From NCBI GenBank assembly GCA_963931925.1, contig OZ007571.1, positions 53,692,763 through 53,756,762 of the forward strand: 64,000 bases of DNA, in the 5' to 3' direction. The translations under genes were made by a program, and so were the position numbers. Position 1 is the stretch's first letter. Every line of letters starts with the position of its first letter. Source of the DNA: Onchidella celtica. Its lineage: Eukaryota; Mollusca; Gastropoda; Systellommatophora; Onchidiidae. This document shows, piece after piece, positions 1-64,000 of this stretch. The notes beneath the pieces are model-generated. The model worked only from the letters and a program-made list of their open reading frames with translations, had not been told where the DNA came from and did not search any database.

Positions 1-3000
1 GGAGTCAAAATCGGGCACGGCACGAAGTTAGAATGTGCAAATAACAATTTTTGGGAGAGGGATGGGGGAGAGAATAAGTTGTATTTTGCAAGTTATCTCT
101 TTTTTTTTTAAGAGGCCACAGTTCAAATAGTCAGATATCTTCTTCTCCGGTAACATAGTAACTCAGTACACAAAGTACTGGGGACCATTACAGCCGCCAT
201 GAGCTTTTGACTCAGGGGCATGAGAAATCCAGTTGGTGTCCTATTCAACATATGTGGGGTCAGAAAATAATGTCAGTGGTTTTTATTATCACTTAACAAT
301 GTCTATCACAGTGTTTGAAGTTCTACAAAATAAAAAAAAAGTAGGCCACAGCTGTTTAGAGAGGTATCTGTTATTCACTGTTGGATTTATTCAGTGGCGA
401 ACTGTTTCTGTGCTAACTATTGATAGAACCTACACTAGTTTGGTGATAACTCATCAAATTTGAACGATCCACATTGGAAAATCTAGATTTCCCCTAAGCC
501 TCTATCAGTGTCCCTTTTACAAGATACTGGACTTCCCTCTTGTTCGGTTGTCATGGTGATGCGATCACAACAATAGCTGATCATAGTGACAAAAACATGT
601 CAGATAACTTTTCTGTTGATGGATTGATTGCTTTATAAATCGCATTTCTTTCAGAACTCGCTGGGGGGGGGGGGGGGGCTGGGTTGAATTAACTGAGCAA
701 GATGTTCAAATATATCCTTTGTGATTGATTTGTGATCGATCAGCAAGTTAATGCAGTGATAATGATGACCTTATATTGTATATCCCGTATACCCAAACGA
801 TTCTGAATAATACCTGAATGAATAGGAAGATCACCGGCCATCTATTTAAATCAACTGATGGCATTTGCTATGACTGCAACAAAATATTTATAGACGTGTT
901 CCCCTCCCCCCTTCCACACACACACATAGAGATGCACATATAGACATACACACTACATTATATTACTTACAAGAAAGACTCGCAACACACATGGCATCTT
1001 CACATTCACTCGTTAGATTCATCTTCTCCAACTTCCTGTTCCAACATGTACAGCACCAGATCTGTAAAATTGTCCACTTTCAGCCAGACCTATTCTTTTT
1101 AGGCCTTGTAATAATATGCGAACTTCAACAATGTTGGAAAATCTCTAGCCTGTATCTGTCTTCGAGTAATCAAGGCCCAATGACAAAGAAACACAAAAAA
1201 GAAACGTAATTATCCTATCCCTTTCCAGGCCATGAGACAAAACAAAACAAAACTCCATTGCTTGACTTACATTGACAAACAGTCAGCAAGCAACTAACAC
1301 CTATCCATCACCAGGAGACCCGCACATTATACAAATATCATTTGGTAAACCACAAAAGACATCTCATAGCGGCATCGCTGTTTCGTCAGCATAAGTCGTC
1401 TTCCTAGTTCCTATCTTGTTTTTTTTTTTTTCATTCTTTGTCATAAGGATGTCGATTGGATGTCTTTCCGCATTCCACATTTATAGATTACAACTACTTC
1501 ATCGTAGTCTCACCTCCTCCCCTCCCCTTAGAAGATGTTTCTTTAGGCAAGTCCGTTAAAACTGACCTAGTTTTGAGTTTGGGATTTTCGGTTCCGTAGC
1601 TTGATGAATGAATAGTGTTACTATGTTGCAGTAAATGGGTTACAATTGGGGTCTTCCTGACCTTGTTACAGTGAAATTGGTAACGCTATGGGCAGCGGCA
1701 TGCAGAAAGGGAGGCGGGGGGGGGATGTCCCAAGCACCCATGGGGGGGGGGGGATGTCCCGAGCACCCATTTCAAGAAGGGGCACCCAATCAGAGAGTGA
1801 AATTAAAAATTAAGTTTGTTGAATTTTGAAACTATCGCTGTTAGCTTCGTGATTCAAGCTGCCCTACAGTCCCACAGGCTGCTGTGAATATGGACCCGTG
1901 TTTTAATAAGCGAGACCAGAGTAGAGAACCTGAACATGTTACATGTAAATACAGTGTGTAGTGCGGGGGGGGGGGAGAGGGAGGGGGATGCAATCAAGGA
2001 CTTGGCCACGGGCAACACTAAACTTCTGCACGCCACTGGCTATGGATCTGCTTTGTTCAAGATTTCAGAGATATTTAACGACGTATACTCCACGATAATG
2101 CCTGTCAGATGATGTAAATAGATGGCTATACCTTCTATGTGTGAATTTTATCATTCGTCTCTGCCTCCCATTTTGTAAGTACTCAACTGCACCGGACCAT
2201 TTTTATTCGTCAAAACTTGGTGTCCAACACGTCCTGCAACTAATGTTTCTTCTTCTTCTCCTCACTAGTCTTTTCAAAACGTTCCACTTTTCACGTCATG
2301 GAGTCGCTGCAGCAGTGAAATGCTGGCCATTTCTGCCGCAAGACGTTCATGTACAGTTTTCAGAATCATGCTCTGTGTGTGTTGACCTGTAATTCTTTAC
2401 ATGTGACACAATTTTGTAAATTGTACATAGTGTAACTTCTACCAGGATGTACATAAAGTTGTAAGTACTTTGAATATTGACGGACACTTTCTCATTGTTT
2501 TTAACTGCATTTTCTTATTACATTTTTTGGGTTTCAGGACTGTGATATTGGACATAAAAGTTTGTCCAGATGCATACTAATCATGTGTTCTCGTGTTCCT
2601 GTTTATTGGTATGTAATACTGTTTGTACGTATTTCACAATATGTAAATGTATGTATGTGTTTTATGACCAGTGTGCCCGATGTAGAATTTTCTAGTAACA
2701 GCATTATTGTTTACCCATCTCATACTGAATTTGTTCTCCTGGTCAGATTTTTTAAAAATATAATTAGAGATATTATTACCTACTCACTCAAAGGCGCGCT
2801 GAAGTGGTATTGGTTGTGAGCTAACTAGTAGTACTTCAGTACAAGCGTAACAAGTGACAAACTTGCAGCTGTGTTCACAATGGTAGCTGCCAACACTTAG
2901 AGCACAACGACCTTAATATAATGCCATTTTGACGTTCAGCAGTATCACCCATCCATCATCATAATACTGTCTCCCTAGTCGGATGTGGCTTGGGGAAGAA

Positions 3001-4261
3001 AAAAAAAACAAGGCAGAAATATAGGATTCTAAAGTCTTCCGTTAACAAAGTTGACATAGGGAACAATGGGTTTAACATGCATTCAGTTACTATTATAATT
3101 AATTATAAACGAGAATAATGAGCAGGGTGAAAAATATACATCATACCAGTCAGAAAAGGGGGCATACCCACCTCTGCCAGTATTTGATGTTGGGCTGAGA
3201 AACTAAAAAGGCACCCACAGATGCCGGATATTGTCAAATCCGCTTAATTAAATGCAGGATCTTAAAGATCTTCACGATTGTCTGTCGATCCGAGCTCTCA
3301 ACATTTCAATCTTAATATCTTAATGCAAAGATCCCCAATTTTTTTTCCTTATACTTTGGTACGACCATAGGTGTCTCTGACCCAGAACTGTGGATCATCG
3401 AGCTGACGTGTATAACTGTTTACAAAATCACAGACGCGCTGGACCCACATTTCAAATCAAGTTTTCACTGCCCCTGATTCGTATGTTGTTCAAGCCAAAC
3501 TGTTATCTTAACCATTGGAATTTATCACAGCAATATAATATACCTGCATAAAATTAGGGAAAATGATGTCTTTTCTCAGTCAACGCAGTAAATTCTTTTG
3601 TTCCTGCTTCTTGGTGCAGGCAATTTTATGTTTTCCCAGAACTACAATGTGTTTTTGTTTTGCCTGGAATGTAGTGATATTTCATTGATGTATTTAAGTT
3701 TATATTTTGCCATCCCATGTAACTGTTTGTTATACTAAATGACTGTCAATGCATTTTAAAAATCTGCCAGGGACTTTGGCGTAACCGTGCTCTTTCAGCC
3801 ATGATACAGAAAAAAAAAGATAGAGAAAAGATTATTAGCGAAGAGATAAGGGTTGAGGGTGGCTATTTGGAAATAGTGCACAAATGGTGCATATTATGCT
3901 AGTGCAGTTCTTATCACTAAGGGACCGCAGATGAATTACAAAGCCAAATAGGGAAAATATTTATTCGTGTTCACTTTTGTTATAGGTTACTGTGTAACAT
4001 TTTGCATGAACATAATTTGATTGTTTCAAGAGATACATAATTAGGCTATATCAGATTTTTGATGTAATCCTACAATTAATTTTGAAAAAAAAATATTTAA
4101 AAAAATCAAAACTTTTCAGTCTGTTACCAAAAATTGAAAAGATCACGTGCATTCCCCAGCCAACCCCCCCAACAAAAATCTAGCTTTTCTTACACTGAGG
4201 GCACACATACCCCACTCCGAGCGTACGTTCGTAAAGGATGGCCCCCATATTATACGTAATA
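1..4261. other. Non-coding stretch, no gene seen
   Basis: All open frames here are short, lack recognisable domains and are not bounded by convincing splice signals. The stretch holds homopolymer runs (for example G17 near 662-678 and two G runs near 1740-1751 and 1963-1973) and AT-rich sequence. Nothing here supports a gene. Confidence 0.6.
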
Positions 4262-4525
4262 CAGGGGTGGCCAAACTTGCTTAATGTGAGAGCCACATGC
4301 GATGAACTTCAGATGTTCGAGAGCCATAAGATATGAACAAAATGTACACACACGTTTCTGTTGTTACATAAGCAAAATTAATTACAGAAATTTCATAAAA
4401 ATATCAAGAAATACATGTGTGAAACAATTTTTACTCATGTATGCAGTTTTTATAAACTGTTAATTTGCATTTCCACGAGCTGCATATTAAAGATCAAAGA
4501 ACAGCATGTGGTTTGGCCACCCCTG
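4262..4525. mobile_element. hAT-type MITE (264 bp)
   Basis: The ends are a perfect 15-bp inverted repeat: CAGGGGTGGCCAAAC on the left and its complement on the right. CAGGGGTGGCC is a typical hAT-superfamily end. The interior contains 'gagagccacatg' type sequence and no coding frame. The flanking 8 bases do not match well, so the target duplication has decayed or the insertion is old. A related element lies at 11851-12111. Confidence 0.75.
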
Positions 4526-5101
4526 CTACAACACACAGGAGGATTGCAATGGGGTCTCAGTACAAAAAAGAGTTACTTGTCGGGAACATAATTTTTTCAG
4601 TAGCATGAGCTGCCAGAGCACCAAGTATCCGTAAAACATGCTTAATATATTCATACTCACTCTCGCATTTTACCTTTTTTTTTTATGTTTTTGACTTCTT
4701 TTCCTGAAATTATTTTAACAAATTTGGCCAGTAGCATAGTTCAGTTTTTGCCAGTGACGCACTACAACGATGCCGTGTCTCCTCGCTGTTCATGGTTTTA
4801 AAACTGCAAAGTGTGTCGATACCTCTCCCCGACCCGCCCGGCCCTGTCCTTATTTTTTATGATGTGTAGCAAGTCAATTGAATTATGTAAGAATCTTTGA
4901 ATTTTCATGCGTGTGTAGTTTGCTTTTGTTTTCACTATGCAAAAGTTTTTCAACATTTTTCTCTTGTAAAGTAGGCACACTGAATGCATTTAACTTGGTT
5001 ATGTGAACATTGGAATTTTGTTTCTGTAATGATGATTTTTTGTGTTGTGTTTCAATCATCGAAATTAGTTGCCATTTGTGAGATGATTAATTCATTTAGT
5101 G

Positions 5102-5449
5102 CGGTGGTTCTCAACCCTTTTCAGGCACCCCCCCCCCCCGGCTCCGAATGTTCTGTCATGGCCCCCTATTCCCCCCCCCCTTCCATATCTCCATGTAATG
5201 TAATGTAATAATGAACTAGTAGAGCGGTCAAACCCACAAAAAATGATGTTCTCTAAGGCGCTGAACTAGAATTAAATACATGATTAACATTAGGTCGATT
5301 CATCATGCTCCCACTCACACACATTAACAAACACTGGATCTACCCGCATCCTCAAACCTCTTTTAACCCTTTCCTTTGTTTTCGCCACCCTGGAAATGAG
5401 AATCGCCTCCCCCGGGGGGCGATATCGCCCAGGTTGAGAACCACTCATG
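5102..5449. mobile_element. hAT-type MITE with 8-bp target duplication
   Basis: The left end GGTGGTTCTCAACC and the right end GGTTGAGAACCACT are inverted, the classic hAT terminus of the CAGTGGTTCTCAACC kind. The 8-mer ATTTAGTG stands directly on both sides (5094-5101 and 5450-5457), the target-site duplication expected for hAT. The interior is C-rich on the left and has a CG-rich palindrome near the right end, with no transposase. A sister element with a similar end is at 59376-59937. Confidence 0.8.
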
Positions 5450-5457
5450 ATTTAGTG

Positions 5458-8289
5458 GATTTGATTCAGCTTTCAAACTTGAGCAGTGTTTGCTGGCTTT
5501 TTTGCGCTGCTAGCAGAGATAGAACACTGGCAAGGTTGTTGTTGTTGTTGTTTTTTTTTGCGTTCACAGGGTTTATGTGAGACAGTACAGTGATTCTAAA
5601 ACGTGTATGTGGATGTGGCAGGAAAGGAAAGAAAGAGATAACTGTGTGAGAATATTGTGAAACAAAACTTTTGAAATTTATCAGTTCTGCTAAATTTGAT
5701 TTTGAAACGTTAGATCCTGGCTCGTCCCCCCCCCCCCCAGAGGATTTTTTTTCCTTTTTTATATTTATTTTCACAGTGAACAGGTTTGGAGGCAGTAGAT
5801 GATTTACCAGGGCCACTTTATCCTCAAGTCGTCAAGAACAATCAAACTCAGAATTGCTACGTGACAAAAGTTTCATAGAATAAGGGGCAGTATCCTACTA
5901 AGCCCAGGACATCGCAGACAGTTGCTGCCAGCAAAATGTACACCCAAGAAATAGTGGCAAAATCTGACTGTTTCTGACGAGGGTTAGTATAATAGGGTCT
6001 TCCCGGATTTACTCAGAAAATATAGAATGTTATGGTGAGCACGGTCTTGTCTGCCAGCAGTTGACTGTGCCGTTCCGGGCTCAGGACGATAACCTCCTAA
6101 TTATGGTACTAAACAGGAAAGCGGGTTTTCACTGTGGGTCGAAACTTTTCCGATTCCTTTCCAATTTTAAAATCTTTCTCTTGGAACTTCATTCCCGGTC
6201 GAAGACAGTTAAAATAAGAAATACTGTGGATTCAAAGGATCGTGTGATAATCTGAAAACCATACATTTAACATTATCCTCACCAGATTAAATACGTGGCT
6301 GATTTGAATTTGCTGTAAATGCCAGTGATTGATTGTTTATTGGCTTGTTTCACTGACGTCATCAAAAAATTATGGTGCATCCCGGAATCCCATTGGACTA
6401 CCGCTGAGCATGCGCACTTGCCTTTTTTCTGGGGGGGGGGGGGGGGGGGGGGAGAGATAAGTTTAGTATGCCTTTTCGCAAATATTTGAGTGCAATCCGA
6501 CAAAAAGAATGAAACTTTTGAGATAGCAAAACATATGGAAGTGGATCTAGCGGATCGGGCTTAAGGTGACAGACCAAATTTTCGAGGAAACCCTTCCAAA
6601 GGCGCGCGCTGGGGAGGGGGGGGGGGTGTTGTACAGAAATTGAGATTTGCTTATAAAATAAAAGATTAGCCACTTTACTATATATTATTCAGTGAAACGT
6701 TTTTGCTTGAAATTGTCTTAGAAATATTTTCTTTTGATTTTTTAAAGAGGTGTACGCATCTCACCTCAAGTTCGATTTGGCCAGTTCCACTCACACCATG
6801 GGCTTAGAACTTCCCACGTAAAACGAAATGGATTCAAAATTTCAAAGGAGCTAAAGTTGCAAGGCGTCAAGTGAAACAAATCAGTTGGCATCTGGATGAG
6901 AATGTTTTCAAACATCTGTGACTGGCCGACTCTGCATTCGACGCAGGTACACCCTGCAACATCTGTAATGCGTAATACTCCATAAAATCGACTTATTCTG
7001 ACTGGAGGTTGTGATCTTGGGTATATATCTATCGGTACTTGCTTTACACAAAGATACTAGAAACAATAAGATAAGACAGCTAGCGCATTTAGCGTACACG
7101 GATTTGGCTCTGCCACATAGCGGCGAATGCGCGGAGGTCATGAATAGAGCTGTATTTTGCAAAGTCAAATGGGGAAAATATTGAATTTTTGTTCACTGTT
7201 AAGCTTTCGCTGTAGGCCTTGATTGCCGTCATTTACTTTGTAATTATAACTTCGATCGCTGTAGGAAAACTCTATTTTTTTTCTTTTTCTTTTTTTCCTT
7301 TGTCGCAGTAGCACTGTCACAAATTGGTATCATAAATTTATCATTATATCAAGCATTCTTTTCATGTTGTGCGCCATGGGCCCCTCCCCTCCCCCGATCA
7401 GCGCGCAAACTGTGTGCACGTTTTTTTTTAGAGGTGCGAAGAAAGGAGTGCCTCATCTTATCGTTTCTAGTATCTTTGATTTACATAACTAGCACATGAG
7501 TTTAACCGGTATGAAACAATCAATGCCTTATTTAGAGCCAGTTTAAAAGAGATGCATGAAGGCTACACTGGTACGTTTGCTTCTTCTTCTCCATGCATAA
7601 TAATAATAATAATAATAATAATAATTCATTTGCGACAATGCTTTTTTTGAGGGGGGAGGGGTGGGGTGGGGGTCGTCAAGACAGATGTTATAACTAATCA
7701 TGGCATATTATTCTGCAACATACTCGTATAGTCTTATTTTGATAATCAAATCGCTTGCTGATTCCTCTTCGGTCTATCGTGGTTAAAGTAAAGTCGTGTG
7801 GACTGAAAAGATGATTCGGTTCCTCTAGAACCAGCCAAACCAATAGATTAAATGCTTTTTGGTAGAACAGTCAAATTTGACTGGATTTCTTTGTTACGCC
7901 CTTTCGAATATCAGCAAGACAATGGAGTACACTCCTCTTCACTTTCCACCAAAGAAAATGTGAGCGATGGACATATAATTATGAAGCTTAAATTTAGTTC
8001 TTGACTGAGGAGGATTTACCATGCTGACCGAAATGATATGCCACAAATGCTTGGAAAAGTGTACCTTTTCATTAAATGTGAAGAACCTTTTTTTTTTATT
8101 AATCAATAAAAAGTTAAAATAAATTTTAAGTGTATGGACCAGAAGCGCCTCAAAACTGCTCGTATTAATAAATATAAAATATTTTCTGCTTTTTGGATGG
8201 GTTTTCTTTTTTTTAGTTAGTCAAAAGCAGAACAAAGCCATGAATACATGTCCTCCTGGAAAGTTTTTTTAGATTTGTAAATGACAATC
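5458..8289. other. Non-coding stretch with homopolymers
   Basis: No gene is supported. The stretch contains a C run near 5729-5739, a G22 run at 6431-6452, an NRF1-like palindrome GCATGCGCA near 6410, and an (ATA)n run near 7600-7624. Confidence 0.55.
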
Positions 8290-9410
8290 TCATGTTGTAG
8301 TTAAGCGAGCGTTTCATTAATCCTCCATCAGTTTCATTTCTACATCATATTTCTTTAAACAAAACGTTTTTGAATTTGTAATAGTTAAAAGCTAACTGTC
8401 CAGCGAACACTTGATTAATTGTCGAGAAGTTTTTATTGCAACATCATTTTTGGCTAAACATCTTTGGGGATCTTCAGAACATCATTGTGTGAAACGTTTT
8501 CAAATTTCTAATGAGAAGTTCATGGTGTGATGGGTCTTTGATGAATTCTCAAGAAGTTTCATTTCCAGATCACATTTCGCTAAATTTCACTGGGTACCAT
8601 CGGAAAGCCCTGATGTGGAGAGTTTGACAATGGGAAGCCCATGATGTAGCGAGTGTTTAATTAAGACTCAAGAACCTTTAGTTTCTACATAATATTTGGG
8701 TACCTCCAAAAAGCCATAATGTGTAACGTTTTTAAACATTTGTAATAATGAGAAGTTCATGGACATCATTTGTGGTAATTGACGAAATATTTTTTTTTTA
8801 AAAAACACACACAGAGAAAAACTGTGGGGTCGCAGCAAGGCAAGCAAAGTCAAGAATTGGCGAAAAGAAAAAGTTGTAAAGCCCCGCGTAAGAAATAATA
8901 CCCAAATGATACAATGAAACGCAGGGAAAAGAGGAACACAGAAAATGCCAACATTTCGGCAAGAAATCATCTTTAAAAAAAAGAGAGAGAAAAAAATGGA
9001 AAATTGAACAGATAATCGAACGATAAAAAATTAGAATGTGAAATGTATGGAATATTAATCGAATATTAAATAAATGCATGTACTTGTCTGCTAGTCCTGG
9101 CAGATTTCTGGTAAACTGAATATGTGGATCTTCAGAGAGTCCGAACGTGGAAAGTTTTTAACTTTGAAATGGATAGCTCTATAGTGCAGCGAGCGTTTAT
9201 ATTCAAGCCTCAAGTAACTTTTATTTCTACATCATGTTTGGTTAAAGGTTTTTTGGGTATCTTCCAAAACTCGGAATGTAGGAATTTTAAATTTGCAATG
9301 AGATTGAGAAGCGTTTGGTGTAGCGATCGTTCTGTCAAGCTGTAAGAAGTTGCATTTCTACATCAAGTTTGGTTAAAGATCTTTGGGTATCTTCAGAAAG
9401 CCGCAATGCT
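8290..9410 (+). repeat. Degenerate ~120-bp tandem repeat, interrupted
   Basis: About seven diverged copies of a unit of roughly 115-128 bp are visible. Each reads approximately 'tgtagcgagcgttta... tcaagaagtttcattt ctacatcatatttggttaaa... tctttgggtatcttcagaaagcc... aatgtggaaagttttt... atgagaagttcatgg'. Copies run from about 8290 to 8770 and again from about 9118 to 9410. Unrelated sequence at about 8771-9117 splits the array. No coding function is apparent. Confidence 0.7.
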
Positions 9411-11850
9411 CTGCTGACATTTTTCTTTTGTCACACTAGCTGGAGGTATAACGATGCCTGTTTCACTGTGGGAGATGAGTTGTTTGTTTGAATTATTTGA
9501 CTTGAAATCAATGACAGTCTACAAGTGCCTCACTTTATCCAATGCCGGTATTTGTATCTTCATACCTGCATTTTACACTTCATTTCCTGTTTCCACCTGA
9601 GGCAAAATGATATGTTTGAACTTGAGTGTAAAAAAACAACATTGTGTCACCCTCGGCTAACTCTGATATATCAGATTTTGGAGTTTTTCATCAATACAAT
9701 GTTCTCTCAGAGAAAGCATTCCTTCATGATTTGATAGCCAATTGGCACATCATACTATTACAAACTGGGTAGAATGTTAAACGGCGTAATAATTATGTCA
9801 TTTTAAAATAGTTCAAACTGTTTCATTCTTGTATTTGTTTCTCAAAGTTGATTCGATCTTCTTGTTGTACCATGGATGATGTTTGATTCTTTGAAGATTA
9901 TTCCAGCAAAATGTACATACATACAATAATTATTATTATGATCACAGCTTTTGAGTACGCTCAAATCTAATTCTATTCCTTACATTTTGTAATTTAATAC
10001 ACTGCTCTTAATCCCCACCCTCCTCTCCCCCCATGTCGCCACCTATGTCCCTAGCTCCCATACTTCTCATTCAAACTCTTGATTGCATGTTCCCAATGCT
10101 TCAGGCTAAATGCTACCAACTGTTGTGATGTATGTGTTTAAAATAATACTGTTCTGTGTTGCGTTAATCGATGGGATAACTCAGTTGCTCACGAAGGCGC
10201 GTCAGTGAGTTCAAATGTTATGTGGGTTCAAGCAGTTCAAGCAGTGTAGGGAAGGGAAAAAGCCTGTGTGAATGCTGTGTGGCTGGTGTTGAAATTCATT
10301 CATTCTAAATACAGAAAAAACTGAATTACAACTGGTAAAGTACGTAATTTATTTCTCTGTGTAGAATTCCGACGGGTAAGCTAATTCTCCATGTCGATAG
10401 GGAGAAACTGGTCGTGATCAGATGTCAGACCAGCTCCATGTACGTGTCAGTATTTTATCCAGGACCTTTCATACCTGTATATAGCTCAAAGTTGTTTCAT
10501 TTTATTTATGTTGTCCTAGATACTCCTGTTTAGTTGATTCTGGATAGACTGGATGAATCTGTCTGTAATAATACTGGTTTCCGTCAACTTTGGCTGACAT
10601 TTCAATCATCATAGATCAAAGCAGTCTCGGTAATAATTATGGTTTATGCTACTTATTGAAGTTAAAGGATAATAATTATTATTCACTTCGTACCTTTGGT
10701 TCCACACGAGATACTTGGTTTGTTGCTCTTTTCTCGCGCAAAGTTGTACAGAGAAGCTTTATTCGTGGCTATATAAGATAGGATTATTTAGTTTACAAAT
10801 CAATCATTGTGAAGTCGGGGCATAGAGTCTTCAAACAAGACCGCATCAGTGCAACAGCGAGATCCTGATTGTTGTCCCCGACATCCGCTCAACTAGCTGT
10901 CTGACGCTAGCAATTTTAAGTAGCTGAAGTGCCGTCCGCAGAACGGTGGTCACCTAGGCACCACGAAATTTCCAGTCACACTTTACCATTCTACTCTATA
11001 AAAGTAGTTATCTTTTTAGCGGTTCAAAAAACATAATAAATAAATAAACAATATTAAAGACTGAATTTTGTCTAAAATGGATGTGTCCACTTAACTTATT
11101 GTCAAAAATTGAGATAGTCCACAAAGTTTCATAATTTTTTATCCGGTATTCACAAAGTTTAAGATGCATACACCTTCACCGTCTAGCTCTATTATAGTAT
11201 GATGGATTTTTTACAGGTTTTTATTCCTGTTTGGACTTCATCACTGATCAAAATCAGTTGATAGGAAATAATTTACATCTTTTGTGGAAAGATGGTCACT
11301 TTTAATTTCCAGTTGGATTGTCTTGAAATTGGAACACATAATCTTTTCTGGGAAAATGTTAATGAAAGTAGTGGATTTAATATTCCCTTGCCCTCACAAG
11401 CCATTATGTACTCGAGATGTCCGTTAATATCAATCTTATGCTGAAAAGATGGAAGAATAATATTGTTAGCCACGGGAGCTTTCTTATGGTGAACTGCAAC
11501 TCTCTTATACAAGAGCAAGCGCAGAATGGCACGAAAACACTTGATACTTTCTAAACGTGTCCTGTTAGTTTTCTGAAACTTTCTTCAGATCCTTGACTGC
11601 TACCTAATCTGCGATCCGTTTTATTTAACGCTATATTGTGATATTTTCCTTTCAGCGGGAGAATCTTTGATTGTTTCCGACATTAACACAGCGCGCTTGG
11701 TCTCCTTCCATTGATGTGCTTCCACGGCTGTCTGAACACAGTACACATCCACTTAAGACAGTACAAACAAAATGAATACCATAAATAGCAAAGGTTCTTG
11801 TGTAATGAACTTTCTGGACACAATAAAATTGTCTAATTATAGTTCTGAAT
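9411..11850. other. Non-coding stretch, no gene seen
   Basis: Only short open frames without domain signal. AT-rich throughout, with no repeat recognised by eye apart from short simple runs. Confidence 0.55.
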
Positions 11851-12111
11851 CAGGGGTGGCCAGATGTGATTGCCGTAAGAACATAATATATATAAAATAT
11901 ATACAATGAAGTTTTCTCCCCTCATACCTTTGGATTGCGTTGTAGCCTACGTTTTATTCCATTTTAGCGTATCTCCTTTTTTTTTTTAATTACCAGAGTC
12001 CTTTCTCTAAAGTTTGCGCACTGAGTTGTAGAGCTTAAAAATGTTCATCGGGCAAACATTTCTTGATAAAGAGCCACAAATATCTGGCCAGCGACCGTCT
12101 GGTTGCCCCTG
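11851..12111. mobile_element. hAT-type MITE (261 bp)
   Basis: The left end CAGGGGTGGCCAGATG is mirrored by the right end CGTCTGGTTGCCCCTG. Length and end sequence resemble the element at 4262-4525, including an internal 'gagccacaaatatctggcc' near the right end. The 8-base flanks do not match, so the target duplication is not visible. There is no coding frame. Confidence 0.65.
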
Positions 12112-14754
12112 GTCCATACCATTGATACCAATTTCCAAATAATAATTATAATACATGCAGTGACAAGCCAGTGACAATAAGATGTTCATGGCACAACTGA
12201 TCAGCCACAATGGCATGAGTATAATCGACATAATTATCTTGCAAGAAAATACCTCACGAGTCGGCCCCACGGCCAATGGAATTGACCTGCAATTCTAAAG
12301 AACAGTCAGCAAGAGGAGAAATTAGGAATTATTATCCGTTTTTTTTTTTTAATATAGAATAAACTTCTTGTGGACATTTGCTCTTGAGATGATTCTTGAT
12401 AAACATTCTTCTCCCAGACTTTCCAAATAGATTTGATTAATTAAGTCATGTAACTGCAATCCGAGCTTCAAATTCGTACATAAAAACTCAGCACTACTGT
12501 AGGCGGCACTACTGAGTTCCATAATAACCTAATTTACACAAAATTCACCGAGTACCTTACAGGCATTCTGATAATCTTAAAGCGCTTCACACGCTCCACA
12601 AAACCTCCCAACAATAGTGTCAGGTTAAAGAACTGACCCCAGCGCGCACTGTAACTACTTGTGTACAAAACTGAACTTCCGTTCATTGAAAAGCGTTGCA
12701 CCTTAATATCTAAAATTTCGTTCGTAGAACGGAGCTGTAGACAAGCGCCGGTGTAATGAAAGATGGACAAAATAGTGCTTTCATTTCTGAAGTCTTGGGA
12801 GACTAAGTAGGAGATTATGGCAAACGGTGTACAGTGTACAGATTTTATTTATTTCATTCGCAAGACAGTCGTGTTTCAGCGATGTGGCTGATACTATTTC
12901 AGCATCGTAAAATGATGACGACAAAATTTTGGTTGCCTTGTCTTACTGTTTGCTTTCTTCGCGTAAAAATGTATGTTTTCGAAGATTATTCTACCGCACA
13001 AAGATGAGAGCAAATTGGTAAGGCAATTGTTTATTTCACGATCTTCTGAGACGCCACCTGTTGGCTTCGAAAAGGGGGTCTTTTTTAGGTCTAATATAAT
13101 GTTGAACTTTTTGAACTTCTGAATTATTGAAGTTCCCAGACAGATATTTGTCCTAACTTAACGCTTTGTTTTCTGAGATTCCAAGATTTGATTTTGCACG
13201 GTACAATTCGCAAACAATGCTTTCATTCGTGTTAAATTTGTTGATGATTTTCTTTGATATGGTGAGATTGCCATTATATCTACCGAAATCACCCTGTCGT
13301 AGACATGGGCATGGTATTTAGATATGATTAAGTCGCACTGGTAAGCAAAGGGCCAAAGAGCGTCTCCGTGGAACTGCATGTTTGAGTTTAAAGAAGAATG
13401 TTTCAATTCAGTAAATACTCCGCGTGATACAGAAGGGTGGGGGGGGGGGGGGAGCGTTAATTTTTTCCTCAGCTTGACAGTTGTTGCTCTCCTACCATGT
13501 GTGAGTGAAAGAGAGAGAGAAATAGTTATAATGTTGAGAAAGGGAACGTTTGCCTTGAGAAAGACTAACAAAAAAAAAAAAAAAAATTTGTTCCAAAGAG
13601 TTTGTGGTGTGATGTGACGCAGTTCGGCAACTGCTTTTTTTTCTCTTGGACTTTCCTCCCACCCGCCCACCTTTCCTTCTCACTCCCACCCCTTCTCTTC
13701 ACTCTTTTTGGTTGTTTCTGTTTGTGAATTAAATTATTGTAGCCAGGTAAGATCTTGCTTCTCAGAATGAAAGTCTCTTCTAAGTCTTATGTAATAGGTC
13801 TATCTTCCCTGACAACATATTACTTTCATTTCGTCATCGTTTCCCTAAGACTGTGGTAACTCAAACATTCGAAAAATTGATTTTTGTATATTATTCAACA
13901 ACGTTAATTCCACATTGAATGATCTTGGTTATAGACTAACAATCCGAAAAATAATTGAATAACAAACTGGCAAGAATTCATCATAACTAGACCTGTTGTG
14001 CTAAAATAATACAGTTTGTTTTTTTTCTTGCTTCTCCTGAAAAGTGGCCAAAACCGATTGCTAAAGTTTTGGGAAACGGTGACGATTTCATATAATTTGC
14101 TTCCTTAAATTCTAAACATTCGGGCGGGCAGTAAACATCTTCCTTCTCCCACAGTCCAAGCCAGAGTCTTTACAGAAGAATTATTACTTTTGTCAAAATG
14201 TCTCTGTGGCAGTTATCAAGTGCTAATGGTTACATTTTGCATCCAGGGAAATGTCCTAAGGCCTAATTCCTACCTGGTCACAGTCATGTCAGTCCTAAAA
14301 GTCTAAATCTCTGCACTGGGCCCCTGTATAGCTTAACAAGAAAAACTCTGACAGTTAAAATTCCTTTACCTTGTAGAATGTGTTCGTCTTTCGGTTTCTT
14401 TTTGTGCAGTGTCGGTACATCCTGGTCATAATAATAACAGATCTCTCTTCCTATGAATGCATATTATTTATTACCAGATCATTCTGCGAGGCAAGCTTAC
14501 TTAGCTAACCATGTCATGTTATTCCATTCTTTCTACTATGATTGTCCTTTGGATGCTATATAAAATATACTCTGTTACTTTCCTTCTCCATTCACGATGT
14601 ACTTTTACTTGTATGCTTTACCATTTAGGTAGACAATAAACATCTTTTTCACAACATGCACACAGTTGATTTTTCTTTCATTAAATTCTTCCTTGCATTG
14701 AACCTACAGACTGTGGTATTCTTTCTTTTTACTTTGTATGTTTGTCGACCAGTG
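12112..14754. other. Non-coding stretch, no gene seen
   Basis: The longest frame, on the minus strand at 13158-13670, crosses poly-C, poly-T and CT-rich tracts and has no domain character. I do not accept it as a gene. G13 at about 13440-13452 and A17 near 13570 are the notable runs. Confidence 0.55.
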
Positions 14755-15010
14755 TGAGCAACATAGAGGGGAGAGGGGGAGTGACAAGAGAGGTGATGGG
14801 GAGGAGAGGAGGGAGTGAGAGGGCGAGGGGCGAGAGTGGAAGAGATGGGGGGGAGGGAAGGGTGGGAAGAGGAGGGAGAATACAGGGGAGGGAGTGGAGA
14901 GAAGGGAAAGAGAGGGGGGGGAGAGGAGATCAGAAAGGGGAAGAGGAAATGGAGGGAAGAGGGGAGGGGGAATAGGGGAGGGACATGGAGAGGGGTCTGG
15001 GAAGAGATGT
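14755..15010 (+). repeat. Purine-rich (GGGA/GAGA) tract
   Basis: About 250 bp made almost wholly of G and A on the + strand, built of variable GGGAGA/GGAGAG words. Open frames in it are composition artefacts. Confidence 0.8.
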
Positions 15011-15827
15011 AGATGGGGTTATCCCTGGCGTTGCCAGGTTTCTTTGCTGGTCTTCAGTAAAAACAGCAGTAAAAACAAATGCTCTGAGCTGCATTTTATA
15101 GTTGTAACACAACACATTGATACATCGGACACAATACCTGGCTACAAACTATAAAATTTAATAGTAATAATGATATAATAAAAGGGATGTAATAGACTTT
15201 AATGTAATAAAAAATCTCCCCAATGCCTCGTTGAAACTCTGGCCAGAAACAACAAACAATAAATGTTCAAGTTTAATGGCTGCAATTAACCAGATAGTTG
15301 CATCTCGTGTTGGTGTGTACAAGCTATTGAGCCAGGAAAAAGCAAACTGTGCTGTACAACACTCAAATCCGGGTTTAAATATTGAGGGTGGGGTGGGGGG
15401 GGGGGACGCTGTGCACGGCAGTTTCCATGGGTCCTTTCATACACACAAATTAAAATATTGTGCAAAATCATTGAATTTATACATCAAAGACGTCTGTTTA
15501 GTGTTTGTTAATTGGTGCTTGTTAATTTACACATCTAAGTCTTTTTGATGCATGTAAGTTACAATTGACAGATACGTGTACATAATGTTAAGTAATTTAT
15601 ATCCGAAGTGAATAATGTCTACATGTAAATGTGTACCAACAAAACTCCACCTAGATGTATAGGTAGGACCAATTGCAAGGAACATAGCCATACTGTTTTG
15701 TACTCTTCAGTTTGCATTGATAACAATGGCTGACTCAATAATTTACACAACAAAGATACACTCATTACCATAATTTTGTATGGGGGTGGGAGGGGGGGGG
15801 CAACCGTACCTTTTGTACAAATCCGAC

Positions 15828-15916
15828 CTTAGAAACACCCACGGGCATATTATGCAGAGACATGCTGCTATTACACTGTAATAGTAGATAGTAGCATGTC
15901 TCCGGGCGTGTCTAAG
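15828..15916. repeat. Small inverted repeat / hairpin
   Basis: The left arm CTTAGAAACACCC... AGACATGCTGCTA pairs with the right arm TAGTAGCATGTCT... GGGCGTGTCTAAG. Together they form an ~89-bp foldback with a short loop around 15875. It is likely a small MITE. No coding capacity. Confidence 0.5.
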
Positions 15917-16627
15917 TAAAAACAATAACGCCTAGATCATATCACATTGAAATTGCGCAACCGTCCGGATATTTGTCACCTATGATTTATTAGACAACTT
16001 TGCCATGATATCAGCTCAAAAATACAATCCAAGCTCGTTTTCAGAGATAAAATATCTCCGCAGTTGTTGATTTCTCCCCGCATTCCTACCTTGTTAGTTC
16101 AACAGTGGAATATAATTATCAATCATTAAATTTGATTATTGACAAACCTTACAGATTGCACCTGGAACTGGTCTCAGGGGGTGAATTTGGACACTATACA
16201 CACACAAAAAACAATAAACTTGCTCAAATTTCATTGGCTGTCTCCCACACACAAGTAAATTCCTCAATGCTTAATTATTGCTATCCCCTGTTCTTCTTCT
16301 CTTTTATCTCAGAGACACTAAACACTGGCCGTCCTTGATAATTCTGCCCCCCCCCCCACCCCACAAAAAGCCACACGTAGTTTTGGCACCCTGCCCAAGA
16401 TACCCCCCCCCTCTCCCGCCCACCCACCCTCTTCCTTCGTTTCTACACCGCGACGCGAGCCAAGTCGAACTCGGCTAGCGCATAAGAAAAAGAGAACTCA
16501 ATAAACCTCAATGTATCAGAGGAAACGCTATCCGCCTACGAGTAGAATCGGCTCTGTTCTGCATCGCGAATCGCGTTAGTTGAACAGGGTTTTTACGCGT
16601 GTGCTGTGCGGTCGTATTTTTAACTAG

Positions 16628-16781
16628 TCGAACACTCACTCTCAACAAGTGTCTTCTCGAGTGGGACATGTGCTTTTGTCATTGACAGAGGGACTTTATG
16701 TTACATCGTGTCCAGCTGAGGACGGCAACGGCAGGCCTTCGTGTACAGTGTACTTGGATTTTGTTCTGAATCAGCCACGAG
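16628..16781 (+). CDS. Candidate orphan exon (uncertain)
   Basis: An open frame without ATG runs from just after an in-frame stop (16625-16627) to a strong splice donor, GAG|GTAAGT at 16781/16782. A possible acceptor TTGACAG ends at 16688, which would give a ~93-bp exon. The C-terminal part reads GLYVTSCPAEDGNG followed by a second Cys and VYLDFVLNQPR, which has a balanced, protein-like composition in a locally CpG-rich stretch. I do not recognise the family and could not find flanking exons, so this may be chance. Confidence 0.25.
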
Positions 16782-16787
16782 GTAAGT

Positions 16788-17285
16788 GACATTTTGAGAG
16801 GGAACGAACAATGTTGATGATTGATTGAGTGGCTTGAGTAAGAAAAGAAAAGGAAACGGGGGTGCTTAGGTTGAGGGGAGAGTAAGTTTATCATAAGACT
16901 AATGTTGTAGAAAATTAATAACACCATTTTTTTTGTGCCCACAATAACGCTTTACGTCCCATTAATTTAAAGTGCAGGATTTAATCCTGGGTAAAAAAAC
17001 ATCTGACAGGGGAATTTAAGTTGCATAGAATGGAAAGACATTGGTTTAAAGACTCTTAAATGCTGAGGCAATTGATGTGCTCCTAATTGACACATCTGTT
17101 ACAAAACATGCATGTCGTACTACACCCACTGTGCAAGAGTGGTAGAAAATAGGTTATCCGCCTACAGTTCAACCTGTTAATAACAAGAAACGGAGAATGT
17201 GAACAAGAAAATGTTACTCCCCGGCGTGCGTTTTTTTAAAGACCTTTCTCTTTTTCTGTAACTTTTTTCAACTCTCCCCCCCCCC

Positions 17286-17320
<35 letters not shown>

Positions 17321-18289
17321 CATACAAACAGACATGCATATATACACATGCTGTTTGCGGCTGAGTGAAAATTTTGTGATTTCAGTTTTCCTTTTTTTAT
17401 TTATCCACGAGGCTTAATTTGAGAAAGGCATGTCAATGAAGTTATCTTTTTTTTCCCTCTGTGTGTGTGTGTGTGTGCGTGTGTGTGTGTGTATGTGTGT
17501 GTGTGTATGTGAAAGCATTTGGTAGGTGTCGCCATCCAGTCAAGATATACTAAACTATCCATTACACTGTCCTTGTCCGTGGTCTAAATCCTGTGTTTCC
17601 AGGTTGAGCGGATAGCGGGTCAACGATAAGATTAGGCTCAATTTAGGGGTTGAACAGGGTTAGGGACAAATTTAGGGTATCTTGGCTGGGCGGTCGGGAC
17701 GTACGTTGGTTTTTTTGTTGTTGTTTGTTTGTTTTGTTTTAATTGGTTGAGTCAGTGGCCTGAGCCCATGACTAATGTCGTTTTAAGGCTGTAGGACTGG
17801 TCAAACCCGCTCTAGTCGTTCTGTTACCAGTTCCGTCACCAAATGCACTAGATCTATACACATTTCTCAAGCTCGAACAGACCCATACAAAAACAATGTT
17901 AACAGAGTCTTCCCTTAATTGCAAGTGACCTTGCTAACCTGTTACCGCCTTAGGCGGAGTCCCTTTAAAAACAAAGAACCCCTGTTCATGTCACACCCTT
18001 GGTCTTTGAAAAGAACCCGTCGGATAGTTGGGAAACAGTTCAAGCGAAACTACTTATTGAATATCCAATAGTGTCATTTACGTAGTTCATTCGTTACGCC
18101 CTGTCAATAATATATCAATATGATTTTCCTCATGGCTGTGCCCTAAAAACGATTTCCGCTTTGTGCCATAAATCGGGTGAATGCGTGCTGTACCGCATAG
18201 CTTAAATCCAGTGGCTGTTTCCTTGACCTCAGGACTATCACTATTGTCCCAATTGTTGGGAGTCACTCAAGTGTGACATTTTTTTAGCG
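16788..18289. other. Non-coding stretch with microsatellites
   Basis: Holds a C run followed by (TC)n at about 17275-17321 and a (GT)n tract at about 17459-17512. No gene signal was seen. The right part leads into the presumed 5' region of the LINE. Confidence 0.55.
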
Positions 18290-19050
18290 TGTGGACCATA
18301 GTGGACAGGCGTGTTTCTGAAAGCCTACCTGCGCCGTGCTTTGGTCTAATTATATCAGACTATGATATGTCAGGCCAGAGTTTTCTGCTATTGTATGACA
18401 GTACACAATACAGCCTGCTACTGTCACCCCCACTGTCTTGTGGGTCATCTCGGGAGAGAGGAAGACTAGGGGAAGGTAACCCTGAATACAAATACCACAC
18501 TGCCTTGTGTGTTGCTATGATAGCAAAGGCTATGGGAGTAAACCCAGACAGAAAATCAGGAGTGGAGACCCGAAGGTGGTTGTCAGGGAGAACTGCATCA
18601 AACTGGCTTCCAGCATCTCCTGCAGCCGGACTAGTTCCAAATGTATTGACCTGGTCTCTCCCTTGGGTTTAACTAGAATGGCAGAGAGAGGGGTGGTGCC
18701 TCTGGGCAAAGCACCATCTCTTAAAAATAGCCCAGGCAAGGCAGCAAAACGAGGAGGCGTTTGCTCGGGCTTGGCAAGCGTCTGTCTCTCCTCTATAAGC
18801 CCACCCATTTCCGATTTGGAGAGGACACTCCAGCCATCCGTTACGGATGGGCACAACACGGGAGGTGGCAGTTACCGGTGATATGCTCAATCCATTTGGC
18901 GTACGGATGAGCGCCAGGGGTCCCCTCTGTCGGTGGGAGCGGCTTTTCAGCTGCATTGATCAACTACCGCCCGCCGTAACCTGGGCAGCCCCCAGGCAGT
19001 TGGGTGTTGTTCCGCCACGTCAGCCTGCTTCATAAGGTGGTTGGAGCTAG

Positions 19051-19232
19051 ACCAAAAGTCAAAAAGCTGACGTAAAGTGTGCACCTGGCAAAAACAGAAA
19101 AATACTAAAACTTGGTACCTGGAACGTCAGAACAATGCGCCCAGGCTTGCAACAGCAAGATCTCACTAATATTGACTCCATCAGGAAATCCCAAATTATT
19201 GATCGAGAACTTCAGCTACTAAACATCGACAT
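19051..19232 (+). CDS. LINE endonuclease, N-terminal part
   Basis: The frame opens after an in-frame stop at 19048-19050 and carries KLGTWNVRTM, the first conserved block of APE endonucleases (the catalytic Asn of the 'WNVR' motif). It then reads IDRELQLLNIDI up to the LTR insertion. The only early Met lies inside the conserved block, so the true start must lie upstream or this copy has lost it. The 5-bp target GACAT (19228-19232) is the last sequence before the LTR. The same frame resumes after the second GACAT at 20472-20476. Confidence 0.75.
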
Positions 19233-20471
19233 TGTCACAAATCCCAGACTGGGAAAGGTAATAGTTTATGACAGGACGACAATCACGAACAAACAAGTTT
19301 AACACTTAACAAAACAACCCATCAGACTCACACATTTATTAAACATAATTATACATACAATAGCGCAACTACATATATTATATTATTGAAATGACTGCCG
19401 TACAACGGCCTTATTCTCACACACACGCTCCCTCGGATCCACAATCCGGTAGTTACTCCTAAAGGCACTTCGGCCTCAGCCTCTCCCCTCAGGGTCTTAA
19501 TAGTACATTAATGATTCACTGGCACCGCAGTCTCTCAATATCACCTTCCTATTGTCATACACCTTAGCACTCCCCTAGCACCTCCGCAGGGCAATAACAC
19601 ATTATTATTTCCATAGCCATCAACATGGCAACAACATAATATCAGTTCACTAGCCTATCAACATGGCAACAATATAGTATCTCATTCACTCTCATATCTA
19701 CGTCCCTGTCCGTGGCCTGACTGCCACGACTTTAGGTGCCTCTACTGTCCTGCACTGACAGCCTCACTTCTGGCCTATGTGTGGCCCCCGGCCCTATGCT
19801 GGCCTATCCCCTGTGCTCATCGAGGTGGCTCTGCGGCCCGTCCCCGACACCTACAAGAATAACATTACATTGGTATAATATCCTACCATTTCTATTCACT
19901 CCACCTCTCCTTACAATCCATGAAGCGTACACACACTAGTTCACCTTTCACTCACCACACATCTTACGGTAACACACTTCCATCGGAGTACACACTACTC
20001 ACTCGCGCTACAAATCCATGAACTCACTTTCATCTATCGCTCGTGGCGCACATTGCTATATCCAATATCAAGGACTTCCACATTCCTCACATATACTTAT
20101 TCACATCATGGTAATAGACGAATATAATATAATACATCAATCATAATAATCAATCAACGTTCTACATACCAGTCATAACTGGAAAGACTCTCACTAGTCT
20201 TCTCGACTGCTTCCCTTTATGTCCGCCCGATGGGCTTTTATTCACAGGTCCGATCCGTAGGACCTTCTAACTTGCAGTGATAGTAATCCAGCGCTTTCGC
20301 CTCATTCAGACTTCCACACCACTCATACACGCACGCTTTTCCCACTTGTCTGCATGAGTTATTTTTACTCTTCCCCTTTCACGTCTTTTCCTATCCGTCT
20401 GTCGTGAGCTCTTCTTATTCTACACCCGCTCTGTAGCAATCCCCTTAATTGCACTCACTCCACTCGTGACA
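19233..20471 (-). mobile_element. Solo LTR (~1.24 kb), copy 1
   Basis: The element begins TGTCACAAATCCCAGACTGG and ends CACTCGTGACA, so it has TG...CA termini with a short TGTCAC/GTGACA inverted end. It is flanked by a perfect 5-bp duplication GACAT (19228-19232, 20472-20476). These features and the length fit a solo LTR of an LTR retrotransposon. An AATAAA near one end, read on the minus strand, suggests minus orientation. There is no internal coding region. It sits inside the LINE coding region and is therefore younger than the LINE. A second copy at 46352-47527 is clearly related but diverged. The family is not assigned. Confidence 0.75.
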
Positions 20472-20476
20472 GACAT

Positions 20477-23400
20477 CGCTGCCCTTCAAGAAACTCGACT
20501 TCCCGACTCCGGGTCAGTCAAAGAAGAAAACTACACCTTCTTCTGGCAGGGCCTTAGCAGCGAACAGCCGAGAATCCACGGCGTGGGCTTCGCCGTAAAA
20601 AACTCCCTTATCAATTCGATCGCAACTCCAATTGGAGTGTCAGAACGCATCATGACACTCAGACTGGACACCCGGTCTGGTTTTACCAACATTATCTGTG
20701 TCTATGCCCCAACACTTACCTCCTCTGACGAAACCAAAGACATTTTCTACGAGGCATTGCAGAGGACTCTCCACAACATCCCTCTCACCGAAGGCCTGCT
20801 AATTCTGGGTGACTTTAACGCTCGAGTGGGAGCAGATCACTCCGCATGGCCAAAGTGCATTGGGCACTTCGGCATTGGCAACATCAACGAAAACGGGCAG
20901 CGCCTTCTGGAGCTATGCTCCGTAAACTCATTATGTGTTACAAACACGTACTTTGACCTTAAGAGATGCCAAAGAACATCATGGCGCCATCCCAGGTCTG
21001 GCCATTGGCATCAATTAGATCTTATTCTCTCAAGGAGGAAGAGTTTGGGCTGTATAAAAATAACTCGTTCCCTCCACAGTGCTGACTGTGACACCGACCA
21101 TGCACTGGTAGTCAGCAAAATCAAAATTTCGGCCAAGAAAATATACAGATCAAAAGCCCCTTCAATCCCTAAGATCAATGTAACAGCAATCAGAGATGAA
21201 TCAAATAGAAAGTCATTTGAAAAGTTATTTGCTGAAAGCATGGATAATGTCACCCAATGTGACTCGGTAGATGAAACATGGAACACTCTCAGTTCAAAAA
21301 TTCATGACTGTGCCATCAAGTCTTTTGGACAGCATAAAGTTTCAAACAACGACTGGGTAGCCCAGAACAGCGAAATTCTCCTACCTCTCATTGAGCAAAA
21401 GAAATCTGCTTTCAATGAGTATAACAAAAATTGCAATCAGAGTACAAAAACTTGTTTGAAAAATGCAAAAGCTAAACTTCAGCTGGAGGTAAGACGTTGC
21501 GCCAACAAATACTGGACAGACTTGTGTAACAGCATACAAGAGGCAAATGAAAAGGGAGATATGAAAACCGCCTTTAGTCAGATGAAAGTAGCTCTTGGGC
21601 CAATCATCACCAAAAGCGCCCCACTTAAGTCTGTAAATGGTGAACCCATCACAGATAAAAATGAACAACTGAATAGGTGGGTAGAGCATTACTCTCTGTT
21701 GTATTCAACTGAGAAAAATATTCCACCAGATTTTGAGGAACACCTCCAAAAACTGCCAATAATGGCCGAACTTGACGCTGAACCTTCCTTAGTCGAGCTT
21801 TCCAATGCAATCGACCACCTGTCTGCTGGAAAAGCCACAGGAAGTGACAACATTCCTGCAGAGGTATTAAAAGACCTAAAAGGCCCACTATTACCACACC
21901 TGTATAATCTGTTACTGCAGTGTTGGAAAGAAGGCGTGATACCACATGATATGAGAGACGCCAAAATTGTCACACTTTACAAGAACAAAGGAGACAAAGG
22001 CGACTGCAACAACTATCGAGGCATATCCCTCCTCAGCATTACTGGAAAGGCTTTTGCTCGCGTCATCCTCTGCCGCCTTCAACAACTGGCGGAAAAAGTC
22101 TTACCAGAAACACAATGTGGCTTTCGAAGCAAACGATCAACTATTGACATGATATTTGCACTTCGGCAAATCCAAGAAAAATGTAAAGAACAAAACAGGC
22201 CGCTTATAACATGCTTTGTGGACCTAACAAAGGCTTTCGACACCGTAAGCCGATCTGGCCTGTATGCAGTCCTTAAATCCATAGGCTGTCCACCAACATT
22301 GCTAAAACTTATTGCATCCTTCCACACTGACATGAGGGCATGTGTCAACTTTGAGGGCTGCACATCCAATTCATTTGCTGTAAACAGCGGTGTGAAGCAG
22401 GGATGTGTTCTTGCTCCTACCTTATTTGGTATATATTTTGCAGCCCTACTCAAGAATGCCTTTGGTCAATGTTCAGGTGGAGTACTTATTAACACCAGAG
22501 TGGACGGCTCCATTTTTAATGTTGCCAGACTAAAAGCAAAATCTCGTACAGAGCATATTATGTTACAAGAGCTCCTCTTCGCAGATGATGCTGCAATCGT
22601 GGCCCACGATGAAACCACGCTCCAGGCTCTCATCAATAGCCTTGCCAAAGCCTGTGACAAATTCATGCTAAAGATCAGTGTCTCAAAAACTGTAGTTTTG
22701 ACACAAGGCTTGAGAAACCCCAACCCAATCATGCTGAATGGCTCTCCTCTGGAGCAAGTGGGAAAATTCTGCTACCTAGGCTCAACCATCAGTGGTAGCA
22801 CAGACATAACAACTGAAATAAATGCCAGAATAGGAAAGGCGGCCACAGCTTTTGGCAAACTCTCAAAAAGGGTGTGGAACAATAGCAAGCTGACCATCAA
22901 AACAAAGGTACTCGTGTACCAAACTTGCGTCCTAAGCACCCTGCTGTATGGCTCAGAGACATGGACCACCTACTCCAAACATGAAAGATCCCTCAACTCC
23001 TTCCACCTGCGCTGCCTACGCAAAATTCTCAAGATCAAGTGGCAAGACAGGATCTCAAATATCGAAGTTCTGAGCCGAGCCAACATTCCATCAACTCAGG
23101 CTCTCCTAGGCAAAAAAAGACTGCGGTGGCTTGGACATCTCCACCGTATGGAAAATGATCGCATCCCCAGACAAATTCTCTACGGGGAACTTGCTACTGG
23201 CAACCGACCAAGAGGTAGGCCACATCTGCGATTCAAAGACACTTGCAAGGTCACGATGAAAGCATTCAACATTGACCCCAATGAATGGGAGAACCTTGCA
23301 AATGATCGAAGCAGATGGAGACAAAAATTGCGCAGTGGCACGCTCGCAATAGACTTCAAGGCAAAAGAAACATACCTGACAAAACGACAGAGGCGGAATG

Positions 23401-23510
23401 AAAACACTCGCCAAAGTGAACCCAAAAGACTGACCTGCAATCACTGCCATCGCACTCTCGGGTCAAACATTGGTAGAATAAGCCACGTGAGAAGCTGTCA
23501 GTCAAAGTGA
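20477..23510 (+). CDS. LINE endonuclease/reverse transcriptase, main part
   Basis: About 1010 residues remain open to the stop. Counting from 20466, APE endonuclease motifs come first: IAALQETR, LILGDFNARVG (about residue 112), WRHPRSGHWHQLDLI and CDTDHALV. The reverse transcriptase follows with NNYRGISLLS, motif A DLTKAFDT (about 586), motif B GVKQGCVLAPTLFG, and the catalytic FADDA (about 705). Then come FCYLGSTIS and a C-terminal region with YGSETW, GNRPRGRP and a CNHCHRTL...H...C finger near residues 990-1012. The enzyme would nick target DNA and copy its own RNA (target-primed reverse transcription). The catalytic residues I can see are present and the frame has no internal stop downstream of the LTR, so this copy looks fairly young apart from the insertion. 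Confidence 0.9.
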
Positions 23511-23580
23511 AAGTGAATATTCTAGCTGCTAAGACCGTCTGTAAAGACGCTAAAGGCCATATATGACGTTGCAAAACGTA

Positions 23581-24426
23581 CTTTACATAAATCTCGGTGT
23601 TTATGTAGGACAACCGCAAGTGTGCTCACACAAACATGAAAGCTTCGCCTGTAGACCGATCCTTTCAGTAGACCTGCCTCATATCCTAAAATGTACATAG
23701 ACTGTATTAAATTTATTCAGCGATTCGGGCGTCTATTTACAATGCCTCTTTACAATTTTGTTTTGAAAATGATCACGCAGGAGATTCGGATTCTCTGAAG
23801 ATAAAGCGTGTCTTTAAAAATATGTATACACACATTTTGAATTATTAGTGCAGTGTCACGACAGGTACACCCAAGCTTTATAATTCAAATTAAAGAGGAC
23901 ATGTATTGTGTAATTATTTGAGTTTTGTCATGTGTTCAAACTGATGACCGTTCTAGGCAAGAGATTGGTGACAACACACTTCAATAGAGTTGCAAAATAA
24001 TCGCTTTATATAATTATATGTTTTTCGAGATACCTCATAGGTCTATTATTTAATTCCAGATCCGACACCGGTCGCCTTTTGGCATACCAATTAGGCAATT
24101 AGGCAGTTTAGATATTATCTAGATCTATCTTATAAAAACACACAAAAAAATCGCACGGGGCTTTTACCAAGACCTGCCGTTGCTCATACTGCTCGGATTT
24201 ACGTGAAATTTTAAAGGTGCCTTCATTTCGAAGGGTCTTTATGTTAGATCTGTAGGCTCTTTGGTTAGATTTTGAGGCTCCAAATGGTGGAAAGGTTTTG
24301 TTTTTTGAGTTTGCCTGGCATCGGGGGATAAGTTTAGAAAACCAGTTCAAAGTCACGTGTTGCTCAAGGGATGCATTTCTGAGAGCACGTATGCTTAAGT
24401 AAAGCTTCGAGACTGTTCAGTAGGTC
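23581..24426. other. Non-coding stretch, no gene seen
   Basis: Follows the LINE 3' region. Only short frames and AT-rich sequence are present. The exact LINE 3' end could lie somewhere in the first ~150 bases. Confidence 0.5.
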
Positions 24427-24627
24427 TAAGCTGTGTTTTCAGGTGTACGGAAACGGAAAAAGCAACGGAAACGTCAAAAATCCATCACGTAGTCAAAAGC
24501 AAGAGTGTTTCCACATGTACGGAAATGGCGTTTCTGTACACATGAAACTTTTCTGTTTCGCGACTTGAAGGGTTTCTGACGTGTCGTTTACCGTTTCCGT
24601 TTCCATACACATGAAAACATAGCTTAA
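24427..24627. mobile_element. Foldback MITE, copy 1 (TAAGCTG family)
   Basis: Both ends are inverted: TAAGCTGTGTTTTCA...GTACGGAAACGGAAA on the left and TTTCCGTTTCC...ATGAAAACATAGCTTAA on the right. An inner palindrome (ACATGTACGGAAATGGCGTTT against its mirror) gives a multi-stem foldback. Copies also lie at 41563-42564 and 56254-56602. No coding capacity; target duplication not resolved. Confidence 0.7.
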
Positions 24628-25196
24628 CCCTTTGACTACCAAAGCCGTGAGAGCTGGATTTTCTGAAATCTTCTTGATGTTGGCTATCTGATTTTCATTC
24701 CCATTTAGGAGAGCCACTGTGAAGCTAAATTATGATCTTCATCTGCAATTCAAAGTTATTAATTGAGAACAAAAAACGTATAACTGATGGAGCGCTAAAG
24801 AATTCTCAACAATGCCGTGCTGGTACTGAAAGGGTTAATGTCTACACAGTTCCTTTCCCTAAACTGAATCTTCATTCACGTAGAGGTCTGATATTTCCTG
24901 CAGATTTCGTTAAAAACTGTAATTTGGTAAGAACTACTACGCTCAACGTGGAACGAAACATTTTGTTGTTCACGTTGCACCATTTTCATTAACGTCCTCG
25001 CTGCATTTGGACGTAACAGGAGAGTACGCTCGCAGTATGTGAAGCATTTCAGGCAGTATTTCTGGGTACTGATGACTTTAAAAAAAAAAAAATCCATGAA
25101 AGTATTAAATTTTATCTATTTAGGTCAAACTGAAATCTTCTGCTTGCAGTCTCATTGTGACGGACTTCAAAGTGGATAGCTTTTAGTACAAGGATT
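24628..25196. other. Non-coding stretch, no gene seen
   Basis: Short open frames only, including one at 24732-24992 with no recognisable domain. Nothing else is supported. Confidence 0.5.
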
Positions 25197-25214
25197 CCCC
25201 CCCCCCCCACCCTT

Positions 25215-25246
<32 letters not shown>

Positions 25247-25510
25247 CTGTCTCTCCGTGTCTCTCTCTCTCTCTCTGTCTCTTTCTCTCTCTCTGTCTCT
25301 TTCTCTCCCTGTCTCTTTCTCTCTCTCTCTCTGTCTCTTCTCTCTCTGTCTCTCTGTCTCTTTCTCTCTCTGTTTCTCTTTCTCTCTCTCGCTCTCCCTC
25401 TCTCTCTCGCTCTCCCTCTCTCTCTCCCTCTGTCTCTGTCTCTCCCTCTGTCTCTGTCTCTCCCTCTCTATCTCTGTTTTTCTCTCTCTCTCCCTCCCTC
25501 TCTCTCTCAA
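25197..25510. repeat. Poly-C plus CT-rich microsatellite
   Basis: A C12 run is followed by about 300 bp of (TC)n interrupted by TG, TTC and TCC variants. Long Ser/Leu or Arg/Glu frames across it are composition artefacts. Confidence 0.9.
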
Positions 25511-26423
25511 TACAGTTGGCTTACCACATCGTGCACGGAAGACTAACATTATACCACAAAACCAAAATTGAAATACAGAGCTATTAAATTTTCATCCAGT
25601 CCCAAAGTCGATGGAACATTCCAGGCACCCAGTTGAGTTTGCTCTGTGTCAACACAGGACTCTACAGTAAAACGAGTGGCTTTCACGAGGGTCAACCAGA
25701 CCTACCCAACCGGTCTTGCGCTTGCTATAAACAGATATTTGACTCAGCCACTGGCACCCCGACACAAAAATTATTTTGCACCTGTAATACGCAGTGTCGA
25801 GGGCGGATTTTGTGCCTTGGGACAGGCCAGGAGTGTTTTTCGTGATATTACGCATGGGGCGTGGCAATATTTTGGTGGGGCATGGGATTTCAGAATGAAT
25901 ATTGTTACAAGTACGCATGACCCCATGTTGTTGTTTGTTTGTTTTTTTTGTTGTTGTTGTTGTTGTTTTTTTGCGCTAAGGGTACGTATTTTGAAGTCTT
26001 TTGTGACCAAAGCGAGAGAGTGAAATACTCCCGAAATACTCCAAACAACAGCCTTTAAGTAATTATTCTTTCAGATTTTCTTTTTTTCCTCCTGTTTCTT
26101 CGGTTGAAAGGGTAAGGGGGCAGGGTTGGGGATTCGATAGGATTTAGGGTTGAGGATAAGGACGAGGTTAGGGACAGGTTCGCTTCCCTAACGCAAAATG
26201 CTTGGGATACGTAAGTACTTGTAACAACAGCCTTTCAGAATTGGGCGTTTTTGTTTTGGGGTGTTTTTTTTTATTATGGTTTTGTGTACATGAACAGTTG
26301 TATGTAACAATCATTGTTCAATCATGGTAGAGTGCCTGTTTTGTTTTGTTTTCGTTTTTGTTTTTTGTTGTTGTTGGGTTGTTGTTGTTCTTTTTGGGGG
26401 GGGGGGGTGAAGTAGGGCGTGGG
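25511..26423. other. Non-coding stretch, no gene seen
   Basis: Contains (GTT)n/(TTG)n runs near 25928-25970 and 26340-26390 and a G12 run near 26396-26407. No gene signal. Confidence 0.5.
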
Positions 26424-26520
26424 TTTGAGTTTGAGTCTGAGTTTAACGGCGTGTCGGCAAGATAACGGCCACTTTGCGCCCCACACGGTTTTATCGTTCT
26501 CTCTCTTTGGGCTAGCTCTC
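26424..26520 (+). repeat. Dispersed repeat, copy 1 (GTTTAACGGC type)
   Basis: Contains 'gagtttgagt...gtttaacggcgtgtcggcaagataacggccacTTTGCGCC' followed by 'ctctctctttgggctagct'. A diverged copy in the same orientation occurs at 27570-27672. It is probably part of a SINE-like or other dispersed repeat whose limits I cannot define. Confidence 0.5.
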
Positions 26521-26570
26521 AGCCCTCAGATGCCTATAGATAAGATCAGATAAAAGTGTAGTTAGGGAGC

Positions 26571-26706
26571 TAACGGGAAAAGGCGTGTATTAAAAATCTA
26601 ACAGGAAAAGGCCCGTATTAAAAATCTAATGGGAAAAGGCCCGTATTAAAAATCTAACAGGAAAAGGCCCGTATTAAAAATCTAACGGGAAAAGGCCCGT
26701 GCTGGA
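26571..26706 (+). repeat. 28-bp minisatellite, ~4.7 copies
   Basis: The unit GGAAAAGGCCCGTATTAAAA followed by ATCTAACA repeats with a period of 28 bp and only single-base differences between copies. Confidence 0.9.
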
Positions 26707-27569
26707 AAATAATATGTCGGTGAGTTTTGTAAATATGATAAAAAATCTGTTAAATCCACTCGTAGAGTTCAGTTTCTTTCAGAAATGACAGGAGGCGCTG
26801 CGGGTCCACGTCAGAGAATAATTCTTTCATGGAGCCGCAGGCATAGTGTCTTGGGGGGCGCGGGAAACACAGGGAGAGGGTGAGTCTTTAAATAAGGATC
26901 TGCAACCCTCTGGAATGAGTGAGGAAAAGAGAAGACGTGAAGAGAGAAGAAGGGAAATGAAAGTGGAAATTTAATGAGGAGGTTGCATGACGTGAGGGAA
27001 AAAGTTTCAAAATGTAGAGAGGAGAGTTGGGTTTGGATGGGTGGAAGAGGGGCTGGTGGAAGATACCAGGGAGAGGGAGGAAGACAGAGGTAGGAAAAGA
27101 GGTACATCGGGAGGAAGTGAACAATAAAAGGAACTACATAGGTGGAATGTGGGGGGGGGGGGGGGATACTGAAAGCTTGTCAAGAAAATAGCAGATTCAG
27201 AGATAAGAAAAATAGTGAAATATTGGGTCGCTCAGTCATATTGTCCAAATAGCTGCGTCAGACTATGAAAACCATGCATAGATGAAAGGAAAGCACAGTT
27301 TAAACAGGGGGGCCCTATACAGGACATGAGAACCTGCGGCCCGCCAAGCAATTTTTGGCCGGCCCTTTGGGTTAATTGAAAATTAGCTTAATAAATATGC
27401 ACCTGCCCTGAGCTATGAACAAAAATTATAAAATGTAACCTGAGACACAGGATGCCGGAAAGAATCAGTTCGTCAAATTCCGCCCCTGGAGACTTGCGTG
27501 CTTATCATCGATGTCAACAATGCAACAATTCGCACCACATCCCTTCTCTATTGAACGAAAAAAGAGTAG

Positions 27570-27672
27570 TACTCGTTTGAGTTTGAGTTTGGGTTTAACA
27601 GCACGTCGGTACAATAACGGCCACGTTGCGCCTGTCACAGTTTTTTTTTCCGTTATCTCTCTTTGGACTAGT
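27570..27672 (+). repeat. Dispersed repeat, copy 2 (GTTTAACGGC type)
   Basis: Similar to 26424-26520: 'gagtttgagtttgggtttaacagcacgtcggtacaataacggccacgttgcgcc' then 'ctctctttggactagtttt'. The two copies are about 1.15 kb apart in the same orientation. Confidence 0.5.
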
Positions 27673-28085
27673 TTTGCAGTATATAATTATACGCGCGCAA
27701 TTTGTGGTCATATAGGGGGAGAAGAAATGATTCGTCTCGGTATTCTGTATCTTGGATGTGATACAGCATGCCCACTCCCACTGCAGCCCCTCCATACAGA
27801 CAACACTTAAACAGGCAAACACATAGATAGATAAATGGGGCGAGAGAGAGAGAGAGAGAGAGACAGAGAGAGGGAGAGAGAGAGAGGGGGGAGGGGGGGA
27901 TCGGCAAACAAAAGACGGAAAGCCAGAAGAGTTCTTCCCACACAATCCCCCATTCCTTTTGGCTATTCCTAAAACCTACCAGTGTAAGCAGGCTGTAAAG
28001 AGTTAACAGTGATGCCGTTTCAGTATTGAAAGGGTTAACGGCAGACCACTACGTTCTAGATATGGCAATTAAGGCGCATAAAATA
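27673..28085. other. Non-coding with GA-rich microsatellite
   Basis: A (GA)n/GGGGAG tract lies at about 27840-27900. No gene is supported. Confidence 0.5.
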
Positions 28086-28356
28086 TATCGTTGCCGTCCA
28101 GGAACAATGTTGTATGTCGAAAATCGGAAAAAAAAATGAAATTTGATAAGAGTATACATTTTTTCCCCGCGAATCGAATGGGACAGGTTTCAGATCGATT
28201 GGATTACAAGCTTTTTAGAATATTAAGTATTGTCATATTAAATTATGTTTTGGCAACAAAAAATCGTCCACAAAGAATAACACAAGTCGACATGCAAAAG
28301 TCAGTGCAGCACAACTGTAGCTAGTTGCATGTCGACATATAGTTTTCCCGGACTCT

Positions 28357-28950
28357 TTGAAGCATTCTAAAAATAGTCCTTGTGTAGGCTATCGTGTCAT
28401 ACGACATCGTGACCTACTCTTTCACTACGCAGTAGGTTATTTGGCCTGTTTCCTGTCCCTTTTTTGTTTTGTTTTACTACATCTGAATTTAATCCCCAAG
28501 CTGCGGAACCTAGCCCACAAACTGCCAAACCTAACCCTCAAGTTGCAGAACCTAACCCTCAAGTTGCAGAACCTAATCCCCAAGCTGCAGAATCTAATCC
28601 CCAAGCTGCAGGACCTAATCCCAAAACTGCAGAACCCAATTCCCAAGCTGCAGAACCCAATCCCCAAACTGCAGAACTCAATTCCCAAGCTGCAGAACCC
28701 AATCCCCAAAGTGAAGAGCCCGACCCCCTTTCCTCAAGACGCAAAATCCAAAAGTAGAAAACGGAAACGAGGAAAAAGCCAAAAGGAGCACATGAAAGAG
28801 ATATACAATAATGAAATGGAATGTACAAGTTCCAGAGGAAAACTTGTCCCACAAGGGAAAGTCGGGCGTGGCTGCAATGATACATGCAAAAGACAATGCC
28901 ATAAGGAAGTCAACGAAGAACAAAGGCAGGCTTATTATAAAATTCAACAG
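28357..28950 (+). CDS. Element B protein fragment with C-x3-C-x3-C motif
   Basis: The frame opens at 28357. From about 28490 to 28700 it is made of 21-bp repeats (7-residue units such as NLIPKLQ). It then reads KSRKRKRGKSQKEH, a basic stretch, and RGCNDTCKRQCHKEV followed by EQRQAYYKIQQ. This order matches element A residues about 390-455: a KRKR stretch, then GCGATCRNKC, then QEERTDIF. At 28950/28951 there is a CAG|GT that could be a splice donor. Reading through instead ends at 28998 inside a duplicated segment. The repeat part is also open in a second + frame (28464-28757, NPQAAEP units), so the frame used upstream of the basic stretch is unclear. Partial gene, function unproven. Confidence 0.45.
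28500..28705 (+). repeat. 21-bp coding-type minisatellite
   Basis: About ten copies of a unit like 'aatccccaagctgcagaac' (period 21) are open in two + frames and one - frame. Units differ by one to three bases. Confidence 0.85.
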
Positions 28951-29440
28951 GTTTTTATTTCTTATTTTTTACTTTTCATTACAATGGATGACGGCTAACA
29001 CGTGAATAACTAAGATCATTTAAACTTGTTTATACTGTCGAATAAAACTTTGAGAACCATTCAATCAGGATTTGAATTATTTGTTTATTGCTTATCAACT
29101 AATACATTATTGTTTGCGTTATGTCTGATCTTTTTGTTACCGTTCAGTTTTATTGTTGAGTTATCGTTTTATTCAAGTTTATTGGACATTCAATTGGTTT
29201 TTATTTCTTATTTTTTACATTTCATTACAATGGATGGCGGCTAACACGTGAATAACTAAGGTCATTTAAACTTTTTTATACTGTCGATGAAAACTTTGAG
29301 GACCGTTCAAATGGACTTGAATTATTTGTTTATGGCTTATCAACTAATAAATTTGTTTGCGTTATGTCTGATCTTTTTATTACCGTTCAGTTCTATTGTT
29401 GAGTTATCGTTTTATTCAAGTTTATTGGACATTGACAAGA
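28951..29440 (+). repeat. ~246-bp direct tandem duplication
   Basis: The segment beginning GTTTTTATTTCTTATTTTTT at 28951 starts again at 29197 and stays alignable to about 29440. Both copies carry 'acaatggatg(a/g)cggctaacacgtgaataacta' and 'ttattgttgagttatcg'. Substitutions and short indels show the duplication is not recent. Confidence 0.85.
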
Positions 29441-29700
29441 ATCAATAAAAACTGGTTTAGATTTAGTAATCTACTGCTGAAAAAAATCGATTAGGTCATA
29501 ATTGTTGTACGTCTAATATCTCAAAATTGAAAGAAAATATTGTAAACATAACATGGTAGTGATATGGAGCATGAAATTACAAAAATGTTGATATAAGTAG
29601 TGTGTCTGTACGACGTCTGCAACCAAAATAAAACAGTATATTGCTTCTCCTGAAAAGTAGCGATTTTGACACAGGACAATGTTCCTGGACGGCGACGATA

Positions 29701-31582
29701 GATCTCAGTATTTTTTTTTTCACAGAAAAAGCTACTTCAATTTTTCTTCTGAACTTCATTTTTTTTTTTTAAATTATAATTTTAAAAAAGTATAATACAT
29801 GTACAAATCCAGAATCAGCAAAATAATTATCTTCTGCGTAGGCACAAGGGTAACTTTACCCCAGGCTGGGGACACCTGTCCTAGATCAACTACTTTGGTC
29901 GGTCCATTACTCCTGTCGCGATGTGGGTTAGATGGGGAGAATTCGACTGACACTCTTTCGAGGTCCGCTCCCACAATCGACGAACACACAAAAAAAATAC
30001 TTGCACTCTAAAAATTAAATAAATCAATTGCTTTGATTTTTAGCAGAACTGTAGGGCAGTTTAATTACAGGAATTAATGTAACAAATATAATTATAAATA
30101 TAAATATCAATTCAAAGGCAACTGAATCTAACTAATGAAACTACAGCTTTCTATAAAGACTAACTTATTCACTCTAACTACTTGCAGGTCATATGAGTTA
30201 GATGCCAAATAGAATCCGCGCACGTGGCGACGGATATAACAGTTTAAATTCTATTAATTCAATGAGACATGTTATGATATGGACATTTCCTCTAGACACG
30301 CCATGGAGAATGCTTGTACAACCATGCGTTGTCTGGCGGTAGCTCTGAAACTGTCTTCAAAAGTAAGTAGAACGGTTCACTTTCATCATTACAAATTAGT
30401 ATGGACTCTCACCATGTGGCCCTCACTGGGAGTGAGAGCGCTGGATGTAAACGCTGTGGGTTTATATCAAACCAAGTAGCTTAGGCTCTGGAGCTTTAAA
30501 ACATCACGCTCCTCACAATATGGACTGCTCAACTGCGTCTCTATGTCTCTCATCTGGCTGAGGACTACCGCCGTCCACCTCGTAAATGGATTGTCTACAT
30601 GTGGCCTCTATCTAAGCTCTGCACGGGTTTAAATACTAAAGCTATGTCTCGACCTTCCGTCCAGATTCATACATTTGATTGGTGCAGTCGCTTCAGCTCA
30701 GCCTGCAATATTAATTTACGCTTGTCATGGCCTTGCGCCAAAATCAAGGTCAATTTTACGGTCTAGACAAAATTTAAAATGCGAAACATTAACTACTAAA
30801 ATCTTCAAACCCCGTGCTTTCTACTCTTATGCACGAATTTCCGAACGCCGACTAAGCGTCTAAATAAACTACCTTTACTCGCCCCTTATCTATGTTAATC
30901 AAAATCACGGGGTCGAGAACTGCTCTGTCATTCCTAGCTATACATTTATTCTGTCTCGCCCCTCCTTCTCTCCATCCATCAGAAAAAAGGTGTTTCAAAA
31001 CAAACTGTTCACGAGAACAGCTCAAGGACAAATTACGCTGGTTATAATCAACAAGATGGTAAAAATTAACTCACTGACGTCGTGGCCTAGCACGGCATTT
31101 ATGATCCTAATGTGATCATGACAACTCCTGCACCTCTCCGCATCGACGCCTATGACAGGTATGATCAGCAGAACACGACCTGGCTGTTCTGTTTCAGAAG
31201 GCCGCATTGTGAGAGGGGGAGGACAGGTCAGGAGACAGTTGGGGTCTCATAACCGTCAAGATTCATTGACTCCTGTGTCTTCGTTTACACCGGAATACTA
31301 TACTACTTCAGCAACTTTCCGTCTTGTCTATTTATTATTCATTGCTGTGTGTCAGGTAAGTCGATAGCGTTTAGCTAGCTCGCTAGCCGTATTTTCCTCC
31401 ATACAGATTAGATCTAAACCTTTGTCATCAGTATTCTGTTGTAAAAAGCCTCGGGGGAATTTGTCAGTCAAATAACACTACATTTTATGCCGCATTTTGC
31501 TAGGTTATGGGAAAACATCGAATTCGCACTATATTTGAATTAAATTCTTTACGTACGAAAGGCTTTTCTACATAACGAGGGT
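29701..31582. other. Unassigned stretch, no accepted gene
   Basis: Short frames only. The part from about 29840 to 31100 has C/T-rich + strand composition reminiscent of the two LTR copies, but I could not match ends or a duplication, so I do not call it. A polyT tract near 29710-29770 flanks element B. Confidence 0.4.
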
Positions 31583-31964
31583 TGTTTTAGGTCTTTGTTT
31601 TAGGAGGTTTCGCTGCACTTGGCATGTACACCTCACTTTTCTTGTTTTATTTTGCGTGTTCTTGTTTCTGTGTGTTTTTGTGGCAGGGATAAGTTTTTTT
31701 TTAATAATTTTGCCCGGGCAGCGGCCTTGTTCGGCATGCTTTCCTCGACTTTCAACTGCCAAGGTATCTTTAACGTGCGCAACGTGCACACCAACCCTCC
31801 TAATTTTTGTGCCTTATCCGAGAAGACTAGGTGCTCGATCCGACCTGCCATATGATCGGGGACAAGAACCCCTCCAAAAAAAATTCCAACCTGCCTGCAC
31901 CGACCGAACCCGGTGTCTTTGGCATGAGAGGCAAGCGCCCTGCCTCTAGGCCAACGTGACCCCT
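31583..31964 (-). mobile_element. tRNA-derived SINE (minus)
   Basis: On the minus strand the element starts with a tRNA-like head containing GGCCTAGAGGCAGGGCGC (box A region) and GGGTTCGGTCGG (box B region). Its body includes 'gcgcacgttaaagataccttggcag' and the tail ends 'cctcctaaaacaaagacctaaaac'. The same order is found in the + copy at 61701-62052. Pol III promoter boxes are recognisable but no intact tRNA is present. Confidence 0.8.
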
Positions 31965-32029
31965 AGAGACATTACCAATATCAAAAGTTGTCAACCAGAA
32001 TGTGTTTTGTCCAAGTTTAGACATTACAT

Positions 32030-32360
32030 TGAAATGCCTGTAGATATCCATGACACAAGGTGCATGACTTTATCTCATAACCCATTGTTGACTGAGATAT
32101 GACTGTGCACAGGACAATTTGGGAATGGCATTTTCAATAATGTTAACTCTATTGGATCATTTTGTTTCATATAATGAGATTGGCAAAGATTTATGAAATG
32201 GCTCTGTTGTAGACATGGGCTGCAGGGCTATTTTGATTAGAAATGGTCACTGGCAACTTGACATAATAAGGCCATTGGTAAGCGATATTTATTTGCTTTT
32301 CAATGCCTGTAGATATACAAGACATTAGGTGTATGACTTTATTTCATAACCCCATAAAAC
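32030..32360 (+). repeat. Pair of ~60-bp direct repeats
   Basis: The segment 'tgaaatgcctgtagatatcc...gcatgactttatctcataaccc' at about 32030-32093 recurs with changes at about 32300-32360. The spacer shows only weak self-similarity. Confidence 0.6.
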
Positions 32361-32583
32361 TACCCATGTGGACTGTGTTGTCAATTGTTCTTGCAGTTGT
32401 TTGAATTTTCATCAAGGTTACAAATTTTGAACTCGTTTACCTCAATTTGACTGTTTTGGACATAAAACATTCGCGTTTGCCAACCCTCCATATGGTTGTG
32501 TACTTTGTTATTGTTGTTTGTTGTGACAAAGTCAGTGCAACAATAAAAATCAGATAGTACTTTACTTTTATTGAGTAATAATT

Positions 32584-32766
32584 ATGTATCTGATGACCCA
32601 CAAATATGCCGGACAGTCCTGCCCGGCCCCGTTGAAGGACATCGTCCTTGGGAACGAGAACCTTATGAGTTGGACGATTTTAGACGGGATCATATTTCAT
32701 GTTCTGGGTGTTAATCTCCGAGCCGGGCATTACTGTCAAATAAAAAAAAAAAACCTACAAGACTAA
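32584..32766 (+). pseudogene. Possible USP (peptidase C19) His-box fragment
   Basis: A 60-residue frame contains WTILDGIIFHVLGVNLRAGHY, which resembles the C-terminal His box of ubiquitin-specific proteases (pattern xVIxHxGxxxxxGHY). Stops lie immediately upstream and the frame ends soon after the GHY, so at best it is a fragment. The similarity is short and could be chance. Confidence 0.25.
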
Positions 32767-33069
32767 CTTACCGAGGGGAGAGCTACGGACCCGCTCCTAT
32801 AGTCACGCCCCTGTATAATGTACTATCCTTATAGGCTATCTCAAAAAGGAATTCCTCCCCATTCTTGGGGTCCCGAATGTGTTTTATGGACCTACTTTTT
32901 GATGCTCTACATTTAGCCATTTTTACTGTGCTGTCGGAAGGGCTAACAGTCATGTTGACGAAATGTGTAGTGTGTGAGACTGTCCCCTCCCAGCTGTTGA
33001 TTGTCAGCGAAGCATCTTCAGGTGTGCTGTTTACTGTGACAACACTGGATAGGATGGGGCAGTTTGGTC

Positions 33070-36000
33070 AACGAGCAAGTAATGTGTAAGAGGGAGCGAG
33101 AAAGAGAGAGAACGAAACCAGCTGTCAAACATAACTCATGTTCCCACCTGTTTGGGGAGGACCAGAGCCAGAGAGAACGGGAGGGGGAGAAAGAGAGAGA
33201 GAGAGAGAGAGAGAGAAAGAACGAAGCCAACTAACACTTAACTCATTTTCCCACCTGTTTGTGGAGGCCCAGCGACAGAGAGAGAAAGAGAGATAGAACG
33301 AAGCCAACTGTAAAACACGACTCATTTTCCCAAATGTTTAGGGAGGACTAGCGACAGAGAGAGAAAGAAAGAGAGAGAACGAAGTCAACTGTAAAACACG
33401 ACTCATTTTCCCAAATGTTTTGGGGAGGACTAGCGACAAAGAGAGAAAGAAAGAGAGAGAACGAAGTCAACTGTAAAACACGACTCATTTTCCCAAATGT
33501 TTGGGGGGGGGGGGGACTAGCGACAGAGAGAGAAAGAAAGAGAGAGAACGAAGTCAACTGTAAAACACGACTCATTTTCCCAAATGTTTGGGGAGGACTA
33601 GCGACAGAGAGAGAAAGAAAGAGAGAGAACCAAGTCAACTGTAAAACACGACTCATTTTCCCAAATGTTTGGGGAGGACTAGCGACAGAAAGAGAAAGAA
33701 AGAGAGAGAACGAAGTCAACTGTAAAACATAACTCATTTTCCCAAATGTTTGGGGAGGACTAGCGACAGAGAGAGAAAGAAAGAGAGAGAACGAAGTCAA
33801 CTGTAAAACACGACTCATTTTCCCAAATGTTTTGGGGAGGACTAGCGACAGAGAGAGAAAGAGAGAGAACCAAGTCAACTGTAAAACACGACTCATTTTC
33901 TCAAATGTTTTGGGGAGGACTAGCGACAGAGAGAGAAAGAAAGAGAGAGAACGAAGTCAACTGTAAAACACGACTCATTTTCCCAAATGTTTGGGGAGGA
34001 CTAGCGACAGAGAGAGAAAGAGAGAGAACCAAGTCAACTGTAAAACACGACTCATTTTTCCAAATGTTTTGGGGAGGACTAGCGACAGAGAGAGAAAGAA
34101 AGAGAGAGAACGAAGTCAACTGTAAAACATAACTCATTTTCCCAAATGTTTGGGGAGGACTAGCGACAGAGAGAGAAAGAAAGAGAGAGAACGAAGTCAA
34201 CTGTAAAACACGACTCATTTTCCCAAATGTTTGGGGAGGACTAGCGACAGAGAGAGAAAGAAAGAGAGAGAACCAAGTCAACTGTAAAGCACGACTCATT
34301 TTCCCAAATGTTTTGGGGAGGACTAGCGACAGAGAGAGAAAGAAAGAGAGAGAACGAAGTCAACTGTAAAACATAACTCATTTTCCCAAATGTTTGGGGA
34401 GGACTAGCGACAGAGAGAGAAAGAAAGAGAAAGAACGAAGTCAACTGTAAAACACGACTCATTTTCCCAAATGTTTTGGGGAGGAATAGCGACAGAGAGA
34501 GAAAGAAAGAGAGAGAACGAAGTCAACTGTAAAAACACGACTCATTTTCCCAAATGTTTGGGGAGGACTAGCGACAGAGAGAGAAAAAGAGAGAGTCGAG
34601 TCAACTGTAAAACACGACTCATTTTCCCAAATGTTTTGGGGAGGACTAGCGACAGAGAGAGAAAGAAAGAGAGAGAACGAAGTCAACTGTAAAACACGAC
34701 TCATTTTCCCAAATGTTTTGGGGAGGACTAGCGACAGAGAGAGAAAGAGAGAGAACCAAGTCAACTGTAAAACACGACTCATTTTCTCAAATGTTTTGGG
34801 GAGGACTAGCGACAGAGAGAGAAAGAAAGAGAGAGAACGAAGTCAACTGTAAAACACGACTCATTTTCCCAAATGTTTGGGGAGGACTAGCGACAGAGAG
34901 AGAAAGAGAGAGAACCAAGTCAACTGTAAAACACGACTCATTTTTCCAAATGTTTTGGCCAGGACTAGCGACAGAGAGAGAAAGAAAGAGAGAGAACGAA
35001 GTCAACTGTAAAACATAACTCGTTTTCCCAAATGTTTGGGGAGGACTAGCGACAGAGAGAGAAAGAAAGAGAGAGAACGAAGTCAACTGTAAAACACGAC
35101 TCATTTTCCCAAATGTTTGGGGAGGACTAGCGACAGAGAGAGAAAGAAAGAGAGAGAACCAAGTCAACTGTAAAGCACGACTCATTTTCCCAAATGTTTT
35201 GGGGAGGACTAGCGACAGAGAGAGAAAGAAAGAGAGAGAACGAAGTCAACTGTAAAACATAACTCATTTTCCAAAATGTTTGGGGAGGACTAACGACAGA
35301 GAGAGAAAGAAAGAGAAAGAACGAAGTCATCTGTAAAACACGACTCATTTTCCCAAATGTTTTGGGGAGGAATAGCGACAGAGAGAGAAAGAAAGAGAGA
35401 GAACGAAGTCAACTGTAAAAACACGACTCATTTTCCCAAATGTTTGGGGAGGACTAGCGACAGAGAGAGAAAAAGAGAGAGTCGAGTCAACTGTAAAACA
35501 CGACTCATTTTCCCAAATGTTTTGGGGAGGACTAGCGACAGAGAGAGAAAGAAAGAGAGAGAACGAAGTCAACTGTAAAACACGACTCATTTTCCCAAAT
35601 GTTTTGGGGAGGACTAGCGACAAAGAGAGAAAGAAAGAGAGAGAACGAAGTCAACTGTAAAACACGACTCATTTTCCCAAATGTTTTGGGGAGGACTAGC
35701 GACAAAGAGAGAAAGAAAGAGAGAGAACGAAGTCAACTGTAAAACACGACTCATTTTCCCAAATGTTTGGGGGGGGGGGGACTAGCGACAGAGAGAGAAA
35801 GAAAGAGAGAGAACCAAGTCAACTGTAAAACACGACTCATTTTCCCAAATGTTTGGGGAGGACTAGCGACAGAGAGAGAAAGAAAGAGAGAGAACGAAGT
35901 CAACTGTAAAACATAACTCATTTTCCCAAATGTTTGGGGAGGACTAGCGACAGAGAGAGAAAGAAAGAGAGAGAACGAAGTCAACTGTAAAACACGACTC

Positions 36001-39000
36001 ATTTTCCCAAATGTTTTGGGGAGGACTAGCGACAGAGAGAGAAAGAGAGAGAACCAAGTCAACTGTAAAACACGACTCATTTTCTCAAATGTTTTGGGGA
36101 GGACTAGCGACAGAGAGAGAAAGAAAGAGAGAGAACGAAGTCAACTGTAAAACACGACTCATTTTCCCAAATGTTTGGGGAGGACTAGCGACAGAGAGAG
36201 AAAGAGAGAGAACCAAGTCAACTGTAAAACACGACTCATTTTTCCAAATGTTTTGGGGAGGACTAGCGACAGAGAGAGAAAGAAAGAGAGAGAACGAAGT
36301 CAACTGTAAAACATAACTCATTTTCCCAAATGTTTGGGGAGGACTAGCGACAGAGAGAGAAAGAAAGAGAGAGAACGAAGTCAACTGTAAAACACGACTC
36401 ATTTTCCCAAATGTTTGGGGAGGACTAGCGACAGAGAGAGAAAGAAAGAGAGAGAACCAAGTCAACTGTAAAGCACGACTCATTTTCCCAAATGTTTTGG
36501 GGAGGACTAGCGACAGAGAGAGAAAGAAAGAGAGAGAACGAAGTCAACTGTAAAACATAACTCATTTTCCCAAATGTTTGGGGAGGACTAGCGACAGAGA
36601 GAGAAAGAAAGAGAAAGAACGAAGTCAACTGTAAAACACGACTCATTTTCCCAAATGTTTTGGGGAGGAATAGCGACAGAGAGAGAAAGAAAGAGAGAGA
36701 ACGAAGTCAACTGTAAAAACACGACTCATTTTCCCAAATGTTTGGGGAGGACTAGCGACAGAGAGAGAAAAAGAGAGAGTCGAGTCAACTGTAAAACACG
36801 ACTCATTTTCCCAAATGTTTTGGGGAGGACTAGCGACAGAGAGAGAAAGAAAGAGAGAGAACGAAGTCAACTGTAAAACACGACTCATTTTCCCAAATGT
36901 TTTGGGGAGGACTAGCGACAGAGAGAGAAAGAGAGAGAACCAAGTCAACTGTAAAACACGACTCATTTTCTCAAATGTTTTGGGGAGGACTAGCGACAGA
37001 GAGAGAAAGAAAGAGAGAGAACGAAGTCAACTGTAAAACACGACTCATTTTCCCAAATGTTTGGGGAGGACTAGCGACAGAGAGAGAAAGAGAGAGAACC
37101 AAGTCAACTGTAAAACACGACTCATTTTTCCAAATGTTTTGGGGAGGACTAGCGACAGAGAGAGAAAGAAAGAGAGAGAACGAAGTCAACTGTAAAACAT
37201 AACTCATTTTCCCAAATGTTTGGGGAGGACTAGCGACAGAGAGAGAAAGAAAGAGAGAGAACGAAGTCAACTGTAAAACACGACTCATTTTCCCAAATGT
37301 TTGGGGAGGACTAGCGACAGAGAGAGAAAGAAAGAGAGAGAACCAAGTCAACTGTAAAGCACGACTCATTTTCCCAAATGTTTTGGGGAGGACTAGCGAC
37401 AGAGAGAGAAAGAAAGAGAGAGAACGAAGTCAACTGTAAAACATAACTCATTTTCCCAAATGTTTGGGGAGGACTAGCGACAGAGAGAGAAAGAAAGAGA
37501 AAGAACGAAGTCAACTGTAAAACACGACTCATTTTCCCAAATGTTTTGGGGAGGAATAGCGACAGAGAGAGAAAGAAAGAGAGAGAACGAAGTCAACTGT
37601 AAAAACACGACTCATTTTCCCAAATGTTTGGGGAGGACTAGCGACAGAGAGAGAAAAAGAGAGAGTCGAGTCAACTGTAAAACACGACTCATTTTCCCAA
37701 ATGTTTTGGGGAGGACTAGCGACAGAGAGAGAAAGAAAGAGAGAGAACGAAGTCAACTGTAAAACACGACTCATTTTCCCAAATGTTTTGGGGAGGACTA
37801 GCGACAAAGAGAGAAAGAAAGAGAGAGAACGAAGTCAACTGTAAAACACGACTCATTTTCCCAAATGTTTTGGGGAGGACTAGCGACAAAGAGAGAAAGA
37901 AAGAGAGAGAACGAAGTCAACTGTAAAACACGACTCATTTTCCCAAATGTTTGGGGGGGGGGGGGGACTAGCGACAGAGAGAGAAAGAAAGAGAGAGAAC
38001 CAAGTCAACTGTAAAACACGACTCATTTTCCCAAATGTTTGGGGAGGACTAGCGACAGAGAGAGAAAGAAAGAGAGAGAACGAAGTCAACTGTAAAACAT
38101 AACTCATTTTCCCAAATGTTTGGGGAGGACTAGCGACAGAGAGAGAAAGAAAGAGAGAGAACGAAGTCAACTGTAAAACACGACTCATTTTCCCAAATGT
38201 TTTGGGGAGGACTAGCGACAGAGAGAGAAAGAGAGAGAACCAAGTCAACTGTAAAACACGACTCATTTTCTCAAATGTTTTGGGGAGGACTAGCGACAGA
38301 GAGAGAAAGAAAGAGAGAGAACGAAGTCAACTGTAAAACACGACTCATTTTCCCAAATGTTTGGGGAGGACTAGCGACAGAGAGAGAAAGAAAGAGAGAG
38401 AACGAAGTCAACTGTAAAACATAACTCATTTTCCCAAATCTTTGGGGAGGACTATCGACAGAGAGAGAAAGAAAGAGAAAGAACGAAGTCAACTGTAAAA
38501 CACGACTCATTTTCCCAAATGTTTTGGGGAGGAATAGCGACAGAGAGAGAAAGAAAGAGAGAGAACGAAGTCAACTGTAAAAACACGACTCATTTTCCCA
38601 AATGTTTGGGGAGGACTAGAGACAGAGAGAGAAAAAGAGAGAACCAAGTCAACTGTAAAACACGACTCATTTTCCCAAATGTTTTGGGGAGGACTAGCGA
38701 CAGAGAGAGAAAGAAAGAGAGAGAACGAAGTCAACTGTAAAACACGACTCATTTTCCCAAATGTTTTGGGGAGGACTAGCGACAAAGAGAGAAAGAAAGA
38801 GAGAGAACGAAGTCAACTGTAAAACACGACTCATTTTCCCAAATGTTTGGGGGGGGGGGGGGACTAGCGACAGAGAGAGAAAGAAAGAGAGAGAACGAAG
38901 TCAACTGTAAAAACACGACTCATTTTCCCAAATGTTTGGGGAGGACTAGCGACAGAGAGAGAAAAAGAGAGAACCAAGTCAACCGTAAAACACGACTCAT

Positions 39001-40850
39001 TTTCCCAAATGTTTTGGGGAGGACTAGCGACAGAGAGAGAAAGAAAGAGAGAGAACGAAGTCAACTGTAAAACACGACTCATTTTCCCAAATGTTTTGGG
39101 GAGGACTAGCGACAAAGAGAGAAAGAAAGAGAGAGAACGAAGTCAACTGTAAAACACGACTCATTTTCCCAAATGTTTGGGGGGGGGGGGGGACTAGCGA
39201 CAGAGAGAGAAAGAAAGAGAGAGAACGATGTCAACTGTAAAACACGACTCATTTTCCCAAATGTTTGGGGAGGACTAGCGACAGAGAGAGAAAGAAAGAG
39301 AGAGAACGAAGTCAACTGTAAAACACGACTCATTTTCCCAAATGTTTGGGGAGGACTAGCGACAGAGAGAGAAAGAAAGAGAGAGAACGAAGTCAACTGT
39401 AAAACATAACTCATTTTCCCAAATGTTTGGGGAGGACTAGCGACAGAGAGAGAAAGAAAGAGAGAGAACGAAGTCAACTGTAAAACACGACTCATTTTCC
39501 CAAATGTTTTGGGGAGGACTAGCGACAGAGAGAGAAAGAGAGAGAACCAAGTCAACTGTAAAACACGACTCATTTTCTCAAATGTTTTGGGGAGGACTAG
39601 CGACAGAGAGAGAAAGAAGGAGAGAGAACGAAGTCAACTGTAAAACACGACTCATTTTCCCAAATGTTTGGGGAGGACTAGCGACAGAGAGAGAAAGAAA
39701 GAGAGAGAACGAAGTCAACTGTAAAACATAACTCATTTTCCCAAATCTTTGGGGAGGACTAGCGACAGAGAGAGAAAGAAAGAGAAAGAACGAAGTCAAC
39801 TGTAAAACACGACTCATTTTCCCAAATGTTTTGGGGAGGAATAGCGACAGAGAGAGAAAGAAAGAGAGAGAACGAAGTCAACTGTAAAAACACGACTCAT
39901 TTTCCCAAATGTTTGGGGAGGACTAGAGACAGAGAGAGAAAAAGAGAGAACCAAGTCAACTGTAAAACACGACTCATTTTCCCAAATGTTTTGGGGAGGA
40001 CTAGCGACAGAGAGAGAAAGAAAGAGAGAGAACGAAGTCAACTGTAAAACACGACTCATTTTCCCAAATGTTTTGGGGAGGACTAGCGACAAAGAGAGAA
40101 AGAAAGAGAGAGAACGAAGTCAACTGTAAAACACGACTCATTTTCCCAAATGTTTGGGGGGGGGGGGGGACTAGCGACAGAGAGAGAAAGAAAGAGAGAG
40201 AACGAAGTCAACTGTAAAAACACGACTCATTTTCCCAAATGTTTGGGGAGGACTAGCGACAGAGAGAGAAAAAGAGAGAACCAAGTCAACTGTAAAACAC
40301 GACTCATTTTCCCAAATGTTTTGGGGAGGACTAGCGACAGAGAGAGAAAGAAAGAGAGAGAACGAAGTCAACTGTAAAACACGACTCATTTTCCCAAATG
40401 TTTTGGGGAGGACTAGCGACAAAGAGAGAAAGAAAGAGAGAGAACGAAGTCAACTGTAAAACACGACTCATTTTCCCAAATGTTTGGGGGGGGGGGGGGG
40501 GACTAGCGACAGAGAGAGAAAGAAAGAGAGAGAACGAAGTCAACTGTAAAACACGACTCATTTTCCCAAATGTTTGGGGAGGACTAGCGACAGAGAGAGA
40601 AAGAAAGAGAGAGAACGAAGTCAACTGTAAAACATAACTCATTTTCCCAAATGTTTGGGGAGGACTAGCGACAGAGAGAGAAAGAAAAAGAGAGAACGAA
40701 GTCAACTGTAAAACATAACTCATTTTCCCAAATGTTTTGGGGAGGACTAGCGCCGTAGAAAAGAGAGAGAACGGGGGAATGGGAGGGGGGGGGTGTGAGC
40801 TCTAAATCGAACTCGTTTTTCCACTTGTTTGGGGAGGTATAATGCCAAAT
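33070..40850 (+). repeat. ~81-bp satellite array with higher-order structure (~7.7 kb)
   Basis: About 94 tandem monomers of ~81 bp. Each has a GA-rich half (gacagagagagaaagaaaga gagagaac) and a unique half (gaagtcaactgtaaaacacg, then actcattttcccaaatgttt, then ggggaggactagc). Monomer variants (78, 81 and 82 bp; TAAAGCACG; AACATAACTC; GGAATAGC; GTCGAGTC) recur in the same order. Segments recur at 886 bp (33827 and 34713; 36011 and 36897), at 2184 bp (33827 and 36011; 34286 and 36470) and at 1307 bp (38519 and 39826; 38843 and 40150). The outermost monomers (33070-33330, 40740-40850) are strongly diverged, as expected at satellite edges. Long frames on both strands arise because 81 is divisible by 3. 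I do not call them genes. Confidence 0.95.
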
Positions 40851-41159
40851 CTAACTGGTTTCGACATGCTGGATGACGTAATAAACACACAGATCAATAT
40901 TTCATACAAAGGACCCTGTAGGCCTACTGTTACCAATTATGATGTTTTTTACTGACTGCGGTTTGACCACTGACTATATGTGGAGAACGCTGCTGAACCC
41001 TGGGGTAGTACTAACTGTAACAGTAACAGAAGTAGTGATAGTGGTATCGAAAGTACTGGCAATAGTAGAACTTGGAGTAATATCAGAAGCAAGAGTAGTG
41101 ATAGTACCTGCTAGAGTAGTAGGCTATTTGTAATGGTCAGGTCAGCTGTAGTCGGGATA
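40851..41159. other. Non-coding stretch right of the satellite
   Basis: No gene. Contains 'gta(g/a)t' rich sequence with weak trinucleotide periodicity near 41010-41120. Confidence 0.5.
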
Positions 41160-41371
41160 ACCTAGCCAGCATCCCTACGTCAATCCGATGTCGTTTTGTA
41201 TAACATTTCCGTAGTGTTGGCAAGATTACTGTAGGGGTGGGTTCCCTACAACAAACTGACGTCGGCGCTATGTCGTAACCAGCGTTTCTACGTCGGAACG
41301 ATGTGTCATGCCTATGTGTAAATCTGACGTCAATCCTAAGCATCGGAATTCCGTAGGGTTGCTGGCTGGGA
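41160..41371. mobile_element. MITE, copy A (CCAGCATCCCTACG family)
   Basis: The left end CCTAGCCAGCATCCCTACG is mirrored by the right end CGTAGGGTTGCTGGCTGGG. The interior alternates ACGTC-type palindromic words ('gacgtcggcgctatgtcgtaaccagcg'). Related copies lie at 43563-43690 (minus), 63304-63506 and 63922-64000. No coding capacity. Confidence 0.7.
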
Positions 41372-41934
41372 ATATGACTGATGATGGTGGAACTACTAAT
41401 AGTAATAGGTCTCGAGTAAGAATCAAGTTAGTGGATAAGTTGCCCCTGATCTTAATAATTATGCTCAAGTCAAAATTGTACAGGAAAGAAAGCAAAACAA
41501 AACAAAAAAGTTCGCTTTGCGCGTTGCTTTATTCTGTGTTTAATCTCCATTTTATGATTACCAAAGCTGGGTTTCCATGCGTACGGAAACGGAAATGGAA
41601 AAGTCAAAAACCCTTCAAGTATGAAATAGAAAGAATGTTTTCATGTGCAGGAAAACGCCGTTTCTGAACGCCTGGAAACACTCTTTCTTTTTACTACTTG
41701 GTTGTTTTTTGTTGTTGTTGTTGTTGTTTTGACGTTTCCGTTGCCGTCTGCGTTTCCGTACACATGGAAACACAACTGCAACGGATCTTCAAAAATCCAC
41801 CAAGTAGGAAAAACAAAGAGTGTTTTCACGAGTGCGGAAATGCCGTTTCTATGCACACTAAAACATTCTAACTAAAACCTTCTTACTGGCCGTTTCCGTA
41901 CAAATGAAAGCATTTCTTGTTTCACTAGATCTAC

Positions 41935-42508
41935 TTAATAATAATAATAATACGTCATTTTTATAGCGCCTGATTCCACAGAAGAGTGCTCTAAAGCACC
42001 TAACAGTTCTCTCAGTCACACAACACACATTTTCATCAACCTATACATAATTACTGTCTCAAGAATGTTACATAATTATCCTGCGTATACGCTTTTGTAA
42101 ACAACGCTGTTTTAAGTTTTCTTTTGAATTGGATCAAGCTGTTTGAATGTTTCGCATGATCAGTCAAGTCGTTCCACATTTTAGGTGCACACACTGAAAA
42201 AGCTCTTTCTCCCATGATTGTTCTTGATCTGGGCACTACTAATAAATTTGCTTCTGCTGGTCTCAATTTTTTGGGTGGAATGTATTTTTCAATGAGCTCT
42301 GAAAGATATTCTGGTGAGCTTTCATTGAGGCATTTAAACACAATGCATAAAATCTTAAACTGAATACGCTCTCTAACAGGCAACCAATGAAGGTTTTGGA
42401 GAACTGGTTGAATATGTTCTGATGTTTTTGATAAAGTAACAAGTGTAGCAGCCTTGTTCTGGATCTTTTGTAATCTATAAATAGTTGCCTCAGGGATACC
42501 AATGAGGG
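41935..42508 (-). mobile_element. 5'-truncated CR1-like LINE tail (minus)
   Basis: On the minus strand, about 150 residues of the reverse transcriptase C-terminus are open: IPEATIYRLQKIQNKAA..., HWLPVRERIQFKIL, PEYLSELI and RAFSVCAPKMWNDLTDH. They end at a stop at 42051-42053. These blocks are typical of the CR1/Jockey-like LINE C-terminus. The 3' tail has 'caggcgctataaaaatgacg' and an (ATT)n end at about 41937-41953, the usual tail of this group. The 5' end is cut at about 42508 by truncation at insertion. Confidence 0.85.
42051..42508 (-). pseudogene. LINE reverse transcriptase C-terminal fragment
   Basis: Open for about 150 codons with no stop before 42051. It holds the post-catalytic 'thumb' and C-terminal region only. 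The catalytic DD motif is not present, so it cannot work by itself. The undamaged frame suggests a fairly young insertion. Confidence 0.8.
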
Positions 42509-42567
42509 GTTTTTGACGTTCCCATTATCGTTTTCGGTTTCCGTACACATGAAAACTCAGCTTTAGT

Positions 42568-42980
42568 CATATGTGTAAGCGCCCGTCAAAATGAGGCACA
42601 TCGTGCATTTTGGTGGTTTGGAGATATTGGTATCAACAAATAGGTTATTCAAAGCCCTTTCATTTGGTAAAAAAATTATTGCTGTAATTTAATTAGCAGA
42701 GAAGATATGGCCTGTCTAAGACAGGCAGCGACAGAACCACAATTTTGAGAAAAATGCTTTTAAAGCTTCAGGTTTTCATCAAAATTATTGATTGTGACTC
42801 AATTCAAAGTCAGTTTTGGGACATTTACTCTTCTCAAACAAGATAATCATTTGGAAAAAGGAATAGTAAAGAGAAACACAAAAACTGATAAAATTTACCG
42901 GATGATGCCTTTTATCGATATTTTGAATCGGGTGGTGCCGAAATGTGTCTCATTTTGTCGGGTGGCTATACAGATAAAAT
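42568..42980. mobile_element. MITE with CCCGTCAAAATGAGGCACAT ends
   Basis: The left end CGCCCGTCAAAATGAGGCAC is mirrored on the right by GTGTCTCATTTTGTCGGGTG. The outer ~12 bp are also loosely inverted. It abuts the foldback element that ends at 42564. No coding frame, and the exact ends and target duplication are not resolved. Confidence 0.6.
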
Positions 42981-43562
42981 TATTACCCAGATAGAAAGAT
43001 AGCGCAAATTTATTTTCATTCCACGAGCAATCGGACGTTAAAAAGTTAATTCGACCTAGTTTGGCGCAAGCGGTCGTTGTCCGTAACGTGCCAGATTTGC
43101 TGTGTCATCGAACACCAAACACAGGCCAAGTCCCAAGAGGGAACAGTTGTAACAGTTTTGCCCTAAATCGAACACAATCATGGCAGTTAAAACACTAAGT
43201 GAAGCGTTTTAATGAAAATGAGGAAGCGTCCACACTGAGGAAGTGGGGATTATAACACTGTATAAAGAAAACTAACAAAATGTAGAGACAAAAGTGGATT
43301 TGGATGGGAGATGGGGAGGAGAAGAGGTTGGGGGAAAATGTTAGTGATGAGGAGGGAGGTGGGGGGGGGGGGGGGAAGTGAAAAGGAATTTGGGTGGTTG
43401 GAAACGGCCAAAAGGGGAAAAGGTTCGCTAAACCAACGAAAAAATCAATACAAAAAGAAAAGAAGAGATACACGCAAAAAGGTATTGTCTCCGCCTGTAA
43501 CTGCTGAAAGTCGACGCATAGGATTGGCGACAAGTTTTGCACATAGGAATGACATCGTTCTT
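42981..43562. other. Non-coding stretch, no gene seen
   Basis: A G13 run and a purine-rich patch lie at about 43300-43380. No gene signal. Confidence 0.5.
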
Positions 43563-43690
43563 ACCTAGATCCGCTGGTTACGACATCGCACCCACGTCGA
43601 TTTGATGTAGGGAATCCGCACCTGTGGTAATCCTACCAACCATGTGGAAATTTTATATAAATCTTCGTCGAATTAACGTAAGGATGCTTG
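43563..43690 (-). mobile_element. MITE fragment, copy B (CCAGCATCCCTACG family)
   Basis: The reverse strand reads 'aagcatccttacgttaattc... ggttggtaggattacc... gattccctacatcaaatcga... gatgtcgtaaccagcgg', matching copy A in order. Only part of the element is present. Confidence 0.6.
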
Positions 43691-44007
43691 ATGGGTGGTT
43701 TTACATGGCTGGCTCTTCACTCTTGCATGAAATAAATAGTTTGCGTTGTCCATTTTATAGTAGCAATGTAATTTTCAGGGCTGTGCTACCATTAAAGATA
43801 TTTGTAATTTTAGAATGATTTCTTCGTGTTAGTTTTCAAATTTGAAGGAAGCAATCAGACAATTTATAGTTACGGCAAACGAATTGTAAATTGAACAGGT
43901 CAAGAGAAATCGGTGTCATATTAAGTGTCACTTCCTGAATAAAGCAGTAATCATTTTTATTTCTACTTATCTTTACACTATCACTGTCGGTTTATTTATG
44001 TGCTTTT

Positions 44008-44812
<805 letters not shown>

Positions 44813-44816
44813 CTCT

Positions 44817-44994
44817 AAGACCAGAAGCACACGAGTGCTTTTTTTTTAGCTACCAGTCCGAGAAACTATTTAGTTATCGATAATTAAAATGTTACTTTTC
44901 ACTTTGGAGATTAAAGAAATCACTCGTATGCGCTTCAAACAGGAGGGCCATTTCGCCGCCCGGGAATAATACTGTCGTAAGTCCAAAAAATGCG
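44817..44994 (+). repeat. Left terminal inverted repeat of element A
   Basis: Two blocks match the right end. The outer block is at about 44817-44876 and the inner block at 44954-44994 (CGCCGCCCGGGAATAATACT and onward). A ~75-bp segment between them is present only on the left, so the two arms differ by an indel. Confidence 0.75.
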
Positions 44995-45217
44995 TTTTTG
45001 AGATATTTATATCACTGAAATCGGCAGAACGAGGCGCATCCGATGGATCTATTTATAGAATGCAAATCCTGAAAATGAAAATGCTATCGTCGAAGGTTTT
45101 TAGTCGTAAGTACACGTCCTCAAAAATATCTTGGGAGAACACAGTCGGATCTTGACTTACCACAAGCCATCCCTATCAACAGGGGAAAGTTCGGGAATAC
45201 TACTGTCGTAAGTTGAC
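44961..45217 (+). promoter_or_regulatory. Subterminal motif cluster, left side
   Basis: CGGGAATAATACTGTCGTAA at 44961 and CGGGAATACTACTGTCGTAA at 45192 are near-identical direct copies. A partial copy, GTCGTAAGTA, lies near 45104. Repeated subterminal words of this kind commonly bind a transposase, which is an inference here. Confidence 0.6.
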
Positions 45218-45612
45218 ATGCGACTTTAGAGTCGCGAGAAATGAATCTCAATGGACAGAGTATCATTGCTGAACAAGAGATACGACTGTGGTAGGATGAA
45301 AATGAATACATACATCACCATTGTGTATGGTAACAATAATTAGCACAAAGTATTATTATTTAAACTTAATGCAAAAATACACATCTGTGAAAAATAATTC
45401 TTTTCTTTTTTTTTTTTGTTTCCGGCACGAAACAGATTTTTACCAATCTGCGAATCATTTCCGACGTTTTTTTCTTTTGAATTCACATTCCAATATGGTA
45501 TGCAGATGTTAAGGCCAGTAGGGCTACCATGCCCTGGCCATTCCTGTTCCTGCTGTTTTCCCTCCATCCAGACAAGGCCAGGTGTTAGATCTACCCCTCC
45601 TTCGCTACATAT

Positions 45613-45618
45613 ATGCAG
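45613..45618 (+). CDS. Element A gene, exon 1 coding part (ATG-CAG)
   Basis: The sequence ATATATGCAG|GTAAGC gives a strong splice donor at 45618/45619. Joined to the acceptor TTTCAG|GAG at 48082/48083, ATG-CAG reads straight into GAG-CAT-TCC in phase 0. The upstream part of this exon has an in-frame stop (the TAG at 45585-45587), so this ATG is the first usable one. The protein would begin MQEHSLSMAS. The exon's 5' limit is unknown. The alternative is translation from the Met at 48098 without this exon. Confidence 0.5.
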
Positions 45619-48082
45619 GTAAGCAACTATAAATATGTTTGTATTTTTGTATAAATCTAGATATCTAGATCTAGATCTAAGTCCTTTTTATTTGTGCATA
45701 ATAATTAATTAGTTTGAATAAATGCATGCACGTAAGCGCGAGTGTGCGGGTATATGTTTGGTTGGGTGATGTGGTATCTTGTATTGTCCCAGGTTCAGGT
45801 TGATGTTAGTCCCCGTCAGTGACGAGTGTTTATGGCCCTTATGACATTACATGTGGGCTAATGGATGTCGTGACCAGGCATGGGGAGGAGGAAAGACGGG
45901 TGGTCTTTGCTCTTTGTGCCAGGTTGAAGAAGCAGATAACTCCATGATTGCTTAGACTACATCTAGATTACTTGGTGATTTGGCTGCCTTGCCGTTCGCA
46001 TCACTGTACTGCACACTCACTGTGTCTTCAAATCAGAATAGTATTACTCTGAGTGTTGTGAAAATAAAGTAAACGTTATCGAACTTCCCATGTATTTCCA
46101 CCACCTCTTATTGTTCAAACGACATTACAAGTGCACAAGTGTGTATAGATATCTAGTTTGTGAGTGTTTGTGGACGAGATTATTATAATTATGAATTTAT
46201 GTGTAGGCCTACGTGTCGCAGGTAGCCTATGCCCTACGTATGTCAGCATAATATGTGAGGGCCTATGGCACAATGCACGAAGCTTTTTTAATGTGTGTAC
46301 AATATATTGTTGGTTTGTGGCTTAACGTCTTCTTAGGAATGAAGTGTTTTATGTCACAAATCCCAGACTGGGAGATGCGATGGTTATAACAAGACAACAA
46401 TCACGAACGAACAAGTTTAACACTTAACAGAACAACCCATCAGACTCACACATTTATTATACATAAACATAAAGATAATAGCGCAAATACAGACATTATA
46501 TTATTCAATTCACTGCCGTACAACGGCCTTCTCCCGTACGCACACTTCATCGGGTCCACAACCCGGTAGTTACTTCCTGAGGACACTTCGGTCTCAGCTT
46601 CTCCTCTCCATGTCTTAATAGCACATTAATATTTCAATGGCACCGCAGTCTCTCAATAGCCCCTTCCTATGGCCATAACACATTAGCATTCCAATAGCAC
46701 ATCAACATGGCAATAGCACATTAGCATTTCAATAGCACATCAACATGGCAATAGCACATTAGCATTTCAACAACACATTCACGATCATATATACGTCCCT
46801 GTCGGTGGCCTGACTGCCACGACTCATGTGCTGCGACTGTCCTACACGACAGCGTCCTCCTGGCCTATGTGTGGCCTTCGGCCCTATGCTGGCCTATCCC
46901 CTGTGCTCACCGTAGGCGGCCGACCCCGGCACCTACAAGAATAACATTACATTGGTATAACACCATACCACTTCTATTCACTTCACCCCTCCTTACAACT
47001 CATGAAGAGTACACACAATAGTTCACATTTCACTCACCAAACATCTTACGGTAACACACCTCCACCGTAGTACACAATACTCACTCTCGCTACAAATCCA
47101 TGAACTCAACTTACATCTATCGCTCATGGCGCACATTGCTATATACAGTATCAAGGACTTCCACATTCCTCACATATACTTATTTACATCATGGTAATAG
47201 ACGAATATAATACATCAATCATAATTATCAATCATCGTTCCACCTACCAGTCATCACTGGAAAAAACACTACTCCCAAGTCTTCCGACTGCTCTCCTTAT
47301 GTTCGCCCTCTGGGGCTTTCTCCCGCGTCCGCTTCCTTGGACGTCTTAGTGTGCAGTGATAGTAATACAGCGCTCTCGCCTCATTCAGACCCCCCAACTC
47401 ACAACATGCACGCTTTAACGTTAACTAACAGAAGTCAATATAGGTGAGCAGCCTCACTATCCCGTGAGTCATTCCCTCACTTCCATGCCCCCGTAATCTC
47501 TGAATTCCACTCACTCCACTCGTGACATTTTATATCTCTTTCTTGTTCGCTTAAAATTTCAGGAGCAGTTGCTTACGTTGTGCTTGGTTCAGCTTAGCGG
47601 CCGTGTGGCGTTCTGAGTCTGACAAACCATAGTTTCCCTGGGTTAAAGTGTTCAAGTTGCTGTGGAATCTTATCATTGATTCACGATTGGTACCTATACA
47701 ATGCTTGTTGTCTTGGCCTTTGTAACAGTGGACAATCTTACTCATGATTATGGGTGCCTAAATACTATTTTTGTGTTGAACCAATGATCGTAAAACCTCA
47801 AACTCAAACTTATAATTTCCTACTTTGGTATGCTATTCCATTATAGGTCTTACAACAGCATGATAAACCCTCAGAAAAGGTAGGCCTATTTTCAGTTTAC
47901 TCGTGAGAATTGGATGCATTGTTATAAATGTAGGCTATAATACATGTAGTGCCATTGTAAGTTCGGTTCTGAACATGAGTTATGACTGCTAATATAGCAT
48001 TCCTTTTCATACACATTTCACATTGTAGCTCACACTTCAATCATAAGTTGTTAATTGTATGTTTCTGTTCTGTGTGTTTCAG
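45619..48082 (+). other. Predicted intron of element A gene (2464 bp)
   Basis: Bounded by GTAAGC and a pyrimidine-rich TTTCTGTTCTGTGTGTTTCA G acceptor. It contains no long frame of its own. About half of it is the solo LTR copy 2, which splicing would remove. Pairing this donor with this acceptor is a prediction from sequence only. Confidence 0.5.
46352..47527 (-). mobile_element. Solo LTR (~1.18 kb), copy 2
   Basis: Begins TGTCACAAATCCCAGACTGG and ends CACTCGTGACA, as copy 1 does. It is flanked by a perfect 5-bp duplication TTTTA (46347-46351, 47528-47532). A ~38-bp internal tandem repeat ('caatagcacatcaacatgg') at about 46680-46780 is expanded compared with copy 1. It lies in the intron of the element A gene and so is younger than element A. 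Diverged from copy 1, so the two are separate, not very recent insertions. Confidence 0.8.
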
Positions 48083-50926
48083 GAGCATTCCCTTTCAATG
48101 GCTTCCCATGTCCAGGCCAGCACCCATCAAGGGAACAGCCAGTACCAGGGATTCGGTCGACAGTGCACTGCTATGGCTATGGCTGCCATCGCCTACCACC
48201 AAGTCAGAGGTATTGCAGACTGGAATGTCATGGACATGGACAGCATAATGAGCAGAGGAGATCAATTATATACTCTCTCATCTCAGTTACAAAATGTAAC
48301 ATTTCTCTTACCATCTGATGTTGTACAAACTATTGACATTGATTTCAGCACTGTTACTATCAAGACCATGTCAGCACATAGTGGTGTGCTTAGTCTGAAC
48401 CTTGAAAATCAAGGTGATTTGCTGGCATTTCTTGACCTTGTTCAGCAAGCATGTATTCTGACTTTTGGACAGGTGCATTCATCCTATGCTATTGGTATCA
48501 TACGCGATGGGAATACAGTGTATGTTTTTGACTCACACAGTAGAGATGCGCAAGGGATGTGTGTGCCTGATGGGTATGCACGTGTCACTAAACATGTGAG
48601 CATGAGAGATGTTGTGCCATTTTTTGTTAACTTGGCTGATTCTGTCGGATTCGTGAATGAATGTCTTTTTGAAGTGGTAGAAGTTGAATCGTGCCTTGAG
48701 GAGCAACAACACCTTTTTGCAGATGACACAGGTATGAGTGATGAAGAGGACATACCCCTTATCCACCTCACAGCAAAAACTCGAGTCATTAGCACTCCCA
48801 CGAAGTCACCTGAAGTGTCTGATGAAGAAGACCCTGATTTTGAAGTACCATTGGCACGAGTTCAAGGAGAATTGAGAGCCAAAGAACACCCCTCCCAGTT
48901 GGATACACAAGACAGTTCCCTATCCATAACAATGTTTTTAGGGCCATGTAAGGAATTGGATCTGGAGGAAATGGATCACGACATGGTCATTGACACAGCA
49001 GCGCCCACTTTCATGTCAGAAATAAATGGAATGGGGCTGGATTCGATGGACAATGTCATGGCGTATGAAATTGACTACGCTGATATTGTGTACAACTTTG
49101 TGATGGAACAAGAAGAAGAAGGCACTGGGAGCCGAGAAGTTTCACTTGACGTCTCATCGTGCACAGACATTGCAAACTCAGCGGCAGTTAGTCCGTCTAC
49201 AACCCCACTTGTGTCTCGTCAGAGTAGGAAAAGACAAAGAGATGTGGACAGGTGGAAAGTGAACGTGAGGAAGAGGAAGAGAAACCAGGGAGAGGAATAT
49301 GAATCAAAGTCTGGAATCGTCAAGAGAAAGAAAGAACTGAAACCTGGATGTGGGGCCACGTGTCGAAATAAATGTCAGCTGGTTATAACCCAAGAAGAGA
49401 GGACAGACATATTTCATAACTTTTGGAAGATGGGTTGCCTCACTCAGCAAAGGGATTACCTGACCAAAGTTGTCACCAAACAAGTGAAGACAACTGCTAA
49501 AGTTTCAAAGCCTGATACAATGCGCAAATGGACTTACCAATACCACCTGAGGATCGGTGACAAACAAGTCAATGTGTGCAAAAAGATGTTTTTAGATACA
49601 TTGGACATATCTGAGAGGGTCGTCTTTACAGCACTGAACAAACAGACAGACCTAGGGATGTGCAGCACTGAGCAAAGAGGAAAACACAAACAGCGGGGGG
49701 TACCAGCGGAAAAAGAGAGGATAAGACAGCACATCAACAGCTTCCCTCGAATGGAAAGTCATTATTCAAGAAAAGATAGTAAAAGGGAGTACCTCGAAAG
49801 TTCTCTTAGCCTTCAAAAGATGTACACCATGTATGTTGAAACTCGAGAGACGGAAGGCTGTTACACACCAGCATCAGAAACAACATATAGACACCTGTTT
49901 AATTCAGAGTTTAACATCGGGTTTCACAAAAGGATGAAAGATCGTTGTGCCGCATACGAGAATACGAAAGATGGCATTGACGAGTACAAGGAGCATCTAA
50001 CACTCAAAGAGCAGAGTCGATTGTTCAAAGCAAAAGTCAAGGACGAGCTGGAGGAGAACCCATCTAAAGCAGCTGCAGTCTTTGACTTGAAGGAAGTGCT
50101 CCCTTGTCCATCAAGTAGTGAATCTTGTCTCTACTACAAGAGAAAATTGAGCACGTACAACTTGACCGTCTATGACTACAGGAATGGACAAGGCTATTGC
50201 TATGTGTGGCCAGAAGTGGCCGGTTTGAGAGGTTCAAATGAAATTGCATCGTGTGTTTTCAGATACCTGGCCAGAGTGAAGGCAGAAAGTGTGTCAGTTT
50301 CTGACATTGTACTATTTTCAGACAGCTGTGGGGGGCAGAACAGGAACAAGAACTTTTTGACTATGCTATGGTATGTCATGAGGAAAATGGAATTCAAAAC
50401 AATTGAGCATGTTTTCTTCGTGTCGGGGCATAGTCAAAATGAAGGTGACAGTATGCACTCAACGATTGAGAAGGCCAGTAGAAATGTTCCGGTGTATACG
50501 CCATCTCAGTGGCCTCAACTGATCCGAAGTGCGAAGAGAAAGAAGCCATTGTATGTGGTGGAAGAAATTGACAGGACAGACATGTTTGACTTCAAACAAA
50601 TTGCTGCCACCCTAAAAAACTTTGAGTTGGACACCGAAAAAGAAAAGGTGAAGTGGTTGAAAGTGAAGCGCTTCGGTTTATCTGCACAAGCACCAAACAT
50701 GGTGAAGGTCTATTATGACTACAGTGACAACTATAGATCCCTGAACCTCCTGCAGAAAATACGAGTGGTCCACCAGATTCCGGATGACAACGCAATTAAG
50801 TTGGAAAATGTTTCAAGCAAGCCGTATCCTTTGAGTGCTGACAAATATTCCGATTTAACCCACCTATGCAAAAACATCATACCCCATGCTCACCATGAGT
50901 TCTACAAAAGTCTTCCCCATCAATAA
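48083..50926 (+). CDS. Tegument-type deubiquitinase / DUF7869-like transposase fusion
   Basis: About 947 residues from this exon. Numbering is from the upstream ATG at 48059. (1) N-terminal ~200 residues: ASTHQGN...FGRQC, where Gln24 and Cys36 match the Gln and Cys of herpesvirus large-tegument deubiquitinases (peptidase C76; the cytomegalovirus protein starts with an ASCHQGD...NQC block). VYVFDSHSRD supplies the Asp158-x-His160 pair at the right distance. (2) An acidic linker, about 225-265 and onward. (3) A basic KRQRD...RKRKR stretch near 388-408. (4) Cys431-x3-Cys435-x3-Cys439. (5) A C-terminal RNase-H/DDE-like domain: TVYDYRNG (Asp706), LFSDSCGGQN (Asp755), and VSGHSQNEGDSMHSTIEK (His791, Asp797, Glu804). 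This resembles DUF7869-type proteins common in invertebrate repeats. I infer a transposase with an attached ubiquitin protease. The frame is intact over its whole length. The deubiquitinase assignment rests on motif spacing, not a search. Confidence 0.7.
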   Translation, partial: EHSLSMASHVQASTHQGNSQYQGFGRQCTAMAMAAIAYHQVRGIADWNVMDMDSIMSRGDQLYTLSSQLQNVTFLLPSDVVQTIDIDFSTVTIKTMSAHSGVLSLNLENQGDLLAFLDLVQQACILTFGQVHSSYAIGIIRDGNTVYVFDSHSRDAQGMCVPDGYARVTKHVSMRDVVPFFVNLADSVGFVNECLFEVVEVESCLEEQQHLFADDTGMSDEEDIPLIHLTAKTRVISTPTKSPEVSDEEDPDFEVPLARVQGELRAKEHPSQLDTQDSSLSITMFLGPCKELDLEEMDHDMVIDTAAPTFMSEINGMGLDSMDNVMAYEIDYADIVYNFVMEQEEEGTGSREVSLDVSSCTDIANSAAVSPSTTPLVSRQSRKRQRDVDRWKVNVRKRKRNQGEEYESKSGIVKRKKELKPGCGATCRNKCQLVITQEERTDIFHNFWKMGCLTQQRDYLTKVVTKQVKTTAKVSKPDTMRKWTYQYHLRIGDKQVNVCKKMFLDTLDISERVVFTALNKQTDLGMCSTEQRGKHKQRGVPAEKERIRQHINSFPRMESHYSRKDSKREYLESSLSLQKMYTMYVETRETEGCYTPASETTYRHLFNSEFNIGFHKRMKDRCAAYENTKDGIDEYKEHLTLKEQSRLFKAKVKDELEENPSKAAAVFDLKEVLPCPSSSESCLYYKRKLSTYNLTVYDYRNGQGYCYVWPEVAGLRGSNEIASCVFRYLARVKAESVSVSDIVLFSDSCGGQNRNKNFLTMLWYVMRKMEFKTIEHVFFVSGHSQNEGDSMHSTIEKASRNVPVYTPSQWPQLIRSAKRKKPLYVVEEIDRTDMFDFKQIAATLKNFELDTEKEKVKWLKVKRFGLSAQAPNMVKVYYDYSDNYRSLNLLQKIRVVHQIPDDNAIKLENVSSKPYPLSADKYSDLTHLCKNIIPHAHHEFYKSLPHQ

Positions 50927-51108
50927 GCTTAGTGTTTCATGAGTTCCCTTAAGGGTAGGCCTACCTTTTCTGAAAAGTATATTATTGTGCTTTTGATTGA
51001 TTTGTAGGCAGTGTGCAAGTGTTGTTTCTTATTACGCATGTGTTATGTCCAACGCGTGAGCCTAACTTAGAATGTCAGTACGAGAGTCTCTCCGTTTCAG
51101 TTTTTTTT

Positions 51109-51114
51109 AATAAA
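51109..51114 (+). terminator. Polyadenylation signal of element A gene
   Basis: AATAAA about 185 bp after the stop codon at 50924-50926. It is the first good signal downstream of the gene. Confidence 0.55.
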
Positions 51115-51812
51115 CAGTTTGAACACAATGTCCATCTTTGTCAAAGTCAAATTTTTCTTTTTTTTTTGTTCTTGTTCCTTAACTAAACTTTGGTAATCAC
51201 GTGCGGCAGGTTACGTCTGGCGTCATAATTTGTGAAATGTTAGAGAAGCTGACATCATGACCTGTAATGCTGCCGCAACATAATACATGGATCGAATAAA
51301 ATCGCACCTCCACCAATCACATACAAACAGCAGAACGAGCACTGTTTCCATCATGCTTGACAGACCAGCCAACTTGGCCGGGAATGGAACCCATGACTAT
51401 GCGAGGCAGACACCGGCACCGTTACATCAGCCGGTTTGAGCAACACTGAAGAGATAGGTACCGAGTGCTCGGTTTAACCCATGACAAAGTAATGACAGGT
51501 TTTAGGGGAAAAGAGATTCCTAGGAAACATACAGTATTTCTATGCAAATTTGTGTTAAATACTACACTAGGCTTGGTAGAAACACCTGAAATTATTTTGA
51601 CAAAAAATAGTTTTGCGTGAAGCATACAGACACATCTTTGTGTCAGGATATCTCAGGTGTTATTGGCTCTATGCGTTTGATATTTAGCACAGGTATATGC
51701 ACGACCATTCTAAAAGTTCTATTTCAAAATGGTGCTAATACGTTCAGAATTTTTCTTTTTTTCATTTAAAAAAAAGTGAAATTTCAATTTTTTTTTCCCA
51801 AAAAGCAAAGGG

Positions 51813-52173
51813 ATCCCGGGATTAAAACTGTCGCAACTTGACAACCGACACCTGAAAACTCGCATTACGAACACAAAAGTGACAGAACTCAACTTACGAC
51901 AGTATTATTCCCAACTTTCTCTTTGATTGGAAGTCGGATGTCAACATACGACAGTATTCTTCCCGGAAATTTGGCCAGAATTCGAGACAACTACTCGATC
52001 TCCTATTTTCACTTTCACTAAATACAAAATGACTTGACAAATACATGCATTCATACATTGTGATACACATATCAAAATTTGGGTTCAATATAATGAAAAA
52101 TGACTGAAATAAACAGTTTTTTCCTTCTCCTGTAAAAATGGGTTTTTGGACTTCCGACAGTATTATTCCCGGG
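51813..52173 (-). promoter_or_regulatory. Subterminal motif cluster, right side
   Basis: Three reversed copies of the left-end motif lie at about 51891-51913, 51942-51966 and 52151-52173 (each ACGACAGTATTATTCCC or near). One weaker forward copy lies at about 51815-51842 (CCCGGGATTAAAACTGTCGC). Confidence 0.6.
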
Positions 52174-52257
52174 CGGCGATTTGTTCTATTCCGGTAACTA
52201 AATAGTCTCTCGGACTGGACAACTAAAACATCACTCGTGTGCTCCTGGCCTTATTTT
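52141..52257 (-). repeat. Right terminal inverted repeat of element A
   Basis: The reverse complement carries CCAGGAGCACACGAGTG, CCAGTCCGAGAGACTATTTA and CGCCGCCCGGGAATAATACT, in the same order as the left end. Confidence 0.75.
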
Positions 52258-52264
52258 CTCTAAG

Positions 52265-53060
52265 GTGGTTTTACTTAATTTTGTATTCTGCTACAAATCT
52301 AAAATGTCCTGTCACAGCCTGTAGATCAAGCATACATTAAAGTGAATCGTCTTAATTTTTTAACTTTGAAAATTGTATGTAAACAAACATTTATATTATT
52401 ATTATGATCCTTAAATAACTGAGTGTCGAAGAATACACTTGAATTATTGCGTTTAGTTCTTGTTAAGTTAGTTCTCAATTCAAATCAACTTGGAGCTTGT
52501 TACATTGACAAGAACATGACACTGTTACGTCTACGAAATATGGGACTCTTTACTTCTAAGCTCACGTAGAACAATCACAAGGAGATGAACTATCTTTTCC
52601 TCTTAAAACTATAGACCCAAGATTTAAAAGGTATTGTTTTAACATGTTTCAAGATGGATTGATGCAGTTGTGGCAATTTCTGGTCGACCTTTTGAGAATG
52701 GTTTATGTTTTTACCTAATATGGATGTCTTCTATTTTGCCACAGACCGTCGAACACCGTCGGACAGTTTAGAGTGGATCATCTCAGTGACTGTAACTTTC
52801 TTGAACACGATTTGTACTGTTCTGCAAGGGCTTCGCCGCGGTCCGTGGGGCAAATGTGCATTGAAATGCAGATCTCATTAACACTCTAGCTTTGCAAGTA
52901 ATGTCTACGTGCTGGAGAACTTTAAGTTTGAAGCAATGCCAAAATGTGGCTAAAAGAAAAAAAAAAAGTCATTATTATGTAGAAAAGCCTAGCGTATGAA
53001 GTATCATTACTCTGATAAAGAAATTAATGAGACTGGTCTGATTTCTCAAAAACGATTCGA
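52265..53060. other. Non-coding stretch, no gene seen
   Basis: AT-rich flank between element A and the mariner remnant. No domain-like frame. Confidence 0.5.
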
Positions 53061-53465
53061 CAAATAATTATATTATTTCTCATTGAATTCCTCGAAGTAC
53101 ACCCCTCCGTAGGCCTACTCCCCTCCTGCATTTACACAACGACTCCAGCGGGTGTCAAGGCTTTGGAAAGTGGCAATACCGCTGGATCTCATCCTTTGGG
53201 AGGGCCATTGACGATGCGTCTTGGATCTCCTCAGTGTCGTGGAAGCGCTGCCCTTTCAGTAACATTTAAAGCTTTGAAACTTGAATAGTAATATTCCTGG
53301 TTCACATTTTGACCCTGTAGCACATATTCTTTTATAATGATACCTTTGCCAGTCAAAGCAACCGATGAGCATGTATTTCTTGTGGGCTTTTTTGATCGTG
53401 GGGAATGAGGACCCTCCCATTTAGAAGACGTCATCATGCCCACACAATGAGGCAAACAAAATCAC
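53061..53465 (-). pseudogene. Mariner-like transposase remnant (minus)
   Basis: On the minus strand, 53455 to 53231 reads HSPRSKKPTRNTCSSVALTG, then KGIIIKEYVLQGQNVNQEYY. This matches the central part of Tc1/mariner transposases (the 'SP..KK...GVI...LPxGQTVNxxYY' block). Further on, in a different frame, FQSLDTRWSRCVNAGG and GVYFEEFNE resemble the C-terminal end. The catalytic DD(34)D region is not recognisable and the frame is broken between the two parts, so this is a dead fragment. The TIRs were not found. Confidence 0.6.
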
Positions 53466-54577
53466 AGGTCAATGAAAACGGTTGAGTAAGACACCTGCGA
53501 ATTTGCATGACAGTCAGCCTTACACAAAGTCATTAAACACGCATCATAAAGTGCGTTTAGTGGGTGGGCACACAGAGAGACATGTCTCGTTATTTTTTTA
53601 ATTTTTGTATCACAGTAGTACATAAAGGATACAATAAAACACAGAGGAATTGGAAAGATAGGCCCTCGTATGGCACGTTCTGCCATTTGGAGGTGGTCAG
53701 CATTCATGTTAAACAAAACTGTTGATGATTGAATTTCAAATTTCTGTCCAGCTCTGGCGAAAAAGACAGTTCATTACAATAATATGCTACATAGATCTGC
53801 TTATTGCGTTTGTAGCCGATACTCCAGAACTAACGTCTACTGGGCGACTTTAGTCTTATCTGTTCCGACTCCATTTTTTTGCACAACTAAGAAACTCGAC
53901 GTTAAACATTTGTGGTTTTACTTATTATGGTAAGGAGAGAGAATAAATCGGGACTGTGAAACAGCTCGATAAGTGCCACAATGCATTTCAAACAAGTGTT
54001 AAAATGTGCATTTGTTATACCTAATCTACATAGTAAAGATCTCCAGTAGTTTTTTTTTTTTTCAGAAAATGGAGATAAAACAAACAAGAACTAAGGCCGC
54101 TGTAAATCAAAGTTAAATGGGGGGGGGGGGGGGGGGTTTACAAAGCACCACGTGAGAATGCGACTTCACGGATTTCTGATGTTGTTGTTTGTTTTTAATA
54201 CCTTGTTCTGGCGGAGTTTTGGTGTTGTTTTTTTCATACCTTTTTTTTTTTAATCTTAATTTTGTTCCAAGCCCTGCCTCTACCTCCCAGATTTTCTGTA
54301 ATTTTTATCTCGTGAAGTTATTTTGGAATATAACTCTCCACTTTGTACTCGTAATGATTTCGCACTTTTTTTTTTTTTTAGGTCATAGTTTGGCGATGGC
54401 GGAATGGCTACAGTGAACGCCTGTTTATTTCCTTGAACATGTGAATCAATCCTTGTCAATCAGTTGTGCTCTACATGTACAGTTTCTGTTGCTTGGTGAA
54501 CTGTAGAGTTGATTGTTGTTGTTTTTTTAATTCTTACATTCTGCCAACTTTTTTTTTGTTTTTGTCTTAGTTTGACG
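53466..54577. other. Upstream region of the Reeler gene
   Basis: No accepted gene. Contains a G18 run at 54119-54136 and several poly-T tracts. At 54373-54413 there is a near copy of the start region of exon 1 (see the separate entry). A promoter could lie here, but no core element is convincing. Confidence 0.45.
54376..54413 (+). other. Decoy copy of the Reeler gene start context
   Basis: TTTAG then GTCATAGTTTGGCGATGGCG GAATGGCTACAGTGA closely resembles the true start, TTAGTTTGACGATGGCG CAGTGGC, at about 54567-54587. After ATG-GCG-GAA-TGG-CTA-CAG it meets a stop. It may be an old duplication of the first exon or an alternative leader exon. Confidence 0.35.
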
Positions 54578-54785
54578 ATGGCGCAGTGGCGAAGTTTTGG
54601 CATCCTTGTCTTGTGGCTGGTACTAGTTTTGGTGAAAGAGATCAGCCCTCACTCTGATGGAACTGGTATCGAATCTGCATGCACTACAATGGTACCTGGA
54701 CACGGAGTCTTCACGCAGACTACACCGTCTCCCTACACGATTTCCTTCACTCCTTCTTCATACACCCCTGGAACGCCCGTCTCTG
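54578..54785 (+). CDS. Reeler-domain protein gene, exon 1
   Basis: The start Met at 54578 is followed by MAQWRSFGILVLWLVLVLVK, a clear signal peptide. Then comes ACTTMVPGHGVFTQTTPSPY with SYTPGTPVS, the N-terminal half of a Reeler domain (Cys, the MxPGHG block, SPY and YxPG). The exon ends in phase 1 at G|GTGAGT (54785/54786). An acceptor-like TTGTCTTAG just upstream of the Met suggests a separate leader exon. Reeler domains occur in secreted defence-type proteins and in ferric-chelate reductase-like/DOMON membrane proteins. Which type this is cannot be told from the part in the window. Confidence 0.85.
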
Positions 54786-56644
54786 GTGAGTGGAGGAGGG
54801 AGAGAGCGAGATAGAGAGAGAGAACGTGTGATTGTTTGTTTCTTTGTTTGTTAGAAGCAGAATTTTAGCTACTGAAGAATAAATGAAACCGGGAGAAAAC
54901 TGTGTGCAGACCAGAAAAGAAGGGAAATTGAAGAGAGAAAGGGGTGCACGGTGGAAATGGAACGGGTTGTGGAGAAGAGATGAAAAAAGAGTTGCAAAGG
55001 AAGGCAAACGGTAAAAGCAAGAGTGAGAGAGAGGGCAGGGGGGGGGTGAAGAGAAAAAGAGAGAGAGAGAGGTGAAGGGAGTGAATGAAAGGGAAAAACA
55101 GACATATTATGTAGATGGGCAAACCAGATTTTAGATGTATAGACAGACAGACCACAGAAGAGATAAGTAGAGACAGCCCGATGCACCGTAAAGATAAAGT
55201 TTATTGATAGACAGGCAGGCAGATCAAATGAACAGCCAGGCAGTTTACTGTTTTTGCCGAAATGAAATAAATCTATTCACTTCGGACAGGTATCATCCTT
55301 TGATGTAAATCACTGTGTTTCTTTTCTTTCTTTTTTTTTTTTAACAAATACACCCATGATTTGAATTCAACCATTTTGATGGCACACAGTCTGCTTGGCA
55401 ATTTGGGATTAAGTTGGAATAAATTCACTGATCTTGTGATTCTGATACAGATCATGTCACTGTCTCCTTTGCTTTGTGCCAGATACTTTTTTTGATGAAA
55501 GAATCAGCGTTGGGGGGGGGGGGGGTCTGTTATTGTGTCGCTTAATCCTTCAGAGAATCTCAGTATTCACATTGTCGGGCCTACAGTGATTTGGGGCGGC
55601 GATATATATTATTATATCATACAGGTGTATCTGTAAAGACTAGACAACGCAGTGTGACAAAGCAGAGCAAAATATCCTTGGTTAAAGTGCTGTTTAAATT
55701 TGCGGAGTTATCTTAAAGGGCTTCAGATTAGCCCCAAATTTCATTCTTTAGCCTCCGCTCTTGTGATATACAGAGGACATCTCCTCTTCCAAAAATGCCA
55801 CCGGCAGGTTTTACATCTTGAGATGGGACCATAATGTACAAACACTTTGACAAAATATAAAAATCACAGTGTGGGGTCGCAGCAAGACGTTGGCGCAAAG
55901 TGAAAATGTGATAAAAAGAAAAAAAGTAGTGTTGTATAGAAAAGTCTGGGCAAGAGAAATAAACCAGAAACGATAATGTCTTTACTTTTCCTTTCCCTTT
56001 TATTGCATTGTTTCTGTATCATTTCTTACGCGAGGCTTTGCTGTATATAGACACCTTTTTGTGGGGGGAGCAGGAACACATTTTGACTGTACAAAAACAT
56101 AGTTAAGCTTAGTAGCCTGGGTTAGCATGCAGAGTGCTAGACTTACATTTGCATTTTGTATAATGGTCCGTGGTTTTACGGTGCTCATCTCAGTCATTCA
56201 AGCAAACAGCCAGACCTCCCACCTTTCTCCTCCTTGTGTCCGTTTTGGAGAATGAAGCTGGTTTTTCACCTGTGCGGAAAAGGAAATGGCAAAGGAACCG
56301 CCAAAAACTCTTCAATTAGTGAAATAGACAGAATGTTTTCATGGTACGGAAACGCCGTTTCTGTACACATGGAAACACTCCTTCCCTTTACGATTTCATA
56401 GATTTTTTGCTGTTGCCATTTGCCGTGTCCGTTAAACTCTTTTCCGTGCACCTAAAAACCCAACTTGAAGATGTGTTTTCATGTGTACGGTGGGTTGTCA
56501 GGCGAACGAAACTGAAACGGTGCAGCTTAAAGCTATATTTTCCTTGTGTGCAAACTTTTCCGCTGCCGTTTCCGTTTCCGTACAGATGAAAACTCGGCTT
56601 AAGAGTTGTTTCATGGCGTCGATTTATCTGATCTTTTCCCCCAG
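54786..56644 (+). other. Intron 1 of the Reeler gene
   Basis: A 1.86 kb intron with GTGAGT and TTTTCCCCCAG ends. It holds purine-rich patches near 54790-54830 and 55020-55075, a G13 run near 55514-55526, and the foldback MITE at 56254-56602, which ends ~40 bp before the acceptor. Confidence 0.75.
56254..56602. mobile_element. Foldback MITE, copy 3
   Basis: Left AAGCTGGTTTTTCACC...GCGGAAAAGGAAATG and right CCGTTTCCGTTTCCGTAC...GAAAACTCGGCTTAA are inverted. Inner stems 'ggtacggaaacgccgtttct' match copies 1 and 2. It lies inside intron 1 just before the exon 2 acceptor. Confidence 0.7.
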
Positions 56645-56781
56645 TCACTCTCACCTCCTGTACCTCAACCGGTTTCAAAGGATTTTTAATCCAGGCCAGA
56701 CGAGCTGATAAGGGCAGCAATCAAGACCAACTACTGGGATATTTCGGTGTCATTCCCAACACCAGGCAGACATGTAACGGG
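56645..56781 (+). CDS. Reeler-domain protein gene, exon 2
   Basis: 137 bp, phase 1 in and phase 0 out. The split codon G|TC gives Val, then TLTSCTSTGFKGFLIQARRA and a segment ending GYFGVIPNTRQTCNG. FKGFLIQAR is the hallmark core of the Reeler domain, followed by the usual GxF and a conserved Cys. Acceptor CCCCCAG|TC; donor GGG|GTAAGT. The joined sequence with exon 1 (YTPGTPVSVTLTSC) is what the family shows at this position, which supports the splice pair. Confidence 0.88.
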
Positions 56782-57171
56782 GTAAGTCAACATTTTAGAC
56801 GTAACCTCCACACGAGGTGCTCAAATGGACAAATAAAAGGGCCAGAAGTATATGTATACACAGAAAACGCAGATGGTTTCAAAACATTCAAAACGGACGC
56901 TCGAGACGAGTAGTTCTCAAAGTCCCGCTACATTCCCCCACCCTTGCGACCACCGATTTCCTCGATTTCTTCCCCATTTTGTCAAATTATCTAATAATTT
57001 TTTTTTACCGTTCTACGTCCACAGTTATAATTACGGAACAAGTCATAAAACTAAATGTCTTTGTTAACTGCAATCAAATGAATTGTTCTTTTTTCAATGC
57101 ATCATGACATAGGCTAAGCCTACAAAGTGTGCAGAGTACATTCGTTCCCACTTTGGAGTTCCCCTCTGATT

Positions 57172-57560
57172 GAAATTCTTCCCCTATTCCTCCAGTGACT
57201 AAATTTCTCCCCTTGAATTTGAAATTCCTCTCCTTAGATTTGAAATTCCTCTCCATAGATTTGAAAATCCTCTCCTTAGATTTGAAATCCTTCCCTTGGC
57301 TAAAATCCTTCCTCTCAGATTTGAAATTTCTCCCCACACTAAAATTCCTCCTGTAGCAAAAATCCTCTCCTTAGGTTTGAAATTCTTCCCATGGCTAAAC
57401 TTCCTGTCCTCAGATTTGAAATCCCTCCCCTGGCTAAAATTTTTTCCCCCTTTGCTAAAATTCTTCACCTTAGATTTGAAATTCCTCCGTAGCTAAAATC
57501 CTTCCTTTAGATTTGAAATTTCTACCATGGCTAAAATTCTTGACTTTCTCCTTCAAATTC
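57172..57560. repeat. ~22-bp minisatellite in intron 2
   Basis: Degenerate units such as TTTGAAATTCCTCTCCTTAG and GCTAAAATCCTTCC alternate about 17 times. They are open on the minus strand as FKSKERN-like repeats, which I regard as artefact. Confidence 0.8.
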
Positions 57561-58479
57561 CTCCTCCCGAAGCCTAGGGTCACCCATTTTAAGAATCATT
57601 GCACTTGACACACTCAGAGGTGCAGCCAATACAATCCCATATAATCCACTGAATGTCGTCGTAACTTTACTTCTCAATTCTCATACGCAGAAATTAATAA
57701 TGAAAAGATCCATACGAAAGCAATTTTTACAAACGGCGATATGGAAACCATATTATTATGTGTCTTCAAAATGCTTTAGTTGAGTTTCTGAATTCTCGTT
57801 CTGTGGCTGCTGGATTTAAAAAGAGAAAGACGTGAATGGGGTTTCCTTGTTTGGAAAAGAAACATTAGAAGATTAGGAGGAAATATGGTTATCTGTCTAT
57901 GGGCTTCAAAATGAAATTTACATGATTATACCTAGTGGGCCGAAAGTTACTTCACCATTATGTTCTGTGTCCAAGAGATGTCAGCGCTATGTAGGGGAAG
58001 AAGGAGATAATTTAGAACATTTGATTTAATTTGACTTGTAATTTACCTAATGTACGCTTCATTTAGTTTAAACATAATTGGTGTACATTTATTTAGTTGA
58101 AATTTAAATGGTGTACATTTATTTGAAATATAACTGAGTTACAAAGATAATGCCAAAGCTTTTTGGCTCTCTGCGCACTTCTAGGAAAAAATCAGTTTGG
58201 GGTTTACTAAAGTGGGTGGTTGGTGGGCGCTTCTGGTAGGGTTTCCCCTGTCCTGTCGATCTGTTAAATTCTGCCAATCCTCTTACTTTTTTTCCTGGCA
58301 CATTGTGATCTTTAACGTAAATCGGCGACCTTCTTGGTGTTTGGTCGCGTCTGTTAGGGGTCCCTGTCATTCTCCTGTAGTGTCTACCGTCTTGCTTCTT
58401 CCTAGCACAGTGTGACTTTTGTCGTATCAGCGTGCTTTCTCCAGAGAGTATAGATGCACAGAGAGGTTCCACTATGGAC

Positions 58480-59066
58480 CCTTTTCACTTCCGCGTTGCG
58501 GTTGTTTGCGGGAAGCCGCACGGCTTCGAAAAGCACCGTGTAGGGCAAAAACCTCCACTTGCCTTAGTGATGGCATCTGAATATGTTACAGTCTAAGTAA
58601 AGATGCATTTTTATGACAGAATCAGCACGTAACGGGTTCGTACAGTTGGGTGCCCAACAAGAGGATGGCATCGTTCGACCGTTGTCCACCGCTTCCGCCC
58701 TACAAGTGAGGCAGGCCGCCATTTTGTTTGTAAATCACGTGATATGGAGGACGGGAAATGAAAAGGGTCTATTGGTCGATTTGCACTGCGAGACGTCGAT
58801 TTGCACTGCGAGACACGGCCGGCCCCGCGAAACCATTGTTAGCATGGAACGGAAAGTAGGTCGCTGCGGTAAACAATACTAGTTGTGCATTTCCAAGGGG
58901 CGTAAGAACTTACAAACGGCACTAAATAGTTTCAATCAGCCCAAAAATATGAATTAACCACAGGAAACAGATATGCACACTATCTTTGATGAAGGCGGTC
59001 TCTTTCAATTTTTCAATTTCTGGTTTACCGCAGCGACCTAGTTTCACGATTTGGCGGAAGTGAGAT
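58480..59066. mobile_element. Candidate MITE with nested inverted repeats
   Basis: Outer ends CTTTTCACTTCCGC (about 58484) and GCGGAAGTGAGATCG (about 59051) are inverted. Inside, an 18-bp perfect inverted repeat pairs TAGGTCGCTGCGGTAAAC (about 58857) with GTTTACCGCAGCGACCTA (about 59024). A 20-bp word, GTCGATTTGCACTGCGAGAC, occurs twice in tandem at about 58775-58815. No transposase. Ends and target duplication unresolved. Confidence 0.5.
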
Positions 59067-59175
59067 CGCCCTATACATCCATACTCTCTGATTTCTCCAA
59101 ATTCGAACTCAAACTCTCCAAACTAAAAAAAAAAACACCAAAAAATGTACAGTGTTACCCCACTCTGATTTGCAG

Positions 59176-59270
59176 AACGCAGCTCTTGTTCATGCAAATA
59201 GCATCATCAAGAACACATTGACGTTCAACTGGTACCCACCGCCAACTGCTGTAGGCCATGTGCATTTCAG
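59176..59270 (+). CDS. Reeler-domain protein gene, exon 3
   Basis: 95 bp, phase 0 in and phase 2 out. Translates to NAALVHANSIIKNTLTFNWY followed by PPPTAVGHVHF and the split Arg codon. This matches the late part of the Reeler domain (the conserved His, LxFxW, PPP, and GxVxFR blocks). Acceptor TTTGCAG|AAC, donor CAG|GTAACT. Confidence 0.88.
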
Positions 59271-59375
59271 GTAACTATTTTAATTATTATCTCTAATCAG
59301 ATCTTTTGAGTGAAATAAGTGTAAACCAAATAAAACAGAAAGCTCCAGCAATAGTTTTGTTTGTAGAATTTAAAG

Positions 59376-59937
59376 CAATGTTTCTCAACCTGGGCGATAT
59401 CACGGCTAGCGGTCGATTTTGATTTTCGGGGAGGGGGGGGGGGCGAAAATGCGTCCCCTTATAAAAAGTGGCAAGACTTTCTTTCTTTTTAGAAGTACTT
59501 ACAAACTACACATCTTATCCGCTTGATATTTTGATACACAGTGGAGAAGGCCTGTAGAAGTAGAGAGTGTGTGTGACTCATTTCAGCCAAAAAGTGGAGA
59601 TAGAACCTTGTCATTCTAAGAGGACGAGTCAAGAAAAGAACATTGGGGGGGGGGGGCGCAAACGATGAAAGGGGGCGATAGGGGGAAGGAGGCGAAAACA
59701 TAAGGAAGACATGAGGACAATTTGTGGGCAAATAGGCCGACAGGACAGCCACTGACTTGTTCAACGGCCTTCAACCCTTTAGACGGGTTTAAAGAACGGA
59801 AATGATACTTGTTTTCGTAGTGCGCTTGATGAAGAATCTTTTCTGTTTATAATGAAAGGGGACGGGTTGGGGGGGGGGGGGCATGAAAAACATCAGGCCT
59901 AAGGGGGCAGTTGCCTGAAATAGTTTGAGAACCACTG
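59376..59937. mobile_element. hAT-type MITE with 8-bp target duplication (7/8)
   Basis: Left CAATGTTTCTCAACCTGGGC and right TTTGAGAACCACTG are inverted hAT ends of the same type as at 5102-5449. The flanks ATTTAAAG (59368-59375) and ATTTGAAG (59938-59945) match at 7 of 8 positions. The interior has several long G runs. Confidence 0.8.
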
Positions 59938-60088
59938 ATTTGAAGCTTGTTCTAGTACGGTATTTAACCTGGTGAGACCAAGGCTGGTGAATTTACTGCA
60001 TCTGTCTTGGCTCTCAGCGTGCATGATCTAATAAATTTCATCTCCAGCTATTTCCATCGTCCTCTGATTGGTAGTCTTTCATAACACA

Positions 60089-60420
60089 CCCCCCCCCCCC
60101 CCAATCCTTCGTCGTTTTATTTTCTCACAAACGTAATCCCTTCTTCCCGACTCTCCTTGCTTTCGTCTTTCTATCTCTCTCTCTCTCTCGTCCTTTTTCT
60201 CTTCAATCTTTCTCTCTTCTCTCCCCCCCCCCTCCCCCATCTGCCTCTCTTTCTTCGTCTGTGTCTCTGTCTTAGTTCTCTTTCTCTCTCTCTCTCTCTC
60301 TTTCTCTTTTTATTTCTCTCTCTCTCTGTCTCCCTCTCTGTCTTCTCTCCCTCTTCCTTTTCTCTGCCCCCCCCCCCCCCGTCTTCCTTCTCTCTGTCTT
60401 CCTCCCTCTCACTCGCTTTC
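60089..60420. repeat. Poly-C and CT-rich microsatellite
   Basis: C runs at about 60089-60102 and 60367-60380 border (TC)n tracts. The Ser/Leu-rich frame across it is not a gene. Confidence 0.85.
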
Positions 60421-61700
60421 TCACATACCACATCCACCCCAACATCTTTTTCTCAGTCCACACACTGTATTATTTCCCCGCATTATAGTGTCTTTCGTTA
60501 TGTCACGTTGACCCTCGCCTTTCCTCATACCGCACTTTGCTCGCACTTTGCTTCCCCAACCTGTTGATTTATTTTCAGCACAGCCTGGGAATGTGAAGTT
60601 TGAAATTGGAAAGGTAAAGAGAACAACAAAATATATAATTAGCTTCGCCAGCGAATTGGCGCAACACCGAACGAATTTACCTGCCCCGCTTTCTCTGACT
60701 GACGCGTCGTGACTGACTGAGGCTCAAAGCATTCTTTGATAAATTAAATTAGGCTGAAAACCTCTCGCAGACAATAACGTTAGCTCAGTTTTCAGTCTTT
60801 AGAAATTACACGTTGTTTTTTTTTTTTGTTGATGTTTGCACGTCGATGCAAGTCTTTTATACTTTCGCAGATCAAAAGTTTTACAAAACTTGGCTAGGGA
60901 TTATTTCTTGACATTCGCCGTACGTAGTGCGTGTAATGGACCCAGAGGCAGTTAAATTCGTTTGTAATTATCTGATTTCTGGGAATTTTTTCTTGAAATT
61001 CCAGGTATTCCTCAGTGACGTCATTGCCCATAGTTTTGAAATTTTAAGATATGCACAGATGTGCTCAGCAAAACACATGATGCATTTTGACTCTTCCTGC
61101 CCGTATGCCCTGGGATCTCACAGACATCATATTTTTTACAGAAGATTTTAAAAAGAACATTTTATTGTCATACTCTTAGTCCTGCGTCCCCGAGTCTCAG
61201 ATACACAACACTCCCAAGGAGGATTTATTGTTATATAAAACGCGCTGATGTGGACATGAAATTTTAATAAGACACTAGATGAAGCTCCCGGCATTATCCG
61301 GGTAAACCTGTGAACCCACCATACCTTCTCTCTCTCTTTTTTTTCCCACAGACTACCGTCTTACTACAGATTTCATGCGCACTCATTTCTGATAGGGAAA
61401 TTGCGTGCACCAAATTGAACGCGTATTAATCTATCGTTTCCGGTGCGGTGGGCTTGCTACAGAGAGCCAAAACAAAGATCATTATATTTAACATTTTTTT
61501 AAAATTTATTTAAGAATACCTGAAACTTGAATCAACATAATCGGTCAATACAAAAGCGATTGGACTGGATTCGTTGACACTTAGGAAAATGAACTTTACA
61601 ATTGTTTGAAACTATCATTTAGGCTGTAGCGTCGAGCAAAAAAAGGGTCAAAATTGCACCACAATGGATTACTCCCACCACTATTTTTTTTTATAATAAG

Positions 61701-62052
61701 ATTGTGGTCTAGAGGCAAGATGCTCGACTGTCATGCCTAGGTTACGGAGTTCAAATCCCGGTCGGTGCAGGCATGTTGGAAGTTTGGGATTTTTCTCATA
61801 TTTTCCTGTCCCTGATCCGATGGTAGGTAGGATCGAGCACTTAGTCTTCTCAGATAAGGACGAAAAATTCCGAGGCCCATGTACACATGGCGCACGTTAA
61901 AGATACCTTGGCAGCTGGAAATCGAAAAGAGCAGTCCGAACAGGCCGCTGCCCGGGCAAAAATGTTAAAAAACGAATCCCCACCACAACAAGAACAAAGA
62001 GAGGTGTAAATGCCAATGGCAGCGAACCTCCTAAAATAAAGACCTAAACACA
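61701..62052 (+). mobile_element. tRNA-derived SINE (plus)
   Basis: The head has TGGTCTAGAGGCAAGATG (box A region) and GAGTTCAAATCCCGG (box B region; GTTCAAATCC is a strong match). The body has 'gtaggatcgagcacttagtc' and 'gcgcacgttaaagatacctt'. The tail ends 'cctcctaaaataaagaccta aac'. It matches the minus copy at 31583-31964 over its length. Lies in intron 3 of the Reeler gene, sense orientation. Confidence 0.85.
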
Positions 62053-62204
62053 AATGAAATAAGACAATATGAAGATGGGGTCTTAGTGGGCAGTGGGCAA
62101 ACATGAACAGAATGAAATTTAGAACATCACTATGGCAACAAACGCCATACTTGCCATAAAATACACCAGGAGTGCCCAGTCTCTGGTGTGTGTGGGTGGG
62201 GTTG

Positions 62205-62730
62205 GGGAAAAATATAAAAGGAGAGAAAGAGAAACAGAAACAGATAGAGTTGAGGGGGGGAGAGACAAAAGGGGAGAAAGACACGAAGAGAGATACAAAA
62301 AGGACAGAGATAAAGAGAGAGAGAGAGAGAATGAGTGGAAAAAAAGAAAGAACAGAGAGAGGCAAAGGGAGGACGAATGGAAGGAAAGAACGAGAGAAAG
62401 GGAGGGAGAATGAGCGGATAGGAAGAAAGAGAGAGATAGAGAAGTGAAAGTGAGCAGAAAGAAAGAAAGGGAGAAAGAGAAGGAGAATGAGCAGTTAGAA
62501 AGAGAGAGAAAGGGAGAGTGAGTGGGTGGCAAGAAAGAGAGAGGGAGAGTGAGTGGACAGAAAGAAAGAGAGAGTGAGTGGATAGAAAGAAAGAGAGAGG
62601 GGGGAGTGAGTGGATAGAAAGAAAGAGAGAGAGGGGGAGAGTGAGTGGATAGAAAAAAAGAGAGAGACAGAGAGGGAGAGTGAGTGAATAGAAAGAAAGA
62701 GAGGGAGAGAGGGAGTGGATAGAAAGGATA
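62205..62730 (+). repeat. GA-rich minisatellite array
   Basis: Irregular units of about 36-45 bp such as 'gagagtgagtggatagaaag' followed by 'aaagagagag' recur through about 500 bp. Long Arg/Glu and Ser/Leu frames are artefacts. Confidence 0.85.
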
Positions 62731-63303
62731 TTGGTAAATTTCCCTTTCTCAGAGGGTAAACTTTGACTAATGTTATTTTATTGACCGTGTTTGGGTCTGG
62801 TATACCAGTGTCTGTTCATCATTAGTCCCTCATAAGTAAGTGAAATAACATTAGTGTGTGTTGTTGTTATTGTTATTGTAACTTAAAATAATCATATTAT
62901 AAAGGAAGTAAGGCTTCCAGTGTAATCATGAAAAGCTTTTTAACCGTAGAGCCTTAGATTCTACAAAATATCATATTACGCACAGAAAGATGTAAAGATG
63001 TATGTGGGCATATTTTAAAAGGTCTTGAAGTTCGCTATAATTATTTCGTTGATTTTAAGCCCCTACTGAAATGAACAGAAGAAAGTGCTCCGACATTTTG
63101 AGCCCGAGAAATAAAAGCGTATTTTGTTGAAGTAGAATTAAAGAGAGTGATAGGAAGTTTCTTTCTGTACTGCAATTTTTTATACATTGGTGACCGAAAC
63201 TCCAAAAATCATACCTGTTTTTTGCTCGAGTCAAAGGGCCAACTAGTAATGTTAAAAAACAGTATTTTAAAACTTCTCCATTGTCGATTCCTTTATTATG
63301 GTA

Positions 63304-63506
63304 GAAGCATCCAAGCTACGTCCCTACATCAGACCGACACAGATTTGTATAGGATTTCCATAGCATTGGTAGGATTTCTATGGGGGCGGGCTCCTTATAT
63401 GAAACTGAGGTTGCCTCCATGTCGTAACTAGCGGGCCGTCAACGTGGAAACAATGTCGGTGCTATGCATAGGCTTGATTGCATTGCTGAAAGGTTGCTGG
63501 CTCGGG
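63304..63506 (+). mobile_element. MITE, copy C (CCAGCATCCCTACG family)
   Basis: Carries 'gtccctacatcagaccgaca cagatttgtataggatttcc', 'gggcgggctcc' and 'catgtcgtaactagcggg' in the family order and ends 'ggttgctggctcggg'. Lies in intron 3 just before exon 4. Confidence 0.6.
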
Positions 63507-63673
63507 TAAAAAAGTTACTAAATAAAACAGGGCAGGGGTAAATTTACTTTTGACAAGTTGCCATATGTAAATGGGACGAAAAAGGTTGGGAACCCCTGAC
63601 TTATTCTTACACCATTTCATTTCTTATTCCGGAATGATTGAAAATGCTATTTTATCTCTTTCTTTCAATACAG

Positions 63674-63902
63674 GGCTACATTTGTCCAGGACGGGTCCAC
63701 ATTTTGGGCAGGTGTCAAGTCAGATATTCTCCTGGATGCCAGCGACTCCACCCCTGTCAATTCCAACACCTTCACCACCCCTTCATCCCTGGATTCTAGT
63801 TGTGGTACTGGAACAGGTGGTGGTAGTGGTGGTGGTGGTAGCGGTAGTAGTAGTAGTAGTAGTACAGCAAGCCCTGGCACAGACACAATCCCGACACTTT
63901 CG
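63674..63902 (+). CDS. Reeler-domain protein gene, exon 4
   Basis: 229 bp, phase 2 in and phase 0 out. It completes the split Arg codon and reads ATFVQDGSTFWAGVKSDILL, the C-terminal strand of the Reeler domain. It then turns into a Ser/Thr/Gly-rich linker (a GGGSGGGGSGSSSSSS stretch encoded by GGT and AGT repeats). Donor TCG|GTAAGG at 63902/63903. The linker suggests another domain follows, perhaps DOMON or a membrane part, outside the window. Confidence 0.85.
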
Positions 63903-63921
63903 GTAAGGGATAGAGATCTTT

Positions 63922-64000
63922 CCCAGTCAGCATCCCTATGTCAATCCAACCTAGATCTGTATAGGATTTCCATAGGGTTGGTATGATTATTGTAAGGGTG
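63922..64000 (+). mobile_element. MITE, copy D, cut by the window edge
   Basis: Starts CCCAGTCAGCATCCCTATGT, 19 bp after exon 4, and follows the family order ('tctgtataggatttccatag', 'ggttggtatgattattgtaa') until the window ends. Confidence 0.6.

Follow-up and report, generated by a model that had tools for sequence, protein, structure and literature searches.

A nested transposon in Onchidella celtica encoding a predicted DDD transposase fused to a predicted herpesvirus tegument-like deubiquitinase

Structure of the locus

In the window, i.e., the whole 64,000-nucleotide stretch of Onchidella celtica DNA that was analyzed, a single long open frame (48059-50926, 955 aa) lies between inverted repeats. 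The original prediction had described long inverted matches at both ends, a cluster of subterminal motifs at both ends, and exactly one long intact gene between them, all of which were found. The inverted matches form four block pairs, two outer (44816-44844/52225-52253 and 44853-44879/52192-52218) and two inner (44953-44989/52143-52179 and 45192-45226/51931-51965). These blocks belong to two nested elements, which had been fused in the original prediction and were split by genome searches:

44954..52178, + strand: transposon of family A, 7225 bp, of which a later insert makes up 1176 bp (same-genome copies aligned, ends checked); its ends are CGCCGCCCGGGAATAATACTGTCG in inverted orientation, from four aligned same-genome copies with the same ends
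44950..44953, no strand: left target duplication, ATTT (copy alignment; checked in the window)
52179..52182, no strand: right target duplication, ATTT (copy alignment; checked in the window)
44816..44953, + strand: older MITE, left half, including the left ATTT (the only part matched by short copies elsewhere)
52183..52253, + strand: older MITE, right half (short copies elsewhere in the genome)

The transposon at 44954-52178 interrupts an older MITE of about 215 bp, whose two halves are the outer ends 44816-44953 and 52183-52253, and the ATTT duplication of the transposon lies inside this MITE. In same-genome searches, many short elements carried the outer approximately 140 bases but not the gene. 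All 52 short loci fetched, some of which overlap the same place, aligned to the joined outer halves, and 16 of them spanned the junction, starting at most 15 bases from the beginning of the MITE and reaching at least base 205. The gene-bearing element has two other independent full copies; both are bounded by the inner arms, and the DNA flanking them is unrelated. A TIR transposon with one large fusion gene was thus correctly recognized in the original prediction, but its borders are 44954-52178 rather than 44813-52264. A single transposon covering 44813-52264, its inverted ends in two blocks and its duplication 7-8 bp long, is very improbable: the inverted blocks do line up, and CTCTAAG is present on both sides (at 44813 and 52258; checked in the window), but the outer ends stand alone in short elements, and copies bounded at the inner arms have already refuted such an element. 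CTCTAAG was rejected as the duplication because independent copies begin at the inner arms; the duplication is the 4-bp ATTT. As to the duplication of the MITE itself, several of the 16 near-complete copies carry TTA or TAA on both sides, and others do not.

Related copies and target duplications

The original prediction had recommended seeking further copies that share both ends, differ in their flanks, and keep one duplication length. Such copies were found in the same genome, which holds a duplicate of the window locus, two more full family A copies (ATAT/ATAT), and 76-78-bp relatives. Four sister families of the same build, with 5'-CG ends, one large gene, and 4-bp duplications, were also identified. 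Across the five families, identical 4-bp flanks were found in 29 of 29 insertions with both ends located, a set that leaves out one family C locus whose left end was not seen in the stretch fetched; 19 of these duplications were AWWT and 24 were ANNT. In family D, the duplication of the first copy weighs less because it was found by a script demanding matching ANNT; those of the three other copies were checked without this demand. One family E duplication was tallied as AAAC on the record strand, i.e., GTTT in element orientation, which leaves the AWWT and ANNT counts unchanged. Two observations were counted against our main reading: two of four short derivatives fetched (drawn from nine lone or inexact end sites) were without a perfect duplication, and the family C locus was without a located left end.

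Taken on its own, the window copy could look like a host gene flanked by chance by inverted repeats. This explanation is barely conceivable, having been refuted by unlinked copies that share the ends and have perfect duplications, and by a sister family, family B, of which one genome holds 14 open-frame copies of equal score. The original prediction had named, as the outcome that would speak against it, inverted ends that prove to be an unrelated MITE around a host gene; the outer ends are indeed a MITE, but the gene belongs to the transposon. With these 14 copies, family B has therefore moved recently and is the recently active family; the window copy is probably inactive.

Repeated motifs were located at both ends of the window element:

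44954..44989, + strand: left terminal inverted repeat (inverted pair, 97% complementary)
52143..52178, - strand: right terminal inverted repeat, pairing with the left
44968..44982, + strand: motif AATACTGTCGTAAGT, copy 1, within the left terminal repeat (this and the next five by motif scan, checked in the window)
45199..45213, + strand: motif copy 2
51824..51838, + strand: motif copy 3, with 3 mismatches
51892..51906, - strand: motif copy 4
51944..51958, - strand: motif copy 5
52150..52164, - strand: motif copy 6, within the right terminal repeat
52126..52137, - strand: right-end signature TTTTACAGGAGA (motif comparison; checked in the window)

This motif of about 15 bases has six sites in the element vs 0.2 expected, and every site lies at most 360 bases from an end. 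All five families have the signature TTTTACAGGAGA, 42-54 bp away from the right end; it is exact in four and carries two mismatches in family D. The word tried as the family D motif is too short to be informative, with 62 sites vs 56.9 expected.

The fusion gene

The following features were assigned to the gene and its surroundings:

48098..50926, + strand: fusion-protein gene, 942 aa, starting at the ATG that follows a predicted 3' splice site (the frame itself opens at 48059)
45619..48082, + strand: putative 5' UTR intron, CAG/GTAAGC...TTTCAG/GAGC (by eye)
51109..51114, + strand: candidate polyadenylation signal AATAAA (checked in the window)
46352..47527, no strand: later insertion of 1176 bp, solo-LTR-like (copy comparison; checked in the window)
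49935..49955, + strand: nine-base gap site (comparison with two independent copies)
48098..48712, + strand: predicted N-terminal tegument-like (VTD) deubiquitinase domain, residues 1-205 (profile, alignment, structure model)
49235..50923, + strand: transposase part with D663, D742, and D784, residues ~380-942 (alignment, structure model)

The 1176-bp insertion has the form TG...CA, is flanked on both sides by a duplicated TTTTA, and is absent from two independent copies. The window copy lacks nine bases that both independent copies have, and one conserved cysteine is gone with them. The original prediction had called the element autonomous; it is a TIR transposon with a gene, but the copy in the window is probably no longer so.

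The transposase part is predicted to adopt an RNase H fold; its catalytic triad is invariant, the third position being D in 37 of 37 sequences. Pfam scans detected DUF7869 and no helicase on the proteins scanned, and a transposase profile gave 24 pattern matches on viral contigs and 41 on prokaryote species genomes, none of which was confirmed in either set. The N-terminal domain is predicted to have a papain-like fold of the M48/DrT1 type. A search of solved structures by sequence gave no match, and the structure model of the fusion protein reached a pTM of 0.48, because of which the arrangement of the domains is not readable from it and which was counted against our main reading, as was the family A score for Herpes_teg_N (24.4, just below the cut-off of 25).

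Genome-wide, Herpes_teg_N occurred at 33 places, of which 19 lay in frames also matching the transposase, 6 more lay no farther than about 3 kb from a transposase match, and 8 were unlinked, the two sets of places having been compared by eye and the genome transposase scan having scored 48 of 1735 candidates. The family B peptidase alone, used as a protein query, returned one protein with no transposase in its Pfam scan. Within the DUF7869 group, some proteins carry VTD and others carry OTU, as judged by profiles whose matches include the proteins used to build them (7 VTD, 2 OTU). One protein, P0131, has a VTD region according to both the profile built here and a precomputed listing; the Pfam scan (E 0.01) does not list this region, and a tree comprising 87 of the 144 proteins with the domain places P0131 outside the VTD clade.

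The N-terminal domain may no longer remove ubiquitin and may be a leftover or a binding module, as insects are known with inactive tegument-like domains, according to the available part of PMC9741609. Family C manages without the domain, and because this family and most relatives lack the peptidase (also counted against our main reading), the transposase group can do without it. We nevertheless regard loss of activity as unlikely: among the aligned sequences, 7 of 7 keep the catalytic Cys and 8 of 8 keep Asp-x-His, and, between families, replacement changes in the peptidase are fewer than silent ones, a signal of selection. The silent sites in this test are saturated, which was also counted against our main reading.

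Relation to known systems

Sola elements have a DDD transposase, TIRs, and a size between 2 and 9 kb (PMC10741241, in part), and Sola2 duplications are 4-bp AWWT, with ATAT, AAAT, and ATTT as printed examples (PMC3627910, in part). The window element shares the AT-rich AWWT duplications, the DDD transposase, the TIRs, and the size range, and hence, judged from published descriptions of duplications, triad, and size, it likely belongs to Sola2. Alternatively, the DUF7869 elements may constitute a DDD superfamily of their own, whose resemblance to Sola2 is confined to duplication length and base preference: the comparison drew on published descriptions, and no mention of DUF7869 was found in the literature searched. 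This is unlikely, since the triad, the AWWT duplications, and the size all fit what the available parts of the Sola and Sola2 papers report. Unlike the window element, Sola2 is not associated with a fused tegument-like deubiquitinase in the available text of PMC3627910 and PMC10741241, nor is one mentioned in that of PMC4455052, PMC5199201, PMC5753468, PMC9976928, and PMC10294476.

The N-terminal domain resembles the VTD deubiquitinases of herpesvirus large tegument proteins and of Helitrons and Helentrons (PDB 2J7Q, 8ADD) in its predicted papain-like fold, in the order of the catalytic Cys and Asp-x-His, and in being transposon-borne. The transposon cases named in the available part of PMC9741609 are, however, rolling-circle Helitrons, whereas here the domain is fused to a D-D-D transposase. 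The same part mentions unnamed transposon-associated domains beside cnidarian VTDs and contains "transposase" once and "Sola" and "DDE" never; in the accessible portions of the VTD and tegument-like deubiquitinase literature searched, "transposase" occurred only in this paper. Like the DUF7869 group, Helitrons show a choice of VTD or OTU within one transposon class, but they are RepHel elements with neither inverted ends nor such duplications, unlike the transposase-bearing element here with its TIRs and duplications. Ginger1 likewise has 4-bp duplications and a cut-and-paste transposase to which a protease of the ubiquitin or SUMO type is attached; its OTU or Ulp1 domain is C-terminal, its duplications are CCGG/CCGT, and its ends are TGTNR (PMC2836005, in part), whereas here VTD is N-terminal, the duplications are of the AWWT type, and the ends are 5'-CG.

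The element was called undescribed-looking in the original prediction, which fits in part only: the 4-bp AWWT duplications and DDD transposase point to the known Sola2, but the fused tegument-like deubiquitinase on this DDD transposon was not found in print. A herpesvirus-tegument cysteine protease together with a transposon transposase was likewise not found in the literature searched.

Proposed role of the fused deubiquitinase

The explanation that we consider highly probable is that a transposon within an older MITE encodes a predicted D-D-D cut-and-paste transposase joined to a predicted tegument-like deubiquitinase, which would likely protect the transposition machinery. The transposase would bind the repeated subterminal motifs, cut at the 5'-CG ends, and insert at 4-bp AT-rich sites, preferably AWWT; the attached deubiquitinase may remove ubiquitin carried by the transposase or by proteins at the cut ends, and the complex could thereby escape destruction before insertion. 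It is possible, though somewhat doubtful, that the protease has a target other than the transposition complex, such as germ-line repair or silencing factors. A role in DNA repair was suggested for Ginger (PMC2836005, in part), and the male germ line was speculated on for VTD (PMC9741609, in part); nothing in our analysis opposes such a target.

Returning to protection of the transposition complex, we tentatively propose, at somewhat less than an even chance, that this transposon group depends on a herpesvirus-type deubiquitinase in its transposase as a shield from ubiquitin-driven destruction, and that a sister lineage does likewise with an unrelated OTU deubiquitinase. If so, the same enzyme would have served herpesviruses and DNA transposons alike against the same host barrier. 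Deubiquitinase-like proteases recur in selfish DNA, as in herpesviruses, Helitrons, and Ginger1. DUF7869, a Pfam domain of unknown function, gains a likely role, that of a DDD transposase whose ends and target sites are mapped. Here, a transposase of simple build carries the deubiquitinase, and family B offers 14 equally scoring open-frame copies; a single protein and a point mutation of its deubiquitinase could therefore suffice to assay excision and insertion.

Borders and Nesting of the Element

The window does contain the features described in the original prediction, namely inverted repeats, repeated motifs and a long reading frame, and further copies with unrelated flanks were found when the same genome (1.14 Gb, 43 contigs) was searched with 44813-45250 and with the right end. 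The single element proposed for 44813..52264 does not survive this search, which splits the ends, the outer ~140 bases recurring without the inner part. The left-end query matched three other places deep into the stretch and many others over the first ~140 bases only, and the right end gave a similar pattern. The short matches come from inverted-repeat elements of ~215 bp. The 52 loci fetched for them, some overlapping at the same place, all align to the window's two outer halves joined together, 16 of them nearly full length with the junction included. The deep matches at C4:59.86M and C5:41.90M have CGCCGCCCGGGAATAATACTGTCG at both ends and unrelated flanks. Because the deep matches end at CGCCGCCCGGGAATAATACTGTCG and the short ones are the joined outer halves, the gene-bearing element (family A) has its borders at 44954-52178, inside an older MITE whose intact copies elsewhere are related empty sites.

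Features of the nested locus
44954-52178: family A gene-bearing element, ATTT duplicated on either side; copies at C4:59.86M and C5:41.90M
46352-47527: solo-LTR-like insertion in the transposon, 1176 bp, TG...CA, TTTTA duplication

Parts of the MITE right half also stand in a row, several times and in ~82-bp steps, at C16:22968911-22969553 and C5:2573409-2573811 of this genome (G000), as if this half had been a satellite seed.

State of the Family A Copies

The window insertion has a second copy 130.7 kb further along. Over 8886 bp the stretch fetched there is 99.99% identical to the window, in a match that begins 21 bases to the left of the element and runs as far as the fetched sequence goes; since the identity reaches beyond the element, this copy is a segmental duplication or assembly duplicate and no new insertion. 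The two independent copies (6060 and 6066 bp, flanks ATAT/ATAT) are 98.6% like the window copy and 99.2% like each other. Both are free of the 1176-bp insertion, which makes up most of the length difference, and the window locus is therefore nested three deep. A pattern search with the terminal 24 bases (up to 3 mismatches) returned 17 sites, the eight exact ones all in the four copies, and its reversed control returned none. Four of the nine non-exact sites were fetched and proved to be 76-78-bp elements with little besides such ends, two with perfect AAAT or ATTT duplications and two without.

The window frame is open across 955 aa; it is missing nine bases present in both independent copies, at the cost of a cysteine from a column in which conservation is 90% or more across 37 proteins. 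The independent copies carry stops, one common frameshift and an expanded G run, so that no clearly intact family A copy was found.

The Fusion Protein and Sister Families

DUF7869 was detected by Pfam in the C-terminal part of the window protein (E 9.5e-11), and Herpes_teg_N in its N-terminal part at 24.4 bits, just below the cut-off of 25. The closest named relatives are from Littorina, which makes a snail source likely. Four related proteins (P0067, P0096, P0102 and P0120) are DUF7869 transposases in which an OTU cysteine protease replaces the tegument-like one, and these form a separate clade. Another fusion protein, P0049, bears a bacterial MAG label (Candidatus Thiodiazotropha) and probably represents host sequence that was binned with a symbiont.

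Searching the genome at protein level gave 75 matches. Among them are 14 family B loci that all have the same score and a 1014-aa open frame; two of these loci are 99.94% identical across 5255 bp with ends CGAGGGCCGCC.

Further sister families
Family C: 5310 bp, ends CGCTGGCTGGG
Family D: 4931 bp, ends CGCGGGCGGTA
Family E: 5110 bp, ends CGCGGGTGGTA

Identical 4-bp flanks were found in all 29 insertions with both ends located (A, 3/3 independent; B, 14/14; C, 6/6, not counting a locus whose left end was not located; D, 4/4; E, 2/2), 19 of them AWWT and 24 ANNT. Repeated motifs cluster at the ends in A (6 sites), B (11), C (4) and E (6), against 0.0-0.35 expected, the family D word being too short to tell clustering. 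Although the terminal repeats differ between families, all five have in common TTTTACAGGAGA, on the opposite strand 42-54 bp from the right end, exact in A, B, C and E, where it has no other exact occurrence; the D version differs at two positions. No site in the first 200 bases of any family comes closer than 4 mismatches. As a guess, TTTTACAGGAGA is a putative binding site.

Classification and Likely Mechanism

Passages of two papers print 4-bp AWWT duplications as a mark of Sola2 (PMC3627910), and a DDD transposase with 4-bp duplications as marks of Sola (PMC10741241). The elements show these features and, judged by these printed marks, likely belong to Sola2. Their ends, duplications and domains rule out Ginger1 and Helitron. 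In the literature searched, Repbase being outside that search, no account was found of a D-D-D transposase joined to a VTD-type deubiquitinase.

Most likely the transposase would bind the subterminal repeats, cut at the CG ends and insert the element into a target opened by a staggered 4-bp AT-rich cut. The deubiquitinase fused to it would shield the transposase, or proteins sitting at the ends, from tagging and destruction; the VTD paper proposes the same protective use for Helitrons (PMC9741609), and the Ginger paper suggests a role in repair (PMC2836005).

Other Features of the Window

28714-28986: remnant resembling the zinc-binding region in DUF7869 transposases (tblastn E 4.6e-6, 2.9e-5), probably from an older member of the group
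20466-23510: frame of 1014 aa that looks intact and encodes the endonuclease-reverse transcriptase of a non-LTR retrotransposon (RVT_1 E 3.3e-33)
33198-40752: 7.5-kb tandem array, unit 82/160 bp, 92-93% alike
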